Positions 1 through 64,000 of a DNA stretch of 64,000 nt are shown here, in pieces (positions within the stretch are counted from its first letter, which is position 1; every line of letters starts with the position of its first letter). Origin of the DNA: Deltaproteobacteria bacterium (GTDB lineage Bacteria; Desulfobacterota_D; UBA1144; Nemesobacterales; UBA2774). Location of the stretch: NCBI GenBank assembly GCA_029262275.1, contig JAJCZS010000042.1, forward strand, positions 21,257 to 85,256, in the 5' to 3' direction. Below the pieces are notes generated by a model. The model worked only from the letters and a program-made list of their open reading frames with translations, did no database searches and was not told where the DNA came from. Both the position numbers and the translations under genes were made by a program.

Positions 1-114
1 GAGGCTCTCCGTGAATCGAAAGGAAATAAATCAAAAGCAGCTGCCTTGCTTGGAATTTCAAGAGATACACTCTATAGAAAGCTGAAGCTTTTTGATATTA
101 AGCAATTCAAATAG
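1..114 (+). CDS. C-terminus of a sigma-54-dependent (NtrC-family) response regulator, Fis-type HTH; truncated by window start
   Basis: Frame 1 reads EALRESKGNKSKAAALLGISRDTLYRKLKLFDIKQFK*, the typical Fis/NtrC C-terminal helix-turn-helix. Confidence 0.8.
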   Translation, partial: EALRESKGNKSKAAALLGISRDTLYRKLKLFDIKQFK

Positions 115-180
115 TGTATTACTTTCTGACATTAGACATCTTCTCTTAACTTCACAATCAATATTTTTTAGCTTAAGAAA

Positions 181-196
181 TGGCACTCTTATTGCA
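181..196 (+). promoter_or_regulatory. Sigma-54 (RpoN) -24/-12 promoter upstream of CBS-domain gene
   Basis: TGGCACTCTTATTGCA matches TGGCAC-N5-TTGCW; 42 nt upstream of the ATG at 238. Confidence 0.8.
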
Positions 197-237
197 CCTC
201 AATATCAATATAAAGTATTGAAAAGGGGGTCTTATAT

Positions 238-645
238 ATGTTAGTAAAAGAATATATGACATCTAACCCAATTATTTTAAACCCAGATGAAGATGTTACA
301 AAGGCATTTAATTTTTTGTTAGAGAAGAGGGTTCGTCAGGCACCTGTTGTTGATAAAGGAGAACTTGTAGGAATTGTGTCTGATCGTGATTTGCGAATGG
401 CAATGGTTCAAAATCTAAAAATAAACAAACTAACTGTAGGTTTCGTTATGACCAAGGATCCTGTAACTATTACAGAGGATTGTAAAATGAGCGATGCAAG
501 TAAAATTCTAGGTATAGGAAAATTTAATGCTATCCCGGTTATTGAAGCAACTGGCAAATTAAAAGGAATAATCTCCACAACTGATATTATCAAGTGCTTT
601 CTGGATCAAACGGATGAAGATAATATACCTTTAATAACAAAGTGA
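238..645 (+). CDS. CBS-domain protein (tandem CBS pair)
   Basis: 135 aa ORF; two CBS-like repeats (VKEYMTSNPIILNPDEDV..., VGFVMTKDPVTITEDCKMSDA...GIISTTDI). Confidence 0.9.
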   Translation: MLVKEYMTSNPIILNPDEDVTKAFNFLLEKRVRQAPVVDKGELVGIVSDRDLRMAMVQNLKINKLTVGFVMTKDPVTITEDCKMSDASKILGIGKFNAIPVIEATGKLKGIISTTDIIKCFLDQTDEDNIPLITK

Positions 646-662
646 ATTTATTGAAAAGATTA

Positions 663-1379
663 TTACTGCTTTATCGTATGTGATTGATGATTATGATGTC
701 TTTCGCTGGGGACAAGATGAAGTGTAATATTCGTTAACCCCACAACAATTAATAATACTCCCGCAGCAATCGCAAGCCTCTTTGGGGCTCTCTTTAAGGT
801 CTTTTTGTATATATAAGGGAATGCGGATAAGGCAGGCACTGTACCTAGCCAAAAGATAAAAAGGATTGCCGCACTATATAGAGGACTTTTAGTAGTAACC
901 GCTCCGATCACAAAAATGTATACCCATCCACAAGGTAGAAAACCGTTTACTATTCCTAGTGTAAGTGATTTTACTGGTCTGCTTTGTGCGAGGGACCATT
1001 TGGCAGGTTTTGAAATCAGTTGTGAGATCGTTTTACTGGGCAAGAATTCAAGCGGTTTTCCCATAATAAGCTTATATCCCGTATAGATAAAGAAGATCGA
1101 TATTAAGATTATAGAAATAGTCGAAATTGCAGGGAAGTTATTTGATAAGAATGTTTCACCCAAAAGCCCCGCCACTATTCCAAGTGTTAAGTAGCTCATA
1201 AGTCTGCCAATATGGTATAAGCTCATATAACCGGCTGAATTGTTTACGGTTATTGCTATAGGCCCACACATTGTGACACAGTGCGTGCTACCCAGAATGC
1301 TTGCAATAAATACAGCAAGCGGTATTGATAGGAAAGACCATTGCCTTATGATTTCTTCAAATTGACTTAGGTCCGACAA
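663..1379 (-). CDS. Sulfite exporter TauE/SafE-like membrane protein (COG2836-type) at the end of the cbb3 operon
   Basis: Multi-TM ORF, GSTHCVTMCGPIA and GFLPCGWVYIFV motifs; overlaps ccoG. Confidence 0.8.
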   Translation of the reverse strand: MSDLSQFEEIIRQWSFLSIPLAVFIASILGSTHCVTMCGPIAITVNNSAGYMSLYHIGRLMSYLTLGIVAGLLGETFLSNNFPAISTISIILISIFFIYTGYKLIMGKPLEFLPSKTISQLISKPAKWSLAQSRPVKSLTLGIVNGFLPCGWVYIFVIGAVTTKSPLYSAAILFIFWLGTVPALSAFPYIYKKTLKRAPKRLAIAAGVLLIVVGLTNITLHLVPSERHHNHQSHTIKQ

Positions 1380-2775
1380 GTTTTACATTCTCCTGTATTT
1401 TTATCTTGTTATCATCTGTATCTATGAAATCCAATTTTATATTTCTAGATCCCTCATCTCCTGTAATAGAAAGTGGAAATTTGATAAATATATGCAGAGT
1501 TGAGTTCATTCCCCCATCAAGGTTTATAGTTTCGCTCTGAGATACCAGTGTTACCTTCTTTTCTTTCCAGATATCAGGCACTGCCATTTTTAGGTTTAGA
1601 TCTTCAAAAGTCTGGTTTTTTAAGTGAAGTTTGAAATGGTTAATTATCTCCTCACCGTTTTCCACAACTTGGTATGGACTATCTTTTCCCCTAAGCACTG
1701 TTATAACTATGTCTTCTCTATTGGAGATTGAAAAAATCAATGCTGAGAGTACTGCAACCAATAAAACTGTATAAATTGCTACCCTTGGTTTGAAGAATTT
1801 TGATTTGATTCCTTTAAGACTGCTTCCAGTTGCATATCGTATAAGTCCCTTGGGTTTTTCTATCTTTTCCATCACCTCATCACAAGCATCAATACATGCT
1901 GTGCATCCTATACATTCAAGCTGAAGCCCTTCCCGTATATCTATTCCAGTTGGGCAAACAGCAACGCATTTATAGCAGTCTATGCAGTCACCTTGTTTTT
2001 GTCCTTCAGGCACGATGCCTTTTCGTGGCTCTCCCCTTGCCGGGTCATAAGAAACCGTAAGAGAATCGTCGTCCATAAGCACCGACTGAAACCTTCCATA
2101 AGGGCACATAATTATGCAGAATTGCTCCCTGAACCAGCCAAAATCAAAAAGTATTACAGCAGTAATGAACCCCATAATAAGAAAAATTGTCCAGTTTTCA
2201 TAGGGATTGTGCTGGGTCATCTCAACTAGGTTGTCTGCACCTACGAAGTAGGCTAGAAAACTGTGTGCAATAATAAGACTTGCTACCAAAAATAAAGTCC
2301 AAAGTACGCTTAATTTGAAAAACTTCTTTATATTCCAGGGAGCTTTTGCTAGGTTGCGTTGTTGAATGTGGCTTCCAATGATCCAGTATTCAAGCCTTCT
2401 GAATACACCGTCTATAAATACCGTTTGAGGGCATCCCCAGCCACACCATATCCTTCCCCATACGGCGGTAATGAATGCGAGCCCTATTGATAGGAACGCA
2501 ACAATAAAAAAGATAAGGGGTGCATCATGAGCCCAAAAGGTAAGGCCGAAGATTGAGAACTGTCTATCGCCTATATTGAGCAATAGTGCTTGATGACCAC
2601 CTATTTTTATCCATGGAAGTGCTAAAAAGAATATAATTAGGAATATCTCAACTATATTCCGAGCCCGTCTCCAGAAACCACTTACAGGAGCTGGGAAAAT
2701 AAAAACTCTCCTGCCGGACTCATCCATAGATGCAGGGCGTTCATCCGGCAGGTTTCTTTGATCGAGTACCCTCAC
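1357..2775 (-). CDS. ccoG: Cytochrome c oxidase accessory protein CcoG (FixG/RdxA)
   Basis: WCGWGCPQTVFIDGVFRRLEYWI, CIDCYKCVAVCPTGIDIREGLQLECIGCTACIDAC ferredoxin motifs. Confidence 0.95.
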   Translation of the reverse strand: MRVLDQRNLPDERPASMDESGRRVFIFPAPVSGFWRRARNIVEIFLIIFFLALPWIKIGGHQALLLNIGDRQFSIFGLTFWAHDAPLIFFIVAFLSIGLAFITAVWGRIWCGWGCPQTVFIDGVFRRLEYWIIGSHIQQRNLAKAPWNIKKFFKLSVLWTLFLVASLIIAHSFLAYFVGADNLVEMTQHNPYENWTIFLIMGFITAVILFDFGWFREQFCIIMCPYGRFQSVLMDDDSLTVSYDPARGEPRKGIVPEGQKQGDCIDCYKCVAVCPTGIDIREGLQLECIGCTACIDACDEVMEKIEKPKGLIRYATGSSLKGIKSKFFKPRVAIYTVLLVAVLSALIFSISNREDIVITVLRGKDSPYQVVENGEEIINHFKLHLKNQTFEDLNLKMAVPDIWKEKKVTLVSQSETINLDGGMNSTLHIFIKFPLSITGDEGSRNIKLDFIDTDDNKIKIQENVKLVGPKSI

Positions 2776-3341
2776 TTACGCTCTACCTTTTCTCCCTGTG
2801 GTGGTTTAGCTCCTGGAGGGTTAGTTCCATATAGAGTGTAAATATAGACTGAAACAGCCTCAAGGGTCTCCTCGGGTATCACTCCCCTCCACGGGACCAT
2901 GCCCTTATCAGGAACACCATTGTTTGCAACTTCAAGGATTGCAGCAACACTCCCATCACCGTGAATCCAATAGTCATCGGTAAAATTGGGCCCTATTAGC
3001 CCCTGTCCCAGATTGCCATGGCAAGGCATACACTTTAGCATATATTCATTCTTGCCAGCCTCAACCACTTCGGGCTTATCAAGAAGTGAAAGATAATACT
3101 CTTCAGATTTATCAGACGTAGCTACTTGCGCTTGCTGCTGTTCAGATCTTATTGCACTCATTTTTTGAGCAAGCTCCTCATCTGAGGTGAGTCCCCCAAA
3201 GAAAGTGTAATAAGAATAATAGACAACAGCGAACACAATTGTTATATAGAATGTCATTAACCACCATCCGGGAAGTGGATTATCAAGTTCCTGGATCCCG
3301 TCATAGTCGTGATCTTTTATTAACTGGTCCTTGTCACTCAT
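2772..3341 (-). CDS. ccoP: cbb3-type cytochrome c oxidase subunit III, CcoP (one CxxCH motif)
   Basis: FixP N-terminal motif DGIQELDNPLPGWWLMTFY; single heme site CMPCH; 189 aa. Confidence 0.9.
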   Translation of the reverse strand: MSDKDQLIKDHDYDGIQELDNPLPGWWLMTFYITIVFAVVYYSYYTFFGGLTSDEELAQKMSAIRSEQQQAQVATSDKSEEYYLSLLDKPEVVEAGKNEYMLKCMPCHGNLGQGLIGPNFTDDYWIHGDGSVAAILEVANNGVPDKGMVPWRGVIPEETLEAVSVYIYTLYGTNPPGAKPPQGEKVERK

Positions 3342-3526
3342 TTATCATCCTCCTTCATCTCATGCTTTTCCTCTTCAAGAGGTAGCTGTTCCATTTTTTC
3401 ATATATCTTCTTATTCTTTTTGCTAAACACCGTAATCACAACAATAAAAAATGCTGTGAGAAAAAGAATAAGCGCCAGGTTTGTAAGCTCTATATTATCA
3501 AAATATGAAAGTGCTATTTGCTTAAT
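3338..3526 (-). CDS. ccoQ: CcoQ/FixQ-like small subunit (start uncertain, possible ATT start)
   Basis: Frame read by hand: (I)KQIALSYFDNIELTNLALILFLTAFFIVVITVFSKKNKKIYEKMEQLPLEEEKHEMKEDDK*; one TM then charged tail; ATGA overlap with ccoP; not in the ORF track because no early canonical start. Confidence 0.75.
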   Translation of the reverse strand: MKQIALSYFDNIELTNLALILFLTAFFIVVITVFSKKNKKIYEKMEQLPLEEEKHEMKEDDK

Positions 3527-5676
3527 TGTGGCACCCCCTCACTCGGAGTTTTTTGGCCAAGGCATTGAAGGTACGCAATTAAAGCTATAAGCTCCGTATC
3601 CTTGATTGATTCAAGTGATTTGTCCTGACTAATTAGCTCTTCATAAATTTTTGCAGCCTCTTTCTCAGCTATAACATCAGCGTTTGCAACTTGTTCATCA
3701 TTATAAGGAACTCCAAGCATCTTCATCACGCTGAATTTCTTTCTGAGAATGTGATAGTCAGTTTTCTTTGCTGCAAGCCAAGGGTAAGACGGCATAATAG
3801 AATTAGTTGTGATCTCCCTTGGATTAATCATGTGCCGTACGTGCCACATATCGGGATATTTGCCTCCTACTCTGGCAAGATCTGGCCCGGTTCTCTTGGA
3901 CCCCCACTGAAACGGTCTGTCGTACATTGACTCTGCAATGGTCGATGCCTCACCATATCTCAGCACATCAAATGGAAGCTTTCTTATCATCTGAGAGTGG
4001 CATACGTAGCAACCCTCCTTTATGTAGATGTCTCTTCCGGCGAGTTCTAAAGGTGTATAGGGCTCTGTTTTCTCACTTGAAGGTAGGTATTTATAAATTG
4101 AGAGTGTTGGTAATATCTCAATCACAGAGCCTACTAGTATCGAGATAAAAAGAATAATGGTGAAGACAAGACTTAATGCCTCGAGTTTTCTGTGTCCAGA
4201 ACCTATAGCTGTAACATCAGATTTTAAAGGAGGAACTTCTACATAAGATATTGTCTCTTTTTTAGGTGCATGTTTTATTGTTACCCAAACGTTGTATATC
4301 AGTAGCAGAAAGCCCGCTAAAAAGAGTGATCCACCTATGAATCTGACCCAGTAAAGAGGCACAATTCTCATAACTGTTTCAACAAAGTCTGGATACACAA
4401 GCTGCCCGTTCTCACCTATTGCTTGCCACATGAGTCCTTGGGTAATACCACTGGCTCCCATGGATATGTAGTAAAGGAGTATTCCTAAGAAACCTATCCA
4501 AAAATGCCAGTTCATAAGTTTCACACTGTGCATCTTTGTGTTCCAGAGCTTAGGTACCAGATAATAGATAATTCCAAACGTAAGGAACCCATTCCAGCCG
4601 AGTGTGCCCCCATGTACGTGTCCAATAATCCAGTCTGTATAATGAGCCAGAGAGCTTACGGATTTAATTGAGAGTAAAGGGCCCTCAAATGTGGACATTC
4701 CGTAGAACGTGACAGCTACAGCAAGGAACTTTATGATTGGATCAGTACGGACCTTGTGCCATGCCCCTCTTAATGTAAGAAGACCGTTGATCATTCCACC
4801 CCAGCTTGGTGCCCAGAGCATGATGCTGAATACCATGCCTACCGTTTGTGCCCAGTCTGGAAGAGCGGTGTTTAAAAGGTGATGAGGCCCTGCCCATATG
4901 TAGATAAATACAAGAGACCAAAAATGGATAATGGAGAGTTTGTAACTGTATATTGGTCTGTTAGCTGCTTTAGGAATATAGTAGTACATGAGACCTAAGA
5001 AAGGAGTTGTCAGAAAAAATGCAACCGCATTGTGTCCGTACCACCATTGAACAAGGGCGTCTTGCACCCCGGCGTATACGGGATAGCTTTTAAAGAGGGC
5101 TACCGGAATTTCAATTGAGTTCACTATATGGAGTAGGGCAACTGTAACTATCGTTGCTATATAGAACCATATAGCTACATATAAGTGCCTGACTCTTCTT
5201 ATTGCAATTGTGCCAAAGAAGTTAACGGCAAAAACAACCCAAATAACAGCGATTGCTATATCGAGAGGCCATTCCAGCTCGGCATACTCTTTACTCATTG
5301 TGTAGCCGAGTGGGAGGGTTATGAGGGCTCCCACAATAATGAGCTGCCAGCCCCAGAAGTGAAATTTGCTTAGAAAATCCGAGTAGTTACGAGTCTTAAG
5401 CAGTCTTTGAGTTGAATGGTATATTCCGGCAAAAATAATATTACCGCCAAACGCAAATATCGCTGCATTGGTATGAAGCGGTCTTATTCTGCCGAAAGTA
5501 AGCCATTCAAGCTCCAGATTCGCAGGCCAAAATGCTAACTGTAGAGCTGCTAACAAACCTACAGCAAAGGCCGCAGCTCCCCAGAATATCGTGGCGTAGA
5601 TAAACAATTTTACTATATCGTCGTCATAGACGATTCTATCCATAATCCCTTGGTTAGGTGCAGTTAATGAACTCAT
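3514..5676 (-). CDS. ccoNO: Fused cbb3-type cytochrome c oxidase subunits I and II (CcoN-CcoO)
   Basis: N-terminal CcoN with FYGMSTFEGPLLSIKSVSSLAHYTDWIIGHVHGGTLGWNG; C-terminal CcoO with GCYVCHSQMIRKLPFDVLRYGEAS and SKRTGPDLARVGGKYPDMWHVRHMINP; 720 aa in one ORF. Confidence 0.95.
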   Translation of the reverse strand: MSSLTAPNQGIMDRIVYDDDIVKLFIYATIFWGAAAFAVGLLAALQLAFWPANLELEWLTFGRIRPLHTNAAIFAFGGNIIFAGIYHSTQRLLKTRNYSDFLSKFHFWGWQLIIVGALITLPLGYTMSKEYAELEWPLDIAIAVIWVVFAVNFFGTIAIRRVRHLYVAIWFYIATIVTVALLHIVNSIEIPVALFKSYPVYAGVQDALVQWWYGHNAVAFFLTTPFLGLMYYYIPKAANRPIYSYKLSIIHFWSLVFIYIWAGPHHLLNTALPDWAQTVGMVFSIMLWAPSWGGMINGLLTLRGAWHKVRTDPIIKFLAVAVTFYGMSTFEGPLLSIKSVSSLAHYTDWIIGHVHGGTLGWNGFLTFGIIYYLVPKLWNTKMHSVKLMNWHFWIGFLGILLYYISMGASGITQGLMWQAIGENGQLVYPDFVETVMRIVPLYWVRFIGGSLFLAGFLLLIYNVWVTIKHAPKKETISYVEVPPLKSDVTAIGSGHRKLEALSLVFTIILFISILVGSVIEILPTLSIYKYLPSSEKTEPYTPLELAGRDIYIKEGCYVCHSQMIRKLPFDVLRYGEASTIAESMYDRPFQWGSKRTGPDLARVGGKYPDMWHVRHMINPREITTNSIMPSYPWLAAKKTDYHILRKKFSVMKMLGVPYNDEQVANADVIAEKEAAKIYEELISQDKSLESIKDTELIALIAYLQCLGQKTPSEGVPQLSK

Positions 5677-5879
5677 GTATCAACATCCTCCTTATCTTCC
5701 TTCTTTGTTTCCTTTATCTCGTAATCATCAATTAACATTCTCTCGCTAGGGGTAGTGAGGTCGTCATACTGCCCCTTCTTAGTTGCCCATATGAATGCAA
5801 ATAGAAATAGCAGGGCCATTGTTATAGATATTCCTAAAGTTAAAAATATTATGTTCATAAGGCTCTGCTCTTCCTCCAT
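5673..5879 (-). CDS. ccoS: cbb3 oxidase assembly protein CcoS
   Basis: 68 aa, N-terminal TM, FIWATKKGQYDDLTTPSERML typical of CcoS; located between ccoI and ccoNO. Confidence 0.9.
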   Translation of the reverse strand: MEEEQSLMNIIFLTLGISITMALLFLFAFIWATKKGQYDDLTTPSERMLIDDYEIKETKKEDKEDVDT

Positions 5880-8302
5880 ATATTTAGACTTGTCTGTCCG
5901 TAAATACTTGAGCCAATAAGCAGTAGGGAACTAAGAGGCATTAGTACAGCTGCAGCAAGTGGATTTATATAGCCCAGGAGTGCAAAAGTGCCGGCTACAG
6001 TGTTATATGCGATCGAAAAGATTGTATTTCTTCTCATCGTGCTTTTTGTTATCTCTGCTTGTTGCAGAATTTCAATTATGCTTGATAGGTCGTTATTTAG
6101 AATGTAGGCATCTGAAACTTTGAGACTTTCTTCAACACTGCCTTGGACTGAAAGTCCTACATCCGCGGATGAGAAAGCAGCAGTGTCGTTTAAACCATCG
6201 CCAATCATCATGGAATGTTCATTGTTTTTTAGAATTTGAGATTTCTCTTCCGGGCTCTGACTCCAAAAAATATTCTTGTCAGCTATGCCGAGCTTAATGG
6301 CAGTCTGTCTCACATTGTTCTCATTGTCGCCTGAGAGGATGTGGATTTTATATCCCTTCGCTTTTAATTGAGTAACTACATATTTTGCGTCTTCTTTTAA
6401 TGAGTCTCCAAGAAATAGCTCAGAGATAGTCTCCCCATTTTTATTGATAACTATTTTTGTAGTTATGATTTCGTTAATGTCATTTGAATTAGGAACATTT
6501 TCTGATATAAATTCGTAAATATGGTCATCAACCTGGGCTTCAATACCTTTTGTATATATGTGTTTAAATTCTTTTACATCCGGAAGTATCTCATCGTTGT
6601 CTAAGTAAGTCACAATAGCTCGTGCTATTGGGTGGTCGGATTTTCTTTCAATTGCTAGAATTGCTTTGCGGTCATAATCAGAGAGTTTATTTACATCCCA
6701 CTTGAGAATTCTATATACACCTTTAGTGAGGGTTCCTGTTTTATCGAAGAAAACATTTTTAATATTAGGAAGTTTCTCAAAAATATTGGCACTTTTTAAA
6801 ACGATTCCTTTTTCAACGGCGCTACGAAGAGAAAGCCCTAAAGATAGTGGAAGCGCAAACACAAAAGCACATGGGCAGGCTATTAGCACAAATGCCATTA
6901 CCCTATTTAGTGCAGCTGATGGATTGAGGAGCTCAGAAATTGTAACAAAAGATCCAATTGCAATTATGCCAACAAGTATTGTGAAGACTGTTGCAAATTT
7001 ATCACTGTATGTGGAGAAACTAATTTTACTCTGATAGCTTTTCTCGACTTCATTAAGGAGTTTTCCCATGCGTGTTGAGCTACCAACACTTGTTACTTCT
7101 ATAACTGCTTCATCTGAGTTCAGTATGGAGCCAGCAAAGACAATATCTTTTTTGAATATAGTTTGAGGGATATTCTCCCCTGTAAGTACAGATAAGTTCA
7201 ACTCAGCTCTTTTTGATAAAAGACTCCCGTCAATTGGAATACGATCACCATGCTTAATTTTAACTCTTTGACCCACTTTAAGTTCTTCGGTGGGCTCTAA
7301 AAAAAACTGTTTGTTATCGTTATCCCAGATAAGTATTTTGTTCTGATTGAACAGTAACCTACTAGTCGGTTCTTTTTTTGAAATTCTATCTTGTATGGAT
7401 TTAAGGAAATATCTGCTTGCCAGTAGCAAAAATATGAAAGCCGCAACTGAATCAAAGTAAATCTGATCAGACCCTTTTGCATAGTTATATGTGCTGAGTA
7501 AAAATCCCACAACAATAACAAACACTATTGGTATATCTACGGTTACGCGTTTAGCTCTAATTGAACTAACCACACTCTTATAAAATGGTGCAGCACAATA
7601 TGCAACTACTGGTAAGGACAATAACAGGTTTAATAGAGTGAAATGTTTCTCAAATACCCCCTGAGCTCCTGAGTAAATCGCTGCAGAAAGTAGCATAATA
7701 TTCCCGGCACATACAGCTGCTATAGATATTCTAATAAGAGACTTTCTATTCTCTTTGTGCTTTAGATTTTGTGCTTCTTCATCAAGTTTTATAGGGTGCG
7801 CTTGATATCCGAATCTTTTTACTATTTCTGGAAAACTCGAGAACAGTTTGTCTGGTGTAAAGTAAACTGTCGCGACATTAGTCGACATATTTAGAGAAAC
7901 TGACTCTATATGTGTTGAGTAATCGGAAATCTTTTCAATAAGCCAAAGACATGCTCCGCAGTGTATTCCCTCAATATAAAAATTCATTCTAAGAGGATAT
8001 TTAGGATCAGAGTACTGTTTGATGAAATTGTCCTGATTAATGTATCCATAATCTTCTTTAGAGTCTGGATCAATAGGGCGCCCAATCTTCTCTATATCCT
8101 GCTCTTCTTTGATTCTGTAGAAGTTCTCGAGCCCAAGGTTATTAAGCAGTTCATATACAGAACTACATCCGGTACAGCAGAAATAGTTGTCATTGGATTC
8201 CACAGTATTGGATAGACTAAGCTCCTCTCCACAATGCTGACAGTGTGTGGTTTCAGATAAACCTCTTGAGATTCCATAAGGTGTTGCTGTGGTTTTATTC
8301 AT
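5855..8302 (-). CDS. ccoI: Heavy-metal (Cu+) translocating P1B-type ATPase CcoI/FixI
   Basis: HMA motif GIHCGACLWLIE, CPC motif IACPCAFVFALP, DKTGTLTKG phosphorylation site, N-terminal Cys-rich CTGCSSVYELL. Confidence 0.93.
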   Translation of the reverse strand: MNKTTATPYGISRGLSETTHCQHCGEELSLSNTVESNDNYFCCTGCSSVYELLNNLGLENFYRIKEEQDIEKIGRPIDPDSKEDYGYINQDNFIKQYSDPKYPLRMNFYIEGIHCGACLWLIEKISDYSTHIESVSLNMSTNVATVYFTPDKLFSSFPEIVKRFGYQAHPIKLDEEAQNLKHKENRKSLIRISIAAVCAGNIMLLSAAIYSGAQGVFEKHFTLLNLLLSLPVVAYCAAPFYKSVVSSIRAKRVTVDIPIVFVIVVGFLLSTYNYAKGSDQIYFDSVAAFIFLLLASRYFLKSIQDRISKKEPTSRLLFNQNKILIWDNDNKQFFLEPTEELKVGQRVKIKHGDRIPIDGSLLSKRAELNLSVLTGENIPQTIFKKDIVFAGSILNSDEAVIEVTSVGSSTRMGKLLNEVEKSYQSKISFSTYSDKFATVFTILVGIIAIGSFVTISELLNPSAALNRVMAFVLIACPCAFVFALPLSLGLSLRSAVEKGIVLKSANIFEKLPNIKNVFFDKTGTLTKGVYRILKWDVNKLSDYDRKAILAIERKSDHPIARAIVTYLDNDEILPDVKEFKHIYTKGIEAQVDDHIYEFISENVPNSNDINEIITTKIVINKNGETISELFLGDSLKEDAKYVVTQLKAKGYKIHILSGDNENNVRQTAIKLGIADKNIFWSQSPEEKSQILKNNEHSMMIGDGLNDTAAFSSADVGLSVQGSVEESLKVSDAYILNNDLSSIIEILQQAEITKSTMRRNTIFSIAYNTVAGTFALLGYINPLAAAVLMPLSSLLLIGSSIYGQTSLNIWRKSRAL

Positions 8303-8334
8303 AATTGTAAATGTATGATTACACTACAAATAAT

Positions 8335-8350
8335 GGCAATTATCATGCCA
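8335..8350 (-). promoter_or_regulatory. Sigma-54-like -24/-12 promoter for the ccoI-led operon
   Basis: Minus strand TGGCATGATAATTGCC: GG-N10-GC spacing, 33 nt upstream of the ccoI ATG. Confidence 0.65.
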
Positions 8351-8392
8351 AGCTGATTTGCAATGAATACTAGGAGTTTTTAACTGGAGGAA

Positions 8393-8432
8393 TGTCAGAT
8401 GTACGAAAGTCTGACAGTTAAGAGATCTGACA
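8393..8432. promoter_or_regulatory. Candidate activator (UAS) cluster: TGTCAGA-N10-TCTGACA plus a third TCTGACA
   Basis: Perfect 7-bp inverted repeat 8393-8399/8410-8416 and additional direct half-site 8426-8432, about 45-80 bp upstream of the minus-strand sigma-54-like promoter. Confidence 0.55.
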
Positions 8433-8467
8433 AATAGGATGTTGTAGTGTTTTAACTAAGGGAATAA

Positions 8468-8499
8468 TGGCGGTCGATGGGGATTCGAACCCCGAACAT
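8468..8499 (-). repeat. Decayed tRNA 3'-end-like fragment (possible old att site)
   Basis: tggcggtcgatggggattcgaaccccgaac resembles the tRNA-Arg 3' end at 15796 (TGGCGGGCGATGGGGGATTCGAACCCCCGAC) with a substitution and shortened T-stem. Confidence 0.6.
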
Positions 8500-8640
8500 A
8501 TGCATCGAATATATATTTGAATAGCCTGAACTACAAAACCAGTGTATTCATCCCACAAAATGTTTTTAAATAATTCCAATGACTTAGAAAATGATTTAAA
8601 ATAGATTTTATAAGCATCTTTTAAAAGGAGGGATTGTGAT

Positions 8641-9204
8641 ATGAAGGTTAAAATTATTCTTAAATTTGTGTTTTTATTTATGTTACTAGCTTTTCAGTTT
8701 AGTTGTGACAATGATGGCAATGCCCAACAAATAAGTAATGAATTGAATATTATTTACTCAGGGAGTTTTTTTCCTGCTCCTGAAAAAACTGATACCAATG
8801 ATGACGGTAGGCCTGGGAGTCTAAGAACATACGCAGGTGAGGGGTCCTTTGGGAGTTCGATCATAACTATACTTGACGAATTTGCCCAGCCTATTCCTCC
8901 TGTGAACTGTCCTTTGGATAATCTCGAATTTGACCTTGTAAAAGGTAGTTTCATAATCAGAGTCGGTAATGGAGACCTCTTGCTGGGAACGGTTGAATCC
9001 GGATTTAGCTGCTTTGACCCTATTACAAGAAGGTCCGAAATTACTGAAGAAGGTGTGATAACAGAAGGCACAGGTCAATTTGCCGGTGTTGCAGGCACTG
9101 TTGTTATCAGAACAAGCTCCATATTTCAGAACACAACCGCTGTAGACGGGTTTGCCTCAGGCGGGTCTACTGGAGATATAATGGGCACTTTAGAATTTGA
9201 ATAG
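8641..9204 (+). CDS. Hypothetical secreted lipoprotein
   Basis: Signal peptide with lipobox-like LAFQFSC; RBS aaaaggaggg; lies between two tRNA-like fragments. Confidence 0.7.
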   Translation: MKVKIILKFVFLFMLLAFQFSCDNDGNAQQISNELNIIYSGSFFPAPEKTDTNDDGRPGSLRTYAGEGSFGSSIITILDEFAQPIPPVNCPLDNLEFDLVKGSFIIRVGNGDLLLGTVESGFSCFDPITRRSEITEEGVITEGTGQFAGVAGTVVIRTSSIFQNTTAVDGFASGGSTGDIMGTLEFE

Positions 9205-9207
9205 GGG

Positions 9208-9253
9208 TGGCGGGCGATGGGGAATTCAAACCCCCGACCTCAGGCTTCGGAGG
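9208..9253 (-). repeat. Partial copy of tRNA-Arg(CCG) 3' end (distal att repeat)
   Basis: tggcgggcgatggggaattcaaacccccgacctcaggcttcggagg is 44/46 identical to 15796-15841. Confidence 0.85.
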
Positions 9254-9433
9254 GCTTTTCCACTTGAATTTGCAAACTCACTTCATTCTTGCAATTTGCA
9301 TTAAAGAAAAGCTCTTAAGAAAGTTTATAGAGTTAGATTATGTAGATTGTTTAGAATATTTATAGTCAGTATGGACACCTATTTGGACACTGCTAGTATT
9401 GAGATTGCTTTACTTTACAGTTACTTTGTAAGT

Positions 9434-9886
9434 ATGAGGAATTATGTAATAGCCTTTTTGATTTTAGGGCTTCTGCTTCCAACTTTTTTACCATTTGCAC
9501 CACATGTTGCTGTGCATGCAATGTATGATGCTCACATTGTACGCCATCTAGACTCGTCTCCTCATAACGGAATCGAAATTGATCACTCTCATGGAACAGA
9601 GAATGATCTTTATACCGAACATGAGGATATTGATCATCATGTTCCTACTGATTTCGCATCTTATTATAAAGACTTTCTACATATAGATTTGAAAAATACG
9701 GATCAAGCGAACTTGATATCAAAATTGATTTCGGTTCAGGATATTGGTTATGATCTCACAGTAGATATAGCAAAAACTAGACTTTATAAAACAACATCTC
9801 ATATGAGACGTGGCCCCCCAGTTGGTCATGTTTATAAACCCAACTCATCATCTTTATATCTCACCACACTTCGAATACGGATTTAG
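9434..9886 (+). CDS. His-rich small secreted/periplasmic protein, putative metal-associated, upstream of czcCBA (track ORF begins 9347)
   Basis: Start MRNYVIAFLILGLLLPTFLPFAPH gives a signal peptide; His/Asp/Glu-rich segment HNGIEIDHSHGTENDLYTEHEDIDHH. Confidence 0.6.
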   Translation: MRNYVIAFLILGLLLPTFLPFAPHVAVHAMYDAHIVRHLDSSPHNGIEIDHSHGTENDLYTEHEDIDHHVPTDFASYYKDFLHIDLKNTDQANLISKLISVQDIGYDLTVDIAKTRLYKTTSHMRRGPPVGHVYKPNSSSLYLTTLRIRI

Positions 9887-10010
9887 ATTTTAAGTCCACC
9901 GTGTTCTTGTCACATTACCTACACATAGGATTTCTACGTGTGTAGATATCTCTATATCTAAGTATAGTCCAGTTTTGCGGGCTAGATCATAAATTTTAAA
10001 GGATAATATT

Positions 10011-11289
10011 ATGATAAAAAAAACTCTTTTTATTTCGATATTTGTATTGCTTTTAAGTAGTACAATACCTTGCTTAGCTCAGACTTTAGATAAGCAAGCC
10101 GCGTTAAAACAAGCATTACAAAATAACCCTTCATATAAGGCAGCATTATCAGAAATTCAAGCTGCTTCGGGACAGCGGTCTCAAGCCTCGCTCCGTCCTA
10201 ATCCAAATACAGTGTTTGAAGTTGAAAATATAGGTGGTAGTGGAGAGCGTGAAGGATTTGAACGAACTGAAATAACACTAGGAATTGAGCAAAAGATAGA
10301 GCTTGCAGGAAAACGTCGGATCCGAACTGAGGTTGCAGATTTTGGTTATAAAATCATCCGGGAAGAAGCTATTGTTGAAGCTTTAAAGCTTCTATCAGAA
10401 ACTGAATATGCCATTATCCGGATGGCTGTTGCTAAAGAGCGCATTGAGCTTGCAGACAAGCGCTTGCAACTTGCTACCCAAACCTACAACATTGTAAAAA
10501 AACGAGTTAATGCAGCAGCCTCCCCCGATATGGAGCTTGCCAAGTCTGACATTGAGAAGATCGAGGCAGAAATAGAAAAACATCACGTTGAGGAAGAATA
10601 TAATATAGCTCGCAATGACTTGGCTCGCCTACTAGGTCTAGATGATGGTAATGATCTTGATATCAAAATTGATTTATCTGCTTTACCAAAGCTTGCAGAT
10701 TATCAAGCCGTACTAATTGCCTTGAACTCAGCTCCACAATTGCGTAGCCAGGAATTTGCAAAAATGAAGGCGCGATCTGCTCTAGATCTTGCAAAAGCAA
10801 CTGGTGTGCCTGATCCTACCGTGGGTGTTGGGGTTAGACAGTTTTTTGATAATGATGATACTGCTTTGGTTGCTACATTATCATTTCCCTTGCCTTTGTT
10901 TGACCGCAATCAAGGTGCTATTAAAAGTGCCCAAGCCAATGTGGTCCGTGTAGACGCACAAGCACGTGCTACAGAATTATCTATTTATCAGTCTGCCAAA
11001 CAGGCATGGGAATTATTCTATGCAGAATTGGATATAACACGCCACTATATGGATGAAATAATTCCAATTGCAAAAAAGGCTTATGATCAAGCAGATAAAG
11101 GATACAACCTCGGGGCATTCGAGTTCTTAGATTTGCTCGATGCACAGCGCACACTCAATAGAGTGCAGTCCGAGTACTTAGACAATATACTCGAGCTTTA
11201 TGAGGCTAAAGTACAAATCGACTATTTGGCTGGAACATACAAACCCCTCATTCAAGAGGTCTCACAAAACACAGTGGAGGATAAGAAGA

Positions 11290-11297
<8 letters not shown>
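10011..11297 (+). CDS. TolC-family outer membrane efflux protein (CzcC/CusC-like)
   Basis: Signal peptide; ALQNNPSYKAALSEIQAASGQRSQASLRPNP and GYNLGAFEFLDLLDAQRTLNRVQSEYLD typical of the OEP family. Confidence 0.92.
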
Positions 11298-15730
<4,433 letters not shown>

Positions 15731-15795
15731 TAAGGGTGTATATATTTTAATGAATTGCAAAAAATATCATATTCAACTTCATTCATTATAAACAA

Positions 15796-15872
15796 TGGCG
15801 GGCGATGGGGGATTCGAACCCCCGACCTCAGGCTTCGGAGGCCTGCGCTCTAATCCACTGAGCTAATCGCCC
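15796..15872 (-). tRNA. tRNA-Arg (anticodon CCG), CCA encoded
   Basis: Reverse complement GGGCGAT TA GCTCAGTGGATTAGAGC G CAGGC CTCCGAA GCCTG AGGTC GGGGG TTCGAAT CCCCC ATCGCCC G CCA folds as a complete cloverleaf. Confidence 0.96.
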
Positions 15873-15879
15873 TAGGTAT

Positions 15880-16677
15880 TTATTTCTTTGGCAAAGGTAG
15901 TCCTAATTCTTTCATTACGACCTGCATGTCTTCCCAGGCAGGTTTCTTGAAATTGGGGTTTCTTAGTAGTGCCGCCGGGTGGTAAGTCACCATGAGCTTT
16001 GATCCACTGTAACTGTGGAACTTCCCTCTCAGGCTGCCAAGGCTAGCTTTTGTTTTGAGAATAGATTTTGCAGCAGTAGCTCCTAAACAAACTATAACTT
16101 CAGGTTTAATAAATCTGATCTGTTTAAATAGGAACTGCTCACATGTGTCCATTTCACTCTGTTCAGGTGTTCTGTTATTAGGTGGGCGGCATTTTACTAC
16201 ATTTCCTATATAAACTTCTTCCCTCGTAAGTCCCATGGCTTCAATAATTTTAGTAAGGAGTTTTCCTGATCTACCTACAAAAGGCATTCCTTGCATATCC
16301 TCATCACGCCCTGGGCCCTCTCCTACAAACATCAGCCTTGCTTTTGGATTCCCGCCGCCGAATACAAGATTTGTCCTCCCTTCATGCAATTGGCATCTTG
16401 TGCAGTCTCCAATTTCCTCTCTGATCTCATCTAGTGTCATGACGTCAGATTCAAACAGGCCTTCGGGTTCTTGTATTGTGATTATGTCTTCATCAAGCGG
16501 GTTTGTCTTTTTAGCCATTGATTCCGTCCTTGGTTTTTTATTCTCAGATATAACTCCAGGGCTGTCTTCAGAAGTAGCTTTTGGTTTGGGTACTGTTTTT
16601 ACACCCATAGATTGCCTGAATTCAAGATAATTCTTAAGTTCTTGGGTAATTGTTTTTAGGTCGTTTTCATCGCTCAT
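15880..16677 (-). CDS. Uracil-DNA glycosylase, family 4 type
   Basis: GDCTRCQLHEGRTNLVFGGGNPKARLMFVGEGPGRDEDMQGMPFVGRSGKLL; GNVVKCRPPNNRTPE; TYHPAALLRNP. Confidence 0.93.
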   Translation of the reverse strand: MSDENDLKTITQELKNYLEFRQSMGVKTVPKPKATSEDSPGVISENKKPRTESMAKKTNPLDEDIITIQEPEGLFESDVMTLDEIREEIGDCTRCQLHEGRTNLVFGGGNPKARLMFVGEGPGRDEDMQGMPFVGRSGKLLTKIIEAMGLTREEVYIGNVVKCRPPNNRTPEQSEMDTCEQFLFKQIRFIKPEVIVCLGATAAKSILKTKASLGSLRGKFHSYSGSKLMVTYHPAALLRNPNFKKPAWEDMQVVMKELGLPLPKK

Positions 16678-16818
16678 TTCTCTGATCCCTAATATAATAC
16701 AACATAACTAAATTGTAAAAGCACATCTACTAATAATAAACACACTTTGAACTCTTCTTGTGTTTCTGGTAAACCATTCTATTCTAAATAAAACTTTTCG
16801 GAGTGAAAAAAGCGGAAT

Positions 16819-19305
16819 ATGAAAGACAGTTATAACCCAAAAGAGATTGAGAAGAAGTGGAGAGACGACTGGGATAAGAAGAACTTATACCAGGTTCAAG
16901 TAGAAGATGATAAAGAGAAATACTATGTTCTTGAGATGTTTCCCTATCCTTCTGGTCGCATACACATGGGCCATGTGAGGAACTATACAATTGGCGATGT
17001 CACAGCCCGTTACAAAAGAACCAGAGGATTTAATGTGCTTCATCCTATTGGCTGGGACGCTTTTGGATTGCCAGCAGAAAATGCAGCAATTGAGCGAGGG
17101 GTGCATCCTGCTAAATGGACCTACGAGAACATTGAGCAAATGAAGGCACAGCTTAAGCAGCTTGGCTTCAGCTACGACTGGACAAGAGAGATAGCAACTT
17201 GCGATCCTTCCTATTACAAGTGGGAGCAGATGGTTTTTTCCCACATGTTAAAGAAAGGCCTTGCTTATCAAAAGTCGACCACTGTAAATTGGTGCCCTTC
17301 CTGTGAGACTGTGCTGGCTAATGAGCAGGTTGAGGATGGGCTTTGCTGGCGTTGCGCCTCGGAAGTGGAATTAAAAGAGATGGCAGGCTGGTTTTTTAAA
17401 ACAACAGAGTATACAGAAGAGCTACTTGAGTGGGCTGATAAGTTAAAAGATGGCTGGCCTGAGAGAGTGCTCTCTATGCAGAAGAACTGGATAGGCAAAA
17501 GCACAGGGGCACAGATAGAATTTCCTCTACAGGAGCCAGTTGGTGGGGGAGAAAACTTAAAGGTTTTCACTACGCGTCCTGACACAGTGTTTGGTGTAAC
17601 GTACATGAGCATTGCCCCCGAGCATCCACTTTTGCAGGAGCTAATAAAGGGGAAACCTGAGGAAGAAGAAGTTAAGGCGTTCATAGAAAGAGTAAATAAA
17701 CAAAGCAGTTTAGAGAGAGTGGCAGAAGGGACAAAAAAAGAAGGGGTTTTTACTGGGGCTTATGCTATAAACCCACTCACTCATACAAGTATTCCTATTT
17801 ATGTAGCCAACTTTGTTCTTATTGAATATGGGACAGGAATTATTATGTGTGTCCCAGCTCACGATCAAAGGGATTTCGAATTTGCTAAAGAATATAACCT
17901 TCCAATTAAGGTAGTGATCCAGCCTGAGGGAACAGAGTTGGATCCACAAACTATGACTGAGGCCTATGTAGAGCCTGGGGTAATGATTAATTCAATGGAT
18001 TTTACAGATCTTCCTTCACAAGAGGGTAAAGAAGAGATAATGGATTATATAGAGAAAGAAGGTATTGGTGAGAGACAGATTAATTATAGACTCCGCGATT
18101 GGGGAATCTCCAGACAAAGATACTGGGGCACACCTATTCCTATTATATATTGCGATAAATGTGGTGCAGTTCCAGTTCCCGATCAAGATCTTCCTGTGGA
18201 GCTTCCCCTAGACATAGAATTTACAGGTAAAGGCGGATCACCGCTTTCTAAGATAGAGAGCTTTGTAAATACGGATTGCCCTGAGTGCGGGGGTTCTGCA
18301 AAAAGAGAGACGGATACCATGGATACGTTTGTTGAATCTTCTTGGTACTTTCTTAGATACGCCTCCCCTAATTATACTGAAGGCATATTTGATAAGGACG
18401 AAGTTTCATACTGGCTCTCTGTTGACCAATACATAGGCGGTATCGAGCATGCCATACTTCATCTTCTATATGCAAGGTTTTTTACTAAGGCACTAAGAGA
18501 CCTTGGGATGTGTGATTTGGATGAGCCGTTTAAAAACTTGCTCACACAAGGCATGGTAATTAAAGACGGCACCAAGATGTCCAAGTCTGTGGGGAACATA
18601 GTGGACCCCGATGATATGATCGCGAAATATGGGGCAGACACAGTCAGGTTATTTATCATGTTTGCAGCTCCAGTTAACAGAGATTTAGATTGGAGCGATG
18701 AAGCTGTTGAAGGGTCGTTTAGATTTTTAAACCGTATGTGGCGTTTAATATCCGATGTCCTTGGAGATATAGATAGTGTTAAGGGTGTTCATGCAAAAAC
18801 CGATAAAATTTCAAAATCTGCAAAAGAACTTCTTACAAAAACACATAAAACAATAAAAAAGGTAACGGAGGATCTGGATAGATTTTCTTTTAATACTGCA
18901 ATTGCGGCTGTTATGGAACTACTAAACGATACGTCAAGATTTAAGCCCAATGGAGAAAATGATCTACCTGTTTTAAGAGAGGCTGTTGAAGCTATGGTCA
19001 GACTCCTTTATCCAATGGCCCCACATATCTCAGAAGAGCTTTGGCATGAGCTTGGATACGAGGATACGCTTGTTGATATGGAATGGATTTCCTGGAACAA
19101 GGACCTTGTTGAGAGTGCTGCAATAAACATTGTAGTTCAGATAAACGGTAAAGTCAGAAGCCAGATTACCATGGATCCTGACTCCGACCAGGACCAGATG
19201 AAAGAGGCCGCATTTGCAGATGAAAAAATTCAAAGCTTTATTGCCGGCAAAGAACCAAAGAAAGTAATAGTAGTCCCTAAGAAGCTAGTGAATATTGTTA
19301 TCTAA
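16819..19305 (+). CDS. leuS: Leucyl-tRNA synthetase
   Basis: [21 protein letters not shown] (HIGH-like), [10 protein letters not shown] (KMSKS), 828 aa. Confidence 0.98.
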
Positions 19306-19390
19306 TTATTAGCTTTGATATTTATTGCCCCTGTGGTATCTTGAATCGCTTCGATTTTGAAATAGCAAATAAATGGAGGAGCCGTATCCA

Positions 19391-20473
19391 ATGGCAGATA
19401 AAAACAAAAATACTATAGACGATTTTCTTAATAAAAAGGTGAAAGCAATAGAAGTTGATGCTCCAAAAACTGTTTCCCAGTTACTCTCAGAAATGGCGGA
19501 GACGGGGTTTCAGGGAAAAAGTCTTGCACGAGTTGTAGATGTATTTGAACAAATGATAAAAGATGATGACGTTACTATTCTTCTTGGCTACACAGGCTCA
19601 CTTTCAACCACAGGTCAGTGGAAGATAATAAATTGGCTGATTGAAAACCGTTATGTTGATATACTTGTTCCAACTGGTGCCAATATTTCTGAGGACATAA
19701 TAGATGCAATGGGTTTTGATTACTGGCAGGGCTCTCATACGGCTGATAATGAAGTGCTTTTTAGAGAAGGGCTTAACCGTTATTACGATGTTTACGGGAA
19801 AGAAACCGATTATCTGGTTATGACAGAGCTCTTAGGTGAATTTATCTTGACTCTAGATGAATCTTATAATTACTCATCAAGAGAGCTGCTCTATCACTGC
19901 GGAAAATGGCTATCAGATAAAAATATCCCAAGCATAGTAGCCAAGGCTGCGGAGCACGGAGTTCCAGTGTTTTGCCCCGCTATTGCAGACAGCCCATATG
20001 GTGATGCTGCTCTTATTGCTAAAAGTAAGGGGTTTAATCTAACAATAGACGCAATTAAAGACTATGTTGAATTCATGACGCTTGGGGAAACAGTTAAGGA
20101 TACAGCGGTTATTTATATAGGTGGTGGAGTTCCCAAAGATTTTATCCAGCTCTTTGCAGTAACTGGGGATTTGCTTTACGAAGATAGACACGTTCCTAAT
20201 AGGCAATCTGGCTTAAATAGAAAAGGAACTGGTGAGGCTGAAACTTATTATCCTCACAAATATGCGATTCAGATAACAACAGATTCACCTCAGTGGGGAG
20301 GGCTCTCAGGCTGTACATTTGATGAGGCCGTGTCCTGGGGTAAGGAAGATCCAGAGGGAAGTTTGGTTCAGTGCTACTGTGATGCAACGATTGCATTACC
20401 TCTAGTTTCGCACGCTCTTGCAGAAAGAATTGGTACTAAAAGAAAGGGCACAGATTTTTCAGGAATCCTCTAG
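19391..20473 (+). CDS. Deoxyhypusine synthase family protein (bacterial DHS-like)
   Basis: LLGYTGSLSTTGQWKII, VPTGANISEDIIDAMG, IYIGGGVPKDFIQ, FDEAVSWGK (catalytic-Lys motif). GGAGGA RBS supports start at 19391; track ORF begins 19373. Confidence 0.9.
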   Translation: MADKNKNTIDDFLNKKVKAIEVDAPKTVSQLLSEMAETGFQGKSLARVVDVFEQMIKDDDVTILLGYTGSLSTTGQWKIINWLIENRYVDILVPTGANISEDIIDAMGFDYWQGSHTADNEVLFREGLNRYYDVYGKETDYLVMTELLGEFILTLDESYNYSSRELLYHCGKWLSDKNIPSIVAKAAEHGVPVFCPAIADSPYGDAALIAKSKGFNLTIDAIKDYVEFMTLGETVKDTAVIYIGGGVPKDFIQLFAVTGDLLYEDRHVPNRQSGLNRKGTGEAETYYPHKYAIQITTDSPQWGGLSGCTFDEAVSWGKEDPEGSLVQCYCDATIALPLVSHALAERIGTKRKGTDFSGIL

Positions 20474-21102
20474 TTGTGATTGGACATGGTAGCCAGTTCT
20501 CTGGCTGCTGACTGAGGGTCTGAAGATCCAAATATGCTTGTAATTACAGCTATCCCATTTACCCCAGTCTCTAATATTGGCGTAGCATTATCTTTGGTAA
20601 TGCCGCCTATTGCGAATATTGGAATCTGGGTAATCAATTTCACAGCTTCTTCTAGAATCTCGATAGAAGTAGGTTCTCTCTCAGGTTTTGTAGGCGTGTA
20701 ATATGGGGTGCCAAACGCTACATAATCAGCACCACTTTCTACAGCAGTTAGCCCTCTTTCGATCTGGTTATAACATGTTACTCCAATTATAGCCTCACTA
20801 CCCAATATGGCTCTTGCATTGGTTACAGATGTATCATCTCCGCCCAGATGAACACCCTCTGCTCCGATTTTCTTTGTAAGCTCTGGTGAGTCATTGATTA
20901 TAAGAGGCACTCCATATTTTCTGGTTACCTCAAGAAGTTCTTGGCCTAATTTTATTATTTCATTCTCTGGAGTGTTTTTCTCTCTTAATTGAACAATTTT
21001 CGCTCCACCTTTGATAGATTTCTCGACTATCTCAACAAACCTATCCCGTTCAATCAGATTTTTATCGGTGATAACATATAGTCCGTTTAAGCTAGTTTTC
21101 AT
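20470..21102 (-). CDS. thiE: Thiamine-phosphate synthase
   Basis: GLYVITDKNL, IVQLREKNT, LIINDSPELTKKIGAEGVHLGGDD, IFAIGGI. Confidence 0.95.
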   Translation of the reverse strand: MKTSLNGLYVITDKNLIERDRFVEIVEKSIKGGAKIVQLREKNTPENEIIKLGQELLEVTRKYGVPLIINDSPELTKKIGAEGVHLGGDDTSVTNARAILGSEAIIGVTCYNQIERGLTAVESGADYVAFGTPYYTPTKPEREPTSIEILEEAVKLITQIPIFAIGGITKDNATPILETGVNGIAVITSIFGSSDPQSAARELATMSNHN

Positions 21103-21125
21103 AATTTTAGAATGCGGTAGGTCAA

Positions 21126-22460
21126 CTAACCTTCAATTTTGGAGAAGATTGCATCTGTTACTGCGTCATAATCGGCCGGTAGCTCAATAGGGGCGTTGGC
21201 ATACTTTGAAAATACTCCCTCGAGTTCCTTTTTATGGTATCCAATTTTAAATTCAACAAATTTGAGCCCGTGTGCAGTTGATATAACTACAATTCTATCA
21301 GTAGGTTTGAAAACTTTCTTTTCCTTTAATTTAAGAAACACTCCAAGAGCAACACCTGTGTGTGGGCAGTTAAATGTTCCCGTTTTATCTACCTGTGCTG
21401 CAGCATTTGCTAGTTCTTCCTCACTTGCCTGCTCAACTATGCCGTCGAATTCCCTCAGCGTTCTGATGGCTTTGTTAACACTTACTGGATTTCCAATTTG
21501 AATGGCATTAGCTAGAGTTTTCTTGGCTTTCACTGGATGGAACTCTTCAAAATCCTTAAGATAGCTTAAATACAGAGGATTCGCATGTTCAGCCTGGGCA
21601 CATACTAGCCTTGGTAATTTATCAATTAGACCAAGATCCTTCATCATTAAAAATCCTTTTCCAAGAGCAGATATGTTTCCTAAGTTTCCACCTGGAATTA
21701 TAATCCAGTCAGGCACTTCCCAATCAAATTGCTGACACAGCTCTACACTAATAGTTTTCTGCCCCTCTATGCGAAGTGAGTTAATAGAATTTGCTAGATA
21801 GATATTATTTTGGCTACAAACTTTTTGCACCATTTCCATGCATCCATCGAAATCAGTATCTAAGGATAGAACCATCGCCCCATTTGAAATCGGCTGCACT
21901 AGCTGTGCAACTGAGACTTTATCTTTTGGTAGAAAAACAATTGCGGGTATGTCTGCTGAGGCGCAGTAGGCAGCAAGGGCTGCTGAAGTATCACCTGTAG
22001 ATGCGCAGGCCACGGCTGGTACATCCTTGCCATTAGCTTTCATTTGCTGCACTACAGATACTAGAACTGTCATACCTAAATCTTTAAATGAGCCTGTGTG
22101 GCTATTACCACACATTTTAAGCCAAAGGTCTTCCATTCCAACCTGCTTTCCAAACCGCTCAGCCCAAAACAGGTTTGTAGCTCCCTCATACATTGAGACA
22201 ATGTTTTCGTCTTCTACATATGGGCAGACCCATTCTTTCTTTCCCCATACGGAGCTTCCGTAGGGCCATGATTGCCTTCGGTAACGGTCATCAAATATAG
22301 CTTTCCACTCATCAGCAGAAGTTTCTTTGAGTTTATCGAGGTCGTGTGTGACTTCGAGTAAGTTATTGCATTTCTTGCATCGGTAGATTATTTCATCTAA
22401 TGGATATGTTTCACCGCACTCTTCATTTATACAACTAAACCAGGCTTTATATTCGCTCAT
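21126..22460 (-). CDS. thrC: Threonine synthase
   Basis: N-terminal Cys pairs ([22 protein letters not shown]), PLP site [32 protein letters not shown]. Confidence 0.93.
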
Positions 22461-22670
22461 AACTAAACAAAATACATCTTGGTATTTTGACTGTCAAACA
22501 TTTGAGCTTATATCTTGAATATTCTGAGAAGATTATTCTGTAGCAGGTGTTTCATTTGACCGAGTTACAGCTTGTATTAAATACTGTATTTGGTGTATTA
22601 TCTTTAAAGATATTCTTAATGATTGCGTCCTAAGTTATCGAAATCGGACAATAATAATTTAAGACTGTTA

Positions 22671-22699
22671 TTGACAGAAATTGTGCGTTTTGGTAATCT
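22671..22699 (+). promoter_or_regulatory. Sigma-70-type promoter for acylphosphatase gene
   Basis: TTGACA-N17-TAATCT, -10 ends 11 nt before ATG 22711. Confidence 0.65.
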
Positions 22700-22710
22700 G
22701 AGCTTATTGG

Positions 22711-22986
22711 ATGGATAAAAAAAGAGTACATATTATAGTCCAAGGCAAAGTTCAGGGAGTATTTTTTAGAGCATCTACTAAAGACAAAGCTACCGAGCTA
22801 GAACTGAGCGGATTTGTAAGGAATATGCCCGACGGAACTGTGGAAATTGTTGCTGAGGGGAGTCAAGAACAGCTTACAAAACTTGTAGATTGGTGCCACA
22901 TAGGGCCTGAACGTTCAATTGTGAATGAAGTTCACTCAGACTGGCAGACTTACATAGCAGAATTTGAAGCATTCAATATTCGTTAA
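22711..22986 (+). CDS. acyP: Acylphosphatase
   Basis: HIIVQGKVQGVFFRASTKDKATELELSGFVRNMPDGTVEIVAEG. Confidence 0.95.
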   Translation: MDKKRVHIIVQGKVQGVFFRASTKDKATELELSGFVRNMPDGTVEIVAEGSQEQLTKLVDWCHIGPERSIVNEVHSDWQTYIAEFEAFNIR

Positions 22987-23010
22987 TAAAAAGGGAGTTA
23001 AGTAAATCTT

Positions 23011-23655
23011 ATGATCATAAAGTGTATACCGGGAGGTATCTTTTTAACTAACTGTTACATTCTCGGGGATGAAGAGACGAATGAAGGAATTTTAATCGAC
23101 CCCGGAGAACAAATGGATGAAATTATGGCTGAAGTTAAGAATTCTGGGCTAAAGATTACAAAGATTGTAAATACACATACTCATATTGATCATGTCGCCG
23201 GAGTTCAGCAAGCTAAAGAAGAACTTGGGGTACCATTTTATTTGCATCCTGAAGACGAGCCTGTTTTGCAGGTGTTGCCTGAGGCGGCTGCTAGATTTCC
23301 CCAGTTCGGCAATGTCAGGATTCCCGAGATAGATGTTTATATAGAAGAAGGAGATGAGGTAGAGATTGGCAGTCTAAAAGCTAAGGTACTGCATACCCCT
23401 GGGCATTCATGGGGAAGCGTTTGTTTTGTGATTGATGATCATATTATCTCAGGCGATACTTTATTTGCCGGCAGTGTTGGCAGGGTAGATCTTACAGGCG
23501 GTACATCAATGAGAGAGCTCGTGGGATCTATTAAGTCAAAGCTTATGTCGCTGCCCGATTCTTACAATGTTTATCCAGGTCATGGTCCTTTTACAACCAT
23601 AGGAATAGAACGAAGATCAAATCCCTTTATTACAGGTGATTTGGCTATTTTATAA
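23011..23655 (+). CDS. MBL-fold metallo-hydrolase (glyoxalase II-like)
   Basis: THTHIDHVAG, HTPGHSWGSVCFVI, SGDTLFAGSVGR. Confidence 0.93.
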   Translation: MIIKCIPGGIFLTNCYILGDEETNEGILIDPGEQMDEIMAEVKNSGLKITKIVNTHTHIDHVAGVQQAKEELGVPFYLHPEDEPVLQVLPEAAARFPQFGNVRIPEIDVYIEEGDEVEIGSLKAKVLHTPGHSWGSVCFVIDDHIISGDTLFAGSVGRVDLTGGTSMRELVGSIKSKLMSLPDSYNVYPGHGPFTTIGIERRSNPFITGDLAIL

Positions 23656-23656
23656 T

Positions 23657-23926
23657 ATGGAAAGAACAATAATCAGAGTTGTACTGGCAGTCTTAATCAT
23701 CTCTCTATTCGTATATCTTTTCACCAGAGAAATTACTCAAGTATATGCTCTTCACCAAGAGAACGAGAAAGTGAAACTGGAATCCAAAAAATTAGAAGAA
23801 GCAAACAACAAACTAACAAGGAAAATAGAATTGATCCAAGTAGATGAAACATATAAAGAAAAAGTCATAAGAAAAGAACTAGGGATGATCAAAAAAGGTG
23901 AAAAAGTTTATAGATTTCAAGAGTAA
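23657..23926 (+). CDS. FtsB/DivIC-family septum formation initiator-like protein
   Basis: Short protein with N-terminal TM and coiled coil, ...VIRKELGMIKKGEKVYRFQE; track ORF begins 23636. Confidence 0.8.
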   Translation: MERTIIRVVLAVLIISLFVYLFTREITQVYALHQENEKVKLESKKLEEANNKLTRKIELIQVDETYKEKVIRKELGMIKKGEKVYRFQE

Positions 23927-25748
23927 AATTAAATCTTCAAACTATACATTGGGCAAAGTACTCGTAGGTGTAGTTTCAATTCTAATATTGGCCCTTATTC
24001 TTAGTAATAGTTTTCAGAGTATTAATTTCTATTTCGTATTGGCAACTCTGCTTATTTTATCCTCAGTGGTTTTAGGATACTCCCTCAAAGGCAATAAAAT
24101 TAAATTGGCATCAAGTATATTCAATAAAGATGGTGCTAAGAATGCTCCTGTAACAAATTTAAAAATGGGTAGTTCTGAAGATGCTGCCTATGATGAATCT
24201 AATAATGTTAAAGAACTGAGAGCCGATATTAACAAAGCTCTTGTGATGTTAGGCAAGTTGGTTCAGAGCCACAGCATATTATTTTATATGAAGATGGATG
24301 ACGGACTGTTTACAATTGCAGATTATATATCTAACAATGAAGAAATCATTGATAGCGGACAGCGAGTTAGTTTCCGCAGCGGCTATCTTGGATGGGTCTT
24401 AAAGACTAAAACTCCTGTTCTGATTACTAGCATCAAAAATGTTAGACAAAATCTGATTTACTATACAAAAGACATTCCGGTTAAATCATTGTTCGCCACT
24501 CCACTTCTCATGAAGGCTGAGGCAAATGTTCCTGAGAGCAAAAGAGATGTTGTAGGAATTCTCATCATTGATAGCATGAATAAAAATGTATTTGGAGAAA
24601 ATGAGAAGCTTATAGTCTCTCTTATCTCAGATAGGATTAGCGAGATTATAGATAGGTTCCAGCTTTCTGAAAAAGTTAAACTCAGCTCCCAAGAACTTAA
24701 CTCTTTTTATGATTTTACACAGAAACTCAATTCCACAGATAGTATCGATGCAGTAATGGATCATGTCATAGATACTCTGGAGCGGGGCTTGGAGGCTGAT
24801 TTTGTTGGGGTTACGCTTTTAGATGATGATGAGGGCTGTACATTAAAGAGGATTAGCGATAAGGATAAAAGCCATCTGGAAGGTAACGAAATTCCCTACT
24901 CGGATAATCTTACATGGCTAGTAAATGAGGGTAAAAACTATTTTAACACAGAAGATCTCTCAACAAGGACTAAGTACAGAAGCATATTTGGTAAGGAAAT
25001 TGATTTTGCTTTGGGTGTAAAGAATGTTAAATCAGTTTTAATCTATCCGCTTATTGAAAAGATTCCCGAGGAGCATGATAGAGAAACAAATATACTAGGC
25101 TCCGTGGTGATTGCCCGCAAGGAAAAGTTGTTATTTAATGAGAGTGAAATCAGTCTTGCTAAAATAATTTGTGGTGAATCAGCAAAATTTATAAAGACTT
25201 CTGTAAATTATCAAAAGACCAAAGAGCTTGCTATAAGGGACGGTCTTACAGGCTTATACAATTATAGGCATTTTCAGGAAATGCTTTCCTATACCATTGC
25301 ACACTCAGATAGATATGATGAACGTTCATCTCTAATATTAATGGACGTGGATGATTTGAAGAGTATTAATGATACTTATGGGCATAGAGCTGGGGATAGC
25401 GTCTTGTCATTTGTCGGTAAAGTGTTGACTGAGTCTCTTAGAAAAATCGATGTATCAGCAAGATATGGTGGGGATGAGTTTGCTATAGTTCTTCCTAATA
25501 CAAACAAAAGAGGGTCCCTAGTGGTTGCCCAAAAAATTAAAAACAATATCAAGAATATGCCTTTTAAATTTAATGGCGATGAGGTCTATATCACTCTTAG
25601 TGTAGGAATAGCTACTTATCCAGAGAATGCTCCTGATAATGAAGCTCTAATAGAAAAAGCGGACAAGGCTTTATACGAATCTAAGAATCAGGGCAAAGAT
25701 AAGGTAGTTCACTGCGCGGATATATCTCTTGAAGAGCTTGGGACTTAA
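23898..25748 (+). CDS. Diguanylate cyclase with N-terminal TM and GAF-like sensor domains
   Basis: RDGLTGLYNYRHFQEML, SARYGGDEFAIVLP (GGDEF); GTG start overlapping ftsB-like gene. Confidence 0.9.
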   Translation: MKKFIDFKSKIKSSNYTLGKVLVGVVSILILALILSNSFQSINFYFVLATLLILSSVVLGYSLKGNKIKLASSIFNKDGAKNAPVTNLKMGSSEDAAYDESNNVKELRADINKALVMLGKLVQSHSILFYMKMDDGLFTIADYISNNEEIIDSGQRVSFRSGYLGWVLKTKTPVLITSIKNVRQNLIYYTKDIPVKSLFATPLLMKAEANVPESKRDVVGILIIDSMNKNVFGENEKLIVSLISDRISEIIDRFQLSEKVKLSSQELNSFYDFTQKLNSTDSIDAVMDHVIDTLERGLEADFVGVTLLDDDEGCTLKRISDKDKSHLEGNEIPYSDNLTWLVNEGKNYFNTEDLSTRTKYRSIFGKEIDFALGVKNVKSVLIYPLIEKIPEEHDRETNILGSVVIARKEKLLFNESEISLAKIICGESAKFIKTSVNYQKTKELAIRDGLTGLYNYRHFQEMLSYTIAHSDRYDERSSLILMDVDDLKSINDTYGHRAGDSVLSFVGKVLTESLRKIDVSARYGGDEFAIVLPNTNKRGSLVVAQKIKNNIKNMPFKFNGDEVYITLSVGIATYPENAPDNEALIEKADKALYESKNQGKDKVVHCADISLEELGT

Positions 25749-25773
25749 TCAATAGCATGTAAACTCTATATTT

Positions 25774-26616
25774 ATGCCCCTCACAAAAACCACAGCTAAT
25801 CCTAAAGAGTTTTTCTCTAAAATTAAATCCTATCCAAATAAGAAGCTAGGACAAAATTTTATTAAAGATTTTAGAATTATTGACCATATCGCTCAAGCGG
25901 CCGAGCTCTCGGAGGAGGACGAAGTTCTAGAGATAGGCCCTGGGTTAGGAGCCCTTACATTTGCTTTAGCAAATAAGGCCCAACGGGTAGTGGCCATTGA
26001 AAAGGATAGCAAGCTCTTTGAACATTTAAGAGAGCTATTTAATGACTATACGAATGTAGAGTTTATAAATCAGGACGCATTGAAGACGGATTACGGTAAT
26101 TTCTACAGGGGCAGTAAACTAAAGGCAATTGCAAATCTTCCTTATAGTGTTTCGTCTCCAGTTTTGTTTAAGCTACTTGAAGCCCGTCAGTATTTCTCAT
26201 CCATGGTATTGATGCTGCAACACGAAGTTGGCGAGAGAATAACCGCACCTCCTGGAGGGAAAACATATGGGTCTATATCCGTTTTGCTGCAAGCTTACTG
26301 TGATATCACATCAGAGTTTCGTGTATCACCTGAGTCATTCTGGCCTAAACCCAAGGTCGACTCGGTAGTATTGAAATTTGTCCCTCTTGAAACTCCCAGA
26401 GCTGAAATTTCAGATGATAGACTTTTTGAAAAAGTTGTAAGAGCTGCCTTTTCTTCTAGAAGAAAGATGCTGGGGAATTCACTTCAGTCAGGTTTTTCCA
26501 AAGAGTTGGTGGTTGAGGCTCTAAATCAGTCCGGGATAGATTCCAAAAGACGTGCGGAGACACTCTCTGTTGAAGAATTTGCTAAGCTCACCGAAAATAT
26601 TTCGGTATGTTCTTAG
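25774..26616 (+). CDS. rsmA: 16S rRNA (adenine1518/1519-N6)-dimethyltransferase
   Basis: KKLGQNFIKD, LEIGPGLGALT, IANLPYSVSSPVL. Confidence 0.96.
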   Translation: MPLTKTTANPKEFFSKIKSYPNKKLGQNFIKDFRIIDHIAQAAELSEEDEVLEIGPGLGALTFALANKAQRVVAIEKDSKLFEHLRELFNDYTNVEFINQDALKTDYGNFYRGSKLKAIANLPYSVSSPVLFKLLEARQYFSSMVLMLQHEVGERITAPPGGKTYGSISVLLQAYCDITSEFRVSPESFWPKPKVDSVVLKFVPLETPRAEISDDRLFEKVVRAAFSSRRKMLGNSLQSGFSKELVVEALNQSGIDSKRRAETLSVEEFAKLTENISVCS

Positions 26617-26686
26617 TCTCATAAAGATTTATGAGGTAGATGGAATAACAATAATTTGTTGGAGGGTAAAGAATAAATTAGTTCTA

Positions 26687-27184
26687 TTAATCCTCAGAAG
26701 ACACAATTAAAAGGGTGGTTTCTGCTTCAACCGCATCCCCTTCGTTAACCAAGACTTCAGTCACTTTTCCTTCTATAGGAGATTTAAGCTCGCTTTCCAT
26801 TTTCATAGCTTCCACAACGGCTACACCTTCATCCGCCGTAACTTCATCTCCGACATCTTTAAGAATTTTTACGACACGGCTTGGCATTGGTGATTTTATT
26901 TCTTGCACGCCTGAAAGAACTTGAGAGGATTTTCTCTGATCTCTCTCAGATATGGCTTCAATTATAAATAAATCACCATCCATGAATACCTGTAATTTTT
27001 TGCCGTCTTTTAAAACCCCGATAGTAAGTGATTTGCCCTCTAATATAATGGAATAGAGGTTGTCATCAATTTTTTCAAACTCAACAGGGATTTCTTTATC
27101 ATTAATTTTAACGAAAGTTTGCTCTTTTTCTCGATCTACTTCTATACTAAAAACCTTATCTTTGATCTTCAATGTGTATGTCAT
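26687..27184 (-). CDS. Biotin carboxyl carrier protein of acyl-CoA carboxylase
   Basis: Biotinylation motif VVEAMKMESELKSP. Confidence 0.93.
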   Translation of the reverse strand: MTYTLKIKDKVFSIEVDREKEQTFVKINDKEIPVEFEKIDDNLYSIILEGKSLTIGVLKDGKKLQVFMDGDLFIIEAISERDQRKSSQVLSGVQEIKSPMPSRVVKILKDVGDEVTADEGVAVVEAMKMESELKSPIEGKVTEVLVNEGDAVEAETTLLIVSSED

Positions 27185-28674
27185 ATCAGTGAGCCCCCTG
27201 ATAGTGAAGCTTTTCTTGCAAGGAGCTTCCAGTTTGATTGAGGAGCCTTTTCGGTCTCAGTAGTTTCTTCTACATCATCAACTGCGAGTGCTGCAGCAAT
27301 CAATGCAGGCTCAATATCAACCTCTCCCGGTGTTAACAGTTCGGGGTGTCGCTCAATGAAACCAGTATCTAATTTTCCTTGTCTGAATTCTTCGTTATTC
27401 ATTACACGTATAAGGAACCCTATATTTGTTTTTACACCAAGAACTACATATTCTCTAAGAGCTGATGCCATTTTATCAATAGCTGCCTCTCTTGAGTCCG
27501 CCCATACAACTAATTTTGATAACATAGGGTCATAGTATGAAGTAATTTCACAACCACTGTATATAGATGAGTCATCTCTTATTCCGGGCCCGCTGGGTGC
27601 TTTAACATATTGAAGCAATCCCGGAGAGGGCATAAAATTAGTTTCAGGATCTTCTGCATATACCCTACATTCAACTGCCCAACCGTTAATCTCTAAATCT
27701 TTTTGCTTGAAAGGTAGTTTTTCTCCATCTGCTATACGCACCATCCATTTCACGATGTCAAACCCAGTGATCATTTCAGTTACTGGGTGCTCAACTTGGA
27801 CACGGGTGTTCATCTCAAGAAAATAAAAATTTTCTTTTTGATCCATGATAAATTCTACTGTTCCGGCGCCGCTGTAGTTAACTGCTTTTGCAATTCTAAC
27901 CGCTACTTCACCCATTTTTTTTCTAGTTTTTGCACTAATAGCACTTGAGGGTGCTTCTTCAATTACCTTTTGATGTCTTCTTTGAATAGAGCACTCACGT
28001 TCAAATAAATGAAGTGTGTTTCCATGAGTGTCCGCGATTATTTGTATTTCAACGTGTCTTGGTTGCTCAACGAATCTCTCCACAAATACTGAGTCGTCTC
28101 CAAAAGAGGAACGTGCTTCACTTTTAGCCATACGTAGCGAGCTTTCAAATTCTTCTTTATCTCTGACCAACCTCATTCCCTTACCACCTCCACCTGCGGA
28201 GGCTTTGATCATCACGGGGTAGCCAATTTTATCTGCAACTCCTGAGGCTTCTACATCAGTTACCGCACCGTCTGATCCGGGCACAAGGGGTACTTTTGAT
28301 TTCTGTGCAATTTTTCTGGCCGTTATTTTGTCACCCATAAGCCGTATAGCTTCTGCAGAAGGGCCAATAAAAACTATCCCTTCTTTCTCACATCTCTTTG
28401 CAAACTCTTCATTCTCAGAAAGGAAGCCAAAACCCGGGTGAATGGCCTCAGCACCTGATTTCTTGGCAACATCAATTATTTTATCTATAACCAAATAACT
28501 CTCTGCGGGAGCTGGGGGGCCTATGTGATATGCTTCATCAGCCAAGGCTACGTGCAGTGATCTGCGGTCAGCATCTGAATAAACTGCAATAGTAACAGCG
28601 CCTAGCTCTTTACAGGCTCTGATTATCCTTACCGCGATTTCCCCTCTATTTGCTATAAGTATCTTTTTAAACAT
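27181..28674 (-). CDS. accC: Biotin carboxylase subunit of acetyl/propionyl-CoA carboxylase
   Basis: FKKILIANRGEIAVRIIRACKELG, GGGGKGMRLV, FLEMNTRVQVEHPVTEMITG. Confidence 0.96.
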   Translation of the reverse strand: MFKKILIANRGEIAVRIIRACKELGAVTIAVYSDADRRSLHVALADEAYHIGPPAPAESYLVIDKIIDVAKKSGAEAIHPGFGFLSENEEFAKRCEKEGIVFIGPSAEAIRLMGDKITARKIAQKSKVPLVPGSDGAVTDVEASGVADKIGYPVMIKASAGGGGKGMRLVRDKEEFESSLRMAKSEARSSFGDDSVFVERFVEQPRHVEIQIIADTHGNTLHLFERECSIQRRHQKVIEEAPSSAISAKTRKKMGEVAVRIAKAVNYSGAGTVEFIMDQKENFYFLEMNTRVQVEHPVTEMITGFDIVKWMVRIADGEKLPFKQKDLEINGWAVECRVYAEDPETNFMPSPGLLQYVKAPSGPGIRDDSSIYSGCEITSYYDPMLSKLVVWADSREAAIDKMASALREYVVLGVKTNIGFLIRVMNNEEFRQGKLDTGFIERHPELLTPGEVDIEPALIAAALAVDDVEETTETEKAPQSNWKLLARKASLSGGSLI

Positions 28675-28692
28675 TTAGTATTTCCTTTGCTT

Positions 28693-30237
28693 TTAAAGCG
28701 GAATGTTCCCATGCTTTTTAGGAGGAAGAGTTTGTCTTTTCCCATCAAGCATATCAAATGCCGCAATCACGCGAGGTCTTGTATCTTCAGGTCTTATAAC
28801 TTCGTCTACAAAGCCAAGCTCGGCAGCTTTGTAAGGATTTGCAAAATTTTCTTTATACTCTTCAATTAGCTTAGCTCTTTCACCTTCAGGGTCATCAGCC
28901 TGTGCAATCTGGCCGCGGGAGATAATGTTTACTGCTCCGTCAGAGCCCATAACAGCAATTTCAGCAGTTGGATAAGCCAATGTCATATCACCTCTAATGT
29001 GTCTTGATGACATAACATCATATGCGCCTCCATATGCTTTCCTGGTGATAACCGTAACCCTAGGGACGGTAGCCTCACTATAGGCGTAGAGGAGCTTTGC
29101 ACCATGCTTAATAATTCCGCCCCACTCCTGAGAGGTTCCAGGTAGGAATCCAGGAACATCTTCAAAAGTTAAAAGTGGAATATTAAAACAATCACAAAAT
29201 CTGACAAACCTGGCGCCTTTAATAGAGGCATCGATGTCAAGACAACCTGCAAGCATGTTGGGCTGGTTTCCTACTATTCCTATAACCCGTCCTGCTAATC
29301 TGGCAAATCCTACAATAATATTTTTTGCGTAATGTTCCTGTACTTCAAAGAAATAACCTTCATCAACAACAGAGGTAACCACATCCTTCATATCGTAGGG
29401 TTTATTAGGATTTTCAGGGACGATTGATCTAAGCCCCATATCCCTTCGGTCCGAAGGGTCTTCTGTGGCAACCCTGGGAGGGTCTTCCATATTGTTTGAA
29501 GGCAAGAAACTTAGTAGTTCTTTTATTAATAGTATAGATTCTTTATCATCTTCGGCGGCAAAATGAGCAACACCGCTTCTGGAGTTGTGAACTATTGCTC
29601 CGCCTAAATCCTCGGAGTTTACTTCTTCGTGAGTTACTGCCTTGATAACATCGGGGCCAGTTATAAACATGTAACTCGTATCTTTAACCATTATTGTAAA
29701 GTCGGTTATTGCTGGAGAGTAAACGGCTCCACCAGCACATGGGCCCATAATTGATGAGATTTGAGGCACCACTCCAGATGCCAATACATTTCTTGAGAAT
29801 ATTTCAGCATATCCTGCAAGGCTCTCGACACCTTCTTGGATTCTTGCTCCACCTGAGTCGCTAAGACCTACTACAGGTGCTCCTACTTGCATGGCTAGGT
29901 CCATTATCTTGCATATCTTTCTGCCGTGCTCCATTCCAAGCGAGCCGCCAAAAACCGTAAAGTCCTGAGCATAAACAAACACCTTTCGACCCTCAACCTT
30001 TCCGTATCCGGTTACAACACCATCACCTAGGAATTTCTTATCTCCCATTCCAAAGTCATTGCATCTATGTACAACAAATTTATCGAGTTCTACAAAGGTA
30101 TTCTTATCAAGAAGTAGGTCTATTCTTTCTCTTGCTGTAAGCTTGCCGTTGTCATGCTGTTTTTTTATGCGGGATTCTCCGCCCCCTGACTCGGCTTCTT
30201 TTTCTTTTTGTTCTAGTATTTCAATTTTTTCCTTCAT
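28693..30237 (-). CDS. Acyl-CoA carboxylase carboxyltransferase (propionyl-CoA carboxylase beta-like)
   Basis: [39 protein letters not shown]-like [43 protein letters not shown]. Confidence 0.95.
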
Positions 30238-30367
30238 TATCAGCTCCTTTGAAGGTCTTTAAGAGACCAAAACTGTACTCAGAAATTTTATAGTTGGCAA
30301 GTGCAGCGAAGCTCTAATAGTGTGCGGCAAATTTTGAATTTTATTAGGATGTTTAAAGAGGCTAGAG

Positions 30368-30970
30368 CTATTTTAATTCCATGATTTTTTGCCAGAGTTT
30401 ATTAACCTGGTTTTCGCTCTCTTCTAAGGTTCCAGTGTTGTCAATTATATAGTCTGCATGCTGTGTTTTTTCTGAGGTGGGCATTTGTGAATTAATTCTC
30501 GATAATGCCTCATCTATGGAAAGCTCATTCCTCTTTTTTAGCCTCTCTATTTGTGATTCCTCATCCGAAGTTACCACAATCAGCTTCTCTATTAGATCTT
30601 TAAGTCCACCTTTTTCAACAATAAGAGCTGCCTCAATAATAACGACCTTAGCATTCTCTCTTTTATATTGATCTACTTTCTTTCTTGCTGTTTGTATGAT
30701 TACTGGATGAGTTATATCGTTTAATACTTTTCTCTTGTTATCATCATTGAAAATAATGTCTCCAAGAGTTTTTCTATTTATAGTAAGATCCGGATTTAAA
30801 ATGTCCTTGCCAAAAGCGTCCACTATTTTCTTCCATGTGGGCTGATTAGGCTCAACAATCTTTTTTGCTATATCATCGACATCGATGACTTTAGCACCGA
30901 GGTTCTCAAGCATCAGTGCCACAACACTTTTTCCAGAAGCTATATTTCCTGTGAGACCTAAAACCTTCAT
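30368..30970 (-). CDS. coaE: Dephospho-CoA kinase
   Basis: LGLTGNIASGKSVVALMLENLGAKVIDVDDIAK. Confidence 0.95.
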   Translation of the reverse strand: MKVLGLTGNIASGKSVVALMLENLGAKVIDVDDIAKKIVEPNQPTWKKIVDAFGKDILNPDLTINRKTLGDIIFNDDNKRKVLNDITHPVIIQTARKKVDQYKRENAKVVIIEAALIVEKGGLKDLIEKLIVVTSDEESQIERLKKRNELSIDEALSRINSQMPTSEKTQHADYIIDNTGTLEESENQVNKLWQKIMELK

Positions 30971-31089
30971 TGGGGTATTGTAATTTGGGAAACCCAGGGT
31001 TTCAAATATTTATATCTCTTATATAGTTTAAATCTACAGTTTGGTATACTAGAGGAGCTTTATATAGATTTTTAAGAACGGAGCTTTAT

Positions 31090-31959
31090 ATGTCTAAGAA
31101 GGTCGATGAAATAAAAAAAGTTGCTGTGGTTGGTGCTGGAACTATGGGCTCTGGAATTGCTCAGGTTATAGCTTCAAACGATAGAGAAGTTTTATTGGTG
31201 GATGTCTCTGATGCGGCTCTTGATAGAGGTATACAGCTTATAGAGAAGAGCCTTGGTAGGCTTGTAAAAAAAGAGTCTATAACTCAGGAAGTTAGCAGCT
31301 CAATACTAGGGCGGATTTTAAAAACAACCAATTTTGAGGATTTGGGCGATGTTGACTTGGTTATCGAGGCTGCTTTTGAAGATGTGGATGTTAAAAAGGA
31401 GATATATAACAAGCTCGACAATATAACTGGCAAAGATGTTGTTCTTGCTACCAATACATCGTCTCTTCCAATAGTAGAGATTGCTGTCGGCACTGGTAAA
31501 GCCGACAAAATAGTGGGAATGCACTTTTTTAATCCTGCCCCTTTGATGAAACTTGTAGAAATAATAAAAACACTTGTTACGTCTGATGAAACTGCGCAGT
31601 TCGCATATGACTTTGCCTTAGCTCTGGGGAAAGAGCCTGTTATGACAAAGGATAGCCCGGGGTTTATTGTTAATAGAATTTTAGTTCCAATGCTAAATGA
31701 AGCTGTTTTTGCTTATCAAGACGGAGTAGGATCGGCTGAGGATATAGATAAAGCAATGGTACTCGGAACTAATCAACCTATAGGTCCTCTGGCATTAGTA
31801 GATTTGATTGGACTTGATGTGACTTTGGATGTTATGGACACCTTCTACAGAGAGTTTCAAGACTCGAAGTTTAGAGCGGCTCCACTTCTTCGCCAGATGG
31901 TGCGGGCGGGACAATTGGGGAGAAAATCAGGCAAAGGATTTTTTAACTACGATAAATAA
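31090..31959 (+). CDS. 3-hydroxybutyryl-CoA dehydrogenase
   Basis: VAVVGAGTMGSGIAQV, GMHFFNPAPLMKLVEII, KDSPGFIVNRILVPMLNEA. Confidence 0.95.
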   Translation: MSKKVDEIKKVAVVGAGTMGSGIAQVIASNDREVLLVDVSDAALDRGIQLIEKSLGRLVKKESITQEVSSSILGRILKTTNFEDLGDVDLVIEAAFEDVDVKKEIYNKLDNITGKDVVLATNTSSLPIVEIAVGTGKADKIVGMHFFNPAPLMKLVEIIKTLVTSDETAQFAYDFALALGKEPVMTKDSPGFIVNRILVPMLNEAVFAYQDGVGSAEDIDKAMVLGTNQPIGPLALVDLIGLDVTLDVMDTFYREFQDSKFRAAPLLRQMVRAGQLGRKSGKGFFNYDK

Positions 31960-31968
31960 GCTCTGGGT

Positions 31969-33366
31969 TTATTCGTTAGGAATCACTGATATAGCATTGT
32001 TAAGACGCGCTATTACCTCGTCTTTTCCTAAAATATCCATTACTTCAAATATTCCCGGGCTTACAGTACCCCCGGTAAGAGCTACTCTCACAGGCTGTGC
32101 GATTTTACCTAGCTTAAGCTCCCTTTCTTCCATTACTTGATCAAACACTTTGTGCATTTCATCCATGTTGAAGTCGGAGAGATTGGAAAGCTTATCTACA
32201 ATGTCTTGAAGTACAGGTTTAATTTCTGATTTTAGGAATTTGTTTTTAGCTTTTTCTTCAAATTCGATCTCAGAAGCGTAGAAGTAATTAATAGAGTCTC
32301 TAATGTCTAGAAGTGTCTTAGCTCTTTGGCTTAACTCTTTTATTATCTTAATCAACTTCTCGTCAAGCTCGACTTCAAGCCCGTTTTCCTTAAGAAGAGG
32401 TATTACAAGTTCGGCAATTTTCTCAGGCGGATCGTTTTTTATATAATGGCTGTTTAGCCACTCTAACTTCTCTTCGTTAAATACCGCTGCAGACTTTCCT
32501 ACATTATCTAGGGTGAACTTTTCTATTAATTCTTCTTTCGAGAAAATCTCCTGATCTCCGTAAGACCATCCCAGACGTGATAGGAAATTGATAATGGCTT
32601 CAGGCAAATACCCTCTATCTTTATAAGCCACAACTGAGGTTGCCCCGTGTCGTTTACTGAGTCTTTTGTTATCTGAGCCAAGTATCATAGATACATGGGC
32701 CAAGGTGGGCACCTCGTAGTTAAGGGATTTATATATTAGCACCTGTCTTGGGGTATTTATTAAGTGGTCATCGCCTCTTATCACGTGTGTAATGTTCATT
32801 GTGGCATCATCAACCACTACTGCAAAGTTATATGTTGGGAAACCATCTCTTTTTAATATTATAAAATCATCTACCTCTGTCGCATCAAACGTAACTGTAC
32901 CTCTTAGTTTATCTTGTACCTCTATAGTCCCCTCATCAGGTGTTTGCAAGCGAATAACATAGGGCACATCGGGACCCTCGTTTAATTTAGCCCACTCTCT
33001 TTTGTAGTGTAATACGTCCCCTCTGGATTGAGCTTCTTTCCTTTTCTCATCAAGTTCTTCGGGCGTCACATAGCATTTATACGCGTGACCTGAGTCTAGG
33101 AGCAGGTTTGCATGTTTTTGATATATCTCCAGCCTCTCTGACTGTCTAAACGGCCCCTCGTCCCAATCTAGTCCCAGCCACTCCATTGCATCTGTTATCT
33201 CGAGTATGGATTCTTCGGTGGATCTTTCCCGGTCCGTGTCTTCTACACGAAGTATAAATTGACCGCCGGCATGTCTTGCGAAAAGCCAGTTGAAAATTGC
33301 GGTTCTAGCTCCTCCTACATGCAAAGAGCCTGTTGGGCTTGGAGCGAATCTGGTTCTAACTGTCAT
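31969..33366 (-). CDS. gltX: Glutamyl-tRNA synthetase
   Basis: RFAPSPTGSLHVGGARTAIFNWLFAR, DNKRLSKRHGATSV. Confidence 0.97.
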   Translation of the reverse strand: MTVRTRFAPSPTGSLHVGGARTAIFNWLFARHAGGQFILRVEDTDRERSTEESILEITDAMEWLGLDWDEGPFRQSERLEIYQKHANLLLDSGHAYKCYVTPEELDEKRKEAQSRGDVLHYKREWAKLNEGPDVPYVIRLQTPDEGTIEVQDKLRGTVTFDATEVDDFIILKRDGFPTYNFAVVVDDATMNITHVIRGDDHLINTPRQVLIYKSLNYEVPTLAHVSMILGSDNKRLSKRHGATSVVAYKDRGYLPEAIINFLSRLGWSYGDQEIFSKEELIEKFTLDNVGKSAAVFNEEKLEWLNSHYIKNDPPEKIAELVIPLLKENGLEVELDEKLIKIIKELSQRAKTLLDIRDSINYFYASEIEFEEKAKNKFLKSEIKPVLQDIVDKLSNLSDFNMDEMHKVFDQVMEERELKLGKIAQPVRVALTGGTVSPGIFEVMDILGKDEVIARLNNAISVIPNE

Positions 33367-33432
33367 GGGGGTGTTATCTTAATTTAGAGTTCTCTTGGAG
33401 TCAACACGGGTGGAGTCAACAGAGGACATATA

Positions 33433-33768
33433 TTATTCCTCTATTTCTATTTCGAGCAGTTGATTGAGCTCACCTTTTCTTTCTAATTCTACGAGCTCAT
33501 CATATCCGCCAACAAGCTCGTCATTTACTAAGATGATTGGCACAGTTCTCCATTTATGCTTATCTACAAGTTCAATTCTGAGCTCATGGTTTGATGTAAG
33601 GTCGATCTCAGTATACTCGACCCCCTTTTTAGTAAGAAGTCCTTTGGCCGCGTGGCAATATGCGCAATATGTGCTTGTATATATCTCTATTTTAGTCAAA
33701 CTCTTACCATCCCTTCTCTCGTATAGCTGTTTAGGGTTTAGGATGCTTGGTTTTTTCAATAGATTCAA
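33433..33768 (-). CDS. Glutaredoxin-family protein
   Basis: IEIYTSTYCAYCHAAKGLL...WRTVPIILVNDELVGGYDELVELERKGEL. Confidence 0.9.
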   Translation of the reverse strand: MNLLKKPSILNPKQLYERRDGKSLTKIEIYTSTYCAYCHAAKGLLTKKGVEYTEIDLTSNHELRIELVDKHKWRTVPIILVNDELVGGYDELVELERKGELNQLLEIEIEE

Positions 33769-33842
33769 GTATTATTGAGAACCCATCGCGTTCTTTACAT
33801 AATATCAAGGGTCTGTAAATCAAGCAATTTATAAAAGATTAT

Positions 33843-34391
33843 ATGAGAAAACTTCTAACATCCCTCACTTTATTAATTTTTATAACAGTTTTGAGCTCCT
33901 GTGGTGTAACGAAATTCGTCGGTTACTATGCCTCAGCGGGCGATGAAGACCAGGGCGAGTTAAACGGACAGGTGTTTCAAACCGATGATACTTCCTACAC
34001 AATAGGTGCTTTGCCCTCTTCATGGGTAATACAAGACATTGATGGTGGTGATTTAGCTTTTAGGAATACTCAGTTTGACGGCACAATGACAGTGGATTCA
34101 ACGTGCAATGAGAAAAAGAAAAATTATAGCCTAAAAGCTCTCTCAGAATCACTTCTTATTGGTATTCATGGTAAAGAAGCTCTAGGGCGCGAAGAAATAA
34201 CGGTAGACGGACAACCTGCACTCAAAACAATATATATAGGTAGCCTTGATAATGTCCCAATTAAAATTGCAACTGTAGTGCTTAGGAAAAATATATGCAT
34301 ATATGATTTTACTTATGCCTCATCTCCAGAGCATTTTGATATAGGAATAGTAGATTTTAATAATTTTTTATCCCAGTTTAAGGCCTTGTAG
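33843..34391 (+). CDS. Hypothetical lipoprotein
   Basis: Signal peptide plus lipobox LSSC; next to mlaE. Confidence 0.7.
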   Translation: MRKLLTSLTLLIFITVLSSCGVTKFVGYYASAGDEDQGELNGQVFQTDDTSYTIGALPSSWVIQDIDGGDLAFRNTQFDGTMTVDSTCNEKKKNYSLKALSESLLIGIHGKEALGREEITVDGQPALKTIYIGSLDNVPIKIATVVLRKNICIYDFTYASSPEHFDIGIVDFNNFLSQFKAL

Positions 34392-34393
34392 AT

Positions 34394-35173
34394 ATGTTTG
34401 CAAACTATATCGAAAAAGTTGGATCCTATATATTAAACCTTATCGCAAGTTTGGGGGAGATACTTCTTTTCCTATACAAAGCGATTGTAGCTACTTTTAC
34501 CCCTCCTTTTAACTTTAAACTAGTACTTGAGCAGATTGATGAAATCGGATTCAAATCGATACCAATTGTTATAGCCTCAGCTATGGCCATAGGAATGGTA
34601 ATGGTGGTTCAGTTAGCCTGGGGATTTGTAAACTTTGGAGCAAAGGGCTTAGTGGGGCCCCTGGTTTCACTGTCTTTTGTGAGGGAGCTAGGACCAGTCG
34701 TAGCTTCACTTCTTGTCGGAGGTAGAGTTGGTGCTGGTATTACGGCTGAAATAGGCTCGATGAAAGTTACTGAGCAGATAGATGCTATTAGAACCATGGG
34801 CGCTGATCCTATGAAGAAATTAGTAGCACCTAGGCTGCTAGCTGCTATTATATCGTTTCCAATCTTAGCTATGATTGCAGATTTCTCCGGCATATTGGGT
34901 GCTATGATTATGTCAAATGTCGATCTGGATGTTAAGCCACAGTTATTTATTTCTACGATGCTAGAATGGGTAACAAAAGAAGATGTCATAAGCGGTATTG
35001 CCAAGACATTCTTTTTTGGAATTATTGTAGCAATTACTGGGTGTTATATAGGAATGAGGGCAAGCGGCGGTACCCAGGGTGTGGGAAGAGCTACTACAGA
35101 GACTGTTGTTGTGGCTCTACTTCTAATTATTGTTGGCGATTTTATACTAACCAAACTATTTCTACTCTTATAA
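34394..35173 (+). CDS. mlaE: MlaE-family ABC transporter permease
   Basis: VRELGPVVASLLVGGRVGAGITAEIGSMKVTEQIDAIRTMGADP. Confidence 0.95.
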   Translation: MFANYIEKVGSYILNLIASLGEILLFLYKAIVATFTPPFNFKLVLEQIDEIGFKSIPIVIASAMAIGMVMVVQLAWGFVNFGAKGLVGPLVSLSFVRELGPVVASLLVGGRVGAGITAEIGSMKVTEQIDAIRTMGADPMKKLVAPRLLAAIISFPILAMIADFSGILGAMIMSNVDLDVKPQLFISTMLEWVTKEDVISGIAKTFFFGIIVAITGCYIGMRASGGTQGVGRATTETVVVALLLIIVGDFILTKLFLLL

Positions 35174-35217
35174 TTCATTCTTGAATTTATGTAACCCAAA
35201 TTATTAGTGCTAAACTA

Positions 35218-36765
35218 ATGTTCATGAAGCACAAGAGATCTCAAACATCAGAAGGGATATTATTTACTGACCAATATCAGTTGACCATGGCGCAGTTGTA
35301 TTTTACGTTGGGGATTCATGAAAAAGATGCGCAGTTCGATCATTTCTTTAGAAACTACCCGGACTATGGCTCTCATCAGGCAGGTTACTGTATAAATGCG
35401 GGACTTGAGTGGGCAGTAGATTGGATGACGAACTCTGAATTTAGTGATGAAGATATAGACCATCTTAGAGGGCAGAAAAGCCAAGCGGGAGAGGCCCTCT
35501 TTAAAGAGGATTTTCTGAGTTGGTTAAGGGAGAGCGGGAACTATGGAAGTATTACCATGTTTGCTGTTCCTGAGGGCAGGGTCGTTCATCCGAATGTTCC
35601 TTTGACAGTAATACAAGGTCCTCTAGCTATGGCCCAAATTCTGGAGTCAGGACTTCTTAATAAGCTCAACTATCAAACTTTAATTGCAACTAAAGCTGCA
35701 CGAATTAAAGACACCGCACGTGGACAGCCGCTTTTAGAATTTGGACTTAGACGCGGACAAGACAAAGGCGTTAATGCCGGGGTGCGGGCCGCGCTAATAG
35801 GAGGGGCTGATTTCTCATCTAATGTTGGTATTTCTCACTCTCTTGGTTACCAGCCCAAGGGTACTCATGGACACAGCATGGTACAGGTCTTTATTGCTAT
35901 GGGGGAGGGTGAGTTGGGGGCTTTCAGAGCTTACGCTGATCTATATCCTGATGATTGTCTACTTTTGGTAGATACTATTGATACTCTTGAAAGTGGAATC
36001 CCAAATGCAATTACTGTATTTGAAGAGCTAAAACGAAATGGGCATGAACCTGTTGGAATAAGGCTCGACTCAGGTGACCTCGCATATCTCAGCATCCAGG
36101 CAGCAGCAATGTTGGATAAGGCAGGGTTTCCTAATACTAAAATAGTGCTTTCCAACCAAATTGATGAACTTGTGGTTTGGCAAATCATAACCCAAATAGA
36201 ACAGGAAGCCTCAAAATTCGGGGTAGATCCAAGTAGACTCATAAAACGTCTGGTTTACGGTGTTGGAACTAATTTGATCACATCCAAGGGAGCGCCTGCT
36301 TTAGATGGGGTCTACAAAATGGTTGCTTTGTCTAACGGAGAGGACTGGACGCCTTCTATAAAGTTGTCAGATTCACCTGAGAAAACTCATAATCCAGGAA
36401 GTAAGAAAGTGTGGCGGATTTACGACAAAAGGGGAATGGCCACAGCGGATCTTTTAACTATTGGGGAGACTAATCCCGGAGATATGGATGAAATCACTTT
36501 GCATCATCCCTTAGACCACACAAAATATAGGGTTTTAAAAAGTGCAGAAATTAGTAAAGTTGAACCGCTCCTAGAAAAAATTCTAAATAAAGGCAAGCTA
36601 GTCTACAAATTTCCATCGATAGAAGAAATCCGCTCCAGACGTAAAATGGATATGGACCATCTTGACTCAGGAATCAAGCGGATAGTTAATCCTCATATCT
36701 ACCATGTTTCATTATCTGACGAGCTTTGGGGCCTAAAAAAACAGCTTACTAACTCAGCTGGTTAG
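35218..36765 (+). CDS. pncB: Nicotinate phosphoribosyltransferase
   Basis: [37 protein letters not shown]. Confidence 0.93.
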
Positions 36766-36777
36766 CTTTCCCTCTCG

Positions 36778-37803
36778 TTAATTCTTGTTGGAAAGTTTAT
36801 CTATTAGATTCTCAATCTTGTTTTCAAGCTCTACTTGTCTTTGAGCAATCTGTTCAACTGAATTTTGTAGGTTATGGAGGGAGGAAGAAGAATTCTCTTC
36901 CTTAATTTTAAGCTCCAAAATGTCAGGTCTAGAGAAATGCCCGGCTGCATCTATGACCGCTTTAGCACGCAAGATCATATCCATCTCAATGTCGGCATAG
37001 AGAACATCCTCTTTTCCGTAGACTGGCCCTGCAATGTATTCACCTCTCGGGTTAATAATGCCACTCCCCCCCGGGAAATCCCATAGGGTTTGTTTCTTAA
37101 GTGCGAAGCTATCAGGGATCATGTCTTCATTTATATATCCAGACGATACAACCACGAAGAGCTGACCTTCAAAAGCATATTGGCGGCTTGCGAAGTCCAT
37201 AGTGGGCTTAACAAATCCGTGCCCTGCCCAAAGCCCAGCGTGTATCTGCTCACCTTTTGTGAACATGGCATATCTTGCAAGTGTGAGGTGGTGTTCATAG
37301 CAGAAGAATCCACCCAATTTACCCAGTTCAGTATCTAAAACTTTAATATCCTCAGCTCCACCCATACCCCATATACATTTTTCTGAGTCTATGGACATAA
37401 GTTTCCTATGTTTGCCAAGGACTTCCCCATTTTTGCCTAGATATAAAATAGTGTTATAAAGCGTTCCGCCCTCTTTCTCATTTACTCCTATAACTACATA
37501 TGCGCCAGCTTTTTTTGCAGCCTCGGCTAGCTTGTCAGTATCCTTGCTTGGGATTTCAATTGAGTTTTTGTGGAGTTCAGTAAAAGCGTCTATTACCTGT
37601 TTTCTGCCTTCGATAGTACCTAAATCTTTAGGCCAGTATGGATAACAGGGAATAGTTGCCTCAGGAAATACTATCAGATTGGCTCCGTTTGAAGCTGCTT
37701 CTTCAATCAAACTTACCACTTTTCCAATGGTCTCATCTTTGTTTAAGAAAACAGGGGCCATCTGAACGGCAGCAGCTGTAAATTTGTTGCTTTCTGTATC
37801 CAT
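36778..37803 (-). CDS. Nitrilase-superfamily carbon-nitrogen hydrolase (nitrilase-like)
   Basis: E-K-C triad segments FPEATIPCYPYWP, GKHRKLMSID, GGFFCYEHHLTLARYAM. Confidence 0.9.
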   Translation of the reverse strand: MDTESNKFTAAAVQMAPVFLNKDETIGKVVSLIEEAASNGANLIVFPEATIPCYPYWPKDLGTIEGRKQVIDAFTELHKNSIEIPSKDTDKLAEAAKKAGAYVVIGVNEKEGGTLYNTILYLGKNGEVLGKHRKLMSIDSEKCIWGMGGAEDIKVLDTELGKLGGFFCYEHHLTLARYAMFTKGEQIHAGLWAGHGFVKPTMDFASRQYAFEGQLFVVVSSGYINEDMIPDSFALKKQTLWDFPGGSGIINPRGEYIAGPVYGKEDVLYADIEMDMILRAKAVIDAAGHFSRPDILELKIKEENSSSSLHNLQNSVEQIAQRQVELENKIENLIDKLSNKN

Positions 37804-37901
37804 ATCTTAATTATCTCACGAATGATTAGCTGGTGTCAATCTTATCGGTCTAGAGAATTCTTAGAGGTGTGGTTCAAGACGTAAGTACTCAAAAATAATA
37901 A

Positions 37902-37932
37902 GGCGGTCTTAACTAAGAAAGCTAAGACCGCC
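37902..37932 (-). terminator. Rho-independent terminator downstream of aquaporin gene
   Basis: Perfect 10-bp stem GGCGGTCTTA...TAAGACCGCC; minus-strand 3' flank TTATTATTTTTG. Confidence 0.85.
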
Positions 37933-37957
37933 CGTGATTTCAAACTTAGTTTAACTA

Positions 37958-38584
37958 CTACTTATCATCAGGATTAAGAGCATTAAATGCAACCGCAGCA
38001 GCTATTCCACCAAGGAAGTTAGCTACAAGAAATACCCATATGCTTGAGATATCAATCAGTCCCATAATGATTATTCCCACTGCTACTGCAGGGTTGAATG
38101 CGCCGCCTGATACACTTCCCACAGCATAGGCACCCACTAATACCGTAAAACCAATTGCGAAACCAAAGTATGAGTTTCCAGCAGTGTTCTTAGATGTAGC
38201 TACATTTAAAACCACATAGCAAAGGGCAAAAGTGAAAAGAAATTCAGCAAGCAAGGAAGGAATTGGGCTTATAGTGCCAACTTCTACAGGAACATCGCCT
38301 TTAATTAGAAAAACTGCGAATGCTGCAATAATTCCGCCCGCAAATTGTGAGATCATATATCCTGGAACATCGCTGCCAGAACATCGTCCTCTCATCCATA
38401 CAGCGAGAGTTACAGCCGGATTATAGTGAGCACCCGAGATATGTCCGCCTGCGTATATCATAACCATTAAAATCGATCCAATTGCTACTGGTGCGAATGC
38501 TCCTGCACCGGGTTCTATAACAACTAAACCTATCGTTAGAACTAGAAAAAATGTGCCTATCAATTCCACAGCATATTTACTCAT
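37958..38584 (-). CDS. Aquaporin/MIP-family channel
   Basis: Two NPA motifs: GAHYNPAVTLAVW and GGAFNPAVAVG. Confidence 0.95.
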   Translation of the reverse strand: MSKYAVELIGTFFLVLTIGLVVIEPGAGAFAPVAIGSILMVMIYAGGHISGAHYNPAVTLAVWMRGRCSGSDVPGYMISQFAGGIIAAFAVFLIKGDVPVEVGTISPIPSLLAEFLFTFALCYVVLNVATSKNTAGNSYFGFAIGFTVLVGAYAVGSVSGGAFNPAVAVGIIIMGLIDISSIWVFLVANFLGGIAAAVAFNALNPDDK

Positions 38585-38715
38585 GATTTATCCTCCTAGA
38601 GCCATCTTAGATTTGAAAGTATCTAAATCTTATCGTAACAGAATTATTTTCGATTATAAAGCGAAAGTTTGTCTATGATTAATTGTAGGGGTTTCATACT
38701 AGGGAATGAGACTTT

Positions 38716-39591
38716 TTATATATTGGGCTTTATTTCTTTTGAAAATGTACTCATAGCACTCAGCACACCTTCGGAAGTACCGCTTAGAAAATGCAATATC
38801 AGATGATTGACTCCTAATCGTTTATATTCTCTGATACCCTCTATTATTTTTTCAATAGGCCCTCTTAGAGTGTCTTCTTCATTAATATTTTTGTCATTGT
38901 TAATTTCAAGATTTCTTCTAAGTGATATAGAAAAATTGTCTTTATCATTTTTCTCTAAGAGTTCTTCTACATATATGAGTTTTTCTCTTAGCTCCTTTGG
39001 TGTTAACCCAACTGGGTGCCACCCATCTGATAGACTAACAGCTCGCTCAATAGATTTTTTGCTTCCGCCCCCGACAAATATTGGGGGGTGAGGTTTTTGA
39101 TAGGGTTTGGGCAGGAACTTTAAGTCAGAGAACTTATAGTATTTACCCTTAAACTTTGGTTCATCTTCGGTCCAAAGGATTTTTAGTACTTCTATATACT
39201 CGTTAGTAATTGCACCTCTTTCATTAAATGGCACCCCAAGGGCCTCAAATTCTTTCTCCATCCATCCAGCACCAACTCCGAGTATGACCCTTCCTGCTGA
39301 TAGCTGGTCCAGGGTCGAGATCATTTTGGCTAGCACAACCGGGTTTCTATAAGGGAGTATTATTACGCTTGTGCCAAGGCGTATACTATGGGTTTTAGCT
39401 GCTACATAGCTAAGCGTAATGAGTGGATCGTAAAAGACGTCTCCAAATCCTTGATGAGAGTTTGGTATGATCACATGATCACTAAACCAGAGGGAATCAA
39501 ATCCAAGCTCTTGTGCTGTCAGAGCCAATTTGAGAATTTCATTTTTATCGGCGTATTTGCCGAAGTTTGGAAGGGTAATGCCAAAGTTCAT
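38716..39591 (-). CDS. LLM-class flavin-dependent (F420-type) oxidoreductase
   Basis: FGITLPNFGKYADKNEILKLALTAQELGFDSLWFSDHV, GVGAGWMEKEFEALGVPF. Confidence 0.92.
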   Translation of the reverse strand: MNFGITLPNFGKYADKNEILKLALTAQELGFDSLWFSDHVIIPNSHQGFGDVFYDPLITLSYVAAKTHSIRLGTSVIILPYRNPVVLAKMISTLDQLSAGRVILGVGAGWMEKEFEALGVPFNERGAITNEYIEVLKILWTEDEPKFKGKYYKFSDLKFLPKPYQKPHPPIFVGGGSKKSIERAVSLSDGWHPVGLTPKELREKLIYVEELLEKNDKDNFSISLRRNLEINNDKNINEEDTLRGPIEKIIEGIREYKRLGVNHLILHFLSGTSEGVLSAMSTFSKEIKPNI

Positions 39592-39625
39592 CTTATGGAC
39601 TGTTACCGAGATAAGGCAACATCCC

Positions 39626-40366
39626 CTAGCTTCTTTTAGCCAGAAGTATGCTTTCTTCTTCTAGAAAAGTTTTAAAATTAAGAACCTTTTTTACATATGA
39701 CGGCAGATTTTTAGCCAGTGTCTTACTATTTGCAAACTTTGTAGGGCCATAGTTATATGCGGCCAAAGCGTTTTCCATTCCGTCGAATCTCTCTTCGAGG
39801 AATGAGAGATAGCTGATACCTAGCTTAACATTTACATATGGATCATATAATGAGTGTTTTCCTTTATATGAAATTCCAAGATCTTTTGCAACATATTCCC
39901 CTGTTCTAGGCATTACTTGCATTAACCCTATAGCGCCCTTTGATGAAACGGCTCTTGGAGTGAAGTCACTCTCAATCTGTATAACCGCCAGTATTAGGTA
40001 TGGATCCAAATCATTGTTACTGCACTCATCAACTATGAGCTTTGCAAGCTTGCGAGCGTCAGTTGGTGTTATAGTGTCAGACAATTTTAGTATGAATAAG
40101 AAGATCTCAGCTTCTTCAGGTGTAATGTCCTCTATTGCAAGCTCCTCTAAATCTGTGGACCATTTGCTTTCAGCCAAATGAGTATTTAACAGACTTATTT
40201 TGTATGAGCCATTGAAAAAGTTAGTTATGCTTGCGGTATTTAACCCCGACACATTATTTGCTTTGAGAACAAGAACAATTGCAAGACCAAAAAATATTAC
40301 AAATACTGAAATCTTTATGATTCCTAAAAAAGAAAACTTAATATTATTATAAATAGCATTAAACAT
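39626..40366 (-). CDS. Lytic transglycosylase (SLT domain)
   Basis: N-terminal TM; AVIQIESDFTPRAVSSKGAIGLMQVMPRTG; ALAAYNYGP. Confidence 0.92.
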   Translation of the reverse strand: MFNAIYNNIKFSFLGIIKISVFVIFFGLAIVLVLKANNVSGLNTASITNFFNGSYKISLLNTHLAESKWSTDLEELAIEDITPEEAEIFLFILKLSDTITPTDARKLAKLIVDECSNNDLDPYLILAVIQIESDFTPRAVSSKGAIGLMQVMPRTGEYVAKDLGISYKGKHSLYDPYVNVKLGISYLSFLEERFDGMENALAAYNYGPTKFANSKTLAKNLPSYVKKVLNFKTFLEEESILLAKRS

Positions 40367-40867
40367 CTAATTTACTCCTAGACCCTTTAACCAGATTAAG
40401 ATATTACTGAAAACTTCTTGGATTTTATCTTTGTTGAGGTCTTTGATTATGTCACCTTGAAGATTATAAACTAACATCCGACATTCAAGGATGACTAAAG
40501 TATTACATGAAGAACATCATCTTCCTATCGTTATTTTCGTGATAATACTATATGTATGAAGACATGGTTGTCAAGGTGGTTTCTTCGCAAGTGCGAAAAG
40601 AAGTTTGTAAGCCGGATTTTGCGATTATTTCAATTTGTGTATATTAGGTGGAACAATCTGGTTGCTTGAACTCTATAAACTTTTGAATATAAAGATGACT
40701 TCACATATAATATTTGTAATTGAAGCTACTTTATAACTCCTATACTATATTTTATATAGCTTTCTAGATTGCTTGACCATCATATAGTTTCGTGTTAATT
40801 TTAGGTTCTCAAAATTATATGGGTTAATGAATTACAGGTCGTCAAATAAATCAGGTCGTAAAATAAA

Positions 40868-41017
40868 ATGAAGAGAACATATCAACCTCATGTTAAGAAG
40901 AGACTACGGACACACGGCTTTCGTGAACGCAATAGCACGACAGGTGGAAGAAGGACTCTTAAAAGACGAATATCAAAGGGTAGGCATAGTCTTACAGTTC
41001 AGCGCTGGAAGAAATGA
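40868..41017 (+). CDS. rpmH: 50S ribosomal protein L34
   Basis: [49 protein letters not shown], read by hand; too short for the ORF track. Confidence 0.97.
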
Positions 41018-41367
41018 GCTTTCTTTTGAATTATAGATTTCCAAAAGAATTGAAAATCCGGAAAACTTCAGAATATGAGGAGATTTTTGGATCCAACAAA
41101 AGGCTCAGGTCTAAGCATTTCGACATCCTCTATGTTCAAAACTCACTTGGTTACTCTAGAGCAGGAATGGTTGTAAGTAAGAAGAACGTACGCTCCGCTG
41201 TTAAGAGGAACAGAGTTAAAAGGGTTGTTAGAGAAGTTTTTCGAAATAATAAATCTCTCTTTGATTCACTAGACGTGGTTTTTTTAGCTAAAAGAGGATG
41301 CGATACTCTTAACTATTCAAGTGCAAAGACAGAGTTTGAGGAAATTATAAGGTTACAATTGTCATGA
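41014..41367 (+). CDS. rnpA: Ribonuclease P protein component
   Basis: RNase P basic motif [16 protein letters not shown]; overlaps rpmH by 4 bp. Confidence 0.96.
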
Positions 41368-41588
41368 AGACAAGTTATTCGGTTTACGTAGTTACTTTAC
41401 TAATCAAAACATATAAATATTTGATTTCTCCTATCCTGCCTTCTTCTTGCAGGTTCTATCCTAGTTGTTCAGAGTATGCTTTAGAAGCCTTTAATAAATA
41501 TGGATTTATTAAGGGTCTCTACCTTACTTTAAAAAGGATTGGAAGATGTCACCCATTGTGTGACGGAGGATATGATCCGGTCAAGTAA
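41364..41588 (+). CDS. yidD: Membrane protein insertion efficiency factor YidD
   Basis: [31 protein letters not shown]...[16 protein letters not shown]. Confidence 0.97.
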
Positions 41589-41598
41589 GGGATAAGGG

Positions 41599-43293
41599 AT
41601 GGAAAACAGATTAAATTGGATTATTTTTTTAGTTCTAGCTTTTGTAATAATGATAGGCCAGGCCTATTTCTTTAGTGATCCACCAGAAGAAGTACAAAAC
41701 CAACAAGAAACAACTCAGAATACAGTTGAGGATGTTTTTCCTTCCTCTGACACCGGTACCTCTGGTCAATTTGATACTTTTAGCGATCAAGAGCCTTTTG
41801 AAGAAGCTGATTCAGCACCAAAGGGCAACTTAATTACAATTGATACTCCTTTATACAAAGGTGCTATTGATACCGCAGGGGCAAGATTTGTCTCCTGGGA
41901 GCTAAAGGATTATAACGCCAGTGCAAATGGTGAAGGCACTGAGCTTGTAAATCTGTTCAATGGTTCACACCCTGGGTTTAATACGATGTTCCTTGTGAAG
42001 GATCTTAAAATACCCGAATTCATACCTTATCAGTATAATGGATCAAGCAACATCTCTCTTTCAGAAGGTACAAAAGAGCTAACTTTTAGCTGGACCTCTC
42101 CTGAAGGTATTACAATAAAAAACATTTTTGAAATTGATTCTGCAACATATCTGGTGAAACAAAAATTTGAAATCACCAACTCAACTGGCAATTCAATACA
42201 GGAAAAGCTATTTGTTAATTGGTTAGGCCCTATTAAGGGCGGTGGGATGACTAGTGGAGTTGATACCAATACGTTTGTAGCCTTGGTATCAGATGAAGTT
42301 GAAAGAATTAATAGTAGTCCTGACAAAGAGGAGACTTATAAGGGAGTTGTAAACTGGTTTGGATTTTCTGAAAAGTATTTTATATCCGCTTTTCTCCCAG
42401 AAACAGGTGCGGAAACAGAAATTAAATTGGGACCAACTTCAAATGAAGGTGTTATAAGAGCTCAGTTCTCGTACCCAGCAAGTGCTATACCAAGTGGGAA
42501 GAGTTCTTTAAGAACTTGGGAAGTTTATATGGGCCCCTTGGAGTCTAAGTTACTAAAACCAATTGGTTACGATTTAGATAGAACAATTAATTATGGCTGG
42601 TTTGGCTTTCTAGCAAGACCTATGCTTCAGTTCCTAGAATGGCTAAACAGCTACTTCCATAATTATGGTATATCCATCATTGTTATCACTATAATAATCA
42701 GGGCACTTTTCTTCCCGCTCACAGTTAAGTCGATGATCTCGATGAAGAAGGTGCAGCTCAAGACCGAAAAGATCAAGCCTGAGATGGATGCACTGAAAGA
42801 AAAGTATAAAGACGACAAATCTAAACAAAACACAGAGTTAATGGCGCTTTACTCTAAACATGGAATCAACCCTCTTAGTCAATTGGGAGGCTGTTTACCG
42901 CTATTGATTCAATTTCCGGTATTTATAGCAATTTACGATATCTTGCGCCACTCTATTGATTTAAGACACAGTCCATTTCTTTGGATTCAAGATCTCTCAG
43001 AGCCGGATATGCTTTTTATGATACCAGTGATAGATATACCTTTTAGGTTACTTCCGATAATAATGGGTGCTGCATGGTTCGTTTCTCAGAAAATGACTCC
43101 TATGAGTACTGCAATGGGTGGAGAAAATATGAAGCTGCAGATGAAGCTAATGCAATATATGCCTATCTTCTTTGTATTTCTCTTCTGGAATTTACCTTCA
43201 GGGTTAGTGCTCTATTGGACTGTAAGTAATATGTTATCTATTGCTCAGCAAGTATATGTAAACCGTAAAGTAATGTCCCTTCAGGGAGGATAG
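41599..43293 (+). CDS. yidC: Membrane protein insertase YidC
   Basis: 564 aa; periplasmic domain then VITIIIRALFFPLTVKSMISMKKVQ and NMLSIAQQVYVNR. Confidence 0.97.
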   Translation: MENRLNWIIFLVLAFVIMIGQAYFFSDPPEEVQNQQETTQNTVEDVFPSSDTGTSGQFDTFSDQEPFEEADSAPKGNLITIDTPLYKGAIDTAGARFVSWELKDYNASANGEGTELVNLFNGSHPGFNTMFLVKDLKIPEFIPYQYNGSSNISLSEGTKELTFSWTSPEGITIKNIFEIDSATYLVKQKFEITNSTGNSIQEKLFVNWLGPIKGGGMTSGVDTNTFVALVSDEVERINSSPDKEETYKGVVNWFGFSEKYFISAFLPETGAETEIKLGPTSNEGVIRAQFSYPASAIPSGKSSLRTWEVYMGPLESKLLKPIGYDLDRTINYGWFGFLARPMLQFLEWLNSYFHNYGISIIVITIIIRALFFPLTVKSMISMKKVQLKTEKIKPEMDALKEKYKDDKSKQNTELMALYSKHGINPLSQLGGCLPLLIQFPVFIAIYDILRHSIDLRHSPFLWIQDLSEPDMLFMIPVIDIPFRLLPIIMGAAWFVSQKMTPMSTAMGGENMKLQMKLMQYMPIFFVFLFWNLPSGLVLYWTVSNMLSIAQQVYVNRKVMSLQGG

Positions 43294-43295
43294 TC

Positions 43296-43946
43296 ATGGG
43301 AATAATATTAGAAAAGGAAGCAAAAACAGTATCCGAAGCCACCATTAGTGCCTGTGAAGAATTGGGAGTATCAAGGAGCGAGGTAGACGTTGAAATTCTG
43401 CAGGAGAGCTCAAGAGGAGTTTTTGGCATCGGCAGTAGAAATGCTAAGGTAAGAGTTACTGTAAAGAATGAAAAATTAAGCGAGAAAGGTCTTGAATCCA
43501 AAAAAGCATTGGAATCTATTTTGGAACATCTAGTTCCCACGTACTCTGTTGGTATCAGAGAAACTAATGATAGAATAAGATTGGATATCAAAGATACGAA
43601 CGACAAGGGTCTTTTAATCGGCAAACGTGGGGAGATGATTAAATCTCTGGAATATATAGTCGGAAAAATTTCTGCACGTGCATGTGAAGACGGTAGAGAG
43701 AAAAGAATAAACATTGATATTGACGGCTATAAGGGACGTAGAGAAGACAAGATATCAAGGCTTATTAAAGATACGGCTAGGAAAGTAAGAAAGATTAAAA
43801 AACCAATATCACTTGATCCTATGTCAGCTTCAGAGAGAAGAATGGCGTATATCGCTCTTAAAAGAGAAGGTGGTGTCGGTTATGAAACAAAAGAAGAGCA
43901 GGATAAAAAAAGAATCATAATAACCCCCCATCAATCAAGGGGTTAA
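43296..43946 (+). CDS. jag: Jag/KhpB RNA-binding protein (Jag_N-KH-R3H)
   Basis: LLIGKRGEMIKSLEYIVGKI (KH), R3H tail DPMSASERRMAYIAL; follows yidC. Confidence 0.93.
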   Translation: MGIILEKEAKTVSEATISACEELGVSRSEVDVEILQESSRGVFGIGSRNAKVRVTVKNEKLSEKGLESKKALESILEHLVPTYSVGIRETNDRIRLDIKDTNDKGLLIGKRGEMIKSLEYIVGKISARACEDGREKRINIDIDGYKGRREDKISRLIKDTARKVRKIKKPISLDPMSASERRMAYIALKREGGVGYETKEEQDKKRIIITPHQSRG

Positions 43947-43983
43947 GTTATAATATATTGAAAATTTGAACAGGAGAATAACG

Positions 43984-44301
43984 ATGGCTCCAAATAAAAC
44001 AAAAAAAGCAGAAGATGAATATATTGCTAGAGAAGAAGCCGAGATAACCAAGCGCTTAAAAGAGCAGTTAAAAGAACAGCAGTCCCAAGAACAAAGAGAG
44101 CAGACTAAAGCTGTGTGCTATATGAAATGTCCTAAGTGCGGGGCTGATTTGAATGAAGTTACCTTTAGGGGAATAAAAATAGATCGCTGTCTAAACTGTG
44201 ATGGTGTATGGCTTGATGATGGAGAGCTTGAAAAGCTAGCCGGAACTGAGGACGATAGTACTATAGGAAACATAATAGAGATAATTACCGGCAAGGTTTA
44301 A
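43984..44301 (+). CDS. zf-TFIIB-domain protein
   Basis: CPKCGADLNEVTFRGIKIDRCLNCDGVWLDDGELEKLAG; AGGAG RBS; track ORF begins 43966. Confidence 0.85.
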   Translation: MAPNKTKKAEDEYIAREEAEITKRLKEQLKEQQSQEQREQTKAVCYMKCPKCGADLNEVTFRGIKIDRCLNCDGVWLDDGELEKLAGTEDDSTIGNIIEIITGKV

Positions 44302-44306
44302 CGTTT

Positions 44307-44765
44307 CTATTTCCGTAGAGTTTGAAAAAATTCTTTAAGCAGATTCGAACACTCTGTCTCGAACACTCCTTCTATAACCTCTACACTATGATTCAATCTG
44401 TTGTCGACTCCTATATTGTAAACAGAAAATACTGCTCCAGCCTTGGGGTCTCTGGCACCGAATACTAAACGACTTATTCTTGAGAGCACTATAGCGCCTA
44501 TGCACATAGCGCAAGGCTCAAGTGTTACATATAGAGTAGTCTCTTCCATTCTCCAGCTTCCTAGTTTCTCTGAAGCCTCTCTTATAGCTATGATTTCTGC
44601 ATGTGCGGTGGGATCTTGGTTTGTCTCGCGGAGGTTATGTCCTGATGCAAGGAGTATATTGTCTTTACCTACAATGACTGCACCAATAGGAACTTCACCG
44701 ATACCCCCGGCTAATTGAGCTTGCTCAATAGCCAGGAGCATAAACTTTTTATCATTAGCTGTCAT
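44307..44765 (-). CDS. tadA: tRNA-specific adenosine deaminase
   Basis: PTAHAEIIAIREAS, TLEPCAMCIGAIVLSRI; start MTANDKKFM at 44765 (track ORF over-extended to 44954). Confidence 0.95.
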   Translation of the reverse strand: MTANDKKFMLLAIEQAQLAGGIGEVPIGAVIVGKDNILLASGHNLRETNQDPTAHAEIIAIREASEKLGSWRMEETTLYVTLEPCAMCIGAIVLSRISRLVFGARDPKAGAVFSVYNIGVDNRLNHSVEVIEGVFETECSNLLKEFFQTLRK

Positions 44766-44805
44766 AACTCGGTGAAATGATATGACATGTTTTTTATGAT
44801 ACTGA

Positions 44806-46536
44806 TTACTTTCTTGCGCTGAACTTAATTCCAGCCTTGTTTCTATCCCAGGTTTTATCTGTGATTTCTTTAATCTCAGCAACTTTGATTTTCTGGGTTG
44901 CTGTAACAGGGAAACCATCTTCATATATTTCGATAAACCTTGGAACCATAGCAACCATAACTCTCTCGGCCATCCAGTGGCTAAATTCTACAGGGTCAAA
45001 TTCTGCCCCTGCCTTTAAAGTCACATTTAGCTTAATTTCATCATCAGACACATTCGGGAGTCTAATGCCGACAGCAATAGCTTCTTGTAGAGCCTCATAT
45101 TGTATAGCAACATCTTGAACAGCTATCGGATCAACGTTTTCTCCAGATACCCTGATTCTGCTGAATCTTCCGGCGAAGTAATACCTTCCGTCAATACCTC
45201 CAGCGAATAGGTCATCTGAATTAAAGAAACCATCGTCATCAAATGCTTCTCTGGTTCTTCTTTCATCTTTGAAGTATTCGTTTAGTGTTGTGTGTGGAAC
45301 GAGGGGTTTAATATATAATAGCCCTTTGGCCTCATCTGGAGGTGTAGGATCTTCATAGGGATCCCAGAAAGGTCTTATAACCTTTGTAATGTCTTCTGGG
45401 TCTCTGAGCTCTGTATAGTATCCATCCATTGGAAATCCTGATGAACCTGGTCTGTGGTCTTCTGGGTCTTTCCAAAGTACCATTCCCATCTCAGTTGAAC
45501 CATAACCATCGATTACCCTAACTCCAAATCTCTCCTGAAACTCAGCCAAGTTTCTTGGCGCAGGGGAACCAAGCATTATTCTAATTTTATGTTTCTTATC
45601 CCACTCTGATGGCTCTGCAGCCCATAGATATTCTGCAACAGCTCCAAGCATATTAACACATGTAGCTCCACAACCGGCTGCCCATTTCCAGAAACTGGAT
45701 GCTGAGAACCTTGTGAAGAATACTGCGGTTGCTCCTGCTCCCATAGCGCTGAACAGACACATAACCTGTGCATTTGCATGTCCAAGTGAGAGTATGCTCA
45801 TAAGTGTGTCTTCACTTCTAACACCCTGCTGCTGTAGATATGCTCTTACTGTCATCAGAATACCACCTTGGTCTCTAGCAACACCTTTTGGCATTCCTGT
45901 AGTACCTGATGTGAACATACATCTTTCCATATCGTGAGTTGTTACTTCAACACCTGTATTATCGCTTGAAGCATTATCAAACGCTGTAGCAAAAGGTAGT
46001 GTTTTTATTCCACCAATGTCAGAAGGAACCTCACCAGGGTCACCTGTCATAAAGATTACTTTAAGGTTCTCTATATCACCTGCAATCTCTTCTAGTAAAG
46101 CTAAGCTTCCAGGGTCAACGATAAGTGACTCCATTTCAGAGTAATTAATTACATAAGCAAGCCTTTCACCCTTTTCATCTTTATTGATAGGTACTTGAAT
46201 GCCGCCTAGTTTGTGAATCGCAATAATTGAAGCTACATACTCAGAGCAGTTGAGCATATACATTCCAACTTTGTCGCCCTTTTTTACTCCAAAGTCATTT
46301 ATTAGGCCATTAGCAACTCTATTAGCCCACTCATTTGTTTCCTTATATGTATAACTTTCAGAAACCTCTCCATCGTTATTAGCAATTTTAAACATTGCTT
46401 TATCTGGGAATTGTTCTGCTCCCATCTCGAGACATTTTGTGATCGGCTGCCATTCAGTCGAGTCTTCAAAATTCCCGAACGGAAGTGTTCCTTCTCCTAG
46501 ATATTGTACATCTCGGGGTCTAAATAATAAACGCAT
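44806..46536 (-). CDS. AMP-dependent acyl-CoA synthetase/ligase (paralog 1)
   Basis: ANL P-loop RCMFTSGTTGMPKGVARD, VIDGYGSTEMG, TATQKIKVAEI. Confidence 0.92.
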   Translation of the reverse strand: MRLLFRPRDVQYLGEGTLPFGNFEDSTEWQPITKCLEMGAEQFPDKAMFKIANNDGEVSESYTYKETNEWANRVANGLINDFGVKKGDKVGMYMLNCSEYVASIIAIHKLGGIQVPINKDEKGERLAYVINYSEMESLIVDPGSLALLEEIAGDIENLKVIFMTGDPGEVPSDIGGIKTLPFATAFDNASSDNTGVEVTTHDMERCMFTSGTTGMPKGVARDQGGILMTVRAYLQQQGVRSEDTLMSILSLGHANAQVMCLFSAMGAGATAVFFTRFSASSFWKWAAGCGATCVNMLGAVAEYLWAAEPSEWDKKHKIRIMLGSPAPRNLAEFQERFGVRVIDGYGSTEMGMVLWKDPEDHRPGSSGFPMDGYYTELRDPEDITKVIRPFWDPYEDPTPPDEAKGLLYIKPLVPHTTLNEYFKDERRTREAFDDDGFFNSDDLFAGGIDGRYYFAGRFSRIRVSGENVDPIAVQDVAIQYEALQEAIAVGIRLPNVSDDEIKLNVTLKAGAEFDPVEFSHWMAERVMVAMVPRFIEIYEDGFPVTATQKIKVAEIKEITDKTWDRNKAGIKFSARK

Positions 46537-46746
46537 TATACTCCTCCTTACTTAATTTCTATGTTCCAGACCAGCGAATAATATAATTCTATATAGATAC
46601 ACTTGTCAAACTGTCTCTAATGCCAGCAAATAATAGAGCTTTCGTTTAATTGGATATAAGAGTGTATGATTAATCAATAGTCAGTTACTATTGGTGTTAA
46701 TTTTCATAAATCCATAGAGTATTGATTTAAGGATTTGAGGTTCCCT

Positions 46747-47712
46747 ATGAGTGTCGCTCTATCTATAATTTTATTTGTGGTGGGCATAATAATGCTCTTT
46801 TTGGGTGGAGAGGGTCTTGTAAAGGGCGCGTCTCGCCTAGCTCGCATACTTGGTATAAGCCCAGTTGTGATAGGTCTGACTGTCGTTGCATTTGGCACTT
46901 CGGCTCCAGAGTTTGTTGTAGGTTTGATCGCTGCGCTTCAAGGAGCAAATGATGTGGTACTTGGGAATATTATTGGAAGTAACATATCAAACATAGGCTT
47001 AATACTTGGAATAGGGGCAGTAATTAGCCCACTTATTATCCACGGTAAATTAATCAAAGTAGAAGTTCCATTTATGATTGTTTTATCAATCATACTCTTT
47101 GCAATCTCCTGGAAATTTAATTTAGGATTGCTTCCTAGTGCATTTTTGTTTGGATCTTTAATCGCCTTTACTCTTTATAGTTACTTTGCATCTAAAAAAG
47201 AACCTAAACTTATTGAAGAGGAATATAAAGAGTTCATAGGTTCAAATGGTTCGATCTGGAAGCAGTTTCTTTTTATAGTTCTTGGACTTGTTGCACTTGT
47301 CGTAGGAGCCCGTCTTGTTGTTGATTCAGCCATATTTATTGCGAGAATATTTGGGATAAGTGAGCTTGTTATTAGTATCACCGCTGTTGCTATCGGCACC
47401 TCTTTGCCAGAGCTTGCCACCACCATTGTTGCTGCTCTTAAAAGGGAACACGATATAATTGTTGGAAATATAATTGGAAGCAATATTTTTAATATTGGAA
47501 TACTAGGTCTTGTTTCTATTATTCATCCCATCAAAGTAGATAGTGAACTTCTAAAGTTTGAATTTCCGGTGATGCTCTTTTTCTCAGTCCTAATCCTGCC
47601 AATTATGATGACAGGAAAAAGAATTAGCAGAGTTGAGGGGATTTCATTGTTAGTTCTCTACGCAGTTTTTGTCTATATGGTTTTTAGTGGATCTACCTTG
47701 ATCGGAATTTGA
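46747..47712 (+). CDS. Calcium/sodium (CaCA family) antiporter
   Basis: Duplicated alpha repeats GTSAPEFVVGLIAALQGANDVVLGNIIGSNISNIG and GTSLPELATTIVAALKREHDIIVGNIIGSNIFNIG. Confidence 0.95.
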   Translation: MSVALSIILFVVGIIMLFLGGEGLVKGASRLARILGISPVVIGLTVVAFGTSAPEFVVGLIAALQGANDVVLGNIIGSNISNIGLILGIGAVISPLIIHGKLIKVEVPFMIVLSIILFAISWKFNLGLLPSAFLFGSLIAFTLYSYFASKKEPKLIEEEYKEFIGSNGSIWKQFLFIVLGLVALVVGARLVVDSAIFIARIFGISELVISITAVAIGTSLPELATTIVAALKREHDIIVGNIIGSNIFNIGILGLVSIIHPIKVDSELLKFEFPVMLFFSVLILPIMMTGKRISRVEGISLLVLYAVFVYMVFSGSTLIGI

Positions 47713-49417
47713 GATCAGTTGTATTCCTATCCCAAGTGTTATCAGATATCTCTTTAATCTCTGCAACCCTTATTTTCTGTGTAGATGTTACAGGGAAACC
47801 CTCTGGATAAACTTCTATAAACCTAGGGATCATAAAAACTGGGGATATTTCCGCCATCCATTTAGAGAACTCAACTGGATCAAAGTTTTCACCTTTTTTT
47901 ATGGTTAGATTAAGCTTTATCTCGTCATCTGATACATTTGGCAGCCTTATACCAACTGTTATAGCTTCTTGTATTGCACCGTATTGCATTGCCACATCTT
48001 GTACAGCTATGGGGTCCACGTTTTCTCCTGAAACACGGATTCTACTATAACGACCTTGGAAGTAAAACCTACCATCAATACCCGCTGCAAATAGATCATC
48101 AGAGTTGAAAAAACCGTCATCATCAAATGCTTCTCTTGTGCGTCTTTCATCTTTGAAATACTCATTCAACGTCGTGTGCGGTATAAGAGGTTTTATAAAT
48201 AAGAGCCCCTTTGCCTCATCAGGAGGAGTGGGGTTTTCAGAGGGATCCCAAAACGGACGCATTACCTCACTTGTGTTCTCAGGGTCTCTAAGCTCAACAT
48301 AATAGCCTTCCATTGTATACCCGGACGAGCCAGGACGGTGGTCTTCTGCATCTTTCCAAAGCACCATTCCCATCTCTGTAGAGCCGTATCCATCAATCAC
48401 GCGGGTGTTAAATCTTCTCTGGAATTCTTCTAAGTTACGAGGAGCAGGTCCTGAAAGCACCATTCTGACATTATGCTTATCGTCCCACTCGCTTGGCTCA
48501 GCTGCCCATACATACTCTGCAACTGCTCCCAGCATGTTTACATGAGTAGCTCCGCACTCAGCTGCCCATCTCCAGAAACTTGAAGCTGAGAAACGGGGAT
48601 AAAAGACAGCTGTTGCCCCAGCTCCTATGGCTGTGAAAAGTGCCATTACCTGAGCGTTGGCATGTCCTAAAGTGAGCACACTCATAAGTATGTCTTCACT
48701 ACGAACTCCTGATTGCTGAATATACCCTCTAACTGTGAGCACGACACCGCCGTGGTTCCTGGAAACTCCCTTTGGCATTCCAGTAGTTCCTGAGGTAAAC
48801 ATACACCTCTCTACATCTTGGGTAGTTACTTCCACACCCGGATTGTCACTTGAGTAGTTTTCAAAAGTAGTAAAAGGAAGCGTTTTAATGCCAGCTATAT
48901 CTGAGGGAATGTCTTCAGAGTTCCCAACAGTAAAAATAACTTTAAGATTTGTTAAATCCTTAGCAATCTCTTCTATAAAAGGAAGGCTTTCCTGGTCTAC
49001 AACAAGGGCCTTTGTTTCAGAGTAGTTTATGACATATGCGAGTCTTTCGCCTTTTTCGTCCTTGTTAACCGGTACTTGTACGGCACCAGTTTTATGAGTA
49101 GCAATAATGGACACAACATATTCGGCGCGGTTAAGCATGTATATGGCAACTTTGTCACCTTTATTAATTCCGAAGTCCTTAATCAAACTGTTTGCTATTC
49201 TATTGGCCCAATTATTTGTTTCTTCGTAGCTATAATCTCCGGTTATTTTTCCTTCTGAATCCGCTACCCTAAACATAGTTTTCTCAGGGAACATCTCGGC
49301 ACCTTTTTCAAGGTATTTTGTAATCGGCTCCCACTTTGCAGTATCATTGAAACCGCCAAATGGGAGATTGCCTTCTCCAATGTATTTAGGATCGCGTGGC
49401 TTGAATAGTAACTCCAT
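47693..49417 (-). CDS. AMP-dependent acyl-CoA synthetase/ligase (paralog 2)
   Basis: RCMFTSGTTGMPKGVSRN; collinear along its length with the 44806-46536 product. Confidence 0.92.
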   Translation of the reverse strand: MELLFKPRDPKYIGEGNLPFGGFNDTAKWEPITKYLEKGAEMFPEKTMFRVADSEGKITGDYSYEETNNWANRIANSLIKDFGINKGDKVAIYMLNRAEYVVSIIATHKTGAVQVPVNKDEKGERLAYVINYSETKALVVDQESLPFIEEIAKDLTNLKVIFTVGNSEDIPSDIAGIKTLPFTTFENYSSDNPGVEVTTQDVERCMFTSGTTGMPKGVSRNHGGVVLTVRGYIQQSGVRSEDILMSVLTLGHANAQVMALFTAIGAGATAVFYPRFSASSFWRWAAECGATHVNMLGAVAEYVWAAEPSEWDDKHNVRMVLSGPAPRNLEEFQRRFNTRVIDGYGSTEMGMVLWKDAEDHRPGSSGYTMEGYYVELRDPENTSEVMRPFWDPSENPTPPDEAKGLLFIKPLIPHTTLNEYFKDERRTREAFDDDGFFNSDDLFAAGIDGRFYFQGRYSRIRVSGENVDPIAVQDVAMQYGAIQEAITVGIRLPNVSDDEIKLNLTIKKGENFDPVEFSKWMAEISPVFMIPRFIEVYPEGFPVTSTQKIRVAEIKEISDNTWDRNTTDLKFRSR

Positions 49418-49467
49418 AGTAGTACTCCTTAGTCTATAATTGATTCACAGAAGAATACATAATTTAA

Positions 49468-49483
49468 CCGAGCGCATGCTCGG
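49468..49483 (-). terminator. Candidate terminator downstream of trpEG
   Basis: CCGAGC-GCAT-GCTCGG hairpin 16 bp past trpG stop; modest U-tract. Confidence 0.5.
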
Positions 49484-49498
49484 GATCAATGTTGATTA

Positions 49499-50083
49499 CT
49501 ATCTTCGGTTTTTCTTCTTAGCAATAGTAATAAAATTATTGAGTAGCTCTTTTCCGTGTTTAGTTAGAATAGATTCGGGATGGAATTGTACCCCTTCGAT
49601 TAAGTGTTCTTTGTGCCTAATTCCCATTATCTCTCCCTCATCAGTCCAGGCAGTAATTTCAAACACATCGGGCAGTGATTTTTTGTTTATAAGAAGTGAA
49701 TGATAGCGCGTGGCCTCAAAAGGGTCAGGAATGTTCTTGTAGATTCCTTTGCCATCATGATGAATCTCCGAGGTTTTACCGTGAAGCAGTCTATCGGCTC
49801 TGACAATCTTAGCCCCGTATGCATATGCTAGGGATTGATGGCCCAGACATACTCCAAGAATAGGCATCCGTCCTGCAAATTCCTTTATAGCGTCAACCGA
49901 AATTCCAGCTTCTTTAGGCGTACAGGGGCCAGGAGATACTACCATCATGTCAGGATTAAGTTCCCCTATGTCTTCTAGCTCTATTTTGTCATTTCTGTGT
50001 ACTACAACTTCCTCACCCAGCTCAGCCAAATAATGAACCAAGTTATAAGTAAAAGAATCGTAGTTGTCTATCATTAATATCAT
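49499..50083 (-). CDS. trpG: Anthranilate synthase component II / glutamine amidotransferase
   Basis: MILMIDNYDSFTYNLVHYL, ILGVCLGHQSLAYAYG, VQFHPESILT. Confidence 0.94.
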   Translation of the reverse strand: MILMIDNYDSFTYNLVHYLAELGEEVVVHRNDKIELEDIGELNPDMMVVSPGPCTPKEAGISVDAIKEFAGRMPILGVCLGHQSLAYAYGAKIVRADRLLHGKTSEIHHDGKGIYKNIPDPFEATRYHSLLINKKSLPDVFEITAWTDEGEIMGIRHKEHLIEGVQFHPESILTKHGKELLNNFITIAKKKNRR

Positions 50084-50093
50084 TTTATCTCTG

Positions 50094-51572
50094 CTATAAA
50101 CCTGATTTTGTCACTTCAATAGCCCTGACCAGAGCTTTTACTTTATTTACAGACTCTTCGTATTCTTTCTCCGGTTTTGAATCGGCAACTATACCAGCAC
50201 CTGCCTGAATATATATTTCACCATCTTTTATAACAAAAGTTCTTATAGTAATGCAAGTGTCCATGTTACCTGAGAAACTAAAGTAGCCGACAGCCCCACC
50301 GTAGGCTCCGCGTCTGCCGTGCTCCATTTCCTCTATTATTTCCATTGCCCTTACTTTTGGTGCTCCCGACAGAGTGCCTGCGGGGAATGTTGCTTTTAAG
50401 ACATCAAAAGCATCTTTTTTCTTGCTCAGTATTGAAATTACGTTTGATACTATATGCATTACGTGTGAATACCGCTCTATTATCATAAGCTCATCGACCT
50501 TTACGGTACCAGTATCTGAAATACGTCCTAGATCATTTCTTGCCAGATCCACAAGCATTATGTGCTCTGCTCTTTCTTTAGGGTCGGCGAGGAGCTCTTT
50601 TTCAAGTTTTAAATCTTCTTTTTCAGTTTTCCCTCTGGGTCTTGTGCCTGCAATCGGACGGCTCTCAACTCGCCCGTCTTCAACCCTTACCATTACTTCT
50701 GGAGATGATCCTACAAGAGTCTCAGTCTTCGTGTTCAAATAGAACATGTAGGGAGAGGGGTTTAATACCCTAAGTGATCTATATAAGTCAAAGGGATCGA
50801 CGTCAAGTTTGGTTTTCCACCTTTGAGCGATTACTGCCTGGATTATATCTCCAGCTTTTATATATTCCTTAGTTTTCCTAACAGCTTTTTTATAATCTTC
50901 TGGTTTAAAATTCGATTTGAGCTTAGGGGCTCCCTTTTTCTTTTGATCTTTATTACTCTTATATAGACTGACAGGTTTTCTAAGTTTTTTTACAATATCT
51001 TCGATTTTGTTTGTAGCCTGGTCATATGCCTTTTTTGCATTTTTAGCATCCGGTACATAAGCATTATAGATTATCTTTATTTTATGATTCACATTGTCAA
51101 AAACAAGCACTGTATCAGTGATCATAAAAAGAGCATCCCAAAGGCCTAAGTCGTCTATTCCTATCTCAGGTAAATCCTCAACATGTCTGACTATGTCGTA
51201 GCTGAAATACCCTACAGCTCCTCCGTGGAACCTAGGAAGTTCAGGAGTGCTAACAGGTTTATACCTAGACAACAGATCTCTTAAAGCGGAGATTGGATCG
51301 CCTTTGCTCTTTTTGGTCTTGCCGCCCTCAGTTATTTCAATGTTTCCATTTTTGGATTTGAAAATAACAGTTGGTTCTGATCCAAGGAAGCTGTAACGTC
51401 CCCATTTCTCTCCCCCCTCAACGCTTTCGAGTAAAAAAGAGTACTTTCCTGACTCGATTTTCTTAAAAGCTGATACAGGAGTATCAAAATCGGCAAGCAC
51501 TTCCTGCCAGACCGGTATTAAATTTCCTTTTTTGAGTTTCTTCTTAAATTCGCTAAATGAAGGGGAAATCAT
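50094..51572 (-). CDS. trpE: Anthranilate synthase component I
   Basis: PSPYMFYLNTKTETLVGSSPEVMVRVEDGRVESRPIAGTRPRG, ATFPAGTLSGAPKVRAMEIIEE; start MISPSFSEFKKKL likely (track ORF begins 51608). Confidence 0.94.
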   Translation of the reverse strand: MISPSFSEFKKKLKKGNLIPVWQEVLADFDTPVSAFKKIESGKYSFLLESVEGGEKWGRYSFLGSEPTVIFKSKNGNIEITEGGKTKKSKGDPISALRDLLSRYKPVSTPELPRFHGGAVGYFSYDIVRHVEDLPEIGIDDLGLWDALFMITDTVLVFDNVNHKIKIIYNAYVPDAKNAKKAYDQATNKIEDIVKKLRKPVSLYKSNKDQKKKGAPKLKSNFKPEDYKKAVRKTKEYIKAGDIIQAVIAQRWKTKLDVDPFDLYRSLRVLNPSPYMFYLNTKTETLVGSSPEVMVRVEDGRVESRPIAGTRPRGKTEKEDLKLEKELLADPKERAEHIMLVDLARNDLGRISDTGTVKVDELMIIERYSHVMHIVSNVISILSKKKDAFDVLKATFPAGTLSGAPKVRAMEIIEEMEHGRRGAYGGAVGYFSFSGNMDTCITIRTFVIKDGEIYIQAGAGIVADSKPEKEYEESVNKVKALVRAIEVTKSGL

Positions 51573-51674
51573 GTGGAGAAAGGATAAAAGGGGTAAATTT
51601 AAAGTCAAGCAGGGGGTTTAAAAGTTATCTCTATACTGTATTATTTTCCATCGAATACTTCTACCCAAATCGAT

Positions 51675-53057
51675 ATGGAGGCATTGTCAGACGTGAGTAT
51701 AAATCCTGCAATATTTAGAGAATATGATATAAGAGGCGTTACAGGGAAGGATATAGACGAGGAAGTTTTTGAAACAATTGGCAAAGCTTACGGCACTTAT
51801 ATGAAAAAACTTGGTGCCTCCAATATTTCAATGGGTAGGGACTGTAGGCTTACTTCGCCTGAGCTCTCTGCGGCTTTTGCAAGAGGTCTTAATTCAACAG
51901 GTCTAAATGTTTTTGACATTGGAATGGTCTCAACTCCAATGCTTTATTTTTCTTTATACAATCTAGAAGTAGATGGCGGAGTCATGATTACAGCTAGCCA
52001 CAACCCGGGGGAGTACAATGGTATCAAACTGTCTGCCGGGAAAAATTCACTATTTGGAGAGCACATACAAGAAATAAGAATTCTTGCGGAGAGTGGTGAA
52101 TTTGCTTCGGGTTCCGGAAATGTACAAGAAGCTGATATAAGAGCTGATTATATTAAATTTCTAAAAGATAATCTTGATATCAAACCGGGTTTGCGAATTG
52201 CAGCTGATTATGGAAACGGGATGATAGGGATTATTGGTCCTGAGGTATTTAGAGAGTTTGGCTGTGAAATTACCGAGCTTTATGAAACTCCTGATGGAAC
52301 TTTTCCCAACCACCATCCAGACCCAACGGTTGAAGAGAACTTAGCGGAGCTAATAGATAGTGTTAAGAAGAACAATCTGGAAGTTGGGCTGGGATTTGAC
52401 GGAGACGGAGACAGGATAGGGGTAATTGATGAAAACGGCGAGATTATATGGGGAGACATGCTTGTCCTAATATTTGCCAGGGATATTTTAACTAGAGAGC
52501 CGGGATCAAAGTTCATAGGCGATGTTAAATGCTCTACAAGCTTATTTAGAGGAATTGAAGACGCTGGAGGAGAGGCTATTATGTGGAAGACGGGGCACTC
52601 TCTTATCAAAAGTAAAATGAAAGTAGAGAACGCCGCTATGGCAGGGGAGATGAGCGGGCACATATTTTTTGCCGACAAGTTCTTTGGCTATGATGATGCT
52701 CTATACGCTGCACTTCGTTTACTTGAGATTATCTCTACAACTGGCAAAAAAGTATCTGAGCTGCTAGAGGGTATTCCGCATTCTGTATCCACACCTGAGA
52801 TAAGATTGGACTGTCCAGAGGAAATTAAATTTGAGCTTGTGGAGAAAGTGAAAAATAAACTAAGCCAGGATCACCAGGTTATTGATATAGATGGAGTTAG
52901 AATTGAGTTCCCATATGGATGGGGTCTTATAAGAGCATCTAATACTCAGCCTGCTCTTGTTTTACGCTTTGAGGCAGATGATGACGAGAAGCTTCAGGAG
53001 ATTAAATCAATAATAGAGGGAGAATTAAATTCCCAAATGACTGAGCTTACTTCTTGA
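51675..53057 (+). CDS. Phosphomannomutase/phosphoglucomutase
   Basis: FREYDIRGVTGKDI, GGVMITASHNPGEYNGIKL, GLGFDGDGDRIGVID. Confidence 0.95.
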   Translation: MEALSDVSINPAIFREYDIRGVTGKDIDEEVFETIGKAYGTYMKKLGASNISMGRDCRLTSPELSAAFARGLNSTGLNVFDIGMVSTPMLYFSLYNLEVDGGVMITASHNPGEYNGIKLSAGKNSLFGEHIQEIRILAESGEFASGSGNVQEADIRADYIKFLKDNLDIKPGLRIAADYGNGMIGIIGPEVFREFGCEITELYETPDGTFPNHHPDPTVEENLAELIDSVKKNNLEVGLGFDGDGDRIGVIDENGEIIWGDMLVLIFARDILTREPGSKFIGDVKCSTSLFRGIEDAGGEAIMWKTGHSLIKSKMKVENAAMAGEMSGHIFFADKFFGYDDALYAALRLLEIISTTGKKVSELLEGIPHSVSTPEIRLDCPEEIKFELVEKVKNKLSQDHQVIDIDGVRIEFPYGWGLIRASNTQPALVLRFEADDDEKLQEIKSIIEGELNSQMTELTS

Positions 53058-53065
53058 TGGTGGGC

Positions 53066-54205
53066 TTAATTTTGATCTGAGTTGCTTAGGTCTTCAATCA
53101 AAGATTCTAAATTCTCTAAACTTATTTCATACTGTTCTGAAATTCTTTTAAGATCAGACTCCGCAATATCAATTTGTGGTCTGATGCTATCACTTACTTC
53201 AAACTCGGGTTCCCATCCTTCTTGTCTAATAGCTAGTTGAGCCACGTCCCATCTTGAGTAGTGTCCTAGGGAGTCGAAGATAGCTTTTACAGCTTTTATC
53301 TGATTTGCATAGCACTCGGCATAGATAATAGCGTCTTTTTCAAAATTGGGTTCTGCCAAATACCTTCCTGCAGGATTCACTATTGAGCTTCCGCCTTTAG
53401 CCCAGTCATAATTTATGTGATCACCGTCTCTTATTCCGTGCCATTTCTCGGGAAAGTCCTCTGAGTCTAAATACCCACATCCGCTTAGAACAAAAGCCCC
53501 CGCTTCAAAAGCGTGCACTTTTATCAAAGCCTGAATGTTGCAGTTTATTGCTCCCTCACTCGTATCTGCAACAAGCAGTTTCTCCTCCCCTCTTTTCCAG
53601 TTACCCGGCCATACTGCAATATGGAATTCTTCCCCTCTGTGTATCATCGCAGCTCTGACAAGGGTCATATGGTTTTCCCAACAAATTAGACCCCCAATGC
53701 GTCCTATCTCCGTATCAAATACTTTTATATCGCTTGCGTCTCCCTGGCCCCAATAGATTCTCTCTGTGTAGGTTGGCATGATTTTTCTATGCTTACCCAT
53801 TACTTCCCCGTATTTATCTATAAACAGCAAGCTGTTGTAGACTGTCCGGCTTCCAGGTCTATCATCAAGCTCGTTGCAGCCTATTACTACATATGCTCCG
53901 GCTTTTTTCGCAGCTTCCCCAAGGGCTTTGGTATCTTCGCTCGGTATTTGCAGTGAGTTGTCTTGAAGACCGATCATGAAATCAGTCCATTCATGAGGAG
54001 GGGTTTCGTATCCGACAGTATAGTAAGCTGGGTAGCCCGGTATATAGGATTCAGAGAAGGTTATAAGCTCCGCACCATTTTTCCCTGCATCCTCTATTAA
54101 CCCGCAAGCCTTCTCAATGGTCCTCTCCTTATCCATAAACACAGGAGAGGCTTGAATGACTGCTACTTTTACCTTTTCTCTTCCACCTAAAACTTGTTTT
54201 CCCAT
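53066..54205 (-). CDS. Nitrilase (branch-1 type aliphatic nitrilase/cyanide hydratase-like)
   Basis: FSESYIPGYPAYY, GKHRKIMPTYTERIYWGQGD, GGLICWENHMTLVRAAM. Confidence 0.92.
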   Translation of the reverse strand: MGKQVLGGREKVKVAVIQASPVFMDKERTIEKACGLIEDAGKNGAELITFSESYIPGYPAYYTVGYETPPHEWTDFMIGLQDNSLQIPSEDTKALGEAAKKAGAYVVIGCNELDDRPGSRTVYNSLLFIDKYGEVMGKHRKIMPTYTERIYWGQGDASDIKVFDTEIGRIGGLICWENHMTLVRAAMIHRGEEFHIAVWPGNWKRGEEKLLVADTSEGAINCNIQALIKVHAFEAGAFVLSGCGYLDSEDFPEKWHGIRDGDHINYDWAKGGSSIVNPAGRYLAEPNFEKDAIIYAECYANQIKAVKAIFDSLGHYSRWDVAQLAIRQEGWEPEFEVSDSIRPQIDIAESDLKRISEQYEISLENLESLIEDLSNSDQN

Positions 54206-54214
54206 ATAGATAAC

Positions 54215-54586
54215 CTAAGTAGTAATAATTCTGCTTCCTTCAGGCTGTTGACCCTCTGTTTTTTTGGCTCTCATTTCGATTAGCTGAAGAAGTCTATTTT
54301 TAAACTCCTCATCATATGCACATATGGATGGAATGATATAGCCCATCATGGCTATTTGAAGTAAATATTCTGTATTGGCTCGTAGAAAATCATCCTCCAT
54401 TTGCTCTCCATATGATTCTTTAAGCGTAGCATAAATCGTCTGCCCAACTTCACCTGTTACTTCTGTTACACTTTTTGTACCCTGTGTTTGCTGATTAAAT
54501 TGGACTCCGAGATTAAAAGCCATAAGTATAGTATTTGCAAGTGTATCCATTCCCCCCTGGCCTTGTGGTTGATCTTGTTCAGACAT
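54215..54586 (-). CDS. Hypothetical protein co-oriented upstream of nitrilase
   Basis: 123 aa ORF with RBS-like ggaggtaatt; no family recognised. Confidence 0.6.
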   Translation of the reverse strand: MSEQDQPQGQGGMDTLANTILMAFNLGVQFNQQTQGTKSVTEVTGEVGQTIYATLKESYGEQMEDDFLRANTEYLLQIAMMGYIIPSICAYDEEFKNRLLQLIEMRAKKTEGQQPEGSRIITT

Positions 54587-54756
54587 GTAATTACCTCCTT
54601 ATTTTTAAAGTTTTAGTCTAACACATTATCTAAATTATGCCGACACAATAAGCTATAACTACGTCTAGATAAACTGTAGATCATAGGAGATCAATTTGAT
54701 TTGAAATGTTAAAAGTGTCAAAGTAATAAGGTCATTAAAACATAGGAGGATATGGT

Positions 54757-56451
54757 ATGGCAAAAGTGCAAGGGGGCTACTTAGTTGCAAAAACCCTCTA
54801 TGACCTTGGTGTGAGAGAAGTTTTTTCTCTAGCCGGTGGTCATATAAATCCTATTTATGATGCCTGTCAGAAATTGGGAATCAGATTAATAGATACCCAT
54901 CATGAACAAGGTGCGGCTATGGCTGCGGATGCTTACGGCAGAGTATCAAAAACCCCAGGAGTATGTCTTGTTACAGCAGGGCCAGGTTTTACTAATGCAC
55001 TGACCGGTGTTGCAGGGGCACATATGTCAAACGCTCCGTTTATTATTCTCTCAGGCAGATCCGGTGTGGAGGAAAACGACAAGCTGTCCCTACAAGAGAT
55101 AGATCAGCAGGCGATGGCTGCCCCCATTACAAAATGGGCACGCACTGTTTTTGATCCTCTTCGAATTCCGGAATATGTAAGCAATGCATACAAGAGAGCT
55201 ATATCAGGAAGACCAGGACCTGTGTATTTAGGCATGTCATATGAAGTTCTGTATCCAAAGTGTGATAAAAAGAAAGTATCAGCTTATAACGTTAAAATTC
55301 CTTCATCTAAGTCCGAACCGGCGGATGGGGTTATAGAAGATTTTATCTCACTTCTTAAGAAAGCTAAAAAGCCAGTAGTAATTGCGGGAAGCGGCTCATG
55401 GTACTCAAGCTCAGATAAGGAGATTCTAGATTTTATAGAAGGGGCGAATATTCCTATTTTTACTTTGAACTTTGGAAGAGGGATTGTCTCTGACGATAAT
55501 CCGCTTTGTTTTGGTCCTGCAAGTGCATCAGCTCCAAACGGATTTAGAAAAATAACATCAGAAGCAGACCTCATTATCCTACTCGGCATAAGATTGAGCT
55601 TATACATTGGGTTTGGAAGAACGTTTAACCCAAAGGCCAAAGTAGTGCAAGTTGATATAGATTCGGGGGAAATAGGAAGAAATAGACCTGCCGATTTAGG
55701 TATTGTTGGAGATTTGAAAAGTGTACTTCATAAAACAAACGAATATATAAAAGAAAACTCTATCAAGTTTAATTTCAATCCATGGTTAAAAAAAATAAAT
55801 TCATGGCGTGATAGAGAAAGAGTTAAGGGTGATAAGCTCAGAAGTTCTAATAAAGCTCCTATACATCCAGTCAGGGTGGGGCAGGCAGTTCAAGAGGTTT
55901 TAGGTGGAGAAGCAATGGTTGTCATCGATGGCGGCGACACACAGGCCTGGACTGATGGGCACTACTCCGTCAAAAACCCGGGACATTATGTAAAAGGAGG
56001 ACCGCTTGGCTGTATGGGAGTAGGTGTTCCTTTTGCAATTGGGACAAAAGTAGCTCGTCCAGAGAAGCAAGTTGCTTTAATTACGGGTGATGGGGCAGTA
56101 GGTATGAATTTTATGGAGTTTGAAACTGCAATTCGTCACAAGATTCCTTTTGTTGCAATTGTTTGTAATGATCAAGCCTGGGGAATGACCAAGCATCAAC
56201 TTGAGATCACATATGGCAAAAAACGCCCAAAGGTGGGTGTGGATCTAGAGCTCACTCCATTTCATAAAATTGTAGAAGTTCTCGGAGGCTACGGGGAGTT
56301 TGTAGATGACCCAAAGGATCTTAACAGTGCGATTGAGCGTGCTGTCTCCTCGGGAGTTCCTTCTCTTATCAATGTAGCTACCGATCCCAATGCTGTAAGC
56401 GGTGCTACATATGCAATCACAGAGATGATGATGTCAGCTAATAAAAAGTAG
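54757..56451 (+). CDS. Thiamine-pyrophosphate-dependent enzyme (acetolactate synthase large-subunit-like)
   Basis: DTHHEQGAAMAADAYGRVSKTPGVCLVTAGPGFTNALTGV, ThDP motif ITGDGAVGMNFMEFETAIRHKIPFVAIVCND. Confidence 0.9.
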   Translation: MAKVQGGYLVAKTLYDLGVREVFSLAGGHINPIYDACQKLGIRLIDTHHEQGAAMAADAYGRVSKTPGVCLVTAGPGFTNALTGVAGAHMSNAPFIILSGRSGVEENDKLSLQEIDQQAMAAPITKWARTVFDPLRIPEYVSNAYKRAISGRPGPVYLGMSYEVLYPKCDKKKVSAYNVKIPSSKSEPADGVIEDFISLLKKAKKPVVIAGSGSWYSSSDKEILDFIEGANIPIFTLNFGRGIVSDDNPLCFGPASASAPNGFRKITSEADLIILLGIRLSLYIGFGRTFNPKAKVVQVDIDSGEIGRNRPADLGIVGDLKSVLHKTNEYIKENSIKFNFNPWLKKINSWRDRERVKGDKLRSSNKAPIHPVRVGQAVQEVLGGEAMVVIDGGDTQAWTDGHYSVKNPGHYVKGGPLGCMGVGVPFAIGTKVARPEKQVALITGDGAVGMNFMEFETAIRHKIPFVAIVCNDQAWGMTKHQLEITYGKKRPKVGVDLELTPFHKIVEVLGGYGEFVDDPKDLNSAIERAVSSGVPSLINVATDPNAVSGATYAITEMMMSANKK

Positions 56452-56474
56452 CTGACATCAACTACTTTTTATTA
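56429..56474. terminator. Bidirectional terminator region with two interlocked alternative hairpins
   Basis: 11-bp stem 56429-56439/56450-56460 and 13-bp stem 56439-56451/56462-56474; contains both convergent stop codons. Confidence 0.7.
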
Positions 56475-57119
56475 ACTAATTTCCTGTAATTTAGCTATAA
56501 CTTCTTCAGGCTCAGCGCGTTTTGTGTAGTCAGCATTTGCATATGCGTATTGAACTGTTCCATCTTTATCAATCACATAGGTTCCGGGCATTGGTATCTC
56601 CCAGGAATCATCACCATTAGACTTTGGAATGTTAATCCCGAACTTCAAATACAGTTCATGTAGTTCAGATGGTAGCTGAAAAACCAGCCCAAATTTATTT
56701 GCAGTCTGATTTCCCTGATCGCTTAATACCGCAAATTTTAAATCATTCTTCTCTGATGTGGATAATGAATTATCAGGGGTTTCAGGAGATATGGCTACGA
56801 GAGAAGCTCCAAGGCCTTCAATATCTTGAAGATGCTTTTGATACGCATTTAATTCAAGATTACAGTATGGGCACCATCCGCCTCTATAAAAGTTCAATAC
56901 TACAGGGCCCTTTTCTAGTAGTGAGTGCAGATTAACAGACTCCCCTTTAGGATTTGGAAGATTAAAGTCAGGCGCTTTTTCTCCAACTTTTAGGGATTTC
57001 TCTGCTATCCCGCTATCGACTAATCTTCGGGTCGTGTCCAGCATCAAGTTTAATACCTCAGGCGGGACCTTCTTAGTAAATCCATTGTATAGATCTTGTA
57101 GTTCAACTTGCAAACTCAT
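56472..57119 (-). CDS. Peroxiredoxin-like AhpC/TSA-family protein
   Basis: KAPDFNLPNPKGESVNLHSLLEKGPVVLNFYRGGWCPYCNLEL. Confidence 0.93.
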   Translation of the reverse strand: MSLQVELQDLYNGFTKKVPPEVLNLMLDTTRRLVDSGIAEKSLKVGEKAPDFNLPNPKGESVNLHSLLEKGPVVLNFYRGGWCPYCNLELNAYQKHLQDIEGLGASLVAISPETPDNSLSTSEKNDLKFAVLSDQGNQTANKFGLVFQLPSELHELYLKFGINIPKSNGDDSWEIPMPGTYVIDKDGTVQYAYANADYTKRAEPEEVIAKLQEIS

Positions 57120-57207
57120 TATAAGCCTCCGTTAAAATGATTATGTATATATTAAGATTAACTTAGTAGCTAGTTAGATTCTAACTTTTTTTGAATTTAA
57201 GGTGTGG

Positions 57208-59007
57208 TTATTCGCTGGTTTTAAGAACTGCAAGAAAGGCTTCTTGAGGGATCTCAATGTTGCCTACCTGTTTAAGACGCTTTTTTCCTGCCTTCTGTTT
57301 CTCAAGGAGTTTTCTTTTTCTTGTTATGTCTCCACCATAGCATTTGGCTGTAACATCTTTTCTGACAGCCTTAACTGATTCGCGGGCGATGATTCTACTT
57401 CCAATGGAGGCTTGTATGATGACTTCATAAAGCTGTCTTGGAATGAGGGATCTGAGCTTCTGTATAAGATCTCTTCCCCTTTCATAAGATCTTTCTTTGT
57501 GGACAATTATAGAAAGCGCATCAACTGGTTCTCCGTTTACAAGTACATCTAGCCTAATGAGATCTGAACCTTTATACCCAGTTGGTTCATATTCCATGGA
57601 TGCATATCCACGTGAGATAGACTTTAGCCTGTCATAGAAATCATAAACTATTTCTGAGAGTGGGATTTCATACACTACAATGACTCTATCTTCAGTAACG
57701 TATCTAATGTCCCTCTGAGTTCCACGTTTTTTTATGCATAGATCAAAAATCGCACCAAGATATGTGCCTGGTGTATGAACTGAAACCAATACATATGGCT
57801 CCTCAATTAATTCCATTTTGTCTGGCGAGGGTAGATCACTAGGATTGTCTACATAGGATACTTTCCCACTGCTATCAGTGGTTTTGTATATTACTGTAGG
57901 TGCGGTTGAAATCAGTTCAAGTTCAAACTCACGCTCAAGCCTCTCTTTTACTATCTCCATATGAAGTAGGCCAAGAAAACCACATCTAAATCCAAATCCC
58001 AATGCAATAGATGTTTCAGGTTCGTATACTAAAGATGAATCATTTAAAGCAAGCTTCTCGAGAGCTTCTTTTAGCCTATCGTAGTCAACGGAATCAATTG
58101 GGTACAAACCACTAAAAACCATTGGCTTCATCTCTCTAAATCCTGGAAGTGGTTTCTTTGTAGGATTCTCTACGGTCGTCATGGTATCACCGACCTTGGC
58201 CTCGTTTATTTCTTTTATAGATGCTGTTACAAATCCTACCTCACCGGTGCCTAGCTCATCCACCTCTATTGCCCTTGGTGAGAAAATGCCGAGCGTTCTT
58301 ACATCATAGGATCTTCCTGTAGACATAAATTTAATTTCTTCACCGGTCTTAATTTTTCCTTCAACCACCCTTATTAGCATCACTACACCCTGATAAGAAT
58401 CAAACCAGCTGTCGAATATAAGAGCTTTAAGCGGCTCCGCAGATTTGTCAGCAGGAGCGGGTACGTGTTTTACTATTGCCTCTAGTATCTCTTTGGTTCC
58501 TATTCCCTGTTTAGCGCTTGCGGGTATGGCTTCTTCTGCACTTATACCAATAACATCCTCAATTTCTCCCCGAACCCTTTCAACATCGGCAGCGGGAAGG
58601 TCTATTTTGTTTATTACAGGCACCAGTTCAAGGCCAGAATCCGTAGCCATATAGGCATTTGCTACAGTCTGAGCTTCAACCCCTTGAGAGGCATCTACAA
58701 TTAGTACAGCACCTTCACAGGCCATAAGACTTCTTGAAACCTCATAGCTAAAATCCACATGACCTGGTGTGTCTATGAGGTTGAATCCATATGTAATGCC
58801 GTCTTCCGCCTTATAATTTAGCCTGACGGCTTGGGCTTTAATGGTTATTCCTCTCTCTCTTTCAATTTCCATTTGGTCTAGAAACTGATCTTCCTTCTCA
58901 CGTTCGCTGAGTGTTCCAGTAAACTCTAGGATTCTATCTGCAAGAGTGGATTTCCCATGGTCCACATGGGCAATTATAGAAAAATTTCGTATGTATTTGG
59001 GTTCCAT
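57208..59007 (-). CDS. lepA: Elongation factor 4
   Basis: [40 protein letters not shown], 599 aa with LepA C-terminal domain. Confidence 0.98.
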
Positions 59008-59083
59008 ATATGTTTATATTTCTGAAGTTAATAGTTTAAAGATGACCTAGTATAAAGGATAGGGGGTTATATTCAAATTGAAA

Positions 59084-60784
59084 CTACCAGGAGCCGCCGC
59101 CCCCTCCACCAAATCCGCCTCCACTAGAGCCACCTCCACCGCTGAATCCGCTTCCGCCCGATCTCCTTGGTGTCGATGACAAAGTGCTATTCATAACTCC
59201 AAGGCTTCTGCCGATGTCAGAGACAAAGATATTGGGGGTGAATGTATTGCCATATGTCGAGGAGTGATACCAATTGGGCGGCTTATTGTAGATATCTTTA
59301 AATGCATTTGCCCATTTGTCTTCTAATCCAAAAACGAGTGCGTAGGGGAGAATCCTGTCAAAGAGAGTAGGGTCTTCTTTAGCGAGTCTTTCGATCCTAT
59401 CTTTTTCAGCTCTATCTATAAATTCTCTAAATCCAAGGAGTTCTTTATTTTTAAGAGAACCTTTTTTGGTTTTCCTAGGCATGTATCTTGAGAATATTAG
59501 TATTATTAATCCTGATAGAGCTACGCATAGTCCAAGGGGGAAAATGGCTAGAAGGAAAAACCCTAATATCATTGTACCAATCCCTATCCATTTATAAATA
59601 CTTCTAACGTTCTCAGGGTTTGTAGGAAAATATCTCTTGTCTACAAGTTGCTTATAGAGTGCATTCCTTATACCAGGAAGCTCAGTATAGAATTTGTTCC
59701 TAAGATCTGAAACCATTATGGTCTCTTTCCCTTTGAATATTCCAGATAGGACTTTCTCTTCATAAGATTTAAGAGACTCATCAGTCTTTTGAGTTCTGAG
59801 CAGCTTATAGTCTCTATCGGTGAAGAAAAAGAATTTTGTACTAGAGAGCTCCTCTATCTCTAAAAATCCTCTTACAGCTAGATCAATCACGGTTGAAGTT
59901 ATATCTAGAATATTTGCTCTCTCATCTATCAATGTTCCTGCTTCAGCTGGCGAAAGATCTTCTGGAGGCTCGTATTTTACTGCAATAACACCTCTACCTT
60001 CAGGATCTTTTCCCCTATTTTTCCAAAAGTAGAGGAGAGTGAAGAAAGTTGCAAATGGCAGAGCAAATGCCCAGTTGTCGAAGATGAACCACCAGAGCTT
60101 AGATAGAGATGAGGGCTCTTCTATTATTCCTTTAGGAATTCCAACAACTATAGTTAATCCCTCACCACCATTAAGTGAGCCTATTGTCTTGAATTTTACT
60201 CCTGATTCTCCTACTTGATTAGTGCAATCTTTACTAGTAGATCCATATGCCCCTGTAAAGCAGGCAGCTATAACTCCATCTGCAATGTCTTGATCGAAAT
60301 AGACATTGGCTCCTGAGCTCAGTATTGGAACTCTCCACTCATCGCCTGTTACATTCCAATAAAGCTCATCATGGTCTTCAAAAAATCCGATGGCACCACT
60401 TACTGTATATTCAATCCTATAGTTATGTGTGCCAGTTATTTTTCTGTCCGGGTCACCAATCCTTATATTCGCCCACCCACCGGATTTGCTGACTTTGTAA
60501 ATATAGGAATCGTCTTTAAAGTTTGTTACATCTTCTACGTTTAATCTGACACTGTATTTTGTTAATCCGGAGCTGTATCTGTAGGGAATGTCTCTATATA
60601 TGCCATGTCTGAGAGCATTTCCAAAGTCGTATTCTATATTCTCTTGGACGTTTATTGTTCCATCTTTTTTGATATATATATTGGAGTGGAAATTCCGTAT
60701 TTCTTCCGCATTGACTACTAGGCTGAAATAGAATGTAGAGAAAAGGAATATTAAAAACAGGATTAAAGTACGTATTATCCGCAT
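59084..60784 (-). CDS. DUF2207-type membrane protein with Gly/Ser-rich C-terminus
   Basis: Signal peptide, NIYIKKDGTINVQENIEYDFGNALRHGIYRDIP, C-terminal GGSGFSGGGGSSGGGFGGGGGGSW; adjacent to lemA. Confidence 0.9.
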   Translation of the reverse strand: MRIIRTLILFLIFLFSTFYFSLVVNAEEIRNFHSNIYIKKDGTINVQENIEYDFGNALRHGIYRDIPYRYSSGLTKYSVRLNVEDVTNFKDDSYIYKVSKSGGWANIRIGDPDRKITGTHNYRIEYTVSGAIGFFEDHDELYWNVTGDEWRVPILSSGANVYFDQDIADGVIAACFTGAYGSTSKDCTNQVGESGVKFKTIGSLNGGEGLTIVVGIPKGIIEEPSSLSKLWWFIFDNWAFALPFATFFTLLYFWKNRGKDPEGRGVIAVKYEPPEDLSPAEAGTLIDERANILDITSTVIDLAVRGFLEIEELSSTKFFFFTDRDYKLLRTQKTDESLKSYEEKVLSGIFKGKETIMVSDLRNKFYTELPGIRNALYKQLVDKRYFPTNPENVRSIYKWIGIGTMILGFFLLAIFPLGLCVALSGLIILIFSRYMPRKTKKGSLKNKELLGFREFIDRAEKDRIERLAKEDPTLFDRILPYALVFGLEDKWANAFKDIYNKPPNWYHSSTYGNTFTPNIFVSDIGRSLGVMNSTLSSTPRRSGGSGFSGGGGSSGGGFGGGGGGSW

Positions 60785-60797
60785 GGCATATTCGTGT

Positions 60798-61349
60798 CTA
60801 GCCGAAATCTACTTTAGGAGTTTCTCTTTCTTCGTCAGAGTCGAGCTCAAAGTACTCTCTCTTTTCGAAATTGAACATATTTGCCACAAAGTTACTTGGT
60901 ACTGACTCAATTTTAGTATTGAGATCCCTTACCACTGCGTTGTAATAACGGCGGGCTAACTGAATCTGCTCTTCTATATTCGAGAGCTCATCTTGCAGGT
61001 CCAGAAAATTTTGGTTGGCTTTTAAATCTGGGTACGCCTCAGCTAGAGCAAAAAGACTTTTTAGCGCGGACGTCAGAAAATTCTCAGCTTGTCCTTGCTC
61101 TCCGGGTGTTGCTGCTCCCATTGCTTGGTTTCTTGCCTGAACCACTTTTTCAAATGTCTCCTGTTCATGAGAAGCATATCCTTTTACAGTTTCTACCAGA
61201 TTTGGGATAAGATCGTATCTTCTCTTAAGCTGTACATCTACATCAGACCATGCTTGCTCTGAGGTGTTTCTGAGCTTCACAAGGCTGTTATATATAGCAA
61301 CTCCTGCCAGGGCTACAGCTACGATGATTGCTAAAATAATTAGAGTCAT
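60798..61349 (-). CDS. lemA: LemA-family protein
   Basis: YNSLVKLRNTSEQAWSDVDVQLKRRYDLIPNLVETVKGYASHEQETFEKVVQARN. Confidence 0.97.
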   Translation of the reverse strand: MTLIILAIIVAVALAGVAIYNSLVKLRNTSEQAWSDVDVQLKRRYDLIPNLVETVKGYASHEQETFEKVVQARNQAMGAATPGEQGQAENFLTSALKSLFALAEAYPDLKANQNFLDLQDELSNIEEQIQLARRYYNAVVRDLNTKIESVPSNFVANMFNFEKREYFELDSDEERETPKVDFG

Positions 61350-61479
61350 ACCTATCTCCTATAATCAGGTTTTCAGATTGAAAGTAATAATGATTATTAT
61401 TAATCCAAAAAGGTGTATAAATCAATTAAATCTTTGGATCTAGTCTTTTTCTAAGTGCTACTAAATTACCCCTTAGACT

Positions 61480-62685
61480 TTATGCTAGAGGGTTGAACAC
61501 TAGACCCGAGAGGATCTTTGGATAGAAATAAGTGGTTTTCTGAGGCATCCTGTCGCCAGTCAATACAACATCAAAGATGTCACTTGCTCTTAGCTCAGGA
61601 AGAATGAATGCTACTTCGTAGTCTCCTTCTTGAACCAATTGAACAGCTTCTTCTAGAAACTTTGTAAATAAAAAGTCTTCATCAATAATTTCACCGAATA
61701 CTTTAGTATGAAGAATAGTTACTGCAAGTCCCTCGGTGCTGTCATTTTTTGGAGATACCCTGTAAACATTCTCTGGGTTTTTGGTGAGTATAGTGAATTC
61801 TTTATATCCAATATTTTTAACGCCTTCATCAAAAGGCATCTCTACGATATTAAACTCTTCGCTTAGTTTGTTAAGGAAGGTCTCTAAGTCCATTTCTAAG
61901 CTTTTTACAGCTCTGTGTGTAGGGTTGATTATTAGACCCTCGTCTTCAGCATTAGAGAGAAACATCATTACATATTCGTATGGATTATCATCAGAGGTAC
62001 TTCCATTTGCCTCACGTTGGATGTTTCTGTATTCAAGTGCTGTTTCATAACGATGGTGGCCATCGGCGATCAAAAAACTCTTATCTTCAAGATGGTTTGC
62101 TATAAATGATATAGTTTCAGGGTCTGATATCTTCCACATTTGGTTCCTAACGCCGTCTTCATTAGTAATATCAAAAATTGGCTCACCTGTAAGTTTTTCA
62201 TCTAGAAGCTTTTCTATAACTATTTCAGGGTCTGAATATACGGAGAAAACGGGGCTCATGTTCGCTTTGCAGGCGGTGTTAAGCTTAAGCCTATCTCTTT
62301 TATGTTTAGGAAATGTTCTTTCATGAGGGAGTATCTTCTTTGTAGAGAAGTCCTCAATCTTTACCGCTGCTAGAAACCCTTTTCTGGTTAGTTTCTTGCC
62401 GCCTTCTTCAAATTCCTGATAGTAGGGGTAAATGCTGGGCTCATTGTCATTGGTTAAGATATCTTCTTCGATCCAGCCTCTAAAGGTTTTGGCTGCCTCT
62501 TCGTATTTAGTGTCGTCGTCACCTTTGGATAGTATTAATCTTATAACATTATGAGGGTCCTTATTATATAGATCATCCTGCTCTTTAGAGTTTATTACAT
62601 CGTAGGGTGGGGCAAGTACATTGCCAAAATCTTCGATTTTCTCTGGATTGTATCTAATTCCTTTAAATCCTTTAACTGTGGCCAT
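61480..62685 (-). CDS. DUF1015-family protein
   Basis: FKGIRYNPEKIEDFGNVLAPPYDVI, LIADGHHRYETAL. Confidence 0.93.
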   Translation of the reverse strand: MATVKGFKGIRYNPEKIEDFGNVLAPPYDVINSKEQDDLYNKDPHNVIRLILSKGDDDTKYEEAAKTFRGWIEEDILTNDNEPSIYPYYQEFEEGGKKLTRKGFLAAVKIEDFSTKKILPHERTFPKHKRDRLKLNTACKANMSPVFSVYSDPEIVIEKLLDEKLTGEPIFDITNEDGVRNQMWKISDPETISFIANHLEDKSFLIADGHHRYETALEYRNIQREANGSTSDDNPYEYVMMFLSNAEDEGLIINPTHRAVKSLEMDLETFLNKLSEEFNIVEMPFDEGVKNIGYKEFTILTKNPENVYRVSPKNDSTEGLAVTILHTKVFGEIIDEDFLFTKFLEEAVQLVQEGDYEVAFILPELRASDIFDVVLTGDRMPQKTTYFYPKILSGLVFNPLA

Positions 62686-63325
62686 CTATAAACTCCTTAA
62701 GTGTTTTTGAATCAACATCCCCATCACGAAGAATTTGGGGTGGGTTAAGCGTCAAATCTACAATAGTAGACCCTTTAGATGCGGGAATCTTACCAGAGTC
62801 GACTATAAGGTCAACCTTCCCGTTGAAAGTCTCAAATAGCTCCTGTGGGTCCTGTAAATTCTCGCCTCCACTAAGGTTAGCACTTGTCGATGTTAGCGGC
62901 TCTTCAATGAATTTAAACAGATTCTGTAGAAAAGGATGAGAGGATATTCTAAGCGCTATTTTCCCTGTTCCACATGTAATTAACTCCGGCAGTTCAGCCT
63001 TTTGTTCAAGTATCATAGTAAGCTTGCCAGGCCAGTATTCTTCTGAAAGCGAGGCAGCAATTGGGTTATCAATAGCTATTTTAGAGAGCATTTCTATATT
63101 TTTAATGAGAAGAGGGATAGGTTTCCCGTGTGGCCTTCCTTTTATTTCAAATATTCTCTCTACTGCATTACTATTTGTACCTATAGCCCCTATTCCGTAA
63201 AGAGTCTCTGTGGGATATACGATTACACCGCCACTTTTTAGGACTGAGGCTGCTTTATTCGCACATTGTGGATCATTTTGTGAAATTACTTCTGTTTTAG
63301 GCATGGTATATATGTATTTCAACAA
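62672..63325 (-). CDS. L-threonylcarbamoyladenylate synthase (Sua5/YciO/TsaC family)
   Basis: KSGGVIVYPTETLYGIGAIG, KGRPHGKPIPLLI, TSTSANLSGG. Confidence 0.94.
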   Translation of the reverse strand: MLKYIYTMPKTEVISQNDPQCANKAASVLKSGGVIVYPTETLYGIGAIGTNSNAVERIFEIKGRPHGKPIPLLIKNIEMLSKIAIDNPIAASLSEEYWPGKLTMILEQKAELPELITCGTGKIALRISSHPFLQNLFKFIEEPLTSTSANLSGGENLQDPQELFETFNGKVDLIVDSGKIPASKGSTIVDLTLNPPQILRDGDVDSKTLKEFIDGHS

Positions 63326-63466
63326 TAATTTCTTTACTCGTTCTCCGTTAACGTAAGCTTGACAAATTATTACATATAGTTATCTTACTTTGATAATTTA
63401 TATGGGGCAAATACTCCGGAAGGGTCGAACTCCTGCCAGATATAAATCATTCAAAAAAATTTAATC

Positions 63467-63494
63467 TTGACACGACAATATTCGTGCTTAGTTT
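63467..63494 (+). promoter_or_regulatory. Candidate groESL promoter with embedded CACGA/TCGTG inverted repeat
   Basis: TTGACA 63467-63472, TAGTTT 63489-63494; CACGA-N6-TCGTG at 63471-63486. Confidence 0.4.
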
Positions 63495-63529
63495 AAGAGT
63501 AATTAACACTACTAAGGAGGAAGTTTGTA

Positions 63530-63817
63530 ATGAAGGTAAGGCCACTGCACGACAAGGTTTTAATAAAGCTAATTGATGTTGACGAAAAAACTAAAGGTGG
63601 AATTATTATCCCCGAGACTGCCAAAGAAACACCACAAGAAGGTAAAGTAATTGCAGTAGGAACAGGAATTATACTTCCTGACGGCAATATTAAACCACTT
63701 GATGTTAAGAAAGGTGACAAGATCCTTTTCGGTAAATATGGTGTAACACCAATTACAGTAGAAGGTGAAGAATTCCTTATCGTTGGAGAGGACGCGATTT
63801 TAGCTATAGTTAGTTAA
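63530..63817 (+). CDS. groES: Co-chaperonin GroES
   Basis: MKVRPLHDKVLIKLIDVDEKTKGGIIIPETAKETPQEGKVIAVGTG. Confidence 0.98.
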   Translation: MKVRPLHDKVLIKLIDVDEKTKGGIIIPETAKETPQEGKVIAVGTGIILPDGNIKPLDVKKGDKILFGKYGVTPITVEGEEFLIVGEDAILAIVS

Positions 63818-63859
63818 CAGTAATTTTAAATATAGAAATTATTCAGGAGGCAATAAAGC

Positions 63860-64000
63860 ATGGCAAAGGAAATCAAATTTGACAGAGAAGCCCAGGATGC
63901 AGTGCTAAGCGGCGTAAACGCGCTAGCCAATGCAGTAAAAGCAACACTGGGACCAAGAGGCAGAAACGTACTTATAGAGAAGGCATACGGAGCTCCAGTT
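63860..64000 (+). CDS. groEL: Chaperonin GroEL (5' part, runs off window)
   Basis: [47 protein letters not shown]. Confidence 0.97.

Follow-up and report, generated by a model that had tools for sequence, protein, structure and literature searches.

The control of a cbb3 oxidase under oxygen limitation by a two-component system is known from FixLJ of rhizobia, whose output regulator is of the FixJ type, unlike an NtrC-type sigma-54 activator. The DosR dormancy regulon of Mycobacterium tuberculosis comprises a CBS protein, universal stress proteins, Hsp20 and a ferredoxin; DosR is a regulator of the NarL/LuxR type, which works without sigma-54. In Myxococcus xanthus, NmpR (of the NmpRSTU system) is an NtrC-like response regulator that acts with RpoN, and the gene of a CBS protein in its own operon is one of its targets (PMC11841059). 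The targets of NmpR also include a cbb3 operon led by a P-type ATPase, a universal stress protein, heme synthesis and hemerythrin, one target being induced by hypoxia; NmpR recognizes GCGCA-N5-TGCGC in paired sites, and its input comes from a phosphorelay that starts at a protoglobin-type heme kinase (PMC11841059). Regarding the DNA sites of bEBPs, the motifs described in Desulfovibrio vulgaris consist of TGT/ACA half-sites that are 9, 11 or 12 bp apart, and the site of DVU2956 has three conserved half-sites (PMC4641369).

The locus studied here lies in a stretch of 64,000 nucleotides of contig C42 (referred to as the window), from an assembly of 2.48 Mb which is 97% complete. The gene order on this contig is a GNAT gene, the gene of a PAS-PAS histidine kinase, that of an NtrC-type response regulator, a CBS gene and then the cco cluster, which is convergent with the CBS gene (Table 1); the GNAT and kinase genes are to the left of the window, and only the last codons of the regulator gene are inside it. 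The response regulator has REC (PF00072), sigma-54 AAA+ (PF00158) and Fis HTH (PF02954) domains, and its translation contains the GAFTGA loop, which makes it a bEBP; it scores 388 bits against the NCBIfam model TIGR01818, below the cut-off of 558.6 bits, and is not NtrC sensu stricto. RpoN is encoded in the genome (PF04552, E 2.2e-54). The named close relatives of the regulator are mostly from Ca. Dadabacteria, and the named records of this group encountered in the comparison are metagenome-assembled genomes.

The original prediction was that an inverted repeat, TGTCAGA-N10-TCTGACA, and a third TCTGACA lie upstream of the cco promoter, with a matching half-site upstream of the CBS gene. These repeats are a real, conserved DNA control element; in Ca. 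Dadabacteria, an uncultured bacterial phylum, it precedes, in a fixed position, genes that serve respiration at low oxygen and the removal of nitrous oxide. We argue, with a probability of roughly 0.8, that the repeats form a 24-bp enhancer, in its copy at cco, on which the adjacent NtrC-family response regulator acts; this regulator would activate RpoN-dependent transcription by looping in response to an oxygen signal.

Table 1. Coordinates of the features in the window
Feature	Position	Strand	Remark
NtrC-type response regulator gene, 3' end	1..115	+	proposed binding protein; full gene from C42:20006, kinase gene immediately upstream
CBS enhancer, 24 bp, TGTATTA-CTT-TCTGACA-TTAGACA	115..138	+	E 1.7e-7 by a model built without it
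Sigma-54 promoter of the CBS gene, TGGCACTCTTATTGC	181..195	+	TGGCA-type -24/-12 site
Two-CBS-domain protein	238..645	+	predicted target
DsbD_2-family membrane protein	663..1379	-	last gene of the cco cluster
ccoG, accessory protein	1357..2775	-	
ccoP-like cytochrome c subunit	2772..3341	-	below curated ccoP cut-off
Fused ccoN-ccoO, cbb3 oxidase subunits I/II	3514..5676	-	
ccoI, Cu-type P-type ATPase	5855..8302	-	first gene of the cco operon
Sigma-54 promoter of the cco operon, TGGCATGATAATTGC	8336..8350	-	conserved in relatives
cco enhancer, 24 bp, TGTCAGA-CTT-TCGTACA-TCTGACA (left, degenerate middle, right)	8393..8416	-	starts 66 bp before the -24 box, like the cco promoters of relatives from which the model was built
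Extra TCTGACA, 9 bp past the cco 24-mer	8426..8432	+	not conserved in relatives

All the heptamers on which the prediction was based (TGTCAGA at 8393-8399, TCTGACA at 8410-8416, 8426-8432 and 125-131) are present, and the outer pair is a real inverted repeat. It was rejected as the binding unit, since the footprint obtained by aligning the promoters of relatives consists of a 17-bp dyad and a third half-site, which together form a 24-bp element, TGTMNGA-N3-TCTGACA-NCTKACA. The left and middle heptamers make up the dyad (TGTCAGA-N3-TCTGACA, N3 being the spacing of the best-conserved dyad), and the right heptamer is a direct repeat of the middle one, so that three half-sites (TGTM, KACA, KACA) instead of two emerge from the aligned cco promoters of relatives. 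The middle half-site of the cco copy is degenerate (TCGTACA), which explains that only the outer pair was noticed initially. What was taken for a half-site upstream of the CBS gene is a complete element, TGTATTACTTTCTGACATTAGACA (115-138), in the same register as that of cco: the distance from the start of the element to the -24 box downstream is exactly 66 bp at both. As for the third TCTGACA (8426-8432), it is present but not conserved in relatives, and may be accessory or occur by chance. The consensus of 95 distinct sites is approximately TGTMNNATTTTCTGACANCTKACA, in which the search pattern dictates the fixed letters and leaves the others free.

Both elements precede a promoter of the form TGGCAY-N5-TTGC (8350-8336 for cco, 181-195 for CBS). 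These are the only two -24/-12 sites of the TGGCA type in the window, and each has the 24-bp element at exactly -66; two looser matches are without it. The block between the cco enhancer and the -24 box (8351-8392) and its equivalents are A/T-rich and partly conserved, possibly an IHF-type bend.

The heptamer alone is of little weight: there are 20 copies of it in the window where 8.9 are expected, mostly outside the cco and CBS promoters, and it was rejected as a signal because it is not specific. This over-representation, and a tRNA-Arg fragment that starts about 30 bp away, would be consistent with the repeats being chance copies of a 7-mer, or part of the neighbouring tRNA-fragment or island sequence. 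The frequency argument holds for the bare heptamer but not for the composite site, which is far above chance; the exact pattern TGTCAGA-N(8-12)-TCTGACA occurs only once in the 2.48-Mb genome. The gene ccoI was sought in 61 genomes, and the close orthologs whose promoter region was available were aligned. Almost all of them have TGGCAY-N5-TTGC upstream and the same element before it; with few exceptions, its position is -66 or -67, and several families are represented. The composite site is kept upstream of both cco and CBS genes in relatives and, as said, is far above chance, so that neither of the two outcomes named beforehand as refuting the prediction was obtained. When the nine fixed letters are scored at -66 for all the sigma-54-like sites in the loci examined, the distribution is bimodal: 17 sites (some of them repeated views of a site already counted) have all nine letters, two have 7 or 8 and the others have at most 6.

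A sequence-only model was built exclusively from the cco promoters of ten relatives, leaving out this genome and all CBS and nos promoters. Run on this genome, it recovers the cco (1.4e-15) and CBS (1.7e-7) elements, as well as one site upstream of a cytochrome c-nosZ operon (C11:132101, 3.3e-5) and one upstream of the GNAT-kinase-regulator operon (C42:17730, 3.9e-4). It also recovers a divergent pair (C11:122660/122728, about 1e-3) in the interval that separates the genes of a second CBS protein and of a small protein; the next match is at 0.37. The pattern TGTMNNNNNNTCKKACANNNKACA, which carries no promoter information, has 105 matches in the 61 genomes against 4 for the reversed pattern, and 4 against 0 in this genome. 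The fixed register in relatives, the promoters recovered by the held-out model and the reversed-pattern control all speak against chance or island sequence, which is refuted as the origin of the 24-mer and is extremely improbable as an account of the repeats; the extra TCTGACA at 8426-8432 could still be such a copy. No Rfam family overlaps positions 8200-9500. A model (R1) applied around more distant regulators, at 31 loci mostly from Acidobacteria, gave no matches, and an extension of the regulon beyond the phylum was rejected on this basis.

Regarding the surroundings of the cco enhancer, 3' fragments of tRNA-Arg are found at 8462-8493 (91% over 32 bp) and 9207-9256 (94% over 49 bp), between the enhancer and an intact tRNA-Arg(CCG) gene (15796-15872). 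The tRNA-Arg fragments and gene enclose small ORFs and an RND-type efflux cluster (10011-15730). The fragments are probably attachment-site relics of an integrated island, the edge of which is about 30 bp from the extra TCTGACA. A 117-bp repeat is present beside a tRNA fragment (9282-9397) and, 79% identical, at L002 7601-7714, where it closely precedes the enhancer of the GNAT-kinase-regulator operon; partial copies occur elsewhere in the genome.

The position of the element relative to sigma-54 promoters is what one expects of an enhancer, a conserved upstream activator site at a helically phased distance. A strict -24/-12 site is found 40-120 bp away from 63 of the 95 distinct sites (distinct 24-mers were counted, and identical 24-mers can map to one locus), on both sides in seven cases; the same holds for 0.8% of 18,863 random positions. 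What does not favor the enhancer reading is that about one site in three lacks a strict -24/-12 site in its vicinity. In the forward orientation, the spacings are 65-68, 77-80, 85-91 and 97-99 bp, clustering near 66, 78, 87 and 98. The steps of about 10.5 bp correspond to about one helical turn, as predicted if the bound protein loops from one face of the DNA. The phasing persists when the 66-bp group is omitted (Rayleigh p about 4e-4), keeping in mind that orthologous sites and promoters are not independent, so that p-values are optimistic. The reverse spacings are mainly 75-80 bp, and are better matched if the distance is taken from the centre of the full 24-mer rather than from that of the N3 dyad.

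Which protein binds the element can be approached from its distribution. Orthologs of the regulator, defined by at least 60% identity (the next paralogs are at about 46%), are present in 21 of the 46 genomes that were scanned for both. The pattern is found in 19 of these 21 genomes, against 3 of the 25 that have no ortholog (Fisher p 1e-7), and the co-occurrence includes genomes without a close ccoI ortholog (G006, G018, G028 and G030). The element is also in the promoter of the kinase-regulator operon in G000, in G002 and G003 (which share the 24-mer), G004, G030 and G032. Both observations are correlations which suggest that this activator is the binding protein.

Conversely, it may be that the element is a sigma-54 enhancer that serves another bEBP of the same genome, the adjacency being coincidental or reflecting only co-regulation. 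A search of the genome with the regulator gives 11 matches, and the element is found without a detected ortholog in G012, G013 and G022, which are 59, 80 and 93% complete, respectively; in the case of G022, this makes the missing ortholog not easily excused. Against this stand the co-occurrence across the 46 genomes, the sites that several genomes have in the promoter of the regulator's operon, and the location of the regulator gene, which is flanked by CBS and cco; we therefore consider it improbable that another bEBP is served. The opposite exceptions, regulator present and no pattern match, are G016 and G025. In G016, the ortholog (C30:14030-15191) is in two pieces with a stop, and neither RpoN nor the element was found; a joint loss of the three is possible, and a completeness of 88% leaves room for other readings. 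On balance, the sequence comparisons predict that the element is very probably bound by the adjacent two-component activator.

As for the signal, the closest PDB match of the first PAS domain of the kinase is FixL (4e-16), and His77 (proximal, heme ligand) and Arg97 (distal) align with the residues of FixL and are kept in most orthologs. The match to FixL alone is no proof of heme, since the PDB PAS domain 10jx has the same His and no Arg; judging from the residues, heme binding by the PAS domain is plausible. The kinase scores 180.6 bits against the NCBIfam FixL model, for a cut-off of 850 bits. The activator could be the right one and the signal not oxygen but the redox state, a nitrogen oxide or another ligand: besides the case of 10jx, the His/Arg pair is missing from the alignment in three kinase orthologs (L039, L044 and L048), and a nosZ target is also compatible with a nitrogen-oxide signal. 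Yet most orthologs have both residues, and the target set is centred on the cbb3 oxidase, whose known regulators respond to low oxygen, so that a signal other than oxygen is possible but rather doubtful.

We propose a mechanism in which the FixL-like PAS domain of the cognate kinase would sense low oxygen. Phosphorylated by this kinase, the NtrC-type regulator would occupy the 24-bp element as oligomers located on one side of the helix. From there it would reach RpoN-RNA polymerase by looping and cause open complexes to form at the promoters of cco, CBS and nos.

The prediction of a regulon consisting of the activator, the CBS protein and the cbb3 oxidase is supported, the binding of the activator being deduced from the above, but further members have to be added to it: N2O reductase, protoporphyrinogen oxidase, universal stress proteins, more CBS proteins and the activator's own operon. 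NosZ, NosD, protoporphyrinogen oxidase, CcoNO and CcoG pass curated models. The operon at C11:132101 consists of a cytochrome c gene and nosZ, beyond which are nosD, further nos-type genes and the gene of a universal stress protein. In relatives, the site-bearing promoters are those of cco operons, cytochrome c-nosZ operons, CBS genes, universal stress proteins and the kinase-regulator operon. They also include those of protoporphyrinogen oxidase, a ferredoxin with a heme-type radical SAM protein, Hsp20, hemerythrin, a ribosome hibernation factor, pyruvate:ferredoxin oxidoreductase, NuoA, FeoB and a small MSDYxxLYLIE protein; there may be chance sites among the targets seen in one genome only.

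Two candidates were rejected. The multicopper oxidase of L223 is not retained as NirK, because CueO-like models fit better (none scores above the cut-off). A porin-like outer-membrane gene by the nos operon (L068 10325-11173, minus strand) is not a sure target, as it has only a weaker dyad at -71; this gene has its own sigma-54-like site and follows the regulator gene in some relatives. We also note a conserved protein of about 80 amino acids that starts with MSDYxxLYLIET and has no Pfam match (L217 3407-3646, minus strand; similar in G002, G010 and G013); its genes have the element and a sigma-54 promoter, and are divergent from a CBS gene in G002 and G003.

Regarding the regulon logic and the target set, the system resembles NmpR. 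It differs in its DNA site, TGTMNGA-N3-TCTGACA with a third half-site instead of GCGCA-N5-TGCGC, in that one PAS-PAS kinase precedes the regulator instead of a phosphorelay, and in having N2O reductase as a target, which is not described for NmpR in PMC11841059. With FixLJ, it shares a FixL-like PAS domain with the heme-ligand His and distal Arg, and the control of a cbb3 oxidase under oxygen limitation, whereas the output is an NtrC-type sigma-54 activator rather than a FixJ-type regulator and the kinase is far below the FixL cut-off. Half-sites of the TGT/ACA type, and a site with three half-sites, also occur among those of DVU2956 and other bEBPs of D. vulgaris, the targets of which differ. 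The similarity in target content with the DosR regulon is functional convergence at most.

The best reading is that of an autoregulated, O2-responsive sigma-54 regulon of Ca. Dadabacteria, in which we infer both the binding of the activator and the oxygen signal. A limited literature search found no description of the regulation of respiration in Ca. Dadabacteria, and a literature search found none of the control of nosZ by a sigma-54 activator. The control of respiration in Ca. Dadabacteria can now be approached at the bench from a consensus that lends itself to testing, together with a spacing rule and a candidate activator, and nosZ is linked to a sigma-54 activator. Together with NmpR, the system would make two cases in which an NtrC-type regulator controls a cbb3 oxidase, CBS and stress proteins, the DNA site and the kinase being different here. 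The chances are about even that, in several families of Ca. Dadabacteria, a single FixL-like/NtrC-type, RpoN-dependent regulon induces the high-affinity cbb3 oxidase and a Sec-type N2O reductase together, through an enhancer of three half-sites that is active in either orientation and at divergent promoters. If so, oxygen scavenging and N2O consumption would be one decision in these organisms.
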